Source: Bacteroidales bacterium (GTDB taxonomy: Bacteria; Bacteroidota; Bacteroidia; Bacteroidales; UBA932). Taken from it: a stretch of 46,549 nt of DNA. This document shows positions 1 to 46,549 of this stretch, piece by piece. The notes beneath the pieces were generated by a model. That model was not told the DNA's origin, did not search any database, and worked only from the letters and a program-made list of their open reading frames with translations. Made by a program: the position numbers and the translations under genes. Position 1 is the first letter of the stretch. Every line of letters starts with the position of its first letter. The DNA lies in the NCBI GenBank assembly GCA_017651225.1, contig JAGCDF010000067.1, positions 1 through 46,549 on the forward strand, in the 5' to 3' direction.

Positions 1-125
1 GTAAGGTGAGCGATACGGTAGGAAAATAAAGCAACCTGACTCTCAGGAGAGCCGGTGTCCTTATTGGACTTCCCGTACTTCGCGAAAATCTCTTGCTTCT
101 TCTCAGGCATCAAATATTCAGCCAT
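1..125 (-). CDS. rpsO: 30S ribosomal protein S15, 5' part (cut by window edge)
   Basis: Reading the minus strand from the ATG at 125-123 gives MAEYLMPEKKQEIFAKYGKS and continues with NKDTGSPESQVALFSYRIAHLT, the N-terminal third of ribosomal protein S15 with its typical KYG-S-N-DTGS-E-QVAL signature. S15 binds 16S rRNA and the platform of the 30S subunit. About 41 of the roughly 89 residues are present; the rest lies beyond base 1. An in-frame ATG at codon 6 is a possible alternative start. A strong promoter and a leader with a GNRA hairpin lie upstream. S15 autoregulates its own mRNA in several bacteria; whether it does here is inference. Confidence 0.93.
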   Translation of the reverse strand, partial: MAEYLMPEKKQEIFAKYGKSNKDTGSPESQVALFSYRIAHL

Positions 126-161
126 CTCAGCAAAAAAATTAAAAGGTTAATATACATCTCT

Positions 162-181
162 TCTTCCCCTTGCGGGAAAAA
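162..181 (-). promoter_or_regulatory. Hairpin at the 5' end of the rpsO leader
   Basis: In the rpsO transcript an 8-bp stem (bases 181-174 with 169-162, including two G.U pairs) closes a GCAA tetraloop at 173-170, which is GNRA type. With the promoter at 187-217 the transcript should begin near 183, so the hairpin would be at the extreme 5' end of a leader of about 58 nt. It could stabilise the mRNA or be part of an S15-binding site; the sequence does not decide between them. Confidence 0.5.
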
Positions 182-186
182 GTGTG

Positions 187-217
187 CAAATTTAGACATA
201 TTTCTCGAAATTCCAAA
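187..217 (-). promoter_or_regulatory. Bacteroidota sigma-ABfr promoter of rpsO
   Basis: On the minus strand TTTG (217-214) is followed after exactly 19 nt by TAAATTTG (194-187), matching the known Bacteroidota consensus TTTG-N19-21-TAnnTTTG. The expected start of transcription is about base 183. Confidence 0.75.
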
Positions 218-296
218 GCATTGCAGAATTTTCAGCGAACGGCAGGCAGTATTCCGATTCGCTCTGCGTTATATATCAGGTTTTCCCAAATATGAC

Positions 297-304
297 TATA
301 TTTG
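297..304 (+). promoter_or_regulatory. -7 box TATATTTG, almost abutting the start codon at 310
   Basis: TATATTTG fits TAnnTTTG. The box ends only 5 nt before the ATG at 310, so transcription would start on or next to the start codon, giving a leaderless or near-leaderless mRNA. No clear -33 TTTG is seen. Confidence 0.5.
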
Positions 305-309
305 CGCCA

Positions 310-1038
310 ATGAAAAAATCAATTCAGTTAACCCTTTGTAGTGTATTCGCTTTACTGGTCGGCGGTTTGACCGCCCCGGCGCAGGTCCCGGCGGAACTGG
401 AGACCTTCCAGGCCACCGCCGGCGCACGCTCCTCCGTCTTCCGGGGGAAGCAGGCCGCCCGATACACTTTCCCCGTCAACGGCCACCCCTATTGGGCGCA
501 GCCCGCTTTCGAAACCGGGGACATGATTTTCGAAGGCAATCTTTACCAGCACATCACCGCGAACATCGACGCCGTCGAGCAGCGCATGCTCGTGCAGCTG
601 CAGGGCAGCCCGATTTCCGTCGCGCTCGCGCCGGGGCAGGTGTCGTCCTTTACGCTGGGCGACCGCAGCTTCGTGGGCGTCGGCCCGGGCGAAAGCCTGC
701 CGGAAGGCTTCTATGAGGTCTTCGGCCAGGGCCCCGAGCAGGTCTACAAGCACGTCGAGAAACACTTGAACAGTTCCGTGAACAACGTCAACGGCAGCGT
801 CATCGGCTACTATGATGAAAACTACCGTTCCGACGTGACTCGCTACTTCAACTATACCGCATCCTATTATTTCCGCGATGCGGCCGGGCACTTCACCCCG
901 TTCAAGGGGCGCGGCGCCCTGATCCGTCAATTCCCGGACCGCAAGCGGCAGATCCGCCAGGGGCTCCGCGCCCTCCAGACGGCCCGGCCGGATTTCGACA
1001 CCTACTGCAAGATGGTCCTCCAAATCGCTGCGCAATGA
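310..1038 (+). CDS. Exported protein of unknown family, first gene of TonB-receptor cluster
   Basis: A 242-residue protein starting MKKSIQLTLCSVFALLVGGL with a signal peptide that probably ends near APAQ. The start at 310 is preferred over the ATG at 292 because it gives a normal signal peptide and the ATG at 292 lies upstream of the -7 box. The mature part has no transmembrane helix and no family I recognise. It is rich in aromatic residues toward the C-terminus (YYDENYRSDVTRYFNYTASYYF). Its last codons overlap the start of the TonB-dependent receptor by 4 bp (ATGA), which suggests translational coupling and a joint role at the cell envelope. A periplasmic location is inference from the signal peptide. 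Confidence 0.75.
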   Translation: MKKSIQLTLCSVFALLVGGLTAPAQVPAELETFQATAGARSSVFRGKQAARYTFPVNGHPYWAQPAFETGDMIFEGNLYQHITANIDAVEQRMLVQLQGSPISVALAPGQVSSFTLGDRSFVGVGPGESLPEGFYEVFGQGPEQVYKHVEKHLNSSVNNVNGSVIGYYDENYRSDVTRYFNYTASYYFRDAAGHFTPFKGRGALIRQFPDRKRQIRQGLRALQTARPDFDTYCKMVLQIAAQ

Positions 1039-3686
1039 GAAGAGTTCTGATTTCCCTCCTGCTGGCCCTCTCGCTGGGCGCCAGCCTGTCCGCGCAGGAC
1101 CTCCTGGAGGTCAAGCGCGTGGAGCTGGATTCGCTCGTGCACTTCCTGCGCCGCGAATTCCAGCCCGACATCTATTATGTCAAGGACGAAGCCGAGCAGT
1201 CCACCTTCAGCGTGAGCGCCCCGCGCGCCCAGTTCCTGGACGCCGCCTTCGACGCGCTGCGTGAGAAAGGCTACATCATCAGCAGCTACGGCTCCGCCCG
1301 CTTCATCCTCCACAGCAAATCCGTCTTCGCCTCCCTGCCCGCCGGCTACTTCGACGACAGCGCCAGCCGCCTCAGCGACGACAGCGGCCTGCAGCAGTAC
1401 CTCGCCGAGCAGAGCGCCGTGGTCACGTTCCAGAACAAGGTCTATGAGATCGGCGAAAGCAGCGCCAACCGCCACGGCAAGGTGTACCTCAGCGGCCACG
1501 TCCGCGACGTCGCCAGCGGCGAGCCCCTCGTGGGCGTGTCCGTCTACGACGACAAGACCGGCGCCTACACCGTCACCGACGCCGCCGGCTTCTACCGCGT
1601 GGCCCTGCCCGTGGGAGACAACCTCCTCAACCTGAGCGGCTATTCGCTCGAGGACATGCGCCTCACCCTCAAGGTCTGGGACGACGGCGTGCTCGACGTC
1701 GTGATGAAGGAGAAGGTTCTCGCCCTCACGGGCGCCGTGGTCTCCGCCGACGCCGTCTCGCACCACCGCAACGCGATGATGGGCATCGAGCGCGTCCGCA
1801 TGGAGGTGATCAACAAGATCCCGTCCGCCTTCGGCGAAGGCGACATCATCAAGGCCGTCCTCACCCTGCCGGGCGTGAAGTCCGTGGGCGAGGCGTCCAG
1901 CGGCTTCAACGTCCGCGGCGGTTCCGCCGACCAGAACCTCATCCTGTTCAACGACGGCACCATCTACAACCCCACGCACCTGTTCGGCATCTTCTCGGCC
2001 TTCAACCCCGACGTCGTCAGCGAAGTGGAGCTCTATAAGAGCAGCATCCCCGCCGAATTCGGCGGACGCATCTCTTCGGTGCTCGACGTGCGCAGCCGCG
2101 AGGGCAATGCCAACAAGATCGCCGGCTCGCTGGGCATCGGCCTGCTGACGAGCCACCTCCACCTCGAGGGGCCCCTCGTCAAGGGCAGGACCACCTTCCT
2201 GCTCGGCGGACGCACCACCTACTCCAACTGGCTGCTGAACCTGCTCCCCAAGACCAGCGAATACGCCGGCGGACGGGCCTCCTTCAGCGACATCAATGCG
2301 TCCATCACCCACAAGATCAACGATGCCAACACCCTGCAGGCCTACTTCTACTGGTCGCGGGACGGCTTCGACTTCTCGCGCGACCCGGCCTTCCGCTACG
2401 CCAACCTCAACGCCTCGGTCAAGTGGCGCAGCCGCCTGGGCAGCCGCCTCAACCTCACGACCGTGGCCGGTTACGACCAGTACGGCGCGCGCCTGGAGAA
2501 CAGCCTGGGCCAGAACCAGATGTCCGGCTACAGCGTGGACACCCAGATCCGCCAGGGCTTCGCCAAAGCCACCTTCCGCTACACCGTGACGGACGCCCAC
2601 GACCTCTCGTTCGGCGCCCACGCCACCTATTATAATCTGCAGCCGGGCACCATGGCGCCGCTCTACAGTGGCGCATCGTTGGTCAAGACCTGGTCGCTCG
2701 ACCGCCAGCAGGCCCTGGAGCCTGCGCTCTTCGCCAGCGACAGCTGGACCATCAACCAGAAACTCACCCTGGAGGCCGGCGTTCGCCTGTCCGGCCTGCT
2801 GGCCCTGAATCCCGCCAAGTTCTACCTGACGCCCGAATTCCGCCTGTCCGGCAAATACTCCTTCCGCGACAACCTCTCGGTCAAGGCCGGCTTCAACACG
2901 ATGAGCCAGCACATCCACCTGATCTCCAACACCTCCTCCATCTCCCCGATCGACACCTGGCAGCTGTCCTCCGACCGCATCCGCCCGCAGACCGGCTGGC
3001 AGGCCGCCGCCGGCCTATACTGGACCATCGCGAACGGCACCGTCGACCTGACGCTGGAGGGTTACTACAAGCGCACCGCGCACCAGCTGGACTACAAGTC
3101 CGGCGCCACCACCCTGATGAACCCGCACCTCGCCGACGACCTCGTGGAAACCTACGGCAAGGCCTACGGCGTGGAGTTCATGATCAAGAAGACCTCCGGC
3201 AAGCTCACCGGCTGGCTGTCCTACTCCTATTCCCGCACGCAGCTGCGTGAAATGCTGGACCGCGGCGTGGAGACCATCAACGGCGGCGCCTGGTACAACG
3301 CCCCGCACGACAAGCCGCACGAGGTCAAGTTCACGGGGAACTACAAGTTCACCCACCGCTTCTCCATCTCCACCAACGTCGAGTACGCCACCGGCCGCCC
3401 CGTCACCCTGCCCATCGGTACCTTCCAGTATGGCGGCGGCACGCGCATCGCCTACTCGGAACGCAACACCTACCGTATCCCGGATTACTTCCGCCTGGAC
3501 CTCGCCATCAACATCGAGCCCGGCCACTACCTCCGGCAGTTCTCGCACATGTCCTGGACCATCGGCGTCTACAACGTCACCGCGCGCAAGAACGCCTACT
3601 CGCTCTTCTTCAACGGCACCGACAGCTACATGCTCTCCGTCTTCGCCTGCCCGATTCCGTACATCAACCTCAATCTGAAATTCTAA
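1035..3686 (+). CDS. TonB-dependent outer-membrane receptor with STN and carboxypeptidase-like domains
   Basis: 883 residues with a signal peptide (MRRVLISLLLALSLGASLSA). Domains in order: an STN-like domain (about 27-95), a carboxypeptidase-D regulatory-like domain (about 153-232, GHVRDVASGEPLVGVSVYD), a plug (about 260-355, GFNVRGGSADQNLILFNDG, then EFGGRISSVLDV), and a 22-strand-type barrel ending in INLNLKF with the expected terminal Phe. Such receptors import large or scarce ligands using energy from ExbBD-TonB, whose genes occur at 41031-42925. It is not of the long SusC type and no SusD gene is adjacent. STN domains normally signal to an anti-sigma factor, but none is encoded nearby. 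The substrate cannot be read from the sequence. Confidence 0.93.
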   Translation: MRRVLISLLLALSLGASLSAQDLLEVKRVELDSLVHFLRREFQPDIYYVKDEAEQSTFSVSAPRAQFLDAAFDALREKGYIISSYGSARFILHSKSVFASLPAGYFDDSASRLSDDSGLQQYLAEQSAVVTFQNKVYEIGESSANRHGKVYLSGHVRDVASGEPLVGVSVYDDKTGAYTVTDAAGFYRVALPVGDNLLNLSGYSLEDMRLTLKVWDDGVLDVVMKEKVLALTGAVVSADAVSHHRNAMMGIERVRMEVINKIPSAFGEGDIIKAVLTLPGVKSVGEASSGFNVRGGSADQNLILFNDGTIYNPTHLFGIFSAFNPDVVSEVELYKSSIPAEFGGRISSVLDVRSREGNANKIAGSLGIGLLTSHLHLEGPLVKGRTTFLLGGRTTYSNWLLNLLPKTSEYAGGRASFSDINASITHKINDANTLQAYFYWSRDGFDFSRDPAFRYANLNASVKWRSRLGSRLNLTTVAGYDQYGARLENSLGQNQMSGYSVDTQIRQGFAKATFRYTVTDAHDLSFGAHATYYNLQPGTMAPLYSGASLVKTWSLDRQQALEPALFASDSWTINQKLTLEAGVRLSGLLALNPAKFYLTPEFRLSGKYSFRDNLSVKAGFNTMSQHIHLISNTSSISPIDTWQLSSDRIRPQTGWQAAAGLYWTIANGTVDLTLEGYYKRTAHQLDYKSGATTLMNPHLADDLVETYGKAYGVEFMIKKTSGKLTGWLSYSYSRTQLREMLDRGVETINGGAWYNAPHDKPHEVKFTGNYKFTHRFSISTNVEYATGRPVTLPIGTFQYGGGTRIAYSERNTYRIPDYFRLDLAINIEPGHYLRQFSHMSWTIGVYNVTARKNAYSLFFNGTDSYMLSVFACPIPYINLNLKF

Positions 3687-4957
3687 TGGCTACGAACTTC
3701 TTTTTCCGCACCGCGGCCCTGGCCGCCACGCTGATCGCCGCTGCCGCCTGCGTCTATCCCTACGAGGTTGATATCGACTATAACGGCGATCTCCCCCTCG
3801 TGGTCGAGGGCGACATCCATGTCGGAGGCCTGACGACCGTCAGACTGAGCTACGTTCATCCCTTCAATGCGACGGAGGAAGACTATTACCGGATCCCGTT
3901 CGCCACCGGCTATATCGAAGGCGAGGACGGCACCCGGATTGATCAGGATGATTCTGGCGCCGGACTTCCGGACTACCCGGGATTTCCGACCCACGATGGC
4001 TGGCTAACCTCTTCCTCCTCCGCTTACCCCTTGGGCTTTCCCTCCAATACGCTGACCTTCCACACGGAGAATCTGTCCCTCGGCCAGCGTTACCGCCTGC
4101 ACCTGGAGACCTATAACCCGGAGAGCGGCGGCGTGGCCAACGTGTTCGAATCCGAATGGCTGACCCCGCTGGACGCTCCGACGATCGACGGCCTGAACTA
4201 CAGCCACCATCCGGAGTACGAAGAACTCTGGGTCGGCCTGAGCATGCACTGCAACGGCGCCCACCACTTCCGCTGGACCTTCTCCGAGACCTGGGAATAC
4301 CACAGCGACATCCCCACCTCTTACGAGTACAAACCGTTCCAGAGGAAGGTCGGACTCTTTGATGGTCCCACCCTGTATTACTGCTGGGACTCCGCCAACT
4401 CCTCCAGCATCAATATCTTCTCGACCGCCAACCAGACCGACGACCGCTTCGAAGAGCTGGCCTTCCACACTATCCCCTTGAGTAACAGGCGCCTGCAGGT
4501 GATGTACCGGATCCAGGTCCGGCTGGAGGCTATGAGCGAAAACGCCTACAACTACTGGTACAACATCCAGCAGAACTCCGAGGGCCAGGGCTCCATCTTC
4601 GCCCCGACACCCAGTGAGATGGCGAGCAACATCCACTGCATCACGGACCCGAGCATCCAGGTGATGGGCTACCTCAACGCCGCCGTCCAGACGGAGGCCA
4701 CCATGTACTACGACAACGCCATCGAGCATTACTACAAGCCGGGCCTCCCGTTTGAGCGCTATGACGAGAAGGTGTCCGTCAAGCAGCTCGATTCCATGGA
4801 CTACTGGTATTCACACGGATACCTCCCCTATCAGGAGATCTATGAGGGAACCATGGAGCCTTCTCATTATATGTGGGCCCAGGGCATTTGCATCGACTGC
4901 CGGAAACTGGGCGGCACGAAGGTCAAGCCGAAAGGATGGCCCACCCCAGACAGATAA
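3686..4957 (+). CDS. DUF4249 family lipoprotein
   Basis: 423 residues. The N-terminus is hydrophobic and ends in AAAAC (Cys 22), a weak lipobox, followed by the VYPYEVDIDYNGDLPLVVEG pattern typical of DUF4249 proteins. An Ig-like N-terminal part is followed by a long mixed region. The start codon shares one base with the receptor stop codon (TAATG). DUF4249 lipoproteins regularly sit directly after TonB-dependent receptors in Bacteroidota and are thought to be surface or periplasmic partners; the biochemical role is unknown. Confidence 0.85.
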   Translation: MATNFFFRTAALAATLIAAAACVYPYEVDIDYNGDLPLVVEGDIHVGGLTTVRLSYVHPFNATEEDYYRIPFATGYIEGEDGTRIDQDDSGAGLPDYPGFPTHDGWLTSSSSAYPLGFPSNTLTFHTENLSLGQRYRLHLETYNPESGGVANVFESEWLTPLDAPTIDGLNYSHHPEYEELWVGLSMHCNGAHHFRWTFSETWEYHSDIPTSYEYKPFQRKVGLFDGPTLYYCWDSANSSSINIFSTANQTDDRFEELAFHTIPLSNRRLQVMYRIQVRLEAMSENAYNYWYNIQQNSEGQGSIFAPTPSEMASNIHCITDPSIQVMGYLNAAVQTEATMYYDNAIEHYYKPGLPFERYDEKVSVKQLDSMDYWYSHGYLPYQEIYEGTMEPSHYMWAQGICIDCRKLGGTKVKPKGWPTPDR

Positions 4958-4969
4958 AATCCAATCATT

Positions 4970-6658
4970 ATGAAAAGAATCCTTTCCCTATATATCCTTC
5001 TCCTGCTGATGCCGCTGCTCTCCCTCCAGGGAGCGGAGCGGCTGCGCGAGCGCGTTTACCTCTCCACGGACCGCGATGTCTATGTGGCCGGCGACCGGGT
5101 CTGGCTGTCCGCCTGGTGCCTGGATGCCGGGACGGGTCGGCTCTCCGCATTCAGCAAGACGGCCTATGTGGAAGTCCATTCCCCGACCGGTATGGTCCAG
5201 ACGGCCAAGATCGCCCTGGACGGCGGGCGCGGCGCGGGTTTCCTGACCCTGCCCACCACCCTGCCCAGCGGCAACTACCGGCTCCTGGCCTACACCAGGC
5301 TGGGCGCCTCGGAAGAAGGATTTGATCCCCTCTCCGGCGTCCGGACGCTGTCCGTCTTCAACACCTTCAGCACGGAGCGCGTCGAGGACGGCGTGACGGT
5401 CGTCAAGCAGGCGCCCGACGCCCCAGCCGCAGTCCCCGCCAGCGGCTCGCTGCACCTCGAGGCCGGCAGCGCCGCCCCGGCCGGGACCACGCGCATCCGC
5501 CTGTCCAACGACGGGGCGGAAGCGGTCAGCTTCAGCCTGAGCGTCCGTCACGACGACGGCATCCCCGCACCGGCAGGCAAGCACATCGCCGACTTCGTCC
5601 GCGAGATCCGCGCCCTGCCGGCCGCCCGCGGCTTCGACGACAGCGTGGTGCCTGAATACGAAGGAGAAATCATCCGCGCACGCGTCATCGGAGAGAGCGG
5701 CGTGGGCGGGCAGGTCATGAACCAATACGCTTTCATCTCCTCTCCCGGCACCGGAGAGAATGTCTATTCCGAAGCCATCGACCCGGACGGCACGGCCACC
5801 TTCTATACCGCCAACATCTACGGCGACCGGGAGATGTTCCTCGAAATCGAGGGTCTCGACGCCGGTCAGTCCTGCCACCTGGAGATCCAGAGCCCCTTCC
5901 TGAACCTGCCGGTCGGCGACATCCCGGCCCTGCAGCTGTACGCCGGCTGGGCCCCTGCGCTCGAACTGCGGGGCCTGGGGATGCAACTGGAGAAGAATTT
6001 CAACGCGGACACGCTCTATGCCGCGCTCCCCGCCCGGGTCCACCGCATTTTCGACGAGCGCGAGCGCAAGCGTTACATCCTGGACGACTACACCCGTTTC
6101 CCGGTGATGGAGGAACTCTTCACCGAGTTTATCCAGGAAGTCCGCATACGGCGCATGAACGGTGGTCGCGGCCTGCAGGTCTGGCAGCCGGACCGGATGG
6201 GCAACTTCCTGTTCCTGCCGGGAAGCGCACTGGTCCTGCTGGACGGCATCCCCGTCCTGGACCATGCCAAGATCCTCGACTACGATCCCCTGCTGGTCAA
6301 ATACATTGACATCTACGCCGACAACTACCTGTTCGGCGCCCGGAGTTTCCCGGGCGTGGTGAACTTCATCACCTACAAGGGTTCGCTCCCCTCGATGCAG
6401 TTCGACAGCCAGGTCCGCGTCGCGGACTTCCAGGGCTGCGCCCTGCCGCTGGCCTACACCTGTGCCGGCGTGGGCGGCGACTATCCGGACTACCGCCAGA
6501 CGATCTACTGGCATCCGCTGCTGACCCTCGCCCCGGGCGAGAGCGTGGAGCTGGAATGCAAAACGCCCGCCTACAGCGGACGTTTCGATGTGGTCGCGGA
6601 AGGGCTGAGCGCCCGGGGCGAGGCCGTCTCGGCGCAGGCTACGCTGAACGTTCGATGA
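4970..6658 (+). CDS. Exported MG2/plug-like domain protein
   Basis: 562 residues, signal peptide MKRILSLYILLLLMPLLSLQ. The segment at about 26-115 (RVYLSTDRDVYVAGDRVWLS, then LPSGNYRLLAYT) is a macroglobulin MG2-type domain. Near 405-475 a TonB-plug-like stretch is seen (LVLLDGIPVLDHAKILDYDP, then FGARSFPGVVNFITYKG), and the end (YWHPLLTLAPGESVELECKT) resembles the C-terminal beta domain of these proteins. Relatives I know of are usually 800-900 residues, so this is a short version. It begins 12 nt after the DUF4249 stop and closes the four-gene cluster. Its last 20 bp overlap the end of the convergent glycosyltransferase gene. Role inferred: envelope partner of the receptor. Confidence 0.7.
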   Translation: MKRILSLYILLLLMPLLSLQGAERLRERVYLSTDRDVYVAGDRVWLSAWCLDAGTGRLSAFSKTAYVEVHSPTGMVQTAKIALDGGRGAGFLTLPTTLPSGNYRLLAYTRLGASEEGFDPLSGVRTLSVFNTFSTERVEDGVTVVKQAPDAPAAVPASGSLHLEAGSAAPAGTTRIRLSNDGAEAVSFSLSVRHDDGIPAPAGKHIADFVREIRALPAARGFDDSVVPEYEGEIIRARVIGESGVGGQVMNQYAFISSPGTGENVYSEAIDPDGTATFYTANIYGDREMFLEIEGLDAGQSCHLEIQSPFLNLPVGDIPALQLYAGWAPALELRGLGMQLEKNFNADTLYAALPARVHRIFDERERKRYILDDYTRFPVMEELFTEFIQEVRIRRMNGGRGLQVWQPDRMGNFLFLPGSALVLLDGIPVLDHAKILDYDPLLVKYIDIYADNYLFGARSFPGVVNFITYKGSLPSMQFDSQVRVADFQGCALPLAYTCAGVGGDYPDYRQTIYWHPLLTLAPGESVELECKTPAYSGRFDVVAEGLSARGEAVSAQATLNVR

Positions 6659-7841
6659 GCGGCAGGCCGCGGCTGCGCAGCAGCGCATTGTAGCGGTCGA
6701 TCACCTCTTCCACGCAATCTTCCCACGAGCGGACAAGGGTCTTGGACGCCTGCACGCCCACGCGATGCACGCGTTCGGGGTCGTGGATCAGCTCCCTGAG
6801 GAGTTGCGCCAGCTTGTCCGGGTCATTCTCCACCAGGAAACCGTTTTCGCCGTCATGAAGGACAGCGGAGGCCGTTGATCCGATCGCCATGACCGAAGGC
6901 GTGTGCAGGGCCGCGGCTTCGCGCACGACGAGCGGCGCGTTGTCGTAGAGCGAGGGGAAGACGAACAGGTCGGAAGCGGCGTAGTAATCGACGATCTTCG
7001 CGCGGTCGGTGATGGTGCCGACGAAGGTCACTTTGCCGTCCAGGCCCTTTTCGCTGACCATCGCCTTCATCTCCTCGGCGGCATAGCCGTTGCCCACGAA
7101 GAACATCTTGAACGGGACGTCGTCCAGGCGGGACAGCGCCTCGATGGTCAGCTGCGGATTCTTCTGCCAGATGTGCTGGCCCACGAAGAGCAGCACGAAC
7201 TCCTCCGGGGCGATGCCCAGCCGCTGCCGGGCCTCCACGAAGTATTTCTCGGGATAGTCCGCCACGAGGTCGGAACCGTTGTCCATCACCTCCACGTGGC
7301 CTTTGTAGCCATACTCGCGGATCACGTCGATGACGGACTCCTGCGGCACCCAGACCAGATCGGCGCGCTCGAAGAAGTCGACGACCGAGTCGATCACCAT
7401 GTCCACGACGATCTTCGGAAGGAGCTTGCCGAAATCGTCCCGGTACTTGGAGTGGAACGTGGCCACTAGCGGAATCTTCTGCAGCCGGGAGATACGCAGG
7501 GCCGCATTGCCGGCAGAGAAAGGCGTATGCGCGTGCACAATCTTGAAGCGCGTCGTGGCAATCTTGGCCAGGTAGGTCGGATCCATCTCAGCAACGCCCG
7601 TCACGTAAGGATGCCGTCCGGGGATGGGAATGGACATGTAGTCGAAGACCTTGTAGTCATGCACGCTGTAATCCGCCTTCGGGACGTGGGGCGTGACGAC
7701 GGCCACGCCGCCCACCTTCTTCTGCAGCCAGTTGGCGTAGTTCTCCATGCAGACGGACACGCCGTCCATCACAGGCGGAAATATCTCGCAGAAAAGGCCG
7801 ACATTGGCCTGTTCCGGATTGAATACGGTCGGTTTCGCCAT
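6639..7841 (-). CDS. Glycosyltransferase family 4 (GT-B fold)
   Basis: 400 residues without signal peptide. The N-terminal domain has the GT4 acceptor-side pattern (FCEIFPPVMDGVSVCMENYA, then HAHTPFSAGNAALRISRLQKIPLVATFHSKY). The C-terminal domain has the nucleotide-sugar half (LLFVGQHIWQKNPQLTIEAL, then SDLFVFPSLYDNAPLVVREA). In the usual E-x7-E motif the first acid is Asp (DNAPLVVRE). It resembles enzymes that glycosylate lipids such as diacylglycerol or phosphatidylinositol, but the acceptor cannot be deduced. It starts one base after the stop of the membrane protein at 7843-10077, so the two form an operon. Confidence 0.88.
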   Translation of the reverse strand: MAKPTVFNPEQANVGLFCEIFPPVMDGVSVCMENYANWLQKKVGGVAVVTPHVPKADYSVHDYKVFDYMSIPIPGRHPYVTGVAEMDPTYLAKIATTRFKIVHAHTPFSAGNAALRISRLQKIPLVATFHSKYRDDFGKLLPKIVVDMVIDSVVDFFERADLVWVPQESVIDVIREYGYKGHVEVMDNGSDLVADYPEKYFVEARQRLGIAPEEFVLLFVGQHIWQKNPQLTIEALSRLDDVPFKMFFVGNGYAAEEMKAMVSEKGLDGKVTFVGTITDRAKIVDYYAASDLFVFPSLYDNAPLVVREAAALHTPSVMAIGSTASAVLHDGENGFLVENDPDKLAQLLRELIHDPERVHRVGVQASKTLVRSWEDCVEEVIDRYNALLRSRGLPLIERSA

Positions 7842-7842
7842 A

Positions 7843-10077
7843 CTATTCGGCGGTTTCGGTTGCTTCCGGAGCGGCTTCCTCAGCGGCAGGCGCTTCTTCC
7901 TCGGCGACGGGAGCTTCTTCGACCTGCTCGACCTTGGCCTTCCGCTCGATGCCCATCCACTTCAGGTTGTCGGTGAAGTAGCCGACGCCGAAGGCGACGA
8001 TCGCCAGGGCGATCAGCCAGTACAGGCACTTGCGCCACCAGGGCGTGCGCTTCTTGTACGGGTCGGCGAGTTTCAGTTTCGGGTACTTGGCCACGCTGGT
8101 GAGCGTCTTGCCGAAGAGGATGTTGACCAGCACGCGGGAGTTGATGGCCCAGCCGTTGGCGTTGAGCACGGGGCCCAGGTTGCGCTTGCGCAGTTTGCGC
8201 CAGGCGATGAAGCAGGCCGGTCCGGAGATGATGAGCATCACGGCGGCGATCACAACGAGAATCTGCCACCAGGTCAGTCCCTTGAGCGACTGCCCGATCA
8301 GGCCCAGCGCGGCGCCGATGGCGCCGATGGCCATGCCGACGGCGGCGAAGATGCCGGCATACTTGGCAATGTCGAACGGCTGCTTGGCGGCCTCCGCGGG
8401 CTTGCTGTCGGTTGCCGCCGTCAGCTTGGCCATCGCATCGGCATCCTTGTCGGCCGCGGCCTTGTCTATTTTTTCGGAGACGAAGCGCGCCACCTTGCGG
8501 TACGGGCTCCAGAAAGCTTCCTTGATATTGATCGGATTCTCCACGACCTTGGTGATCACGGCATCCCAGTCGCCGCCGTCCAGGTCATAAAACAGGCCGT
8601 TCTTGCCGGGACGCAGGTCGCTGGTCTTGCCGTCCGTCATCACGGCCACGATGTCCATGGTCTCGGCCTTCGTCTTGGACGTGCACTTGCAGTAAAGCAG
8701 GAACATGCCGCTGAGCTTGGGCATGTCGGCGTGGGCGCCCATGTCGGAGACCCTGATACAGAGATCGCAGCAGCGCTCGTCGATGTAGAGCTTGCCGACC
8801 TCGAAGATGCCCCGGGAGCCCTCCCGGCGGCCGTAGAAATCCGTGAAGAGGACGTAGTTGCGGAGCAGCTTCGCGAAGTCACGATAATAGAGCATCAGCT
8901 TCTTCACGTCATCGATCGCCAGGGACTCCGCCTCGAGGGCCTTGTCAGCCTCGACCAGCGCGAGCAGCTCGGCCTTGCGGTCGGCTTTCAGCAGGGCGTG
9001 GACCTCTTCGATGCCGAGGGCCTCCACGGCCTCGCCCTTCTTGCCCGCCATCCAGGCCTGGTAGGGCCCGAACTTCGCGAGCACCTCCAGCCACTGGTCC
9101 TCAGTGATGCCTTTCGCCTTCGGGAAATCGACATCCAGCACGAGCGCCTTGACGGCGTCGAACTGCGCCTGCCAGGCCGGGTTGATGGCGTCGAACGGCA
9201 GGACGGCTTCCTTCGTCGGCCGTGCCAGCGGGTAGGTCGCGATCTCCTCGGACTGCGTCGCGAGGTTCTTGTCGCTGATGGCGCCCACGCGGTCGGCGGA
9301 CACGTCCACGGCAGCGGCCACGTCACCGTCAAAGCGGATGAGCTTGCAGCGCATGAAGTAATCGGCCACCTTGTCCTGGATCGCCTCGCAGGCGCCCAGG
9401 GCCGCAGCAGTGTTCTCCCCGTACGGGAAGATGTTCTTCTTGTCTGCCTCGGCGGCATCCTGCCAGGCGGCATAATCCGCGAGGGCGGCGTAGAAGGCTT
9501 CGATGTGCTCGGCCGTGACGCCGGCCTCGCCGCTGCGGTCGGTGGCGGAACCGGCCTTCTCCGCGATGGTGGCGATGAGCGCCTTCAGCGCCTCGTCGTC
9601 CGTGGAGACGGGCGTGATGACGCCGTCGCCGTTGAATTTCGTATCCTTGAAAATGGCCACGCTGTCAGAGGCTTCCTCCACGCTGATCTCGTCCTTGTCC
9701 AGGCCGAGGTTCTGCAGGATGTGCTTCGCGGAAGCGAGGAGCGTCTGCCCGGCTTCGCAGTCCGTGTTTATACCGTCCAGCTTCAGCACGCTCTCCCCTT
9801 TCAGGATCGCGTCCTTGTCCTTCACCACGGAGGTCAGCCACTGCGCGGCGGCGACGACTTCCTGCACATGCACGCGCCCGTCGCCGTCGGTGTCGATCAG
9901 CTTCAGGGTCTGCTCGTCGAATTCCAGATCCTTCGTCGGGCAGCTCAGGACCGTCCAAAGCTTCTGGTCCAGTTCGCCCAGGTGGGCGATGTCCTCGCCC
10001 GACGTGATGTTCACCCGGACCACTCCGCCCAGCGAGCAGAATTTCCAGGGGTAGCCGTTCGTCTGTTTCTTTGCCAT
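7843..10077 (-). CDS. Large EF-hand membrane protein of unknown function
   Basis: 744 residues. A canonical 12-residue EF-hand loop lies at 62-73 (DTDGDGRVHVQE, acids at 62, 64, 66 and E73); a degenerate second one is near 152 (DTKFNGDGVITP). The long middle part is alpha-helical and acidic, with a Cys cluster (DERCCDLCIRVSDMG). Three hydrophobic segments follow near 590-612, 618-642 and 690-712, then an E/A/P-rich tail. There is no signal peptide, so the N-terminal two thirds probably face the cytoplasm. It shares a promoter region with the divergent DUF389 gene and an operon with the glycosyltransferase. I do not recognise a named family. Calcium or magnesium sensing is only an inference from the EF-hand. 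Confidence 0.75.
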   Translation of the reverse strand: MAKKQTNGYPWKFCSLGGVVRVNITSGEDIAHLGELDQKLWTVLSCPTKDLEFDEQTLKLIDTDGDGRVHVQEVVAAAQWLTSVVKDKDAILKGESVLKLDGINTDCEAGQTLLASAKHILQNLGLDKDEISVEEASDSVAIFKDTKFNGDGVITPVSTDDEALKALIATIAEKAGSATDRSGEAGVTAEHIEAFYAALADYAAWQDAAEADKKNIFPYGENTAAALGACEAIQDKVADYFMRCKLIRFDGDVAAAVDVSADRVGAISDKNLATQSEEIATYPLARPTKEAVLPFDAINPAWQAQFDAVKALVLDVDFPKAKGITEDQWLEVLAKFGPYQAWMAGKKGEAVEALGIEEVHALLKADRKAELLALVEADKALEAESLAIDDVKKLMLYYRDFAKLLRNYVLFTDFYGRREGSRGIFEVGKLYIDERCCDLCIRVSDMGAHADMPKLSGMFLLYCKCTSKTKAETMDIVAVMTDGKTSDLRPGKNGLFYDLDGGDWDAVITKVVENPINIKEAFWSPYRKVARFVSEKIDKAAADKDADAMAKLTAATDSKPAEAAKQPFDIAKYAGIFAAVGMAIGAIGAALGLIGQSLKGLTWWQILVVIAAVMLIISGPACFIAWRKLRKRNLGPVLNANGWAINSRVLVNILFGKTLTSVAKYPKLKLADPYKKRTPWWRKCLYWLIALAIVAFGVGYFTDNLKWMGIERKAKVEQVEEAPVAEEEAPAAEEAAPEATETAE

Positions 10078-10108
10078 ATTGTGGAAGTTTTTGGTTATTC
10101 AGTATCCA

Positions 10109-10116
10109 CAAATATA
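10109..10116 (-). promoter_or_regulatory. -7 box for the EF-hand protein/glycosyltransferase operon
   Basis: CAAATATA on the plus strand reads TATATTTG on the minus strand and lies 32 nt upstream of the ATG at 10077. It is one half of a back-to-back promoter pair with the box at 10130-10137. Confidence 0.6.
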
Positions 10117-10129
10117 ACAATTATATCCT

Positions 10130-10137
10130 TATATTTG
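10130..10137 (+). promoter_or_regulatory. -7 box for the DUF389 gene
   Basis: TATATTTG matches TAnnTTTG, 20 nt before the ATG at 10158. It is identical to the opposing box 13 bp away, so the two promoters face outward from one short AT-rich segment and may compete or share control. Confidence 0.6.
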
Positions 10138-10157
10138 TACGGCAAAGACTAAACGGC

Positions 10158-11498
10158 ATGAATAAGTTCACTCGCTTCCTTCGTATCCTGGTAAACATGC
10201 GGGACCACGTTGATGTTGACGCCGCGGCGGTCAGCATCCGCAACGGCATCCACTTCCGCGGGCCCAACGTCTATATTCTCGCGTGCGCGATCATCATCGC
10301 GTCGGTGGGCCTCAACCTCAACTCCATCCCGGTGATCATCGGCGCCATGCTCATCTCCCCGGTCATGGGGCCGATCCTCGGCTTCGGCCTGGGCCTGGGC
10401 ACCAACGACACGGCGCTGGTCAAGGAGGCGCTCAAGAACTTCGCCGTCATGGTGGTGATCAGCATTCTCGCCTCGTCGCTTTTCTACCTGGTCTCGCCGC
10501 TGGAGCTGGAGCACCAGACCGAGCTGCTGGCGCGCACCAACCCGACCCTCTACGACGTATTCATCGCCCTGTTCGGCGGTTTCGCCGGCATCCTGGAGAA
10601 CTCCCGCAAAGAGAAGGGCGGCACCGTGATTCCGGGCGTGGCCATCGCCACCGCCCTCATGCCGCCGCTGTGTACGGTGGGCTACGGCATCTCGCACCTG
10701 GACTGGCACTTCATCGTCGGCGCCTTCTACCTCTTCATCATCAACACCGTCTTCATCACCCTGGCGACCTTCGTGTCGGTGCGCTACCTGCTGCACTTTA
10801 CACCTGTTGGAGACGATGAGGCAAAGCGCCGGCGCAACGCCCGCTGGATTACCCTGATTCTCATCCTCCTCCTGGTTCCGAGCGTCTTCTCGGCCATCGA
10901 GATGATCAAGGACAACAATTTCGCCCGCAACGCGCGGCTCCTCGTCCAGCAGAACAAGAACCTGGGCAAGAGCTTTATCTACGACTACCATACCGACGTC
11001 GAAACAAAGCCCTCTACCATCGAGTTGTACCTGGCCGGCGAGAAACTGGAGACTTCCGCCCGCGAGCGGCTTTACCTGAATGCCGAGGAAATCGGCATCA
11101 CGCGCGCCCAGATCATCATCCACGAGGATGCCGCCTTCCAGAACGAGATGATGTCCGAGTCGGAGCTCATCCGCGGCCTGATCGACGGCCACAACGACGA
11201 GATCCGGCGGCTGACCGGCCAGGTCGACTCGCTCTCGACGGCCATCGAGTTCTATAAGGCGCAGCAGCTGCCTTCCGAACTGATCACCCGCGAGATCGCC
11301 GCGCAGTATGACGGCGTGACCGAGGTCACGCTCACCCGCGGCCAGCGCGTGGGGACCGCCAACGGCAAGGCCTCCCCCGCCATCGTCGCCATCGTCCACA
11401 GCGCCCAGCCGCTGCAGGACGCCGAGCGCGAACGCATCGAGCAGTGGCTCCGCGTCCGCCTGGGCATCGAAGACGTCACCGTCATCGGCACGAAATAG
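10158..11498 (+). CDS. DUF389 family integral membrane protein
   Basis: 446 residues from MNKFTRFLRI; an earlier in-frame non-ATG start is rejected because it would lie before the promoter. The first 235 residues carry the DUF389 core with several membrane helices and the motif SIPVIIGAMLISPVMGPILG, then a second conserved segment (GGTVIPGVAIATALMPPLCT). Another helix lies near 235-255. The C-terminal 190 residues are soluble and contain a heptad-like stretch (ELIRGLIDGHNDEIRRLTGQ). Proteins of this family are probably channels or transporters of unknown substrate. It is the only plus-strand gene between the EF-hand operon and the convergent lipoprotein pair. Confidence 0.9.
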   Translation: MNKFTRFLRILVNMRDHVDVDAAAVSIRNGIHFRGPNVYILACAIIIASVGLNLNSIPVIIGAMLISPVMGPILGFGLGLGTNDTALVKEALKNFAVMVVISILASSLFYLVSPLELEHQTELLARTNPTLYDVFIALFGGFAGILENSRKEKGGTVIPGVAIATALMPPLCTVGYGISHLDWHFIVGAFYLFIINTVFITLATFVSVRYLLHFTPVGDDEAKRRRNARWITLILILLLVPSVFSAIEMIKDNNFARNARLLVQQNKNLGKSFIYDYHTDVETKPSTIELYLAGEKLETSARERLYLNAEEIGITRAQIIIHEDAAFQNEMMSESELIRGLIDGHNDEIRRLTGQVDSLSTAIEFYKAQQLPSELITREIAAQYDGVTEVTLTRGQRVGTANGKASPAIVAIVHSAQPLQDAERERIEQWLRVRLGIEDVTVIGTK

Positions 11499-11516
11499 CG
11501 ATTCGCTGGTCAGGCT

Positions 11517-12995
11517 CTATTCTGAAACAGCACGGACAGAGAGGCCATAACGACGATCTTCCCATGAACCTCCTTCACCTGCAAAAATCCGATTGTTCTT
11601 GAATTCAAGACTAATAGCATCAAACGGGTATGAAGGTGCCAGGGACGATGACCAATAATATCCTACCATCCCGTAGGTGCCTCCTATCGCACCTCCTCCA
11701 GGCAGTATAATACTACTCTTGTTTCCTGGAGCGCTGCTTTTGACTTCGTAACCACTCACCCCATCTTGAGTAGTCCAGGTCCAAGTACACTGCTCTGCTA
11801 AGGCCTCCCATTCTTTCGCTGTAGGCATTCTCCACTTTCCACCCATCACGACGTGAGCAACGTCATCGGCGGAATCAAGCACTAACTTATTGTCTACCTG
11901 GCCAGTAGTGGTTCGCGTATTATATTTGGAAAAAACTAGATTGTCGGTCGAGTCGCCAGACACACGGAATTTATACGTAGCCCAACTAAAATCAGACTTC
12001 GTTTCCGTCTCACCCCAGGCATAATAGCTGCCAAGGCCCCATGGTTCAGTGGCCCCGATATTACATTTTGCCCAGAACAGGCGATATCGACTTCCGTCCT
12101 CTCGTGTCATAATGACGCCAAGGTCAACGGCTCCTTCCGGAGTCTTTTGAACCGTCACAGGGCAACTGGCGCTAATCTCGCCAGCCGTAGCCGTAATGGT
12201 CGCAACACCAACCGATACCGCCTTTACCATCCCGGTATTATCCACTATAGCCACTGCTGTATTCGAGGATTTCCACGTCACAGTCTTGTCGGTAGCATCA
12301 TCCGGCTTGACGGTAGCGACCAACTTCTCCGTATCACCCTCCAATAAAAGAAGATCCGCCTTGTCCAACTCCACGGAGGAGACTGCGATGCGGGCAGCTT
12401 GCTTAACGGTAACGGAATACTTGAGCACTCCGTTCTGTTGGGCAATCTCAACCTTTCCCTCGCGCGCAACGTACGTGGGGTTTTCATCGACACTCAGCTT
12501 AACTGTTGAACTTATTAATGCCTTCGTACTGATAAGATGGATCCAATCCACAGAAGGTTTCACGTCGAAAGCCACATTCGCGTCCACCTTCAATTCAATC
12601 TCCTTCCCGCCAAAGGGCACGTCAAAACTGGTCTCTTTGACTATCAGGGCATCGTTTTGAGCCTGTTTGACGGTAACCGTTTGGCTAAGTTCCTCCATTT
12701 GTATGGTCACCCGGGCGCTACGATCCTCATAGGTTGTATTAGCGTTGGCACGTACCGAAATGGTTATCGCTCCGTCGGAGGCCGCGCCTGACGTCGGGTT
12801 AATTGTAATCCACGTATCTGAATAATTGATCCGCCAATCCCTGTTGGCAAGAAATGTAAACGATCCGCTGCCACCATCGGCACTTATCTCGATTGTCGTA
12901 GCTCCGGTGACAGTCAATTCGGGGGCTTTCCGGCAAGAGGCCATGAAAGCAAGCACGCAGAGAAGCGCGGGTATTAATGAGATTGAGCGTTTCAT
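11517..12995 (-). CDS. BACON-Ig-FISUMP lipoprotein, copy A
   Basis: 492 residues from MKRSISLIPALLCVLAFMAS, with lipid-attachment Cys 21 (MASC). An in-frame ATG at 13004 is possible; the open frame runs back into the upstream gene. Two BACON-type beta domains follow (about 27-115, ending VTVKQA, and 118-205, ending SVTVKQAARI), then a Big2 Ig domain (about 208-285, LLEGDTEKLVATVKPDDATD) and a C-terminal FISUMP-type domain (about 290-492, VDLGVIMTREDG, YYAWGETETKS, GGKWRMPTAKEWEAL, YYWSSS). BACON and FISUMP domains are associated with binding of glycans or mucins at the cell surface. It lies 19 bp after its paralogue and has visibly lower GC than neighbouring genes. Confidence 0.85.
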   Translation of the reverse strand: MKRSISLIPALLCVLAFMASCRKAPELTVTGATTIEISADGGSGSFTFLANRDWRINYSDTWITINPTSGAASDGAITISVRANANTTYEDRSARVTIQMEELSQTVTVKQAQNDALIVKETSFDVPFGGKEIELKVDANVAFDVKPSVDWIHLISTKALISSTVKLSVDENPTYVAREGKVEIAQQNGVLKYSVTVKQAARIAVSSVELDKADLLLLEGDTEKLVATVKPDDATDKTVTWKSSNTAVAIVDNTGMVKAVSVGVATITATAGEISASCPVTVQKTPEGAVDLGVIMTREDGSRYRLFWAKCNIGATEPWGLGSYYAWGETETKSDFSWATYKFRVSGDSTDNLVFSKYNTRTTTGQVDNKLVLDSADDVAHVVMGGKWRMPTAKEWEALAEQCTWTWTTQDGVSGYEVKSSAPGNKSSIILPGGGAIGGTYGMVGYYWSSSLAPSYPFDAISLEFKNNRIFAGEGGSWEDRRYGLSVRAVSE

Positions 12996-13014
12996 ATGTG
13001 TCATTTTGAGGGTT

Positions 13015-14487
13015 CTACTCAGATACAGGGCGAATGCTTTCTCCGAAATATCGATCATAGCCATTCATGGTGTGCATCGTCGTATTGAATCCGACGTCAT
13101 GTGCCTTCCATGACATCTCCGAGTGAAGAGAAGAAGACCAATAGTTCCCGTTAGTTCCAGCAGCATTGACAACTGTAGTCTTGCCCCCGGCGGCGGGTAG
13201 GAAAATAGATTTCCCATTAATCTTGCTAGTAACTTTATACCCATTTATACCATTCTGAATGGACCATTCCCAATTGCAGTTTTCTTGCAGGGCATTGAAT
13301 TCTTCATTCGTGGGCATTCTCCATTTCTTTCCCAACCGCACGTGTGCGACATCATCCTCAGGATCAAGTACGGTCTTACCATCAGGGTCTCCCGTACCCG
13401 CCCAATACTTAGCATCACCGGCTCTGCAATATTTGGTTAGAGTGGAGGCGCCACCCCACTTATAGTTATTCCAGCGATTCTCGGTTTTTGTTTCCGTCTC
13501 ACCCCAGGCATAATAGTCGCCATACTCCCAAGGGTTGTTTGCCCCGAGATTGCACTCTGCCCAGTATAGTTTATACGTGGTTCCTCCGGGCTTGGTCATC
13601 ACGATACCTAAATCCACCCCACCCTTAGGACCACTGCTGACAGTCACGGCGCAAGTTGCACTCTTCTCCCCGGCCTTGGCGGTAATCGTCACACTGCCCG
13701 AATAAACCGCCGTCACCGTACCATTCTCATCCACCGTAGCAATTTGAGGATTTGAGGAAGTCCAAGTTACTTTTTTATCCGTGGCATCGTCCGGTTTGAC
13801 TGTCGCCGTCAGCGTCTCTGTTTCATTTTCCCTCAACCAAAGATCTGTCTTGTCTAATTCTACAGATGTGACTGCTATTCGTCCCGCCTGGCTTACGGAG
13901 ATCTGTCGATTCATTGATCCGCTTTGGTTGCTAAGCGTTACGGTACCTGTGCGAGTAGTGTATCCGTCATTTGCAGCAATTGTGAGGATAACAGTGCTGT
14001 TGCTCAGTCCCTTGGTCTTGGAATAAGTAATCCATGGCACAGACGAGACCACATCATAATCAACATTCGACTGCACCTTCACCTCCACAGTACGAGCCTC
14101 GGGTGTGTCAAAAACATACGACTGTGTCGGGATAATAATGTCCTGATTGGCAGACTGGCGAACCGACACGGTTCGGCTAAGTCCTTCCATCGAAACTGTT
14201 ACCGTAGCGCTGCGCTCCTCATAGGTCGTATTGGCGTTAGCACGTACCGTAACGGTTGTCGCACCATCGGAAGCAGTTCCGGACGTCGGAGTGGCTGTAA
14301 TCCACGTATCCGAATAATTAATCCGCCAATCCCTGTTGGCAAGAAATGTAAACGATGCGCTGCCGCCGTCAGCACCTATCTCGATATTCGTCGCTCCCGT
14401 TATGGTCAGTTCGGGAGCCTTCTGGCAGGAAACCATCAGAGCAAGGGCGCAGAGAAGCGCCATAGCAAAAGAAACTAAACGTTCCAT
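13015..14487 (-). CDS. BACON-Ig-FISUMP lipoprotein, copy B
   Basis: 490 residues from MERLVSFAMALLCALALMVS with Cys 21 as likely lipid site; an ATG three codons upstream (14496) is also possible. The architecture equals copy A: BACON 1 (SASFTFLANRDWRINYSDTW), BACON 2 (about 115-205), Big2 (LRENETETLTATVKPDDATD) and FISUMP (VDLGIVMTKPGG, YYAWGETETKT, GKKWRMPTNEEFNAL, YWSSS). BACON 1 is nearly identical to copy A even at the DNA level, whereas BACON 2 and the end of FISUMP differ strongly. It is the promoter-proximal gene of the pair. The ligand is unknown. Confidence 0.85.
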   Translation of the reverse strand: MERLVSFAMALLCALALMVSCQKAPELTITGATNIEIGADGGSASFTFLANRDWRINYSDTWITATPTSGTASDGATTVTVRANANTTYEERSATVTVSMEGLSRTVSVRQSANQDIIIPTQSYVFDTPEARTVEVKVQSNVDYDVVSSVPWITYSKTKGLSNSTVILTIAANDGYTTRTGTVTLSNQSGSMNRQISVSQAGRIAVTSVELDKTDLWLRENETETLTATVKPDDATDKKVTWTSSNPQIATVDENGTVTAVYSGSVTITAKAGEKSATCAVTVSSGPKGGVDLGIVMTKPGGTTYKLYWAECNLGANNPWEYGDYYAWGETETKTENRWNNYKWGGASTLTKYCRAGDAKYWAGTGDPDGKTVLDPEDDVAHVRLGKKWRMPTNEEFNALQENCNWEWSIQNGINGYKVTSKINGKSIFLPAAGGKTTVVNAAGTNGNYWSSSLHSEMSWKAHDVGFNTTMHTMNGYDRYFGESIRPVSE

Positions 14488-14513
14488 ACGTGTCATTGAT
14501 TAGTGGTTAGTGA

Positions 14514-14543
14514 CAAATATAGGTAAAAAATCTTGATTATCAA
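14514..14543 (-). promoter_or_regulatory. Promoter of the BACON-FISUMP pair
   Basis: On the minus strand TTG (14543-14541) is followed after 19 nt by TATATTTG (14521-14514). Transcription should begin near 14510, about 22 nt before the ATG at 14487. Confidence 0.7.
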
Positions 14544-14589
14544 GAGAAACCGAGTTTCATTCCCGGGAGCGTCGGGAGCGCAGGGGATG

Positions 14590-14691
14590 TCCGTCCTCAA
14601 ATTGGGCTGGTTTTGAGGATAAGTGGCGGAAAAACGGGCTTCCGTCCTCACCAGCACCCCATTTTGAGGATTCGGTGCACAAAAACGGCCT
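14590..14691. repeat. Two tandem 51-bp repeat units with hairpin arms
   Basis: Units 14590-14640 and 14641-14691 are the same length and align without gaps. The arms TCCGTCCTCA and TTTTGAGGAT and the tail AAAAACGG are conserved, while the 11-bp loop between the arms differs almost completely. In each unit the arms pair (TCCTCA with TGAGGA). No gene fits this segment. Confidence 0.75.
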
Positions 14692-14721
14692 ATTTTGCGC
14701 ACGGGACGCCGGCGAATGACG

Positions 14722-14756
14722 AAAAGAGCCCGGAGGCATTGCCTTCGGGCTCTTTT
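14722..14756 (-). terminator. Intrinsic terminator after ppdK (possibly bidirectional)
   Basis: Arms of 16 nt (14722-14737 and 14741-14756) pair with a single weak position around a 3-nt loop, and each arm ends in four A or T. It lies 36 bp beyond the ppdK stop. The symmetric A/T tails would allow it to work in both directions, but no plus-strand gene reads into it. Confidence 0.75.
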
Positions 14757-14763
14757 CTATGAG

Positions 14764-14784
14764 ATTCCGGGTCATGCCCGGAAT
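14764..14784. repeat. Palindromic repeat, ATTCCGGG-5-CCCGGAAT type
   Basis: ATTCCGGG (14764-14771) and CCCGGAAT (14777-14784) form a perfect 8-bp stem with TCATG between them. The same element, with loop TCAAG, is found inside truA at 31965-31985, and a shorter form (TCCGGG/CCCGGA) at 31376-31392. It is a dispersed REP-like family. Confidence 0.7.
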
Positions 14785-14792
14785 GACTATTC

Positions 14793-17519
14793 TTACTCGG
14801 ACTGCTTGATGGCAGCCTGGGCCGCGGCGAGGCGGGCGATAGGCACACGGAACGGGGAGCAGCTGACGTAGTCCACGCCGATCTTGTTGAAGAAGGCAAT
14901 GGAGTCAGGATCGCCGCCGTGCTCGCCGCAGACGCCGCACTTCAGCTCCGGACGACGGGCGCGACCGCCCTGGATACCGATCTCGACCAGCTTGCCGACA
15001 GCCTTGGTGTCGATGGTCTGGAACGGGTCGGCGTCGAGGATCTTGTGGCCGAGGTAGTCACCCATGAAGGTGCCCACGTCGTCGCGGGAGAAGCCGAAGG
15101 TCATCTGGGTAAGGTCGTTGGTACCGAAGGAGAAGAACTCGGCGGTACGGGCCATGCGGTCGCCGGTCAGGGCAGCGCGCGGGATCTCGATCATCGTACC
15201 GAACTTGTAGGTGATGATCATCTCGTTGTGCACCTCGACCTCAGCCTTGATGCGCTCGCAGATGGCGCGCTGGAAGCCCAGCTCGCGGGCGGACACCGTG
15301 ACCGGGATCATGATCTCCGGCTGCGGGTGGAAGCCCTCGCGGCACAGCTCGGCGACAGCCGTGAAAATGGCGCGGTACTGCGTCTCGGCGATGAGCGGGT
15401 AGGCCACGTGCAGACGCACGCCGCGCAGACCCATCATCGGGTTGACCTCATGGAGGCTGGCGCCACGGCGGGTCACCTCAGCGGCGCTGATACCCAGCTC
15501 CTTGGCGACCTCGGCGGTCTTCTCCTTGGTGGTCGGGACGAACTCGTGGAGAGGCGGGTCGAGCAGACGGAACACCACCGGCTTGCCGTCCATCACCTTG
15601 AGGGTGCTCTTGACGGAAGCCTTGATGAACGGCTCCAGCTCGGCCAGGGCGTCCTTGCGCTCACGGTCGGTGGTGCAGAGGATCATCTTGCGCAGCTTGG
15701 CGAGCGGGGTCTCGGAGTTCTTGCCGTAGAACATGTGCTCGATACGGAAGAGGCCGATACCTTCGGCGCCGAAGTCGAGGGCCTTCTGGGCATCCTCCGG
15801 GGTGTCGGCGTTGGTACGCACACCCAGGCGACGGTACTTGTCCACGATGGTCATGAACTTGATGAAGGTCGGGTTCTCGCTGGCGTCCATCATTTCGATC
15901 TGCTTGGCATACACGTTGCCCTTGGCACCGTTGAGGGAGAGCCAGTCGCCTTCCTTGTAAACTTTCTTGTCACCGGCGAAAGTGAGGGTCTTGGTCTCGA
16001 AGTTGATCTTCATAGCCTCGCAACCCACGATGCAGCACTTGCCCCAGCCGCGCGCCACGAGGGCGGCGTGGGAGGTCATACCGCCGCGCATCGTCAGGAT
16101 ACCGGCGGAAGCGCGCATGCCCTGGATGTCCTCCGGGGAGGTCTCCTCACGCACGAGGATGGTCTTCTTGCCAGCGGCGGCGGCCTCCATGGCGGCCTCG
16201 GAGGTGAAGACGATGGTGCCGACGGCTCCGCCCGGGGAAGCGGGCAGACCCTTGGCCACCACCTTGGCTTCCTTCTCGGAAGCGGCGTTCAGGATCGGGT
16301 GCAGCACCTCGTCCAGCTGGGCCGGGGAGACGCGCGTCACGGCGGTCTTCTCGTCGATCATGCCCTCGTCGAGCATATCGACGGCCATCTGCAGGGCGGC
16401 CAGACCGGTGCGCTTGCCGATACGGCACTGCAGCATCCAGAGGACACCCTCCTGGATGGTGAACTCGATGTCCTGCATGTCATGGAAGTGATTCTCCAGA
16501 CGCTTGCGGATGTCGTCGAGCTCCTTGTACACCTTCGGCATCGCCTTCTCGAGGGACTCGAGATTGCGGTTATGATCGTTCTTGGTAGCTTCGTTGAGCG
16601 GGTTCGGGGTGCGGATACCGGCAACGACATCCTCGCCCTGGGCGTTGATCAGCCACTCGCCGTAGAAACGGTTGTCACCGTTGGCCGGGTTGCGGGAGAA
16701 CGCGACGCCGGTGGCGGAGGTGTTGCCCATGTTACCGAACACCATGGACTGGACGTTCACGGCCGTGCCCCAGTCATCGGGAATCTTCTCGATGCGGCGG
16801 TACGCGATGGCGCGCTTGCCGTTCCAGGACTTGAAGACGCCGCCGATGGAGCCCCAGAGCTGATCCTGGGCCGTATCGGGGAATTCGACGCCGAGCACTT
16901 CCTTGACCTTCTTCTTGAATTTCTCGCAGAGGTCCTTCAGCTCGTCGGCGGTGATGTCGGTATCGGAAGCATAACCCTTCTTCTCCTTCAGCTCGGCCAT
17001 CATGCGGTCCAGCTGCTGGCGGATGCCCTGCCCGTCGGCGGGCTCGATGCCCTCGGCCTTCTCCATCACGACGTCAGAGTACATCATGATGAGACGGCGG
17101 TAAGCGTCATACACGAAGCGGGGGTTGCCGGTCTTCTTGATCATGCCCGGAATCGTCGCGGAGCACAGACCGATATTGAGGATGGTATCCATCATGCCCG
17201 GCATGGAGCTGCGTGCGCCGGAGCGGCAACTCACGAGGAGCGGGTCGTTGGGATCGCCGAATTTCTTGCCCATGAGGGCCTCGGTGGCGTTGAGGGCGCC
17301 GCGGACTTCCAGCCGGAGTTCCTCGGTGTAGCCACCGCCGAGCTGGTAGTACTCGGCACAGCATTCAGTCGTAATGGTGAAGCCGGCAGGCACCGGCATG
17401 CCGAGCTTGCTCATCTCGGCCAGGTTGGCTCCCTTACCACCCAGGAGCTCGCGCATGGTACCGTCACCTTCGGCGGTCTTGCCACCGAAGCGATAGACAC
17501 GTTTCTTAACTTCAAACAT
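14793..17519 (-). CDS. ppdK: Pyruvate, phosphate dikinase
   Basis: 908 residues, full length. The enzyme interconverts pyruvate + ATP + Pi and PEP + AMP + PPi in the cytoplasm. The N-terminal ATP-grasp domain starts VYRFGGKTAEGDGTMRELLG and contains GGKGANLAEM. The phosphohistidine domain has GGMTSHAALVARGWGKCCIV with the swivelling His at about 484. The C-terminal PEP/pyruvate barrel carries FGTNDLTQMTFGFSRDD and the catalytic Cys near 864 in CGVCGEHGGDP. The gene is monocistronic by position: a terminator follows and a 61-bp gap separates it from phoH upstream. Confidence 0.97.
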   Translation of the reverse strand: MFEVKKRVYRFGGKTAEGDGTMRELLGGKGANLAEMSKLGMPVPAGFTITTECCAEYYQLGGGYTEELRLEVRGALNATEALMGKKFGDPNDPLLVSCRSGARSSMPGMMDTILNIGLCSATIPGMIKKTGNPRFVYDAYRRLIMMYSDVVMEKAEGIEPADGQGIRQQLDRMMAELKEKKGYASDTDITADELKDLCEKFKKKVKEVLGVEFPDTAQDQLWGSIGGVFKSWNGKRAIAYRRIEKIPDDWGTAVNVQSMVFGNMGNTSATGVAFSRNPANGDNRFYGEWLINAQGEDVVAGIRTPNPLNEATKNDHNRNLESLEKAMPKVYKELDDIRKRLENHFHDMQDIEFTIQEGVLWMLQCRIGKRTGLAALQMAVDMLDEGMIDEKTAVTRVSPAQLDEVLHPILNAASEKEAKVVAKGLPASPGGAVGTIVFTSEAAMEAAAAGKKTILVREETSPEDIQGMRASAGILTMRGGMTSHAALVARGWGKCCIVGCEAMKINFETKTLTFAGDKKVYKEGDWLSLNGAKGNVYAKQIEMMDASENPTFIKFMTIVDKYRRLGVRTNADTPEDAQKALDFGAEGIGLFRIEHMFYGKNSETPLAKLRKMILCTTDRERKDALAELEPFIKASVKSTLKVMDGKPVVFRLLDPPLHEFVPTTKEKTAEVAKELGISAAEVTRRGASLHEVNPMMGLRGVRLHVAYPLIAETQYRAIFTAVAELCREGFHPQPEIMIPVTVSARELGFQRAICERIKAEVEVHNEMIITYKFGTMIEIPRAALTGDRMARTAEFFSFGTNDLTQMTFGFSRDDVGTFMGDYLGHKILDADPFQTIDTKAVGKLVEIGIQGGRARRPELKCGVCGEHGGDPDSIAFFNKIGVDYVSCSPFRVPIARLAAAQAAIKQSE

Positions 17520-17557
17520 AGGATATGGTTTAGTATTACTTCTTTATAATCAGGCCG

Positions 17558-17565
17558 CGAATTTA
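17558..17565 (-). promoter_or_regulatory. Possible -7 box of ppdK
   Basis: On the minus strand TAAATTCG, one mismatch from TAnnTTTG, lies 38 nt upstream of the ppdK ATG. No clear -33 element was found, so the call is tentative. Confidence 0.3.
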
Positions 17566-17580
17566 CGAAATTTTTTCGCA

Positions 17581-18921
17581 TTATAGCAATTTTGCCGCCA
17601 ATTCTGAAAGTTCGCTTCTTTCACCCTTGCGCAGGAATACGTGCTGGAACAGCGGCTGGCCGAACATTTTTTCACCCAGGTGCGTCAGGCCGTTGGACCA
17701 CTGGTCCAGGTAGGGCTGGTCGATCTGGAAGATGTCGCCGGTGAAGACCATCTTGGTCCCCTCGCCGGCCCGCGTGATGATGGTCTTCATTTCGTGCGGG
17801 GTGAGGTTCTGCGCCTCGTCGATGATGAAGAAACATTTGCCGAGGCTGCGGCCGCGGATATAGGCCAGCGGTTCGATGATCAGCTTCTCCTGCGTGAGCA
17901 TGGCTTCGATGCGCTGCGCCTCCTTGGAGGTCGGCCGGAACTGGCTCTTGATCACGTTGAGATTGTCCATCAGCGGCTGCAGGAAGGGGCCCATCTTCGC
18001 CTTCTGGTCGCCGGGCAGGAAGCCCAGGTCCTGGTTGCCCAGGATGACCGTCGGCCGGGAGAGGTAGATCTGCTCATAGTCCCGCTCCTGCTCCAGCGCA
18101 GCCGCCAGGGCCAGGAGCGTCTTGCCCGTACCGGCGCCGCCGGTCAGGGAGACGAGCTCCACCTTCGGGTTCAGCAGGGCGTCGAGGGCCAGTTTCTGCT
18201 CCTCGTTGCGCGGGCGGATGCCGTAGGCTTCGCGGCTCTTGACGAGCACCACGCGGTCGCGGTCGGCGTCATAGCGGGCGCAGACCAGTTCGTCGTTGCC
18301 ATTGCTCCAGCGGAACTTGAACATCTGGTTCGGCTTCGGCTGGACCTTGAGGATGCGCTTCCAATCGATGGATGCGTCCGGCCCGTAGGCCAGCTCCTGC
18401 AGGATGATCCCGTCCACGTCGAGCAGCTGCACCTCGCGCTGCGCCTCCTCGATCTGCTCGTCGCGGACCTTGTCGGTCAAGTAGTCCTGGACCGCCATGC
18501 CGATGGCTTTCGCCTTCATTCTCAGGTTGATATCCTTGGTCACCAGCGCCACGAAGGTGTCGGGATTGTGGTCCCGCACCCACATGGCCGTGGCCAGGAT
18601 GCGGTGGTCCGGGATGTCGTCGGTGAAGAAGCCGGCGTACTCCCCTTCGAAAGGATGGTTGGGCTCGACCTTGATGCAGCCGAGGTCCCTGCCGATCGGC
18701 AGGCCCTTCTCGCCGAAGCTCTTGCCGTTGGTGATCCGGTCCAGGTCGCGCATGAAGCCACGCGCGTTGTAGGACAGCGCGTCGTTGCCCTTCTTGAATT
18801 TGTCCACCTCCTCGATCACCGCGACGGGAATCACGAGGTGGTTTTCCTGGAATTTCCGGATGGCTTTGTGGTCGTGCAGGATCACGTTGGTGTCCAGCAC
18901 GAAAATCTTAGGTTTTCCCAT
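17581..18921 (-). CDS. PIN domain-PhoH family ATPase (YlaK type)
   Basis: 446 residues. An N-terminal PIN nuclease-like domain (about 1-150) shows KIFVLDTNVILHDHKAI with the first conserved Asp, and further acids in VIEEVDKFKKG and DHRILATA. The PhoH ATPase domain (about 230-446) has Walker A SLTGGAGTGKTLLALAAALE and Walker B FFIIDEAQNLTPHEMKTIIT. Such PIN-PhoH fusions are predicted RNA helicase/nucleases involved in RNA turnover. The gene starts 11 bp after the stop of the PurL-like gene, so the two are likely co-transcribed. Confidence 0.92.
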   Translation of the reverse strand: MGKPKIFVLDTNVILHDHKAIRKFQENHLVIPVAVIEEVDKFKKGNDALSYNARGFMRDLDRITNGKSFGEKGLPIGRDLGCIKVEPNHPFEGEYAGFFTDDIPDHRILATAMWVRDHNPDTFVALVTKDINLRMKAKAIGMAVQDYLTDKVRDEQIEEAQREVQLLDVDGIILQELAYGPDASIDWKRILKVQPKPNQMFKFRWSNGNDELVCARYDADRDRVVLVKSREAYGIRPRNEEQKLALDALLNPKVELVSLTGGAGTGKTLLALAAALEQERDYEQIYLSRPTVILGNQDLGFLPGDQKAKMGPFLQPLMDNLNVIKSQFRPTSKEAQRIEAMLTQEKLIIEPLAYIRGRSLGKCFFIIDEAQNLTPHEMKTIITRAGEGTKMVFTGDIFQIDQPYLDQWSNGLTHLGEKMFGQPLFQHVFLRKGERSELSELAAKLL

Positions 18922-18932
18922 AAATATGTGGT

Positions 18933-20060
18933 TCAGTCCTCCCCTTCCGCGTTCTGCATCAGGGATTCCAATATCGTTTGTATACCGGACTTGGCCGAAG
19001 CCTTGACGCGGATGCCGGGCTGCCCGGGGACCGGATGGCCCAGCGGGAAGAACGCGACATCCTGCAGCAGCAACTCCGCATCCAGGTAGTCAAAATCAGC
19101 ATCTTGTATTTGGATCACGGCGCCCGGCACCTCCGCAAAGAGAATGCGCAGCACATCCTGCTCCTGGTAGGCACGCATCACGTCGGACAGGTCGAGACTC
19201 AGCCCGGCACACTCCGTCATCTGCTTCACGGTCCGCAGCAGGCCGCCCTCGCCGACCGTGGCGCCGGACAGCAGGATGCCGTCCTCCACCAGCTCGCGCA
19301 CCACTTCGTGGCAGTCCATGAAGTAGTCGGCGTCCGTGATCTGCGGGCTGGCGCCGCCGCCCACGTCGAGCACCTGCGCGAAGAGCGAGCCGCCCAGGCG
19401 GAACTCGGCCGTGTCGAAGGGGATGTAGACCACCCAGCTCTGAGGGTCGGGGGCCAGCGTGGCGGGACAGGAACGGCGCGAACCCAGCTGCGGGTGCTCG
19501 GAGCGGAACGGTTCGCTCACAAAGCCGAAGTCCTCCTCGTCCGCCTCGCGGGTGATGCGGGTGCGCAGCGTCAGCTCCGACTCGCCCGTCGTCCGGGCAT
19601 AGCGGTAGCCGCTGAACTTCACGCCCAGGGCGTCGACGTAATCCGCCGCGGCGCGGACGGAATCGTAGAAGGCAGCACGCGCGCCGACCGGCGCTTCGTT
19701 CCAGCGCCAGGAGGCGTCCAGCCGCAGGTCGCCGAGGCGGAAACGGCCGGTGCGCCACAAGGTCTCGATGAGCGCGGAAGCCACGCGGACGCGGGTATAG
19801 GCGTCGGCCGCCGTGGCCGGGACGCGCTTCTGCGTCGAGCAGACGGCGTCCAGATAGGCATCGATGCAGTCGGGGTCGAGCGCCGGCACCCGGCACACCG
19901 GGTCCACGGTCTCGTCCACGGCACGCGCCTCCGCCGGGGCGGTCAGGGAATGCCGTCCCTCCGGCTCCGTCACCGCATCCAGCAACTGCGCAGGGGTGTA
20001 TTCTTCCTGCACTCCGTCGATGACGTAAATGGCGTGCAACGCTGTCGTTTTTTCTGCCAT
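18933..20060 (-). CDS. PurL/AIR synthase-like protein of uncertain function
   Basis: 375 residues from MAEKTTALHAIYVIDGVQEE; an earlier in-frame start at 20108 is less likely because it overlaps the divergent folC promoter. The pattern LRLDASWRWNEAPVGARAAF, YDSVRAAADYVDALGVKFSG and later GGSLFAQVLDVGGG, then LVEDGILLSGATVGEGGLLR and ILFAEVPGAVIQI, matches the AIRS-type lobes of phosphoribosylformylglycinamidine synthase (PurL). It is far shorter than the roughly 1200-residue Bacteroidota PurL and lacks a glutaminase part. It may be a purine-binding paralogue or a decayed fragment with a new role. Family assignment is by eye, so certainty is moderate. Confidence 0.5.
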   Translation of the reverse strand: MAEKTTALHAIYVIDGVQEEYTPAQLLDAVTEPEGRHSLTAPAEARAVDETVDPVCRVPALDPDCIDAYLDAVCSTQKRVPATAADAYTRVRVASALIETLWRTGRFRLGDLRLDASWRWNEAPVGARAAFYDSVRAAADYVDALGVKFSGYRYARTTGESELTLRTRITREADEEDFGFVSEPFRSEHPQLGSRRSCPATLAPDPQSWVVYIPFDTAEFRLGGSLFAQVLDVGGGASPQITDADYFMDCHEVVRELVEDGILLSGATVGEGGLLRTVKQMTECAGLSLDLSDVMRAYQEQDVLRILFAEVPGAVIQIQDADFDYLDAELLLQDVAFFPLGHPVPGQPGIRVKASAKSGIQTILESLMQNAEGED

Positions 20061-20087
20061 GCCGTAATAAAATCGTGTAAATTTAAC

Positions 20088-20095
20088 TAAATTTG
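20088..20095 (+). promoter_or_regulatory. -7 box of folC
   Basis: TAAATTTG fits TAnnTTTG and lies 15 nt before the folC ATG, giving a leader of about 10 nt. The 50-bp gap is shared with the divergent PurL-like gene. Confidence 0.55.
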
Positions 20096-20110
20096 GAATC
20101 AGTTGCAACT

Positions 20111-21343
20111 ATGGACTACACAACTGAGCAATACAACCATCTCTTGGAGGAGCTGTACAACCGCCATCCCAGCGTGCAGAACACCGGTTTCACAGCCGGC
20201 GCCTACAAGCCCGGGCTGGCCGGGATGGAGCGTTTCGACGCCGCCCTGGGGCATCCCTCGCGGCAATTCCGCGCCATCCACGTGGCCGGCACCAACGGCA
20301 AGGGTTCCGTGAGTTCGATGCTCGCGGCTGCGCTGTCCGCCGCCGGCCTGCGCGTCGGCCTCTACACCTCACCGCACCTGGTGGATTTCCGCGAGCGGAT
20401 CAAGCTCGTGGAACCGGACGGCTGGTCGATGATTCCGCGCGAAGAGGTATTCCGCTTCCTGACGGAGAACGACCTGGCGGACCTTTCCTTCTTCGAAATC
20501 ACGACCGGGCTCGCTTTCTGGTGGTTCGCAGCGCAGCAGGTGGACGTGGCCGTGATCGAGGTCGGCCTGGGCGGCCGACTGGACAGCACGAACATCCTCA
20601 CGCCCGAGCTCGCCGTCGTGACGAGCATCGGGCTGGATCACTGCGCGTTACTGGGCTCGACCCGCGGCGCCATCGCCGCCGAGAAGGCCGGCATCTTCAA
20701 GCCCGGCGTCCCAGCGCTCTGCGGCCAGCGCGACGACGAGACGGCCCCCGTCTTCGAGGCCCGCGCCAGCGTGGTCCCCTGCCCGCTTTTCTTCGCCGAA
20801 GACTTCGACGTCGAACTGTTCGACACCGATCTTGCCGGCCCCTGCCAGGCCGCCAACCTGCGCACCGCCCTCGCCGCCCTCGAACTGCTCGGCATCGAGC
20901 CCGACCGCGAGGCGCTGGCGCACACCGCCGCCCGCACCGGCCTGCGCGGCCGCTGGGAGCGTCTCTGCGCAGATCCCGAGGTCATCTGCGACATCGGGCA
21001 CAATCCCCCCGCCCTCGAAATCAATTTCCGGCGGCTGCGCGAGAGCGGCAGTCCACTGCTCATCGTTTTCGGCATCATGGCCGACAAGGACCTCGACGGC
21101 ATCAAGCCCCTGATGCCGCGCGACGCACACTATTTTCTCGTGGCCCCCAAAGGGAACCGCGCCCTGCCCGCCGACGCCCTCGCGGCGCGCCTGGAGGGCT
21201 TCCGTCGCACAGTTTGCGGCGACGTGGAGGCGGGCGTCCGGCAAGCGCTCGAAGCCGCGCGCCGCACGCCCGGGAGCCTTTTGTACATCGGTGGCAGCAA
21301 TTTTGTTGTAGCAGAAGCCATTGGTTTGTTTGACTCTGATTAA
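20111..21343 (+). CDS. folC: Dihydrofolate synthase/folylpolyglutamate synthase
   Basis: 410 residues from MDYTTEQYNHLLEELYNRHP. The Mur-ligase P-loop is in IHVAGTNGKGSVSSMLAAAL, followed by the FolC signature LYTSPHLVDFRERIKL and EVGLGGRLDSTN. The C-terminal domain has CDIGHNPPALEINF. The enzyme adds glutamate to dihydropteroate and to folates, in the cytoplasm. It is first in a run with the alpha-2-macroglobulin and the LD-carboxypeptidase; the first gap is only 9 bp. Confidence 0.95.
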   Translation: MDYTTEQYNHLLEELYNRHPSVQNTGFTAGAYKPGLAGMERFDAALGHPSRQFRAIHVAGTNGKGSVSSMLAAALSAAGLRVGLYTSPHLVDFRERIKLVEPDGWSMIPREEVFRFLTENDLADLSFFEITTGLAFWWFAAQQVDVAVIEVGLGGRLDSTNILTPELAVVTSIGLDHCALLGSTRGAIAAEKAGIFKPGVPALCGQRDDETAPVFEARASVVPCPLFFAEDFDVELFDTDLAGPCQAANLRTALAALELLGIEPDREALAHTAARTGLRGRWERLCADPEVICDIGHNPPALEINFRRLRESGSPLLIVFGIMADKDLDGIKPLMPRDAHYFLVAPKGNRALPADALAARLEGFRRTVCGDVEAGVRQALEAARRTPGSLLYIGGSNFVVAEAIGLFDSD

Positions 21344-21352
21344 AATCGCGCT

Positions 21353-24300
21353 ATGAAAGCCATTAAGTTACTGACTCTGACACTGATAACTATCATGAAT
21401 CTCTTCTCTTCCGCCTGCGCCAAGGACGACCGCGGGCACACGCTCACCAAACTCTGGGCGGAGTATGACAAAGCATACGACGCCGATCGGCCCAAAGACC
21501 AGGCCGACATCCTCACGCGGATCAAGAAAGAGGCCGCGGCGCAGCACCTCGCCTGGGACTACTACGACGCCACCATGAAATACGTGGAGGCGCGCGCCAG
21601 CTCCAACTGGAAGCTGCGCGAGGAGCTCACGGCCCAGGCCGGCCAGGACATCGAAACGTTCGGCGAGCCCGTCGCCGTCTTCTACCACCGCCAGCGCCAT
21701 GCCGGCACTGATGAGCTCCTGCAATACGTCACGGAGCAGAAAGAGCGCCTTGAGCAGGCCCACAACCCCGAGTTCTACACGCGCGACGCCCGCGTCACGG
21801 GCTTCATCTTCTCCGAATTCCTGCTTCCCAGGATCGCGAACGACTACGAATACACCCTCTGGAGCCTCTACGGATACGGGAGAAATGAAGCTGTCCTCCA
21901 GGCCATCCGGACCTGCTACGCCGGACGCTATCCCTTCGACGCCCTGGTCGAATTCTGCCAGGTCTGCCGGGAGAGCAATGGCCCGGAAGACGGCCTGAAG
22001 AAACTGGGCGCCTTTGCCGACGCGCACGCCGGGCAGGCTGTCTCCATCCTGGCCCGCGACAACATGCTCACCAACCGGCACACCCTGCTCCGCCGCGACC
22101 AGAAATCCGAGGCCGAGGCTTACCGCCAGCTCGCCCTCGACTGCCAGACGCTCATCGCCGATCGCAAGAAGTTCAGCGGCGACGAGAAAGCCCTCGCGGA
22201 CTGCGCCCGCAGAGCCGACGACCTCCTCGAGACGCTGACCGCCCAGGAGATCTCCCTGGAAGTCTCCAAGGGAGTCGCCACCATGGAGGTGCGCAACCTC
22301 CAGGAAGTCAAAGTCCGCATCCTCGAGGGTAAGCGCGAAATCTGGAGCACCACGGTGAACAACCCCAAAAAGACTTTCTATCTCCGCGATACCCTCACGC
22401 TCCAGCTGCCGGCGCTCGATGACAAGACCTACACCCTGAAGTGCACGGGCGGCAAGGCAGAGACCGAGAGCGAATACCGCAAATACACGCTCTCCATCGC
22501 GCACAAGCGCGACCTGGACGGCTACGCCATCTACGTGGCCGACTACCTGACGGGCGAGCCGGTCAAGACCTGCGACGTCTTCCTGTACAACGACGAAGGC
22601 AAGCAGGTGGGACAGGTCCCGGGCCTGCAGCTGGACGGCTTCACCTACCTCCCGGAATCCTTCGTCAAGCCGCTGGAGCATGAACACTGGGGCTGGACCG
22701 TCCAGGCCGTGGCCCGGATTGACGGACGCCTCCGCGCCACGCCGCACCACGGTTTCAACTACCAGCCGCGCGAGACCGTCGGCACAGACAACCCGGCCCG
22801 CCACCGCGCCATGATCCTGACGGACCGCAGCGCCTTCAACCCTGACGAGACGGTTCACTACAAGGTCCTCCTCTATGAGGGCACCTACGAGTTCGCCACC
22901 CGCCCGGCGGGCATCCGGCTGCACGCCACGCTCACCGACCCGAGCGGCAAGATGATTGGCGAAGAGGACCTGACCACCAATGAGTTCGGCAGCGCCGCGG
23001 GCGCCTTCGTCCTGAAGAAGGGCGAGCGCGGCGGCCTGTACAAGATTGCCGTCAGCGAGGGCGGCAGCACCGTCGCCAGCACGCAGGTGCGGGCGGACGA
23101 ATTCGTACTGCCCAGCTTCGAGCTGACATGGAAGCCCGACGAGCGCTTCTACCTGCCGAAGGACAACGTGACCGTCGCGGGCAGCATCCGCTCCTACTCT
23201 GGCCACAACCTCGGCACCGCCAAGGCCCGCTACGAGGTCCGCGAGCGCAACAATACGCTCGCCGAAGGCGATCTCAAGCTCAGCCCTACGGGCGATTTCA
23301 AGATTGAATTCCAGGCGCCCGAGGCCGAGTTCTACTCCACCAATGTGGCGGTGACCGTGACGGTCACGGACGCCACGGGCGAGACCCTCGACTTCAGCAA
23401 GAGCGTGGATGTCGCGCGCCACCTGCCCATCCGCATCACGGTGGAGAACCGCGTCCCCGGCCGCTTTGAAAGCGTGAACCGCTACGGCGGCGGCTCCATC
23501 ATCGGCGAGGGCGTCGCGCAGGTCCGCTTCCAGCTGGGCTACGGCAATGGCCAGACCCATCCGACGCTCAAGATAGCCTATAAGGTGCTCCACGAGGGCA
23601 AGACCGTGCTCACCGGCACCGCCCCCAACCGCGAGACTCTCCCGATCGACCTGTCCCGCTTCCCGTCCGGCCTGTATGAGATCAAGGCCACGGCCACGGC
23701 CGTCAGCGACGCCGGTACGCAATATGACGACGAGACCAGCTTCGAGATCGTCAAGGCCGCCGACAGCGACACGGCCCTCGACATGGACGTGCGCGCCTTC
23801 TACAAGGAGATCGACGATCCCGACGGCATCGCCCTGCAGGTCGGCGCCACCACCGGCCCGGTCTGGATCGTCGCCGAACTCTACGGCGACGGCAACCGCC
23901 TGCTCGAGAAGCGCATCGTCCAGCTGCGCGGCGAGCGCGGCAAGGACGGCTCCCTGCAGGTCATCCGCTTCGCGCGCAAGGCCGACTATCCGGAGGACCT
24001 CTCCCTGAAGGTGTTCTGGTTCCGTGACGAGCAGTCCTTCAGCTACTCCGTCTATTCGTACAAACCCAAGACCGTGGCCGCCCTGCCGCTGCGCTTCACG
24101 CGCTTCCTGGACACCACGGCGCCGCACCGCGACTATAGCTTCACCCTGCTCACCGCCGCCGGCACGGAAGTCGCCGCGACCGTCTTCGACAAGAGCACGG
24201 AGACCATCCAGCGCAACGTCTGGTCCACCGTCCAGCCGTCCCGGCGCTCGCTACCGAGTGTTAATTATTCCAGCACCCTCGGCACGGACGAGTCCTACGG

Positions 24301-26542
24301 TTTCGACAACGCCGTCACCGCCGGCGGCCGCCAGCGGAACATCCTGGCCAAGAGCGCCGCGCCGATGGGCGCCGTGATGGAATCGGCCATGGTCATGGAC
24401 GAAGACGCCGGCGTCCTGGCAGACGTTGCCGAAGAGGCCGTGGACTATGTCGCGACGGAGGAGGAGCAGGAGCAGGAACTCTCCGTGCGCGAGAATTTCG
24501 CCAACACGATCGCCTGGGAGCCTTTCCTGCGCGCCGACAAGGACGGCGTGGTGACGTTCAACTTCAGCACCGCCGACAAGCTTTCCACTTATTACGTGCA
24601 GCTCTTCGCGCACGATAAATCCTTCCGCAACACCACGCTCCGCCAGGAGATGGTCGTGACCCTGCCGGTCAAGGTGGCCGTCGTGCAGCCGCAGTTCCTC
24701 TATGAGGGCGACCGCTACGTGGCGCGCGTGACCGTGTCCAGCAGCAAGGGCGTGGCCATCCCCGGCAGCGTCAGCGTCCGCTTCCTGAACGGCAAGGACT
24801 ACAAGACCGCCCCGGTGCTGGGCGAGCGCAGCAAGCGCCTCAGCGTCTCCGCCGGCGGCACCGCCGACTTCAGCTGCGAACTCACCGCTCCGAAGGTGCG
24901 TGAGCTCGGCCTGCTGGTCAGCTTCACGCCCGACGACCCGAACTACGGCTCCGACGCCGTGTTCGTCACCATGCCGGTCAACCCGGCCGTGCAGACCATC
25001 ACCGAAGCCCACTCCGCCCTGCTGCGCGCCGGCATGGACCGCGACGCGGTCCTCGCCTCACTGCGCAGCCAGTTCGTCAACGTGGCGGGCGCCGAAGCGG
25101 CCCTGCGCGAGATTTCCATCCTCGGCATGATCCGGGAAGCCGTCCCGGAGAAGGTCCTGCCGGCCAGCGAAAACCTGCTCGACCAGTCCGAGGCGCTCTA
25201 CGCCAACTTCCTGATTGACGGACTCCCCGGCTGCGCGGGTTCCGCCGCCACGCCGGAGCAGCGCGCCGACATGGTGACCAAGATCCTTGCCTGCCGCACC
25301 TCAGGCGGCGGTTTCGGCTGGTTCGCGGGCATGACCGCCTCGCCCATCCTCACCGCCACCCTGCTGGAGCGGCTCGCCGACATGGGCGACGCCTGCCCGA
25401 AGCAGCTTGCGGACGCCATCCCGGCCGCGGTCCAGTTCCTCGACCGGAGTTTCCTGGGCGACCGCGCGCGGCCCTTCTGGTGCGGCGGCCTCAGCCTCGA
25501 GCAATACCTGCACGTCCGCGCCTTGTATCCGGAGGTGGACTTCGCCCCCAAGGCCACGGGCAAGCGCCTGCGCGAATTCCGCAAGGAAGCCAAGGCCTAC
25601 CTCGTGCCCGGCAAGGTCCGCGGCCTCAACGGCCGGGTCTTCGCCAAGGCCCGCCGGATGAAGACCCTGCGCGCCCTCGTGACCAGCGAGCGCGGCTCGG
25701 CCCTCGCCCGCGCCTGGGGGATTTCGTTCTTCGCCAAGAGCCGGCTCTCCCGCTCGCTCGACAAGGACATCGAATCGCTCCTCCAGTACGCCGAGCCGCA
25801 CCGCAGCGGCGGCATCTACTATCCCAACGCCGTCATGCCCTGGCGCGGCCTGCTCGAGAGCGAGCTCTACGCCCACGCGCTCATCTGCGACCTGCTGACC
25901 GACTGCGGCCACAACGAAGTCGCCGAGGGCATCCGCCTCTGGATCATGGTCCAGAAGGAGACCCAGCACTGGGAGGATGACCCCGCCTACCTCCAGGCCA
26001 TCGGCAGCGTGCTGCACGGCACGGAGGAGACCCTCCAGACGAAGGTCCTCGCCCTGTCCGCCACGACCACCCTGCCCTTCCCGCAGGTCAAGGCGGCCGG
26101 CAACGGCTTCACCCTTGCCTGCAGCTACAGCCGCGACGGGCAGACGCTGCTGGAAGGAGACGTCCTGCACATCGGCGACAAGGTCAAGGCCACCTACCAC
26201 ATCTGGAACGAGGAGAACCGCAGCTTCGTGCGGCTCACGGCCCCGCGCCCGGCGGCCTTCCGCCCGGTCGAGCAGCTCTCCGGCCCTTACGGCTGGCGGC
26301 TCCGCCCGATCTCCATCACGGGCTGGATGGACCTCAACCCGCAGGGCTACCGCAACGTGCTCGCCGACCGCACCGAGTTCTGGTTCGACAGCTATCCGGA
26401 GGAGAACACCACCCTCACGGAAGAGTATTTCGTGACCCAGGAAGGCACTTTCCAGTGCCCCGCCCCCGTGATCGAATCCCTTTACGCGCCCCACTACCGC
26501 GCCAACGATGACGGGCATCCGGCTATCACCGTCGCCCCTTAA
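21353..26542 (+). CDS. Bacterial alpha-2-macroglobulin family protein without thioester motif
   Basis: 1729 residues with a signal peptide (MKAIKLLTLTLITIMNLFSS, then AC; the lipobox is poor). Helical N-terminal part (about 25-300), macroglobulin domains with MG2 near 480-570 (MILTDRSAFNPDETVHYKVL), the A2M domain near 1045-1120 (IAWEPFLRADKDGVVTFNFS) and a helical thioester-like domain near 1240-1500 (GGGFGWFAGMTASPILTATL). The CxEQ thioester motif of trapping macroglobulins is absent; the expected place reads LPGCAGSAATPEQ. Members of this family act in the periplasm, possibly as protease traps or envelope chaperones. A pbpC partner is not present; an LD-carboxypeptidase gene follows. Confidence 0.9.
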   Translation: MKAIKLLTLTLITIMNLFSSACAKDDRGHTLTKLWAEYDKAYDADRPKDQADILTRIKKEAAAQHLAWDYYDATMKYVEARASSNWKLREELTAQAGQDIETFGEPVAVFYHRQRHAGTDELLQYVTEQKERLEQAHNPEFYTRDARVTGFIFSEFLLPRIANDYEYTLWSLYGYGRNEAVLQAIRTCYAGRYPFDALVEFCQVCRESNGPEDGLKKLGAFADAHAGQAVSILARDNMLTNRHTLLRRDQKSEAEAYRQLALDCQTLIADRKKFSGDEKALADCARRADDLLETLTAQEISLEVSKGVATMEVRNLQEVKVRILEGKREIWSTTVNNPKKTFYLRDTLTLQLPALDDKTYTLKCTGGKAETESEYRKYTLSIAHKRDLDGYAIYVADYLTGEPVKTCDVFLYNDEGKQVGQVPGLQLDGFTYLPESFVKPLEHEHWGWTVQAVARIDGRLRATPHHGFNYQPRETVGTDNPARHRAMILTDRSAFNPDETVHYKVLLYEGTYEFATRPAGIRLHATLTDPSGKMIGEEDLTTNEFGSAAGAFVLKKGERGGLYKIAVSEGGSTVASTQVRADEFVLPSFELTWKPDERFYLPKDNVTVAGSIRSYSGHNLGTAKARYEVRERNNTLAEGDLKLSPTGDFKIEFQAPEAEFYSTNVAVTVTVTDATGETLDFSKSVDVARHLPIRITVENRVPGRFESVNRYGGGSIIGEGVAQVRFQLGYGNGQTHPTLKIAYKVLHEGKTVLTGTAPNRETLPIDLSRFPSGLYEIKATATAVSDAGTQYDDETSFEIVKAADSDTALDMDVRAFYKEIDDPDGIALQVGATTGPVWIVAELYGDGNRLLEKRIVQLRGERGKDGSLQVIRFARKADYPEDLSLKVFWFRDEQSFSYSVYSYKPKTVAALPLRFTRFLDTTAPHRDYSFTLLTAAGTEVAATVFDKSTETIQRNVWSTVQPSRRSLPSVNYSSTLGTDESYGFDNAVTAGGRQRNILAKSAAPMGAVMESAMVMDEDAGVLADVAEEAVDYVATEEEQEQELSVRENFANTIAWEPFLRADKDGVVTFNFSTADKLSTYYVQLFAHDKSFRNTTLRQEMVVTLPVKVAVVQPQFLYEGDRYVARVTVSSSKGVAIPGSVSVRFLNGKDYKTAPVLGERSKRLSVSAGGTADFSCELTAPKVRELGLLVSFTPDDPNYGSDAVFVTMPVNPAVQTITEAHSALLRAGMDRDAVLASLRSQFVNVAGAEAALREISILGMIREAVPEKVLPASENLLDQSEALYANFLIDGLPGCAGSAATPEQRADMVTKILACRTSGGGFGWFAGMTASPILTATLLERLADMGDACPKQLADAIPAAVQFLDRSFLGDRARPFWCGGLSLEQYLHVRALYPEVDFAPKATGKRLREFRKEAKAYLVPGKVRGLNGRVFAKARRMKTLRALVTSERGSALARAWGISFFAKSRLSRSLDKDIESLLQYAEPHRSGGIYYPNAVMPWRGLLESELYAHALICDLLTDCGHNEVAEGIRLWIMVQKETQHWEDDPAYLQAIGSVLHGTEETLQTKVLALSATTTLPFPQVKAAGNGFTLACSYSRDGQTLLEGDVLHIGDKVKATYHIWNEENRSFVRLTAPRPAAFRPVEQLSGPYGWRLRPISITGWMDLNPQGYRNVLADRTEFWFDSYPEENTTLTEEYFVTQEGTFQCPAPVIESLYAPHYRANDDGHPAITVAP

Positions 26543-26554
26543 TCCATGGACCGC

Positions 26555-27610
26555 ATGAAAAAACTCTTCCTCCTCCTTGCGGCGGTTTCGCTGCTGTCCT
26601 GCGCCCGGGAAATCAGCCCCGAGGCCGTGCTGTCCTGCGTGCAGCCGCCCGTCCTGCAGCCGGGGGACAGGATCGCCCTCATCTCACCCTCCTACTTCAC
26701 CTCGAAGGAGAATGTGGATGCCGCGTCAGAGATTCTCCGTGCGTGGGGTTTCGAGCCCGTCGTGGGCCCCAACGTGGGCAAAGAGTACCTGGGCTACTAC
26801 GCCGGCACGGACCAGGAGCGCCTTGCGGACCTGAAATGGGCGCTGAAGGACAAGTCGATCAAGGCCATCCTCTGCAACCGCGGCGGATACGGCACCATCC
26901 ACCTGACCCGCATGCTGCCGCTGCGGACCTTCGCCGCCCATCCCAAATGGCTCATCGGCTTCAGCGACATCACCACCCTGCACGGGATGGCGAACCGCGC
27001 CGGGGTGATGAGCATCCACGGCACGATGTGCTCGCTGATGGCCAAGTCACAAGGCGTCGGCATGACGAACACCCTGCTGCGCGACCTCCTCTCCGGGACG
27101 GTCCCGCAGTACGAAGTGCCCGCCCACCCGCTCAGCATCCCCGGCCATGCCCAGGGGACGCTGGTCGGCGGCAACCTGAGCACCTTCTCGCCCGTGCTCG
27201 GCACGGAGGCGGACGCCACCCTGGCGGGCGGCATCATCCTCTACATCGAAGAAGTGGAGGAGGACATGAGCCACATCGACCGAATGATCAACACGCTGGT
27301 CCTGAATGGCGTTTTCGACCGTTGCCAGGGAGTCATCCTCGGCGAGTTCACGGACTGCGAGGCCAACCTGCAGATTGACAGCGTCGAGGAGCTCATCTGC
27401 GGCTACCTCAGGGACCGCCACATCCCGGTCCTGTGCGGCTTCCCCGCCGGCCACGGTGACGTGAACCTGCCCCTGCTGATGGGCGCGCCCGTCACGATGG
27501 ACGTCCGCGCGGACGGGGCGACGCTGACTTTCGACGTGGCCGGACAGGCGAAGACCGTTTCGACGGAAGCCGCCCTCGCGGAAACAGAAGACCTCCTTCA
27601 GAATCGGTAA
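26555..27610 (+). CDS. LD-carboxypeptidase, peptidase family S66, lipoprotein
   Basis: 351 residues from MKKLFLLLAAVSLLSCARE with lipobox LLSC; the ATG at 26546 is an alternative. Family S66 hallmarks: GDRIALISPSYF at the N-terminus, CNRGGYGTIHL, the nucleophile Ser in WLIGFSDITTLHG (about residue 137), the Glu in ILYIEEVEED and the His in GFPAGHGDVNLPL. These enzymes cut the L,D bond of murein tetrapeptides during peptidoglycan recycling; the lipobox suggests action in the periplasm. The start lies 12 bp after the macroglobulin stop. Its 3' end overlaps the convergent barrel gene by 13 bp. Confidence 0.92.
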   Translation: MKKLFLLLAAVSLLSCAREISPEAVLSCVQPPVLQPGDRIALISPSYFTSKENVDAASEILRAWGFEPVVGPNVGKEYLGYYAGTDQERLADLKWALKDKSIKAILCNRGGYGTIHLTRMLPLRTFAAHPKWLIGFSDITTLHGMANRAGVMSIHGTMCSLMAKSQGVGMTNTLLRDLLSGTVPQYEVPAHPLSIPGHAQGTLVGGNLSTFSPVLGTEADATLAGGIILYIEEVEEDMSHIDRMINTLVLNGVFDRCQGVILGEFTDCEANLQIDSVEELICGYLRDRHIPVLCGFPAGHGDVNLPLLMGAPVTMDVRADGATLTFDVAGQAKTVSTEAALAETEDLLQNR

Positions 27611-28752
27611 TTCAGCTGGAGACGGACGGACCAGGAAGAAAACACACCGTTCTGAGACAAAATGTAGCGGTTCCCGGTCTCATAGGCATGTTCCACCGGG
27701 TTGCTGCGGAAGGCGAAGCTGGTGAATTCTCCCCAGGCATTCACAAAGAAATGTCCGAAGGAGTAACAGATGCCGGCCCGCGCGATGAAATTCGGATAGA
27801 CACGACCGAGATTCACGAAGCGGTGGTCAATCTCATCCTTGAATGTGAAGAGAGACGCGTGGGCATAGTCTTCCTCGATGACCTTGCTGTAGAAAGTGAG
27901 CATCGGAGCGGCCGTGAGGTTGACGGTCAGGTTGCGGAGCCCGCGCAGGTCCTTCGGACCGACGGCATCGCGGTGGTAAGGGACCCAGTTGAAGGAATAG
28001 CCTGCCCCCACCGAAGCCTGGTGGGTCGTGAAGCGGCCCAGACCGTTGGTCAGGAGCAATAAGGTGGCATCCGTCGGATCCATCACCGTCATGCCGTAGG
28101 TGTATCTGGCCGCCACGATCCAGGAACCGGCCGTGTGACGCTGCATCGACCGGCTGTTGTAGGCGGCGCGATACGAGAAGCGGTGCCTGTTGAAGGCATA
28201 GATACCGCTCACGATCCAGGACTTAGTCTCGGCGACATGGTCGGTGTCGACCGGGATGCCTTCTCCCTTTTTCGCCTGCTCTTCCGGTGCCAGGATATCG
28301 ATGAACATGGTGCCGCCGGGCACGGCGAAATATTTGGCGTATTGCACGTTCAGGCCAAAGAAATTGGCATCCCAACGGAAGGAGAAGGCCCTGTTTTTCC
28401 CCGCACCGGGACCGACCTCCCGCAAGAAACACAACAGGACCGGTCCGAAAGCTACACTGGCGCCCAGGCTGCTCGCCAGACGGGTATTCATTCTCAGCTG
28501 GTAGTCAAACACTGCATGGAGGGGATCGGAATAGACCTCCTCCCGGCTATCGATTCCAACCCCGTTCTCGGCCATCTCATAGATCAGGCCCCCGCCCCAG
28601 CCCTTGTACGGCTGGAAAATATAGACGGAGTCCAGCTTGGGATTCGGCCCGCACAGGCGCTGCCACAGCCCGGCCACGCCGCGCGTCTGCGCCGAAGCCG
28701 TCCAGGACGACAGGGCGAGGCCTGTGGAGAGGAGTAAAAACTTGAATTTCAA
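27598..28752 (-). CDS. Outer-membrane beta-barrel protein, DUF4421-like
   Basis: 384 residues, signal peptide MKFKFLLLSTGLALSSWTAS ending AQ. The body alternates polar and aromatic residues and ends in VRLQLNYRF, a classic barrel-terminal Phe. The layout (DSVYIFQPYKGWGGGLIYEM near the start, HQASVGAGYSFNWVPYHRDA in the second half) resembles DUF4421 proteins of Bacteroidota, but the assignment is by eye. No ligand or enzyme motif is visible. It is transcribed alone from the box at 28776-28783. Confidence 0.7.
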   Translation of the reverse strand: MKFKFLLLSTGLALSSWTASAQTRGVAGLWQRLCGPNPKLDSVYIFQPYKGWGGGLIYEMAENGVGIDSREEVYSDPLHAVFDYQLRMNTRLASSLGASVAFGPVLLCFLREVGPGAGKNRAFSFRWDANFFGLNVQYAKYFAVPGGTMFIDILAPEEQAKKGEGIPVDTDHVAETKSWIVSGIYAFNRHRFSYRAAYNSRSMQRHTAGSWIVAARYTYGMTVMDPTDATLLLLTNGLGRFTTHQASVGAGYSFNWVPYHRDAVGPKDLRGLRNLTVNLTAAPMLTFYSKVIEEDYAHASLFTFKDEIDHRFVNLGRVYPNFIARAGICYSFGHFFVNAWGEFTSFAFRSNPVEHAYETGNRYILSQNGVFSSWSVRLQLNYRF

Positions 28753-28775
28753 AATGCGGTTAGCTTTTTACCCTC

Positions 28776-28783
28776 CAAAGATA
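28776..28783 (-). promoter_or_regulatory. -7 box of the barrel gene
   Basis: CAAAGATA reads TATCTTTG on the minus strand, fitting TAnnTTTG, 24 nt before the ATG at 28752. It also lies just beyond the stop of the upstream nuclease gene (28798). Confidence 0.5.
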
Positions 28784-28797
28784 AGGCTTTTTGCTGA

Positions 28798-29970
28798 TTA
28801 TCGGTTCCCTTTCGCGCGGTTATGCGTCTTGCACAGCATCTGGCAGTTGGAAATGTCGGTGGCGCCGCCTTTGCTCCAGGCCGTCACGTGGTCGGCATCC
28901 ATATCCTTGAGCTCCCAGATCTTGGTATGGTTCGCATCGTGGCCGATGGCGCAGAGCGGACAGTTGGATTCGCCTTTCTCCCTGGCGGCAGCGGTCTGCT
29001 GCGCATAAACGGCCTTCTTGGTCGGTTCATCGAAGACGCGTACGTTCAGCAGTTTCGTGTTCTGGCAGCCGTCCAGAATGTATTCGTAGATGCCTTTCTT
29101 CTCCTTAACGTAGAAACTCTCGTAGAGCTCCCGCACCTTGGCAGCCACCTCGGCGGGGTTGTAGGCCGTGCGGTGGTAGCGCTCGTAGAGTTCGCCCCAC
29201 TTCAGGCCGCACATCTCCTTCTCCGGTGTGATGTCGAACACGGAGGTAATCCAGTCGATCACGGAGGTGAAATAGGCCTTCAATTCAGCAATGCGGTCAT
29301 CATACCGATGCGCGGCCATGTACTCTTCCACATGGCCCCGGCTCACCCAGTCCAGTGCCGCTTCCAGGTAGTCCTGCCGCTTGGCGGAACCCGGGATGAA
29401 GCAGCTCCACTTGTTGATGTTGGTATTGTTGGAGTTGGAGAATTCTTCCTTGGCCTTGGTGACGAATGGGCCGCTGTACACGGCGTTCAGCGTCTCCTGG
29501 TTGTTCAGCGGGATGCCCACGATGTTGATGGTCCGGAACCAGTCCTTGATTTCTTTCTCCGTGCCTTCGCAAACGTAGATCAGCAACTTGGTATTTAGGA
29601 ACTTCTCCTGCTCATCCGGATTCAATGCGCTGAAGTACCACGGCCGCCCGTCGGCGTCGATCCAGGCGAATTTCTCAGTAAGGAATCGGCCCAGCGAGGT
29701 GATGCGCTGCTGGCCGTCGAGCACCTCGTAGCGGTCTTCACCGACTTTGGAGAAGTAGATGAGGCCCAGCGGATAGCCGTTGCGGACGGACTGGATTACG
29801 TCCACCTCCTTCTTGCCGCCGTTCTCGGCGTACAGGTAATGCCGCTGGAATTCCGGCTGTATGGTCAGCCGGCCCGAGAGGCCGTACAGCCCCTTGCCTT
29901 CGTATTCGTTATACTGGAACCCTTTGCAGATATCGCCAATGGTCCAATCGGTTACAAGTCGTGCTATCAT
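28798..29970 (-). CDS. DUF262 domain protein with C-terminal HNH nuclease
   Basis: 390 residues. The N-terminal DUF262 (GmrS/ParB-like) domain shows [13 protein letters not shown] (35-46) and the nucleotide-binding/catalytic-type motif [10 protein letters not shown] (84-93). The last 55 residues form an HNH nuclease with zinc-type cysteines (CPLC and, later, [13 protein letters not shown]) and [12 protein letters not shown]. The combination is typical of modification-dependent or restriction-type defence nucleases. Its start overlaps the methyltransferase stop by 4 bp (ATGA), so the two are translated together. Expected to cut DNA lacking, or carrying, the partner's mark; which one is unknown. 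Confidence 0.88.
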
Positions 29971-31082
29971 AGTGATTTTTGTATTTTCTTGATTACAATT
30001 CTTTCATACAGACGGAGCAATTGGCCATTCTCTTCTACGTAAAATCGTGGACCGCCTCCAGCTTTGCCTAGCCTCTTCTTAATAATGTTCATATCAGCAA
30101 GCTGCAAACTATGGCCAACAATCTCAAATTGCTCCGGGCAATATCTATCGAGAAATGAAATGGGAACACCCATAGCGCCATTATAATCATTAGGGATAGC
30201 ATCTGAGTAAGGCACCTCCAAAGCATCGTAATTAATGTAATGCCGGTACCCCGTCTCTTGGATTTCCCGGTGCTTACCAAAACGCTCATTGTCCTTCATG
30301 GACATGAGTTTCATTGATTCGTGCCGTCGTCCATGCTCAAGATTTGTAAACCATCTTACGCCTTTGACGCGGATGTACTTCTTTCCTTTTTCATCAACAC
30401 GCCATCCAGCAGCTTCGATCGGATAGGATTCTGGGACCATAAATTCTCGATCGCCACTGGATATAGAAGGGCCATACCACAATTTATTATCGCGGATAAG
30501 TGGGAAAACTTCCTTATAAGAAATAGCATTCATGCTACCGATAATAAGGATTTGTTTTTGGGCGGAAACACACCATGCCAAGAACTCCCGGAAAAGACTA
30601 AAGGGCGGATTCGTCACGATGATATCGGCCTGGTCGCGGAGGGCGCAGACTTCCGGGCTGCGGAAGTCACCGTCACCCTCAAGATAATGCCATTCCAGGT
30701 CATCGATGTCGATGCGGCCGCTGCCGTTGGTGTCACGGGTGAGTTCGAAGATCTTCCCCTTGATGCGGGTTTTGTCGATGTCGAACAGGGGGCTCTCCGT
30801 CTCGAAGAGGGTGGGCTCGTAGTCCTTGTACTTCTTGCTCTCGACGGCATAGGACGTGCTGATGAGGCGTTTCAGGCCCAGACGTTCGAAGTTCTGGGCG
30901 AAGAAACGGGTGAAGTTGGACCACTCGGGGTCATCGCACGGCAAGAGGACAGTCTTGTCGCGAAAGGTGTCCGGGTTGTACTCCAGATAGGCGTTGACCT
31001 CTTTTTGGATGTCGGCGTACTGGGTGTAAAACTCGTCGTTCTTGGCAGCCTTAGCGGCGCCAAGATTCGTGTTGTTGGCCAT
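29967..31082 (-). CDS. EcoRI-family adenine-specific DNA methyltransferase
   Basis: 371 residues starting [20 protein letters not shown], followed by QYADIQKE, a signature of the EcoRI methylase family. A cofactor-side motif [13 protein letters not shown] lies at 45-57 and the catalytic NPPF at 158-161 ([16 protein letters not shown]). The enzyme should methylate adenine N6 in a short recognition sequence. The recognition site cannot be read here; GAATTC is only the site of the founding member. Codons after about residue 160 (bases 29967-30610) are clearly AT-richer than the first part, as if two sources were joined at the NPPF motif. It is upstream of, and coupled to, the DUF262-HNH nuclease. 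Confidence 0.9.
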
Positions 31083-31139
31083 AAGCTGCGCTTCTCATGG
31101 CACTTGCGACTTAACTCGGTGGGGCTGGCAGGGCACAAC

Positions 31140-31258
31140 AAAAAAGGCATGGACTTTTCCAATCCATGCCCTGAGGCCCTGAGAAGCCCGCAACACTAGA
31201 TAAGTCGAGTCCACGCCTACGCGCAGACATTCACTGACCTATCCGGTGTATTGCTTTG
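31140..31258 (-). ncRNA. Structured RNA with terminator upstream of the methyltransferase
   Basis: On the minus strand three stacked stems form one long hairpin: 31254-31246 with 31196-31190 (7 bp, one bulge), 31243-31236 with 31206-31199 (8 bp) and 31228-31221 with 31216-31209 (8 bp) capped by a 4-nt loop. Three positions are G.U pairs on the minus strand but would be A.C mismatches on the plus strand, which fixes the strand. A terminator follows: GGCATGGA (31146-31153) pairs with TCCATGCC (31163-31170), and the U tract corresponds to A at 31140-31145. The transcript would be about 120-150 nt and the 5' end is uncertain. It may be a free small RNA or an attenuated leader of the methyltransferase operon, whose ATG is 58 nt beyond the U tract. 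No known family is recognised with certainty; a 6S-like RNA is one candidate. Confidence 0.6.
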
Positions 31259-31375
31259 TGAAATTTCTCAGGTTTCAGGGCAACCGAATAAATAGCAAAT
31301 GCTAAATTACTATATGTCTCCTCCTCTTCCGGGAGGCATCACAAATGTAAGAATTATCAGCGGAATAACAAGCAG

Positions 31376-31483
31376 TCCGGGCTTGACCCGGAATCTCGGT
31401 ACCGGAAATAGCCCAAATTGGTGCCGACCCAACTTTTATAACCAGGGTCGGCGCCATCAAGCGTCAAAAACGGCACCGAGATT
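31376..31483. repeat. Palindromic repeat and nested inverted repeats
   Basis: 31376-31392 is a short copy of the REP-like element (TCCGGG-CTTGA-CCCGGA). It runs into an outer inverted repeat, 31392-31404 with 31471-31483 (12 of 13 bp), which encloses an inner one, 31420-31430 with 31445-31455 (10 of 11 bp plus a wobble). The inner hairpin is followed by AAAAACGGC, recalling the tail of the 51-bp units at 14590-14691. No coding sequence fits; an open frame across it has no plausible protein. Confidence 0.7.
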
Positions 31484-31492
31484 TCCCATACT

Positions 31493-31711
31493 GACAGGTG
31501 TCCGGGAAAACGCCATTCTACGCAATATTTCTGGACACCTCCCCATGGTATTTATCGTTTTCCACTGTTTTCGCCGACAGGTATCCACTTTTTTTGCACC
31601 AGTGACCGATTTCCTGGACACCTGTCGGGTTGGGCTTGGGGTAAAGGCGATATTTGGGGAAGGTATATTTCCCCAAAACCCCTCCAACTGTGGGAAAAAA
31701 CACCCACAGTT
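31493..31711. repeat. Array of alternating AGGTGTCC/GGACACCT arms and two perfect hairpins
   Basis: GACAGGTGTCC (31493-31503) faces GGACACCT (31533-31540). CGACAGGTATCCA (31575-31587) faces TGGACACCTGTCG (31615-31627), 12 of 13 bp. Two perfect 9-bp palindromes follow: TTTGGGGAA (31653-31661) with 31669-31677, and AACTGTGGG (31686-31694) with 31703-31711. The segment is AT-rich compared with its flanks and gene-free. Confidence 0.7.
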
Positions 31712-31802
31712 AGCGGGATTCGCCGGCTGTGCGTTGAGCAACTGCACGAGTCGACAACAGTCGACCGGCCACAGGCCGCAGGGGTTCGGGGATATGCCCC
31801 GT

Positions 31803-31823
31803 AAAAACCGCGGCCGCCCGCGG
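31803..31823 (-). terminator. Intrinsic terminator of truA
   Basis: CCGCGG (31818-31823) and CCGCGG (31808-31813) pair around a 4-nt loop and are followed on the minus strand by five T (31807-31803). It lies about 44 bp beyond the truA stop, which fits a truA terminator. Confidence 0.7.
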
Positions 31824-31866
31824 GGGAAGGCCGGCGAATGTAAATAGAGGGTGGGGCTGACGATGG

Positions 31867-32694
31867 CTAGTAATCCACTTCGCTGAGGAAAAGCGCGTTG
31901 CCCGGCGCCGATTCGCCGGCAAGGGAGCGCATCGTCATGCCGGACTGCGATCCGGCATCTGGAGATTCCGGGTCAAGCCCGGAATGACTATCCAGAGGGA
32001 GGATAAGCGACTGGAAGTCGGCGACGGAGCGCTTGCCGCGACCGACCTCGAGGAGCGTGCCGACGACGGCGCGGACCATGTTGCGCAGGAAGCGGTCGGC
32101 GGCGATGCGGAAGTACCAGTAGTCGTCGCCGCCGTCGCGCCCGGTGAGTTGCAGATGCGTGGGCGTGTAGCGGTGCCAGGCGGCCTCCGTGACCGTGCAG
32201 ATCGAGGTCTTGGAGTCGGCGCCCGTCTTCTCGAAGCAGCGGAAATCATGCTGGCCGGGCAGCGCCGCGGCGGCTTCGTTCATCGCGTCGAAATTCACTT
32301 CCGGGAAGGTGTAGAGGTAGGAAAACGCGTCCGCGAACGGGTCCTTCACACGATGCAGGAAATAGGTGTATTCGCGCCGCGTGGCGTCAAAGCGGGCGTG
32401 GAAATCCGGAGCCGCCGCGGCCACCTCGTGAATCACGATCGAACGCGGCAGCATGGCATTCAATTTGTAGCATAATTGATGCGTGTCAAGTTCCCCGGCT
32501 GCGTCAAAATGCGCGACGTAGCCGATTGCATTGACGCCCGTGTCAGTCCGGCCCGCGCCGGTCACGGCCACGGGAGCGTGCAGGAGGGTGGACAGGGTGC
32601 TTTCGAGCGCCTGCTGGACGCTCGGGGCATCGGGCTGGATCTGCCAACCGCAGAAGTCCGAGCCGTTGTACGAAAGCTTGACGAGATATCGCAT
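31867..32694 (-). CDS. truA: tRNA pseudouridine synthase A, with palindromic-repeat insertion
   Basis: 275 residues. TruA makes pseudouridine at positions 38-40 of the tRNA anticodon arm. The N-terminal pattern VKLSYNGSDFCGWQIQPDAP and the catalytic Asp 51 in GAGRTDTGVNA are intact; DFRCFEKTGADSKTSICTV and FLRNMVRAVVGTLLEVGRGK confirm the family. Between FQSLI and the conserved ending AGESAPGNALFL lies an extra stretch of about 20 residues (DSHSGLDPESPDAGSQSGMT, 235-254) encoded by a palindromic repeat. The reading frame remains open, so a working enzyme is likely. The gene is divergent from moxR, 18 bp away. Confidence 0.93.
   Translation of the reverse strand: MRYLVKLSYNGSDFCGWQIQPDAPSVQQALESTLSTLLHAPVAVTGAGRTDTGVNAIGYVAHFDAAGELDTHQLCYKLNAMLPRSIVIHEVAAAAPDFHARFDATRREYTYFLHRVKDPFADAFSYLYTFPEVNFDAMNEAAAALPGQHDFRCFEKTGADSKTSICTVTEAAWHRYTPTHLQLTGRDGGDDYWYFRIAADRFLRNMVRAVVGTLLEVGRGKRSVADFQSLILPLDSHSGLDPESPDAGSQSGMTMRSLAGESAPGNALFLSEVDY
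31934..31988. repeat. Double palindromic element inside truA
   Basis: Two stem-loops side by side: ATGCCGGA with TCCGGCAT, then ATTCCGGG (31965-31972) with CCCGGAAT (31978-31985). The 55-bp unit begins GTCAT and ends ATGAC. The second half is the same sequence family as 14764-14784 and 31376-31392. Confidence 0.8.
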
Positions 32695-32704
32695 AGACTG
32701 ACTG

Positions 32705-32712
32705 CAAAATTA
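32705..32712 (-). promoter_or_regulatory. -7 box of truA
   Basis: CAAAATTA reads TAATTTTG on the minus strand (TAnnTTTG), ending 10 nt before the truA ATG, so the leader would be only a few nucleotides long. Confidence 0.5.
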
Positions 32713-33714
32713 ATGAAATATATGGAAAGTGTAAACATCAAGGAGCTCAACGAGCGCATCCAGCAGGAGAGCGCTTTCGTGGATCTCCTCTCCCTGGAGA
32801 TGGGCAAGGTCATCGTGGGGCAGAAGCACCTGGTGGAGAACCTGATGATCGCGATGCTGGCCGACGGCCACATCCTCCTCGAGGGTGTGCCGGGCCTGGC
32901 GAAAACCCTCGCAATCAGCACCCTGTCCCAGGCGGTCAACGCCAAGTTCAGCCGTATCCAGTTCACCCCCGACCTGCTGCCGGCCGACGTCACGGGTACG
33001 CTCATCTACTCCCAGAAAAAAGAAGCCTTCGAGGTGCACAAGGGTCCCGTCTTCGCCAACTTCGTGCTGGCGGACGAAATCAACCGCGCCCCGGCCAAGG
33101 TCCAGTCCGCCCTGCTGGAAGCCATGCAGGAGCGCCAGGTGACCCTGGGCGACCAGACCTACAAGCTGCCGGAGCCCTTCCTCGTGATGGCCACGCAGAA
33201 CCCGATCGAGCAGGAAGGCACCTACCCCCTCCCGGAGGCCCAGGTGGACCGTTTCATGCTCAAGGTCGTCGTGAGCTACCCCAAGAAGGATGAGGAGAAG
33301 CTCATCATCCGGATGAACAACACCGGCGTGTTCCCCAAAGCGAACGCCGTGGTAAGCCCGGAGGACATCGTCCGCGCCCGCAACGTCGTGCGCGACGTCT
33401 ACATGGACGAGAAGATCGAACGCTATATCGTGGATATCGTGTACGCCACCCGCACCCCGGAAGAGTACGGGCTGAAGAACCTGAAGGACCTCATCTCCTT
33501 CGGCGGTTCGCCGCGTGCGAGCATCAGCCTGTCGATGGCGGCCAAGGCCTACGCTTTCATCAAGCGCCGCGGCTACGTCATCCCCGAGGACGTGCGGGCC
33601 GTGTGCCCGGAGGTGCTGCGCCACCGTCTCGGCCTGACCTACGAGGCCGAAGCCGAGAACGTGACGCCGGAAGAGATCATCGAGCAGGTCATCAATGCCG
33701 TCATCGTCCCCTAA
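32713..33714 (+). CDS. MoxR-type AAA+ ATPase, first gene of Bat operon
   Basis: 333 residues from MKYMESVNIKELNERIQQES; the ATG at 32722 is equally possible. A longer upstream frame would run through the divergent truA gene and is rejected. Walker A is LLEGVPGLAKTLAISTL, Walker B VLADEINRAPAKVQSALLEA, sensor 1 MATQNPIEQEGTYPLPEAQ, and the lid domain follows. MoxR ATPases act as chaperones that mature VWA-domain partners, here probably DUF58, BatA and BatB. The 3' end overlaps the DUF58 gene by 20 bp. Confidence 0.93.
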   Translation: MKYMESVNIKELNERIQQESAFVDLLSLEMGKVIVGQKHLVENLMIAMLADGHILLEGVPGLAKTLAISTLSQAVNAKFSRIQFTPDLLPADVTGTLIYSQKKEAFEVHKGPVFANFVLADEINRAPAKVQSALLEAMQERQVTLGDQTYKLPEPFLVMATQNPIEQEGTYPLPEAQVDRFMLKVVVSYPKKDEEKLIIRMNNTGVFPKANAVVSPEDIVRARNVVRDVYMDEKIERYIVDIVYATRTPEEYGLKNLKDLISFGGSPRASISLSMAAKAYAFIKRRGYVIPEDVRAVCPEVLRHRLGLTYEAEAENVTPEEIIEQVINAVIVP

Positions 33715-34597
33715 TACCAGCGCGACCGCTCTCCTGAAGAAAGTCAGGAAGATCGAGATCAAGACCAAGGCGCTCTCCCACCAGATCTTCGCCGGCGAGT
33801 ACCATTCGGCCTTCAAGGGCCGGGGTATGGCCTTCAGCGAGGTGCGGGAGTACCAGTGGGGGGACGACGTGCGCTCGATGGACTGGAACGTGACGGCGCG
33901 CCTGCGCGCCCCGTACGTGAAAGTGTATGAGGAAGAGCGCGAGCTGACGGTGGTGCTGCTCGTGGACGTGAGCCGCTCGGGCCTGTTCGGCACGGCGGCC
34001 CTGACCAAGCGCGAGCGCATCGCGGAAATCGCGGCCGTGCTCTCCTTCAGCGCCATCCTCAACAACGACAAGGTGGGCGCGCTCTTCTTTTCCGACCGCG
34101 TCGAGAAATTCATCCCGCCGGGAAAGGGCCGCTCGCACCTGCTGCACATCATCCGGGAGATGCTGGAGCTGCAGCCGGCCTCCGACGGCACGGACATCGG
34201 CGCCGCGCTGAAGTTCCTCACGAACGCCATCAAGAAGAAATGCACGGCCTTCCTGCTGAGCGACATGCTCGACACCGACGCCGCCGGGAATCCCCGCTAC
34301 GAGGAAGCGCTCAAGGTCGCGGTGAACCGCCACGACCTCAGCGTCATCCAGGTGCACGATCCCCGGGAGCGGGCCCTGCCCGCCGTGGGTCTGGTGCACA
34401 TCAAGGACAGCGAGTCGGGCGAAGGTGCCTGGGTGAACACGGACAGCCGCAAGGTCCGCGCCGCCTATGAGCGCTGGTTCGCCGAGCTGTCCGCCCGGGA
34501 GGAGAGCCTGCTGAACAAATACCAGGTCGACCACGTGGACATCGCCACGGACGACGATTATGTCAAGGGCCTGATGGCCCTGTTCAACCGAAGATGA
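33695..34597 (+). CDS. DUF58 domain protein of the Bat operon
   Basis: 300 residues, soluble. The DUF58 signature YHSAFKGRGMAFSEVREYQW, then GDDVRSMDWNVTARL, is clear, followed by a VWA-like core LTVVLLVDVSRSGLFG and TAFLLSDMLDTDAAG. DUF58 proteins are standard partners of MoxR ATPases. The start overlaps moxR by 20 bp and the end overlaps the next gene by 4 bp (ATGA), so coupled translation is likely. Confidence 0.93.
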   Translation: MPSSSPNTSATALLKKVRKIEIKTKALSHQIFAGEYHSAFKGRGMAFSEVREYQWGDDVRSMDWNVTARLRAPYVKVYEEERELTVVLLVDVSRSGLFGTAALTKRERIAEIAAVLSFSAILNNDKVGALFFSDRVEKFIPPGKGRSHLLHIIREMLELQPASDGTDIGAALKFLTNAIKKKCTAFLLSDMLDTDAAGNPRYEEALKVAVNRHDLSVIQVHDPRERALPAVGLVHIKDSESGEGAWVNTDSRKVRAAYERWFAELSAREESLLNKYQVDHVDIATDDDYVKGLMALFNRR

Positions 34598-35556
34598 AAG
34601 TGTTGACACTCATACTGGCGGTTATGCTGGACATGGTCCCGGCGGGGCAGGCTTTCCTGAAGCAGCTCCAGCCGCGGGACTCCATCCTCATCGCCGACCA
34701 GCTCGAATACGGTTTCCAGCTCGACAGCCTGGCGGAAGGCACGCCGGTTATGCTGCCCGATTTCTCGGGCGCGTCGAACGACACCCTGACGCTCGTGCGC
34801 AGCTGGCAGATCGACACCACCGCCCGCCTGCGCGTCCGCCAGCCGGGCAGCAAGGAGCGCGCGAAACTCTACAACATCCGCGGCAGCATCGTGCTGGCAC
34901 CCTTCGAAGAGGGGCTCTACCACCTGCCGCCCATCCCCGTGCTGCGCGGCACGGACACCCTGCTCTTCGAGGGCGTGGACATGGAAGTGAAAACCATGCC
35001 GGTCGACACGGCCACCTTCCAGATCCACGACATCAAGGGGCAGATGCGCTATCCGCTGACCTTCCGGGAAGTGCTTCCCTGGATCGCCGGATTGTGGCTG
35101 CTGGCCACGCTCGTGATCCTGGCGGTCTGCCTGACGCAGCTGCGCCGCCGCCGGGCCGCCGGCGAGGACAAGCCGAAGGATCCCGCCTACATCGTGGCGC
35201 TGCGCGAACTGGACAAGTGGCGCGGCGACAAGTTCTGGGCGCCGGACAAGCAGAAATCCTACTATTCGGGCATCACCGATGCCCTCAAGAACTATATCGA
35301 AGACCGCTTCGGCGTGGATGCGCCGGAGATGACGACGGCCGAGCTCTTCGACGCGCTGAAGCAGGCGGAAGACCTGCCGGCGGACCTGCGCGAGGAGCTG
35401 CGGGAACTCTTCGAGTGCGCCGACTTCGTGAAATTTGCGAAGCACACCGCCTCGCAGGAGGAGAACGCCCGCGCGCTGCCGACGGCCGTCCGCTTCGTGA
35501 CATCCACCTACCAGACCGTGCTTGAGGAGGAGCAGAAGGAAGAGCATGAACTTTGA
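34594..35556 (+). CDS. Bat-operon membrane protein of unknown function
   Basis: 320 residues. Signal sequence MKVLTLILAVMLDMVPAGQA, a periplasmic beta-rich domain (about 25-165), one transmembrane helix (VLPWIAGLWLLATLVILAVCL, about 168-188), and a cytoplasmic tail with YIVALRELDKWRGDKFW and KNYIEDRFGVDAPEMTTAEL. The layout is that of the protein regularly found between DUF58 and batA in Bacteroidota. The tail resembles the cytoplasmic segment of the BatD protein downstream (FYEELHRALLGFVSDKLNLD). Function unknown. Confidence 0.8.
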   Translation: MKVLTLILAVMLDMVPAGQAFLKQLQPRDSILIADQLEYGFQLDSLAEGTPVMLPDFSGASNDTLTLVRSWQIDTTARLRVRQPGSKERAKLYNIRGSIVLAPFEEGLYHLPPIPVLRGTDTLLFEGVDMEVKTMPVDTATFQIHDIKGQMRYPLTFREVLPWIAGLWLLATLVILAVCLTQLRRRRAAGEDKPKDPAYIVALRELDKWRGDKFWAPDKQKSYYSGITDALKNYIEDRFGVDAPEMTTAELFDALKQAEDLPADLREELRELFECADFVKFAKHTASQEENARALPTAVRFVTSTYQTVLEEEQKEEHEL

Positions 35557-36529
35557 GTATCCTTCCCTGCTCTGGCTGCTGATCGTGCCGCTGCTGCTCG
35601 TCGCGCTCTACGTGTACCGGGAGCTGGCGGGTCGGCGTCCGCACCTGCGTGTCTCCACGGCGTCGCCCTGGCTGCAGGGCGGCCGTTCGCCGCTGGGTGT
35701 GATCCGGCATCTGCCGATGGTGCTCCGCACCGCGGCGCTCTGCCTGATCATCGTCGCCCTGGCGCGCCCGCGCTCGTCCAGTGAAGTGGAGAAGCGCGAC
35801 ACGGAGGGCATCGACATCGTGCTGGCCATGGACGTGTCGACGAGTATGCTGGCGCGTGACTTCACGCCCGACCGCCTCAGCGCGGCCAAGGACATCGCCA
35901 TCGAATTCATCGCCCAGCGGCCCACCGACCGCATGGGCATCGTCGTCTTCGCGGGCGAGAGCTATACGCAGTGCCCGCTGACCACCGACCGCGCCACCCT
36001 CATCAACCTGATGAAGGAGGTGCAGACCGACCTCATCGAGGACGGCACCGCCATCGGCAACGGCCTCGCCACGGCCGTGGCGCGCATGATGGATTCCGAC
36101 GCGCCGAGCCGCGTGGTGATCCTGCTCACGGACGGCGTCAACAACAGCGGCGAGGTGGCCCCGCAAACGGCCGCCGAGATTGCCAAAACCTACGGCGTAC
36201 GCGTCTACACCATCGGCGTGGGCGCGAACGGCATGGCCCCCTACCCGGTCATGACCCCCTGGGGCGTGGAGATGCAGAAGGTCCAGGTCGAGATCGACGA
36301 GGACCTGCTCAAGGGCATCGCCGACGCCACGGGCGGCCGCTACTTCCGCGCCACGGACAACACCAAGCTCGCGGAGATTTATTCAGAAATCAACAAGATG
36401 GAGAAGGCGCGCACCACGGTGGACAGCTTCCCCGTCTACAAAGAACTGTTCGGCCGTTTCGGCGTGGCGGCGCTCATCTGCCTGCTGCTCGAACTGCTGG
36501 TCGTACTTTTATTGAGGAGGATGCCGTAG
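35546..36529 (+). CDS. batA: BatA, VWA-domain membrane protein
   Basis: 327 residues from MNFEYPSLLWLLIVPLLLVA; an upstream in-frame start would lie inside the previous gene. Two N-terminal helices (about 7-25 and 55-75) are followed by a VWA domain with the MIDAS motif DVSTS (Asp 96) and further metal residues in TAIGNGLATA and LTDGVNNSG. A C-terminal helix (GVAALICLLLELLVVLLLRR) anchors the end. The protein overlaps the preceding gene by 11 bp. In Bacteroides the Bat proteins support tolerance of oxygen; the mechanism is not established. Confidence 0.92.
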   Translation: MNFEYPSLLWLLIVPLLLVALYVYRELAGRRPHLRVSTASPWLQGGRSPLGVIRHLPMVLRTAALCLIIVALARPRSSSEVEKRDTEGIDIVLAMDVSTSMLARDFTPDRLSAAKDIAIEFIAQRPTDRMGIVVFAGESYTQCPLTTDRATLINLMKEVQTDLIEDGTAIGNGLATAVARMMDSDAPSRVVILLTDGVNNSGEVAPQTAAEIAKTYGVRVYTIGVGANGMAPYPVMTPWGVEMQKVQVEIDEDLLKGIADATGGRYFRATDNTKLAEIYSEINKMEKARTTVDSFPVYKELFGRFGVAALICLLLELLVVLLLRRMP

Positions 36530-36530
36530 T

Positions 36531-37532
36531 ATGTTGATGTTTGCCCGTGCCCATTTCCTGTGGCTCCTGCTGCTCGTCCCGGTGATCCTGCTCGGATACG
36601 CCCTCCTGCGGCGCGCCCGCCGGCGCCGTGTGCGCCGCTTCGGCGAGGAGGCGCTCGTGGACGCCCTCATGCCCTCCTGGTCCGGCGCCAAAGGCTGGTG
36701 GCGGACCGTGCTCTTCTGCCTGGGCTTCGCCTGCTTCGCGGTCGGCCTGGCTCGCCCTATGCTGGGCGCCAAGCTCGTGGAGCGCGAGACCAAGGGCGCC
36801 GAAATCATGATCTGCCTGGACGTGTCCAACTCGATGCTGGCGCAGGACTACACCCCGGACCGCCTGTCCCGGGCCAAGCTGGCCATCTCCCGCATCGTGG
36901 ACCGCCTGGACGGCGACCGCATCGGCCTGATCATCTTCGCCGGCAGTTCCTTCGTGCAGCTGCCGATCACGACGGACTACGTGTCCGCCAAGATGTTCCT
37001 GAATTCCATCGACACCGAGTCGGTGCCCGTGCAGGGCACGGCCATCGGCGACGCCATCCTGACGGCGGCCAAGAGTTTCAGCACGCAGAGCGAGAAAAGC
37101 CGCGCCATCATCGTCATCACCGACGGTGAGAACCACGAGGACGATCCCGTCGACGCCGCCCGGGAGGTGGCTGCGACCGGCATCCGCGTCTACACGATCG
37201 GCGTCGGCTCCCTGCGGGGCCAGCCCATCCCCAAGGACGGTGACCTGATGAAGGACAAGGACGGCAACATCGTCGTGAGCCGCCTCGACGAGGAGACGCT
37301 CAAGAAGATCGCCTCCGTCGGCAACGGCGCCTACGTCCACGCCGGCGGCGAGGAATTCGGCCTCAACCCCATCCTCGACGAGATCCGCAAGCTCGAGGAC
37401 GAGCGCTTCAACAACGTCGTCTTCGAGGAGTATGACGAACAGTATATGTATTTCTTCGCCGCCGCGCTGCTCTTCTTCGTGCTGGAGATGCTGATCGGCG
37501 AGCGGCGGGCCAAAAAGCGCTTGTTCGAATGA
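36531..37532 (+). CDS. batB: BatB, VWA-domain membrane protein
   Basis: 333 residues. Paralogue of BatA with the same plan: N-terminal helices (AHFLWLLLLVPVILLGYALL and VLFCLGFACFAVGLA), a VWA domain with MIDAS DVSNS (Asp 97), ITDGENHEDD and TAIGDAILTA, and a C-terminal helix (YFFAAALLFFVLEMLI). It begins one base after batA and overlaps batC by 4 bp (ATGA). Confidence 0.92.
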   Translation: MLMFARAHFLWLLLLVPVILLGYALLRRARRRRVRRFGEEALVDALMPSWSGAKGWWRTVLFCLGFACFAVGLARPMLGAKLVERETKGAEIMICLDVSNSMLAQDYTPDRLSRAKLAISRIVDRLDGDRIGLIIFAGSSFVQLPITTDYVSAKMFLNSIDTESVPVQGTAIGDAILTAAKSFSTQSEKSRAIIVITDGENHEDDPVDAAREVAATGIRVYTIGVGSLRGQPIPKDGDLMKDKDGNIVVSRLDEETLKKIASVGNGAYVHAGGEEFGLNPILDEIRKLEDERFNNVVFEEYDEQYMYFFAAALLFFVLEMLIGERRAKKRLFE

Positions 37533-38284
37533 GAAAGATATTAGTCATCCTCCTGATACTCTGCAGCCTGCCTGCCTTCGCACAGGCGGACAGACACGAC
37601 GTGCGCGCCGGCAACCGCAAGTTCCGCCGCGGGCACTTCAAGGAGTCCGAGATCGACTACCGCAAGGCGGTGCTCCGGGACTCCACCTCCGTGACCGCCA
37701 ACTACGACCTCGCATCCGCGCTCTACCGCCAGGAAGACTGGGCCGGCGCGGCCAAGGCGCTGGAGAGCGTCAAGGAGCAGCCGGGCCTCCCGGCGCAGTA
37801 CTACTACAACGCCGGCGACGCCGCGCTGCAGCAGCAGAACTACCAGGCGGCCGTGGAAGCCTTCCGGCAGGCGCTCCTGCAGGATCCGGGCGACCTGGAC
37901 GCCAAGGAGAACTACATCTACGCCAAGAAGATGCTCCAGAACCAGCAGGGTGGCGGCGGTGGCGACAACCAACAGAACCAGGATCAGAATCAAGACCAGA
38001 ATCAGGATCAAAACCAGAACAACCAGGACCAGCAGCAGAACCAGGACCAGAACCAGAATCAGGATCAGAACCAGAATCAGGACCAGGACCAGGACCAGCA
38101 GCAGGACCAGAATAATCAGGACAAGCAGCAGCAACAGCAACAACAGCAGGAGCCCCAGATTTCTCCCCAGCAGGCCCAGCAGATGCTCCGGGCCATCCAG
38201 GCCAAGGAGAAGGAGACCCAGGACAAGGTGAACAAGGAAAAAGCCGCGCTGCTGAAGTCTCGTCAGAAAGAAAAGAATTGGTGA
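37529..38284 (+). CDS. batC: BatC, TPR protein with Q/N/D-rich tract
   Basis: 251 residues. Signal peptide MRKILVILLILCSLPAFAQA, then TPR repeats (about 25-140: NRKFRRGHFKESEIDYRKAV and AGDAALQQQNYQAAVEAFRQ). Residues 147-207 are almost only Gln, Asn and Asp, after which a helical charged tail follows (EKETQDKVNKEKAALLKSRQ). The periplasmic location fits partnership with BatA/B. The tract probably is a flexible linker. The stop overlaps the batD ATG by one base (TGATG). Confidence 0.88.
   Translation: MRKILVILLILCSLPAFAQADRHDVRAGNRKFRRGHFKESEIDYRKAVLRDSTSVTANYDLASALYRQEDWAGAAKALESVKEQPGLPAQYYYNAGDAALQQQNYQAAVEAFRQALLQDPGDLDAKENYIYAKKMLQNQQGGGGGDNQQNQDQNQDQNQDQNQNNQDQQQNQDQNQNQDQNQNQDQDQDQQQDQNNQDKQQQQQQQQEPQISPQQAQQMLRAIQAKEKETQDKVNKEKAALLKSRQKEKNW
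37967..38149 (+). repeat. Low-complexity Q/N/D codon tract in batC
   Basis: 61 codons of CAG, AAC/AAT and GAC/GAT in irregular QDQN units, ending in eight Gln and broken only by one Lys. Such tracts change length readily by slippage. Confidence 0.85.
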
Positions 38285-40908
38285 TGAAAAGACTTATAGT
38301 TTGGATGGCGGCCGCCCTGTGCGCGCTGGCCGCGTCCGCCCAGACGACCATCAAAGTGCAGGCGCCCAACCTCGTGGGCGTGAACGAGCAGTTCAACCTG
38401 ACCTTCATCATCAGCGGGGAGGACCGGCCGAGCGACTTCCACTGGGAGCCCGGTTCGGATTTCCAGCTGGTCTGGGGCCCGCAGCAGGGCCACTCCTCCT
38501 CCACTTCCTACATCAACGGCAAGCGCACCCATTCTTCGCAGACGACCTACACCTACATCCTGCTGCCGAAGAGCACCGGCCGCTTCCAGCTGGCCGCCGC
38601 CGAGGCGACGGTCAAAGGCGAAAAATACGTTTCCTCCCGGCCGACCATCGAGGTCGTGACCGACGGCGCCGCGGCCCAGGGACAGGGACAGCAGGGTTCA
38701 TCCGGGCAGTCCAGCCAGGGCCGCTCCCAGCAGGGAAGCGCGCAGACCGGCACCGTGTCGGCGGACGACATGTTCCTGCGCCTGACGCTCAGCAAGCGCA
38801 ACGTGATGGTGGGCGAGACGGTCACCGCCACGCTCAAACTCTACCAGCGCGTCAACATCGCCGGCTTCGAGGACGCCCGCTTCCCGACCTTCAACGGCTT
38901 CTGGAGCCAGGAGGTGCAGGCCCCCAGCCAGATCGAATTCCGCCGCGAGAGCGTGGGCGACAAGATTTACAACACCGCCGTACTCCGCAGCTGGAACCTC
39001 GTCCCGCAGAAGGCGGGCGAGGTCACCATCGACCCGGCCGAACTCGTCTGCCTGGTCAACATCCGCACGCAGCGCCCCTCGACCGGCAGCATCTTCGACG
39101 ATTTCTTCCAGGACGACTACCAGACCATCCGCAAGCGCGTGACCACGCAGCCGATGACCATCCAGGTCAGCGCCCTGCCCGCCGGTGCGCCGGCCTCGTT
39201 CGGCGGGGGCGTGGGCTCCTTCAAGATGAGCGCCGCGCTGACGCGCGATTCCCTGCTCACCCACGATGCCGCCTCGCTGCGCGTCACCGTCACGGGTACG
39301 GGCAACACCTCCCTGCTGGAGGCTCCCAAGATCAATTTCCCGCCGGATTTCGAAGTCTATGACGTCAAGACCTCCGACGTGTCGGGCGGCAAAGTCTTCG
39401 AGTATCCCTTCATTCCCCGCAGCCACGGCGACTTCGTCCTCGGGCCCGTGGAATACAGCTACTTCGACCTCGCGTCGCGCAAATACGTGACCCTGCGCAG
39501 CCAGGAGCTGCCGGTGCGCGTCGGCAAGGGCGCCGACACCAGTGGCGGCACGGCCGGCGGCCAGCTCGTGCAGAGCTCCCGCGCCAAGGACGTGCGCGAC
39601 CTCGGCAGCGACATCCGCTTCATCGCCACGAAGCCGGGCTCGCTCGCTTCCGTGGGGCATTTCTTCGTCGGCTCGCTGGCCTTCTGGATCACCACCATCA
39701 TGCTGCTGGTGCTCGCCCTCAATGCCTGGCTTGCGCTCCGCAGCCTCGCCGCCCGGCGCGCCGACGTGGTCGGCAGCAAGAACCGCGCGGCCACCAAGAT
39801 GGCGCGCAAGCGGCTCACGCAGGCAAGTTCCTTCCTGCAGGGCAACCTCTACACGGCCTTCTACGAAGAGCTGCACCGTGCCCTGCTGGGCTTCGTCTCC
39901 GACAAGCTCAACCTCGACGCCACCGACCTCAGCAAGGAGAACATCTCCGCCCGGCTGGTCGAGCACGGCGCCACGGAGGCCCTGGCGGCCGATTTCACCG
40001 GCCTGCTGGACGCCTGCGAGTTCGCCCGCTACGCGCCGGACGCCGGCCACGAAGCCATGAACACCCATTACGAGCAGGCGGTCTCGGTCATTTCCGCCAT
40101 CGATGAAAGTATGAGAAGAGCTCCGCGCAAACCGGGCGCCGGCGCCGCCGCACTGCTGGCGCTGCTCCTGCTGCTGCCCGCGCACTTTGCCTCCGCACAG
40201 CAGGCCAACTACCCCGATTCGCTTTGGACGGCGGGCGTCGCGGCCTACTCCGACGGCGACTGGGCCGCAGCCGCCAAGGCCTGGAGCGACCTGCGCGCGC
40301 TTGGGCTGGAGAGCCCGCAGCTGTACTGCAACCTGGGCGACGCCCTGTTCAAGCAGGACGACCTCGCCCACGCCATCCTGAATTACGAGCGGGCGCTCAA
40401 ACTGGATCCTTCCTACGCCGACGCACGCTACAACCTGGCCTTTGCGCAGACCCTTCTGCAGGACAAGATCGAGGCCGTGCCGGAATTCTTCCTGGAAGTC
40501 TGGGGCCGCAAGCTGTGCTGGCTGCTGCCGTCCGACACCTGGGCGGTGCTGTTCCTGATCCTGCTGGCCGTGACGCTCGGCTGCGTGCTGCTGTTCCTGC
40601 TGGGACGCAGCGTGGCGGCGCGCCGCGGCGGCTTCATCGCCGGCATCGTGGCGCTCGTCCTGACGGTGCTCTGCCTGAGTTTCGCCTGCTGGCAGCGCTC
40701 CGACTACCGCAAGGCCGACAGCGCCATCGTGACGCGCCCCGTGACCACGGTCCAGAGCTCGCCGGGACGCGATTCCGCCAAGGACCTGTTCGTGCTCCAC
40801 GAGGGCACCAAGGTCGAGCTGCTCGACAGCGTCGGTTCCTGGCGCAACATCGAGCTGGCCGACGGCCGCCAGGGATGGTTGCCGGAAGCCGATCTCGAGG
40901 TCATTTAA
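38284..40908 (+). CDS. Fused BatD-BatE protein
   Basis: 874 residues from MKRLIVWMAAALCALAASAQ. The first 609 correspond to BatD: signal peptide, periplasmic Ig-like beta domains (LTLSKRNVMVGETVTATLKL), a transmembrane helix (about 458-480, LAFWITTIMLLVLALNAWLA) and a cytoplasmic helical part. From Met 610 (base 40111) the sequence is a complete BatE: a signal-like helix (AAALLALLLLLPAHFASAQQ), TPRs (YCNLGDALFKQDDLAHAILN), two helices (about 755-805) and an SH3-like end (VLHEGTKVELLDSVGSWRNI, then GWLPEADLEVI). BatD and BatE are normally separate genes. The topology remains consistent after fusion, because the BatE helix returns the chain to the periplasm. Confidence 0.85.
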   Translation: MKRLIVWMAAALCALAASAQTTIKVQAPNLVGVNEQFNLTFIISGEDRPSDFHWEPGSDFQLVWGPQQGHSSSTSYINGKRTHSSQTTYTYILLPKSTGRFQLAAAEATVKGEKYVSSRPTIEVVTDGAAAQGQGQQGSSGQSSQGRSQQGSAQTGTVSADDMFLRLTLSKRNVMVGETVTATLKLYQRVNIAGFEDARFPTFNGFWSQEVQAPSQIEFRRESVGDKIYNTAVLRSWNLVPQKAGEVTIDPAELVCLVNIRTQRPSTGSIFDDFFQDDYQTIRKRVTTQPMTIQVSALPAGAPASFGGGVGSFKMSAALTRDSLLTHDAASLRVTVTGTGNTSLLEAPKINFPPDFEVYDVKTSDVSGGKVFEYPFIPRSHGDFVLGPVEYSYFDLASRKYVTLRSQELPVRVGKGADTSGGTAGGQLVQSSRAKDVRDLGSDIRFIATKPGSLASVGHFFVGSLAFWITTIMLLVLALNAWLALRSLAARRADVVGSKNRAATKMARKRLTQASSFLQGNLYTAFYEELHRALLGFVSDKLNLDATDLSKENISARLVEHGATEALAADFTGLLDACEFARYAPDAGHEAMNTHYEQAVSVISAIDESMRRAPRKPGAGAAALLALLLLLPAHFASAQQANYPDSLWTAGVAAYSDGDWAAAAKAWSDLRALGLESPQLYCNLGDALFKQDDLAHAILNYERALKLDPSYADARYNLAFAQTLLQDKIEAVPEFFLEVWGRKLCWLLPSDTWAVLFLILLAVTLGCVLLFLLGRSVAARRGGFIAGIVALVLTVLCLSFACWQRSDYRKADSAIVTRPVTTVQSSPGRDSAKDLFVLHEGTKVELLDSVGSWRNIELADGRQGWLPEADLEVI

Positions 40909-40961
40909 TGAGCAGCTCCCGGAAAGGAATTGTTTTTTCCGAAATATTCAGGTTTTTTTCG

Positions 40962-40969
40962 TACTTTTG
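40962..40969 (+). promoter_or_regulatory. -7 box of the exbB-exbD-tonB operon
   Basis: TACTTTTG fits TAnnTTTG in the 122-bp gap after the Bat operon. The leader would be about 57 nt. The gap holds no other clear feature; the T-rich run at 40953-40959 is not preceded by a convincing terminator stem. Confidence 0.6.
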
Positions 40970-41030
40970 TACGATTATGCCTTAATAGGCAGATTGTTTG
41001 CTATTGTTGGTTAACAAAAGAACCTGAAAT

Positions 41031-41729
41031 ATGTTGTTTAATTTCCTCCAGACCGGCATCGCCCAGGCTGCCCCCGTGCAGCAGGAGATGTCGTACTCCC
41101 TCCTTGAAATGGCTGCGAAAGGCGGCTGGCTCATGTGGGTGCTCCTCCTCCTGTCGATCATCGCCATCTACATCTTCGGCAAGAAGTGGTGGATCATCCG
41201 CCAGGCCGGCAAGATCGACAAGGATTTCATCAACGACATCCGCGACTACATCCACGAAGGGAAAATCAAATCCGCCCGGACGCTCTGCAGCAAGTACGAC
41301 GCGCCCGTCGCCCGGATGGTCGAGGCCGGCATCGCCCGCATCGGCAAGCCCGCCACGGACGTGCAGGCCGCCATCGAGAATGTCGGCAACGTGGAGGTGG
41401 CCCGCCTGGAGAAGGGCCTTCCCTACCTCGCCACCATCGCCGGCGGCGCCCCGATGATCGGTTTCCTCGGCACGGTGATCGGCATGGTGCAGGCGTTCTT
41501 CAACATGTCCAACGCCGGCAACAACATCGACATCACACTCCTGTCGAGCGGCATCTACACCGCCATGATCACCACGGTCGGCGGTCTGATCGTCGGTATC
41601 CTCGCCTACTTCGGCTATAACTTCCTGACGGCCCGCATCTCCAGCCTGGTATACAGCATGGAGAGCGCGACCATCAAGTTCATGGACATGCTCGGCGAGC
41701 CCGTCGCCGATGCCGAAAAAGCGGAATAG
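41031..41729 (+). CDS. exbB: ExbB/TolQ/MotA family proton channel
   Basis: 232 residues. Helix 1 is at about 24-48 (GGWLMWVLLLLSIIAIYIFG). The family core follows: VEAGIARIGKPATDVQAAIE, ARLEKGLPYLATIAGGAPMI, GFLGTVIGMVQAFFNMS and ITTVGGLIVGILAYFGYN. The protein forms the inner-membrane proton channel that, with ExbD, energises TonB. It starts a tight run of genes; exbD follows after 2 bp. Confidence 0.95.
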   Translation: MLFNFLQTGIAQAAPVQQEMSYSLLEMAAKGGWLMWVLLLLSIIAIYIFGKKWWIIRQAGKIDKDFINDIRDYIHEGKIKSARTLCSKYDAPVARMVEAGIARIGKPATDVQAAIENVGNVEVARLEKGLPYLATIAGGAPMIGFLGTVIGMVQAFFNMSNAGNNIDITLLSSGIYTAMITTVGGLIVGILAYFGYNFLTARISSLVYSMESATIKFMDMLGEPVADAEKAE

Positions 41730-41731
41730 CG

Positions 41732-42142
41732 ATGGCCCTCAAGCGTATCACCAAGGCGGATCCCAACATCGCGATGTCCTCGATGACGGACATCGTGTTC
41801 CTGCTGCTGATCTTCTTCCTGGTGACCTCCACCCTGGTCAATCCCAACGCCCTGAAGCTCCTGCTCCCGAAGAGCACCGGCCAGGTGGGCGCCAAGGCCA
41901 CGGTGAGCGTCTCCATCAAGGACTGGGGCGAGGACCGCTACACCTATCACATCAACGGCGCCCAGGAGCCCGTGACGTTCTCCGAGGTGGAGGACGAACT
42001 CGTGGGCCTGCTCCAGAGCGAGGAAGATCCGACCTTCTCGATCTTCTCCGACGAGAGCGTGCCGATCGGCGAGATCGTGCAGGTCATGAACATCGCCAAG
42101 CGCAACCACTACAAAGTTATCCTGGCCACGCAGCCAGAGTAA
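41732..42142 (+). CDS. exbD: ExbD/TolR biopolymer transport protein
   Basis: 136 residues. N-terminal SMTDIVFLLLIFFLVTSTLV contains the conserved protonatable Asp (about residue 20) of the single membrane helix; the remainder is a periplasmic domain with IFSDESVPIGEIVQVMNIAK. Only one exbD is present, whereas many Bacteroidota carry two in a row. tonB follows after 3 bp. Confidence 0.94.
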   Translation: MALKRITKADPNIAMSSMTDIVFLLLIFFLVTSTLVNPNALKLLLPKSTGQVGAKATVSVSIKDWGEDRYTYHINGAQEPVTFSEVEDELVGLLQSEEDPTFSIFSDESVPIGEIVQVMNIAKRNHYKVILATQPE

Positions 42143-42145
42143 ACC

Positions 42146-42925
42146 ATGCAGAACGACCAGAGAATCGCACAGAAGCGCGAGCGCAACGCCAGGATCACCG
42201 GCATCGTCATGTCGGGGATCGTCCACGTCTGCGCCGTCGTGCTCGTGTCCTTCTCCGGCCTGAAGTACCTCTATCCCCCGCCGCAGGAGCAGCCCATGCT
42301 CATCGATTTCAGCGAGGCGCCCGAAATCGTGGAGCAGCAGTTGCAGGGCGAGCAGCCGATGGCGGAGGAGACTGACCTCACGCGTCCCGTCGAACTGGCG
42401 CAGCAGAGCGATTCCCCGTATGAGGCCGACCGGCCCAACGAGACCCCGCAGACGCAGCCCGACCCCGCCGGAGACGTAGAGGTGCCGACCGTGCAGCCGA
42501 AGGAGCCCGCGTTGGATCCGCGCGCCACCTTTCCGGGCATGGCCAAGAAAGATACGACCCTGACCGCACCGCACGGCGCGGACGAGGCGACGGATGCCTT
42601 CAAGGCCGGACAGGCCAAAGGCAACACGGAGTCCGGCCGTACCGACGGCAAGCCCAGCGCGCACGTCCCGGGCCGAAACACCGTGGGGAACATCCCCCGG
42701 CCGGCCTACAACGTGCAGGAGAGCGGCATCGTGGTCGTGAATATCTGGGTGGACAACTACGGCAACGTAGTTAAGGCCGTGCCGGGAGGCGACGGCACCA
42801 CCGTTTTGGACAAGACCCTCTCTGCCGCGGCGCGCAAAGCCGCTCTGGAGACGCATTTCAACATGAGCGCGGACGCTCCCGCCATGCAGGAGGGCACAAT
42901 TACTTATTATTTTAACCTCAAGTAA
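42146..42925 (+). CDS. tonB: Energy transducer TonB
   Basis: 259 residues. Basic N-terminus, one membrane helix (ITGIVMSGIVHVCAVVLVSF, about 17-36), the linker PPPQEQPMLIDFSEAPEIVE and a long Pro/Glu/Gln-rich spacer crossing the periplasm. The C-terminal domain (about 190-259: GIVVVNIWVDNYGNVVKAVP) is the TonB_C type that contacts receptors. It completes the exbB-exbD-tonB unit and can serve receptors such as that at 1035-3686. Confidence 0.9.
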   Translation: MQNDQRIAQKRERNARITGIVMSGIVHVCAVVLVSFSGLKYLYPPPQEQPMLIDFSEAPEIVEQQLQGEQPMAEETDLTRPVELAQQSDSPYEADRPNETPQTQPDPAGDVEVPTVQPKEPALDPRATFPGMAKKDTTLTAPHGADEATDAFKAGQAKGNTESGRTDGKPSAHVPGRNTVGNIPRPAYNVQESGIVVVNIWVDNYGNVVKAVPGGDGTTVLDKTLSAAARKAALETHFNMSADAPAMQEGTITYYFNLK

Positions 42926-42929
42926 AGAG

Positions 42930-44303
42930 ATGGACCAGTTTACCAAAGAAGGCCGAAAACTTAGACCGCGGAAAACAGCAGGGCCGCGCCCTGAATCCGA
43001 AAAAGTAGAGTACACGCCCGGCGCGCATCGCAGCGAGTCCGGCGAACACAGAACCAGCAGCTACGGCGACCGCAAGCCGCGTCCCTACGGTGAGAACCGC
43101 CAGGGCGGCTACGGACACCGCGACAACGGCGGCTACAACAGCCGCGGCGGCAATTACGGCAGCCACGGCAGTAGCTATGGCTCCCGCCGCTCCGACGACG
43201 GCGACCGCCGTCCGTACGGCGAAGGCCGCAGCAATTTCAGCAGCCGCGAAGGCGGCTATGGCCACCGCGAGGGCGGTTACGGCAACCGTGAGGGTGGCTA
43301 TGGCAACCGCGAAGGCGGTTACGGCGACCGCAAGCCGCGCCAGTATGGCGACCGTCCCCAGCGCCCGTACAACAACGAGGGACGCGGCGGCTACGGCGAG
43401 CACCGCAGCGCCGGCCCGCGCAAGCCTATGGGCGGCCAGGGCCGTCCGAAGCCCGGCTTCAAGAAACCGGGCCGCAAGCCCAACTTCACCCGTGAGTCCA
43501 CGGAAGGCATCAACCGCATGATCAGCCGCCGTCCCGTCGTGAACGGCAGCGAGAGCACCGAGGCACCGTATCCGATGCCGATCCAGGACACCGTCCGCCT
43601 CAACAAGTTCATCGCCAACTCGGGCGTCTGCTCCCGTCGCGAAGCCGACACCCTCATCCAGGCCGGCGTCGTGACCGTCAACGGTCAGGTGGTGACCGAG
43701 CTGGGCACGAAGGTCAACATCTTCACCGACGACATCCGCTTCAACGGCGAGCGCCTCAAGGGTGAGGAGAAGGTCTACATCGTGATGAACAAACCCAAGG
43801 GCTTCGTGACCACGGCCAGCGACCCCCATGCCGAGAAGACCGTCGTCGATCTCGTCAAGAACTGCCCCACGCGCGTGTATCCCGTGGGCCGGCTCGACAA
43901 GAACACGACCGGCGTGCTGATGCTGACCAACGACGGCGAAATCGCCGAGCGCCTCACGCATCCCTCCTACGACAAGAAGAAGATTTACCAGGTGGCCCTC
44001 GACAAGCCGCTGAGCCAGGAAGACTTCGACCGGATCCTCTCCGGCATCGAACTCAGCGACGGCGAGGTCCAGGCCGACGAACTCGAATACATCGACGAGA
44101 AGGACAAGCGCAAGCTCGGCATCGAGATCCACTCCGGCAAGAACCGCATCGTGCGCCGCATCTTCGAGACCCTCGGCTACAACGTCAAGGCGCTCGACCG
44201 CGTGTACTTCGCGGGCCTGACCAAGAAGGGCCTCAAGAAAGGCGAGTGGCGCTACCTCACCGAGGGCGAGACGAACATTCTGAAGATGGGGGCTTACGTA
44301 TAG
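42930..44303 (+). CDS. rRNA pseudouridine synthase (RsuA/RluB family) with Gly/Arg/Tyr-rich N-terminal extension
   Basis: 457 residues. The last 235 form the enzyme: S4 RNA-binding domain (VRLNKFIANSGVCSRREADT) and the catalytic domain with Asp 323 in GRLDKNTTGVLMLTNDGEIA, plus GKNRIVRRIFETLGYNVKAL. The first 215 residues are disordered and rich in G, R, Y, N and S, with four perfect-length REGGYGx repeats. Such tails occur in Bacteroidota enzymes of this family and may bind RNA loosely. The gene lies 4 bp after tonB and 1 bp before era, suggesting co-transcription. Confidence 0.93.
   Translation: MDQFTKEGRKLRPRKTAGPRPESEKVEYTPGAHRSESGEHRTSSYGDRKPRPYGENRQGGYGHRDNGGYNSRGGNYGSHGSSYGSRRSDDGDRRPYGEGRSNFSSREGGYGHREGGYGNREGGYGNREGGYGDRKPRQYGDRPQRPYNNEGRGGYGEHRSAGPRKPMGGQGRPKPGFKKPGRKPNFTRESTEGINRMISRRPVVNGSESTEAPYPMPIQDTVRLNKFIANSGVCSRREADTLIQAGVVTVNGQVVTELGTKVNIFTDDIRFNGERLKGEEKVYIVMNKPKGFVTTASDPHAEKTVVDLVKNCPTRVYPVGRLDKNTTGVLMLTNDGEIAERLTHPSYDKKKIYQVALDKPLSQEDFDRILSGIELSDGEVQADELEYIDEKDKRKLGIEIHSGKNRIVRRIFETLGYNVKALDRVYFAGLTKKGLKKGEWRYLTEGETNILKMGAYV
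43245..43328 (+). repeat. Four 21-bp tandem repeats (REGGYG[H/N/N/D])
   Basis: Four consecutive 21-bp units encode a seven-residue motif. Synonymous changes between units (GAA/GAG, GGC/GGT, TAT/TAC) show that the protein repeat is kept while the DNA has drifted. Confidence 0.85.
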
Positions 44304-44304
44304 T

Positions 44305-45186
44305 ATGGCACACCGCTCCGGATTCGTTTGCATCATCGGCAACCCGAACGTCGGGAAATCGACGCTGATGAACGCGCTGGTGGGCGAAAAGCTCTCCATC
44401 GTGACGGCGAAGGCGCAGACCACGCGCCACCGCATCATGGGCATCGTGAACGGCGAGGACTGGCAGATCGTCTATTCCGACACGCCGGGCATCCTCAAGC
44501 CCAGCTACCGTCTCCAGCAGAACATGATGAATTTCGTGGACGGCGCCATCGGCGACGCCGACGTCATTCTCTATGTCACGGACACGGTGGAGACCCCCGA
44601 CAAGAACAGCGAGTACGTGGAGAAACTCTCCCACGTGGACTGTCCCGTGGTCGTGGTGGTCAACAAGATCGACATCAGCGACCAGCCGCGCGTGACGGAG
44701 CTCCTTGCCTACTGGCAGGAGAAGCTCCCCGCGGCTACGGTCATCCCGGCTTCCGCCCAGGAGAAGTTCAACCTCGAGAGCATTCTGGACGCCGTCCTCG
44801 CACGGCTTCCGGAATGCCCGCCGTGGTATGACAAGGATGCCTTCACGGACCGGAACCTCCGTTTCTTCGCCTCGGAAATCATCCGGGAGAAGATCCTGCT
44901 GAACTACAAGGAGGAGATTCCGTACTGCTGCGAGGTGGGCATCGAGAGCTTCAAGGAAGGCGCGGAGCGCTATGACATCGGCGCCGTCATCTACGTGATG
45001 CGCGAATCCCAGAAAGGCATCATCATCGGCCGCCAGGGCGCGGCCCTCAAGAAAGTGGGCACCCAGGCCCGCATCGACATGGAAGACTTCTTCCAGAAGA
45101 AGGTCTTCCTGCAGATTTACGTAAAGGTGGATCCCGACTGGCGGGAGAGCAGGCGCGAACTGCGCAAATTCGGATACGAAGACTAA
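44305..45186 (+). CDS. era: GTPase Era
   Basis: 293 residues. G1 GNPNVGKSTLMNAL, G2 in AKAQTTRHRIMG, G3 DTPG, G4 NKID, and a C-terminal KH domain with GIIIGRQGAALKKVGTQARI. Era binds the 3' end of 16S rRNA and is needed for 30S maturation. It sits one base after a pseudouridine synthase for rRNA, consistent with a ribosome-assembly pair. Confidence 0.97.
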   Translation: MAHRSGFVCIIGNPNVGKSTLMNALVGEKLSIVTAKAQTTRHRIMGIVNGEDWQIVYSDTPGILKPSYRLQQNMMNFVDGAIGDADVILYVTDTVETPDKNSEYVEKLSHVDCPVVVVVNKIDISDQPRVTELLAYWQEKLPAATVIPASAQEKFNLESILDAVLARLPECPPWYDKDAFTDRNLRFFASEIIREKILLNYKEEIPYCCEVGIESFKEGAERYDIGAVIYVMRESQKGIIIGRQGAALKKVGTQARIDMEDFFQKKVFLQIYVKVDPDWRESRRELRKFGYED

Positions 45187-45194
45187 CTGTTCCT

Positions 45195-46549
45195 ATGGAA
45201 GAAGAGAATATCATCACCGAAGAAGAGATCATCGAAGACGACGACAAGGTCATTGACGACGAAGGGGAATCCTCGGGCCGCTTTGACAAGATGCTGGAGG
45301 CGGACGCGCACAAGTTCAAGCTCTCCGGCATGTTCAAGGACTGGTACCTGGACTACGCCTCGTACGTGATCCTGCACCGGGCCGTGCCGCACATCGTGGA
45401 CGGACTCAAGCCCGTGCAGCGGCGCGTGCTGCATGCCATGTACAAGATGGACGACGGCGCCTACACCAAGGTGGCCAACATCGTCGGCCAGGCCATGCAG
45501 TACCACCCGCACGGCGACCAGTCCATCCTCGGCGCCCTCGTCCAGCTGGGCCAGAAAGGCTTCACCGTGGACTGCCAGGGTAACTGGGGTAACATCCTCA
45601 CCGGCGACTCCAACGCCGCGCCGCGATACATCGAGGCCCGGCTCAGCAAGTTCGCCAAGGAGGTGGTCTTCGACCCGAAGGTGACGCACTGGATGAATTC
45701 CTACGACGGCCGCAACCAGGAGCCGACCGAGCTCCCGGTGCGCTTCCCGCTCCTGCTCGCGCAGGGCACGGAAGGCATCGGCGTGGGTCTCGCATCCAAG
45801 ATTCTTCCGCACAACTTCAACGAACTGCTCGACGCCTCCGTCGCCATCCTCGAAGGCAAGCCCTACGAGATCTATCCGGACTTCCCGACCGGCGGCTTCG
45901 CCGACTGCAGCAAGTACATGCAGGGCAAGCGCGGCGGCTCCGTCAAGGTGCGCGCCCGCATCGAGAAGATCGACAAGAACACCGTGGCCATCACGGAAAT
46001 CCCCTACGGGAAATACACCAAGGACATCATCGATTCCGTCCTCCGGGCCAAGGACAAGGGCAAGATCAAGATCAAGAAGATCGAGGACATGACCACCGAC
46101 AAGGTGGATATCCTCATCCACCTGCCCAACGACGTCTCCCCGGACAAGACCATCGACGCCCTCTACGCCTTCACGGACTGCGAGGTCAACATCGCGCCGA
46201 ACGCCTGCGTGATCAAGGACAACAAGCCGCAGTTCCTGACGGTCAACGACATCCTCGAGTACGGCACCTACCACACCCGCGACCTGCTGCTCCAGGAGCT
46301 GCAGATCAAGCTGGACGAGCTGGAGGCCGACTGGCACTACAGTTCCCTGGAGCGCATCTTCTTCGAAAACCGCATCTACAAGGTCCTCGAACAGGACCAG
46401 AAGGACTGGGAGACGCAGATCCAGGACATCTTCAACCAGATGAAGAACTACCAGGATCTCTTCCGCCGGGAGATCATCCTGGACGACATCCTCAAGCTCG
46501 TGGAGAAGCCGGTCCGCAAGATCTCCAAGTTCGACACCAAGGCCATCGA
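45195..46549 (+). CDS. parC: Type IIA DNA topoisomerase subunit A (topoisomerase IV/ParC type), 5' part
   Basis: The frame opens at ATG 45195 (MEEENIITEEEIIEDDDKVI, an acidic extension) and is still open at the window end, giving 451 residues of an expected 850-900. The breakage-reunion domain shows SYVILHRAVPHIVDGLKPVQ, HPHGDQSILGALVQLGQKGF and the catalytic Tyr in NAAPRYIEARL. The acidic tail and the sequence around the active site resemble the ParC-like subunit of Bacteroidota rather than GyrA; the missing C-terminal domain would decide. It follows era after 8 bp. Confidence 0.85.
   Translation, partial: MEEENIITEEEIIEDDDKVIDDEGESSGRFDKMLEADAHKFKLSGMFKDWYLDYASYVILHRAVPHIVDGLKPVQRRVLHAMYKMDDGAYTKVANIVGQAMQYHPHGDQSILGALVQLGQKGFTVDCQGNWGNILTGDSNAAPRYIEARLSKFAKEVVFDPKVTHWMNSYDGRNQEPTELPVRFPLLLAQGTEGIGVGLASKILPHNFNELLDASVAILEGKPYEIYPDFPTGGFADCSKYMQGKRGGSVKVRARIEKIDKNTVAITEIPYGKYTKDIIDSVLRAKDKGKIKIKKIEDMTTDKVDILIHLPNDVSPDKTIDALYAFTDCEVNIAPNACVIKDNKPQFLTVNDILEYGTYHTRDLLLQELQIKLDELEADWHYSSLERIFFENRIYKVLEQDQKDWETQIQDIFNQMKNYQDLFRREIILDDILKLVEKPVRKISKFDTKAI

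What the first reader, a model, noticed from the sequence alone, without database searches (positions are those of the whole stretch)
31083..31258. Unassigned structured RNA with its own terminator in front of a restriction-type operon
Minus-strand folding gives three stacked stems with G.U pairs exactly where the plus strand would have A.C mismatches, then a strong hairpin plus six U. Beyond the terminator, arms at 31090-31097 and 31129-31134 are complementary to 31180-31187 and 31168-31173, and 31107-31113 to 31201-31207. A read-through transcript could therefore refold, placing a paired arm 8 nt before the methyltransferase ATG. This looks like either a free small RNA or a two-state leader controlling a methyltransferase-nuclease operon.
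Basis: partly seen in the sequence, partly recalled or inferred. Interest (0 to 1): 0.72.

Follow-up and report, generated by a model that had tools for sequence, protein, structure and literature searches.

The report
Unnamed widespread Bacteroidota regulatory leader RNA
In front of a DNA-methylation and restriction operon lies a copy of a large, apparently uncatalogued family of folded RNAs that recurs across Bacteroidota, and the copies that sit on restriction systems tend to carry an extra antisense stretch that could lock the start of the methyltransferase gene.

Summary
The element (window minus strand, about 31335 to 31140) is one copy of a structured RNA family with no Rfam 15 match. 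A covariance model finds it in 138 of 393 sampled genomes of the order and 22 of 247 of the phylum. In 96 non-redundant copies, blind column statistics rank the expected helices highest: a loop-loop helix, a 5' pseudoknot, and two mutually exclusive partners for one strand. One partner makes the central hairpin, the other the hairpin in front of the U-run, the layout of a terminator/antiterminator switch. Copies precede many kinds of gene. But the spacer up to the ATG is antisense to the RNA's own 3' half in 21 of 21 restriction-methyltransferase copies against 5 of 45 others; an independent sample gives 9 of 11 against 15 of 47. Best reading: a bistable leader RNA with a terminator gate plus, in restriction operons, a translation gate. 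Signal, direction of control and expression are untested.

The parts
31342..31349 (-). -7 promoter-like box TACATTTG (TAnnTTTG type, motif recalled); transcription start about 31335 is a guess from it
   Evidence: a TAnnTTTG box lies 8-75 nt before the RNA in 57 of 95 copies, 4.8% in mononucleotide-shuffled windows
31293..31304 (-). Pa, 5' hairpin UAGC-AUUU-GCUA
   Evidence: 91-95% of cells paired in 96 copies
31284..31291 (-). 5' strand of pseudoknot P1 (UUAUUCGG); partner 31239-31246 (CCGGAUAG)
   Evidence: 82.8% of cells paired; 0 of 500 shuffles on three of five measures, 3 of 500 and 207 of 500 on the other two; blind ranks 14 and 36
31275..31281 (-). Pb 5' strand GCCCUGA; partner 31168-31174
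   Evidence: ranks 6-9; 72.5% of cells
31260..31276 (-). H1 hairpin GAAA-CCUGAGAA-AUUUC; its loop 31265-31272 pairs with the loop of H2
   Evidence: loop-loop helix is blind ranks 1-5, 93.9% of cells paired
31248..31254 (-). Pd 5' strand; partner 31190-31196
   Evidence: weakest helix in the cross-family alignment, 59.4% of cells
31236..31244 (-). Pe 5' strand GGAUAGGUC; partner 31198-31206; shares bases with P1
31209..31228 (-). Pf central hairpin GUCUGCGC/GCGUGGAC, proposed antiterminator
   Evidence: 96.4% of cells paired
31174..31189 (-). H2 hairpin GGGC-UUCUCAGG-GCCU; loop 31178-31185 kisses H1
   Evidence: 88.7% of cells paired
31147..31154 (-). 3' strand GUCCAUGC just before the U-run; pairs either in the local hairpin or with Pf 3' strand 31209-31216 (Talt)
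   Evidence: 7 of the 9 Talt1 pairs are kept in 88-96 of 95-96 copies, the other two in 50 and 74 of 96; all nine together 90.1% of cells
31146..31170 (-). local terminator hairpin of this lineage; U-run 31140-31145
   Evidence: the five local pairs tested are kept in 8, 10, 67, 22 and 15 of 95-96 family members
31083..31139 (-). leader between terminator and ATG, antisense to the RNA's 3' half
   Evidence: duplex -54.4 kcal/mol, z -2.7 here; z -2.7 to -9.0 in the 21 restriction copies
29967..31082 (-). EcoRI-type adenine methyltransferase (PF13651)
   Evidence: E 1.3e-129
28798..29970 (-). GmrSD_N plus HNH protein, presumed nuclease partner

Best explanation
It is the leader RNA of the operon and belongs to a widespread Bacteroidota family of bistable leader RNAs. 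A promoter-proximal folded domain (hairpin Pa, pseudoknot P1, a kissing helix between hairpins H1 and H2, closing helix Pb) decides the fate of one strand (Pf3'-Pe3'). If that strand pairs back to Pe5'-Pf5' it forms the central hairpin, the U-run is left without its family-wide partner and polymerase can read through. If it pairs with the 3' end it forms the hairpin directly before the U-run and transcription stops after about 200 nt. In restriction operons a second gate has evolved: the stretch between terminator and ATG (51-75 nt in 20 of 21) is antisense to the RNA's 3' half. A read-through transcript whose 5' domain no longer holds the 3' half can fold into a long hairpin ending near the methyltransferase ATG, which should hinder initiation; one with the domain intact leaves the start region freer. 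Shown: family, helices, covariation of both alternatives, position, promoter-like box, restriction-enriched antisense leader. Inferred: that the alternatives switch in vivo, that the signal is a ligand or protein bound by the 5' domain, and the direction of control.
For: Distribution: 138 of 393 order genomes in 88 of 206 genera, 22 of 247 phylum genomes. Structure on 96 copies aligned without structure: 41 nested pairs, 84.1% of cells paired, two-sided changes at 40 of 41, 0 of 500 shuffles on all five measures; slid controls 34-47%. Alternative set (H1, loop-loop, H2, Talt): 30 pairs, 89.5%, 27 of 30, 0 of 500. H1, H2, P1 and Talt were not in the search model, so they cannot come from how copies were collected. 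Blind ranks: loop-loop 1-5, Pb 6-9, Pf 10, P1 14, Talt 18 and 22. A same-strand ORF starts between 30 nt before and 150 nt after the RNA end in 72 of 93 copies (no chance rate computed). Leader antisense to own 3' half: 21 of 21 restriction methyltransferase copies against 5 of 45 others, p 7e-13; replicate 9 of 11 against 15 of 47, p 0.005. Controls in the 21: leader against 5' half z < -2 in 4, coding start in 2, upstream DNA in 1. Both same-genus non-restriction copies tested lack it (L042, L056). In 19 of the 21, 3' half plus leader (with the 5' half folded apart) is more stable than RNA and leader apart.
Against: No expression, ligand, protein partner or reporter data. Downstream genes share no metabolic theme, which argues against a simple metabolite riboswitch. 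The central hairpin forms first during transcription and is stable, so Talt must invade it, and the window's own lineage also has a local terminator hairpin. In 15 of 47 non-restriction copies of the replicate the leader is also antisense (z < -2), so the second gate is enriched in, not exclusive to, restriction copies; 2 of 11 replicate methyltransferase copies lack it. In L102 and L112 the 3'-half/leader fold is not favoured, and the energies ignore pseudoknot and kissing pairs, which understates the native fold. In the window's own copy the z is the weakest of the 21 (-2.7, tied) and its minimum-energy fold is mixed. Predicted openness of the start region differs only slightly (0.385 against 0.481, p 0.03). 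Pd is poorly supported (59.4% of cells); for P1 one of five measures is not above shuffles. Nested helices were part of the search model, so their paired fraction is favoured by selection of copies.
Confidence: 0.6

Rival explanations
1. Trans-acting autogenous brake: the terminated ~200-nt RNA accumulates and its 3' half base-pairs with the leader of its own operon's read-through mRNA, so expression falls as copies of the RNA accumulate, like an antisense copy-control RNA.
For: Own-leader complementarity is locus-specific: the own leader is the best of all 66 leaders in 18 of 66 copies. A terminator and a promoter-like box are present.
Against: The read-through mRNA carries the same 3' half in cis and pairs with itself more easily; the free RNA's 3' half is tied up in a very stable fold. 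Most non-restriction copies lack the complementarity.
Confidence: 0.17
2. Free structural or trans small RNA with a general cellular role; the downstream gene is incidental and the leader complementarity is a relic of duplication.
For: The RNA is conserved beside many different genes; in pairwise alignments spanning it the commonest end points are its own ends.
Against: Same-strand ORF near the 3' end in 72 of 93 copies; leader complementarity goes with restriction genes; several copies per genome beside different genes.
Confidence: 0.13
3. Mobile DNA cassette boundary or recombination site whose palindromes look like RNA.
For: Several copies per genome, some near contig ends; accessory cargo genes; a copy beside an integrase-like ORF (L091) and one behind integrase- and relaxase-like ORFs (L338; names from memory).
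Against: G.U-tolerant pairing favouring one strand, kissing and pseudoknot covariation, promoter-like box at the 5' side and U-run at the 3' side; no recurrent recombinase seen among ORF starts of 56 loci (by eye, no family search).
Confidence: 0.05
4. Chance palindrome with an ordinary terminator.
For: None after the homologue search.
Confidence: 0.01

Closest known systems
Terminator/antiterminator leader RNAs and riboswitches (general class, from knowledge)
   Same: Folded promoter-proximal domain, one strand with two mutually exclusive partners, U-run, gene shortly downstream
   Different: No known aptamer matches (Rfam); downstream genes share no pathway; kissing loop plus 5' pseudoknot; extra antisense leader, mostly in restriction operons
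Antisense RNAs of the EcoRI and Eco29kI restriction systems (review PMC3874152, passages read)
   Same: RNA-level control of restriction genes
   Different: Those RNAs come from reverse promoters; here the RNA is on the sense strand upstream, structured, and found before type I, II, IIG and III methyltransferases
Controller (C) proteins of restriction systems (search listing and starts of abstracts only)
   Same: Guard the balance and timing of restriction genes
   Different: Protein, not RNA
FopS/GibS paralogous small RNAs of Bacteroides (PMC11697453, passages read)
   Same: Multicopy RNA family in Bacteroidota; FopS acts on SusC-like mRNAs
   Different: FopS is a single-stranded 5' stretch plus a terminator hairpin; acts in trans
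Bacteroidetes Rfam motifs 6S-Flavo, Bacteroidales-1, Flavo-1, Pedo-repair (table passages in PMC2864571)
   Same: Structured RNAs of Bacteroidota
   Different: No covariance-model match in the window (at gathering score, at E 10 for the RNA region) or at the RNA in 20 diverse loci (E 1)

Membership tests
Riboswitch | Conserved, covarying folded domain in the leader | tested here: met
   96 copies
Riboswitch | Expression platform with mutually exclusive terminator and antiterminator | tested here: met
   Pf 96.4% and Talt 90.1% of cells paired on the same strand; sequence level only
Riboswitch | Direct binding of a small molecule | not testable with these tools
   No ligand assay
Riboswitch | Downstream genes coherent with one ligand | tested here: not met
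   Methyltransferases, TonB-dependent, secreted, radical-SAM, transporter and other genes
Any of 4227 Rfam families, including 6S-Flavo | Covariance-model match | tested here: not met
   Window at gathering score, RNA region at E 10, 20 diverse loci at E 1; only unrelated or chance-level hits
[quoted passage not shown]
   Structure here is long and nested with a kissing helix; FopS description read
Antisense RNA control of restriction systems (EcoRI/Eco29kI kind) | RNA transcribed from a reverse promoter | tested here: not met
   RNA lies on the sense strand upstream; a reverse promoter on the plus strand was not searched for
Antisense RNA control of restriction systems (EcoRI/Eco29kI kind) | Base pairing at the 5' end of the restriction mRNA | tested here: met
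   21 of 21 copies, by prediction only

The most novel reading that the evidence does not exclude
A phylum-wide class of leader RNA switches, unnamed in Rfam, controls accessory arms-race and surface genes of Bacteroidota. Restriction systems of types I, II, IIG and III have repeatedly placed themselves under it and added a co-evolved antisense start-codon lock, giving an RNA counterpart of controller proteins that could hold methyltransferase and nuclease expression in step when the system enters a new host.
Probability: 0.45. Interest if true: 0.9.

Novelty: new variant of a known kind. Interest (0 to 1): 0.8.

Why it matters
A large covarying RNA family in gut, rumen and environmental Bacteroidota with no Rfam entry means that regulons in these bacteria are being missed in annotation. 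If the switch model holds, it supplies a testable RNA mechanism for an old question: how very different restriction systems avoid killing a naive host on arrival, for which the regulators I know of are controller proteins and antisense promoters. The common fold upstream of unrelated genes also points to one unidentified signal or RNA-binding factor that could be found by pull-down.

Tried and rejected
Rfam matches were sought three times without a relevant hit. A blastn search of the window RNA and the L109 RNA against phages and of the L101 RNA against plasmids found nothing; IMG/VR gave 7 contigs with one loop pattern and 0 with another. FopS was followed up as a lead from memory and rejected on structure. 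RNAalifold on the 14-copy alignment preferred the pseudoknot partner over the nested helices, which led to testing P1 separately. A conserved upstream open reading frame was considered and set aside by inspection only. The idea of a mobile DNA element was examined through extents of similarity and ORF starts of neighbours and disfavoured. Literature searches for a published description found none; a catalogue of thousands of human-microbiome candidates (PMC8040213, passages only) may hold fragments of it, as its supplements could not be read. PMC11109978 and PMC8632094 (word counts and at most one passage) do not mention Bacteroid- names in their main text. The Flavobacterium psychrophilum small RNAs Rfp11-18 (PMC9723704, passages) were not compared.

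A reading dropped on re-check: I first took the deletion locus L075 as an RNA whose pairing is lost. Its halves do come from different variants, but the loop-loop helix has only one A.C mismatch and one G.U, Pb has a bulge, part of Pd can still pair, and it still scores 143 bits. It is weak evidence at most.

Rows dropped before counts: of 182 model hits, 9 were removed as truncated, broken, contig-end or second hits before the non-redundant set (L043 among them looked intact, and the mosaic L075 was removed too). Of 96 copies, 66 had an ORF start 25-135 nt away and entered the leader test. PADLOC was run on 64 of those 66 (L190 and L207 left out). The restriction class of 21 is 15 PADLOC methyltransferase hits plus 6 members of a split Eco57I/MmeI-like methyltransferase that PADLOC misses. 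That grouping rests on blastp clustering and, for one member (L013) only, on Pfam, where its first ORF scores just under the MmeI_Mtase cut-off (26.3 against 27) and its second matches Eco57I. I decided to count these six after seeing the leader scores; counted as non-restriction the table reads 15 of 15 against 11 of 51 (p 3e-8). In the replicate, 6 of 80 hits were removed as near-duplicates and 16 had no ORF in range, leaving 58. The PADLOC tallies there are by group and the list for the weaker group was cut at 25 of 34 families; a sequence comparison named the nine and the two. L233 carries an NPPY motif but matched nothing and is counted as non-restriction.

Full report
What was checked. 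The window lies in a 1.87-Mb, 79% complete genome. The minus strand at 31258-31130 folds far better than shuffles (z -5.85, 0 of 200), ends in a hairpin plus six T (31170-31140), and lies in front of an EcoRI-type methyltransferase and a GmrSD_N/HNH protein.

Homologues. [quoted passage not shown] most of the 63 genomes listed at E up to 1 are chance-level. It also showed that CCUGAGAA (31272-31265) changes together with UUCUCAGG (31185-31178): CCUAGG with CCUAGG, CUUGGC with GCCAAG. A covariance model from 14 copies (R1) matched 138 of 393 genomes sampled from the order at E up to 0.001, in 88 of 206 genera, with up to seven matches per genome (seven is the number of candidates that search scored per genome, so a floor), and 22 of 247 genomes sampled from the phylum (own genome included in both). 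The own genome has three matches; the third, weaker one (E 2e-5) keeps complementary H1 and H2 loops and stands before a 252-codon ORF. Of the 80 listed loci, 79 carry a full-length or end-cut R1 match (80 matches, L273 two; L249 none). A few records are titled Kiritimatiellae or Firmicutes MAGs and may be mis-binned. No Rfam family matches at the RNA in the window or in 20 diverse members.

Structure. From 182 model hits I kept 173 and reduced them to 96 copies under 80% identity, aligned without structure. Column statistics computed without a structure model put H1-H2 loop-loop pairs at ranks 1-5, Pb at 6-9, Pf at 10, H2 at 11, H1 at 13, the pseudoknot P1 at 14, and the pairing of Pf's 3' strand with the 3' end at 18 and 22; ranks 12 and 16 are out-of-register pairs within the loop-loop columns. 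Named structures were then counted. The nested set has 84.1% of cells paired and two-sided changes at 40 of 41 pairs; the alternative set has 89.5% and 27 of 30; no shuffle of 500 reached the observed values in either set. P1 has 82.8% of cells paired, with one of five measures not above shuffles. Pd is weak across families (59.4%). The copies were collected with a model that held the nested helices but not H1, H2, P1 or Talt, so the latter four are free of that selection.

Two partners for one strand. The strand Pf3'-Pe3' (31216-31199) pairs with Pf5'-Pe5' in one fold and with the 3' end (GUCCAUGC, 31154-31147, directly before the U-run) in the other; both are kept by covariation. Seven of the nine Talt1 pairs are kept in 88-96 of 95-96 copies, while the five tested pairs of the local terminator hairpin seen in the window are kept in 8-67. 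For the family, the hairpin before the U-run is therefore Talt, and Pf/Pe is its competitor. This is the layout of an attenuator, though no transcription was measured.

Genes behind it. In 72 of 93 copies with enough sequence, a same-strand ORF of at least 60 codons starts between 30 nt before and 150 nt after the RNA end (no chance rate was computed). In the 66 copies used below (25-135 nt by selection) the median spacing is 59 nt. The 168 downstream proteins fall into 89 blastp clusters. They include EcoRI-type (26 loci, 25 of them in this genus), Eco57I/MmeI-like, type I, IIG and III and m5C methyltransferases, TonB-dependent transporters with a CarboxypepD-like domain, proteins with T9SS sorting domains, and radical-SAM proteins; many others begin with signal-peptide-like sequences by eye. 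In 310 pairwise alignments of at least 80% identity spanning the RNA, the commonest end points are the RNA's own ends. A TAnnTTTG box lies 8-75 nt upstream in 57 of 95 copies, against 4.8% of shuffled windows.

The second gate. For 66 copies the stretch from RNA end to ATG was paired with the RNA's own 3' half and compared with 100 dinucleotide shuffles of the same stretch. z was below -2 in 26. These include all 21 copies in front of restriction methyltransferases and 5 of the 45 others: a SNF2-like helicase (L168), a protein with a partial DarT match (L124), a short protein without a Pfam match (L201) and two with signal-peptide-like starts (L163, L127) (Fisher p 7e-13). How the 21 were defined, and the table without the six that PADLOC misses (15 of 15 against 11 of 51), is told under Tried and rejected. 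With 40 shuffles, the same leaders against the 5' half, the first coding stretch against the 3' half, and upstream DNA against the 3' half give z below -2 in 4, 2 and 1 of the 21. Both same-genus copies before non-restriction genes that were in the test do not show it (L042 z -0.8, L056 z 0.5), so it is not simply a lineage trait. In the independent sample the association is weaker but present: 9 of 11 restriction copies and 15 of 47 others (p 0.005). Upstream of the ATG the restriction copies have a G+C of 0.50 against 0.20, and a slightly lower predicted openness (0.385 against 0.481, p 0.03); host genome composition was not corrected for.

Read-through folds. In L109 the 3' half and leader make one hairpin that stops two bases before the ATG; that fold, with the 5' half folded apart, is about 21 kcal/mol better than native RNA and leader apart. 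The same comparison favours the 3'-half/leader fold in 19 of the 21 restriction copies (by 1 to 21 kcal/mol) and not in L102 and L112. The calculation cannot include the pseudoknot or the kissing helix, so it understates the native fold. In the window's own copy the minimum-energy fold is a mixture, with 14 leader bases on the 3' half and 19 on the 5' half.

A natural deletion. Locus L075 of another species is 96.9% identical to the window from 31600 to 31054, then jumps to the equivalent of 28881: methyltransferase and most of the HNH gene are gone. Its RNA is a mosaic of two variants with one A.C mismatch in the loop-loop helix, but it still scores 143 bits. One case, possibly an assembly chimera, and no more than suggestive.

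Interpretation. I favour a bistable leader with a terminator gate throughout the family and an added translation gate in restriction operons (confidence 0.6 for the cis two-state reading, higher for the existence of the RNA family itself). The signal is unknown; the diversity of genes argues for a general factor, perhaps a protein, rather than a pathway metabolite. A trans-acting self-limiting RNA remains possible (0.17).

Novelty. The RNA is absent from Rfam 15 as tested. My literature searches found no description in a library that lacks most subscription papers and preprints. Supplements of the large human-microbiome catalogue PMC8040213 could not be read, so an unnamed fragment may exist there. 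RNA control of restriction systems described in the review I looked into is by reverse promoters in EcoRI and Eco29kI (PMC3874152, passages), which is different. I file it as a new variant of a known kind: a leader RNA switch, with an unusual fold and an unusual extra lock.

Noticed in passing
window 31373-31397 and 31962-31986: A 25-nt inverted repeat, 96% complementary (CCGGGTCAAGCCCGGA type); one arm lies inside the C-terminal coding part of the tRNA pseudouridine synthase (31867-32694), suggesting a palindromic repeat element that entered a gene.
   Followed up: no
window 31485-31634: Nested inverted repeats sharing GACAGGTGTCC / GGACACCTGTC between the RNA promoter and the pseudouridine synthase.
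   Followed up: no
L091:2296-2440 (same place as L014): An RNA copy interrupted after its 5' half, with an integrase-like ORF (named from memory) starting 312 nt downstream; possibly an integrative element inserted in the RNA.
   Followed up: no
L063:716-883: A shortened RNA that looks like a deletion between the near-identical Pf 5' strand and terminator 3' strand, before a YhcG/DUF1016-type nuclease gene.
   Followed up: no
L333-L337 (IMG/VR contigs): Five contigs filed as viral carry the RNA 35-65 nt before an ORF containing MDFKDSI and GYDVFNPLEVVPEMDCDI, which resembles restriction-subunit N-termini from memory; they may be chromosomal.
   Followed up: partly
L338:6594-6767 and L224: RNA copy behind integrase- and relaxase-like ORFs (names from memory), i.e. 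on what looks like a mobilizable element; L224 (Prevotella sp. MGM2) has the same downstream protein start.
   Followed up: no
L019, L213, L217, L238, L267: Copies followed by small HxsD-like or radical-SAM-system-like ORFs (names from memory; L217 has no Pfam match); a possible second recurrent association besides restriction.
   Followed up: no
L133, L134, L135, L137, L138, L139, L145, L149, L151: Nine class-level loci whose downstream proteins form one cluster (L138 has TonB Plug and CarboxypepD-like domains), starting about 225-420 nt after the RNA, several with a small divergent ORF upstream; a different spacing from other copies.
   Followed up: no
L169:2800-3172: Two RNA matches in tandem about 50 nt apart.
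   Followed up: no
L146:37-119: An rteR small RNA (Rfam RF04181) about 1.4 kb from an RNA copy, on the other strand.
   Followed up: no
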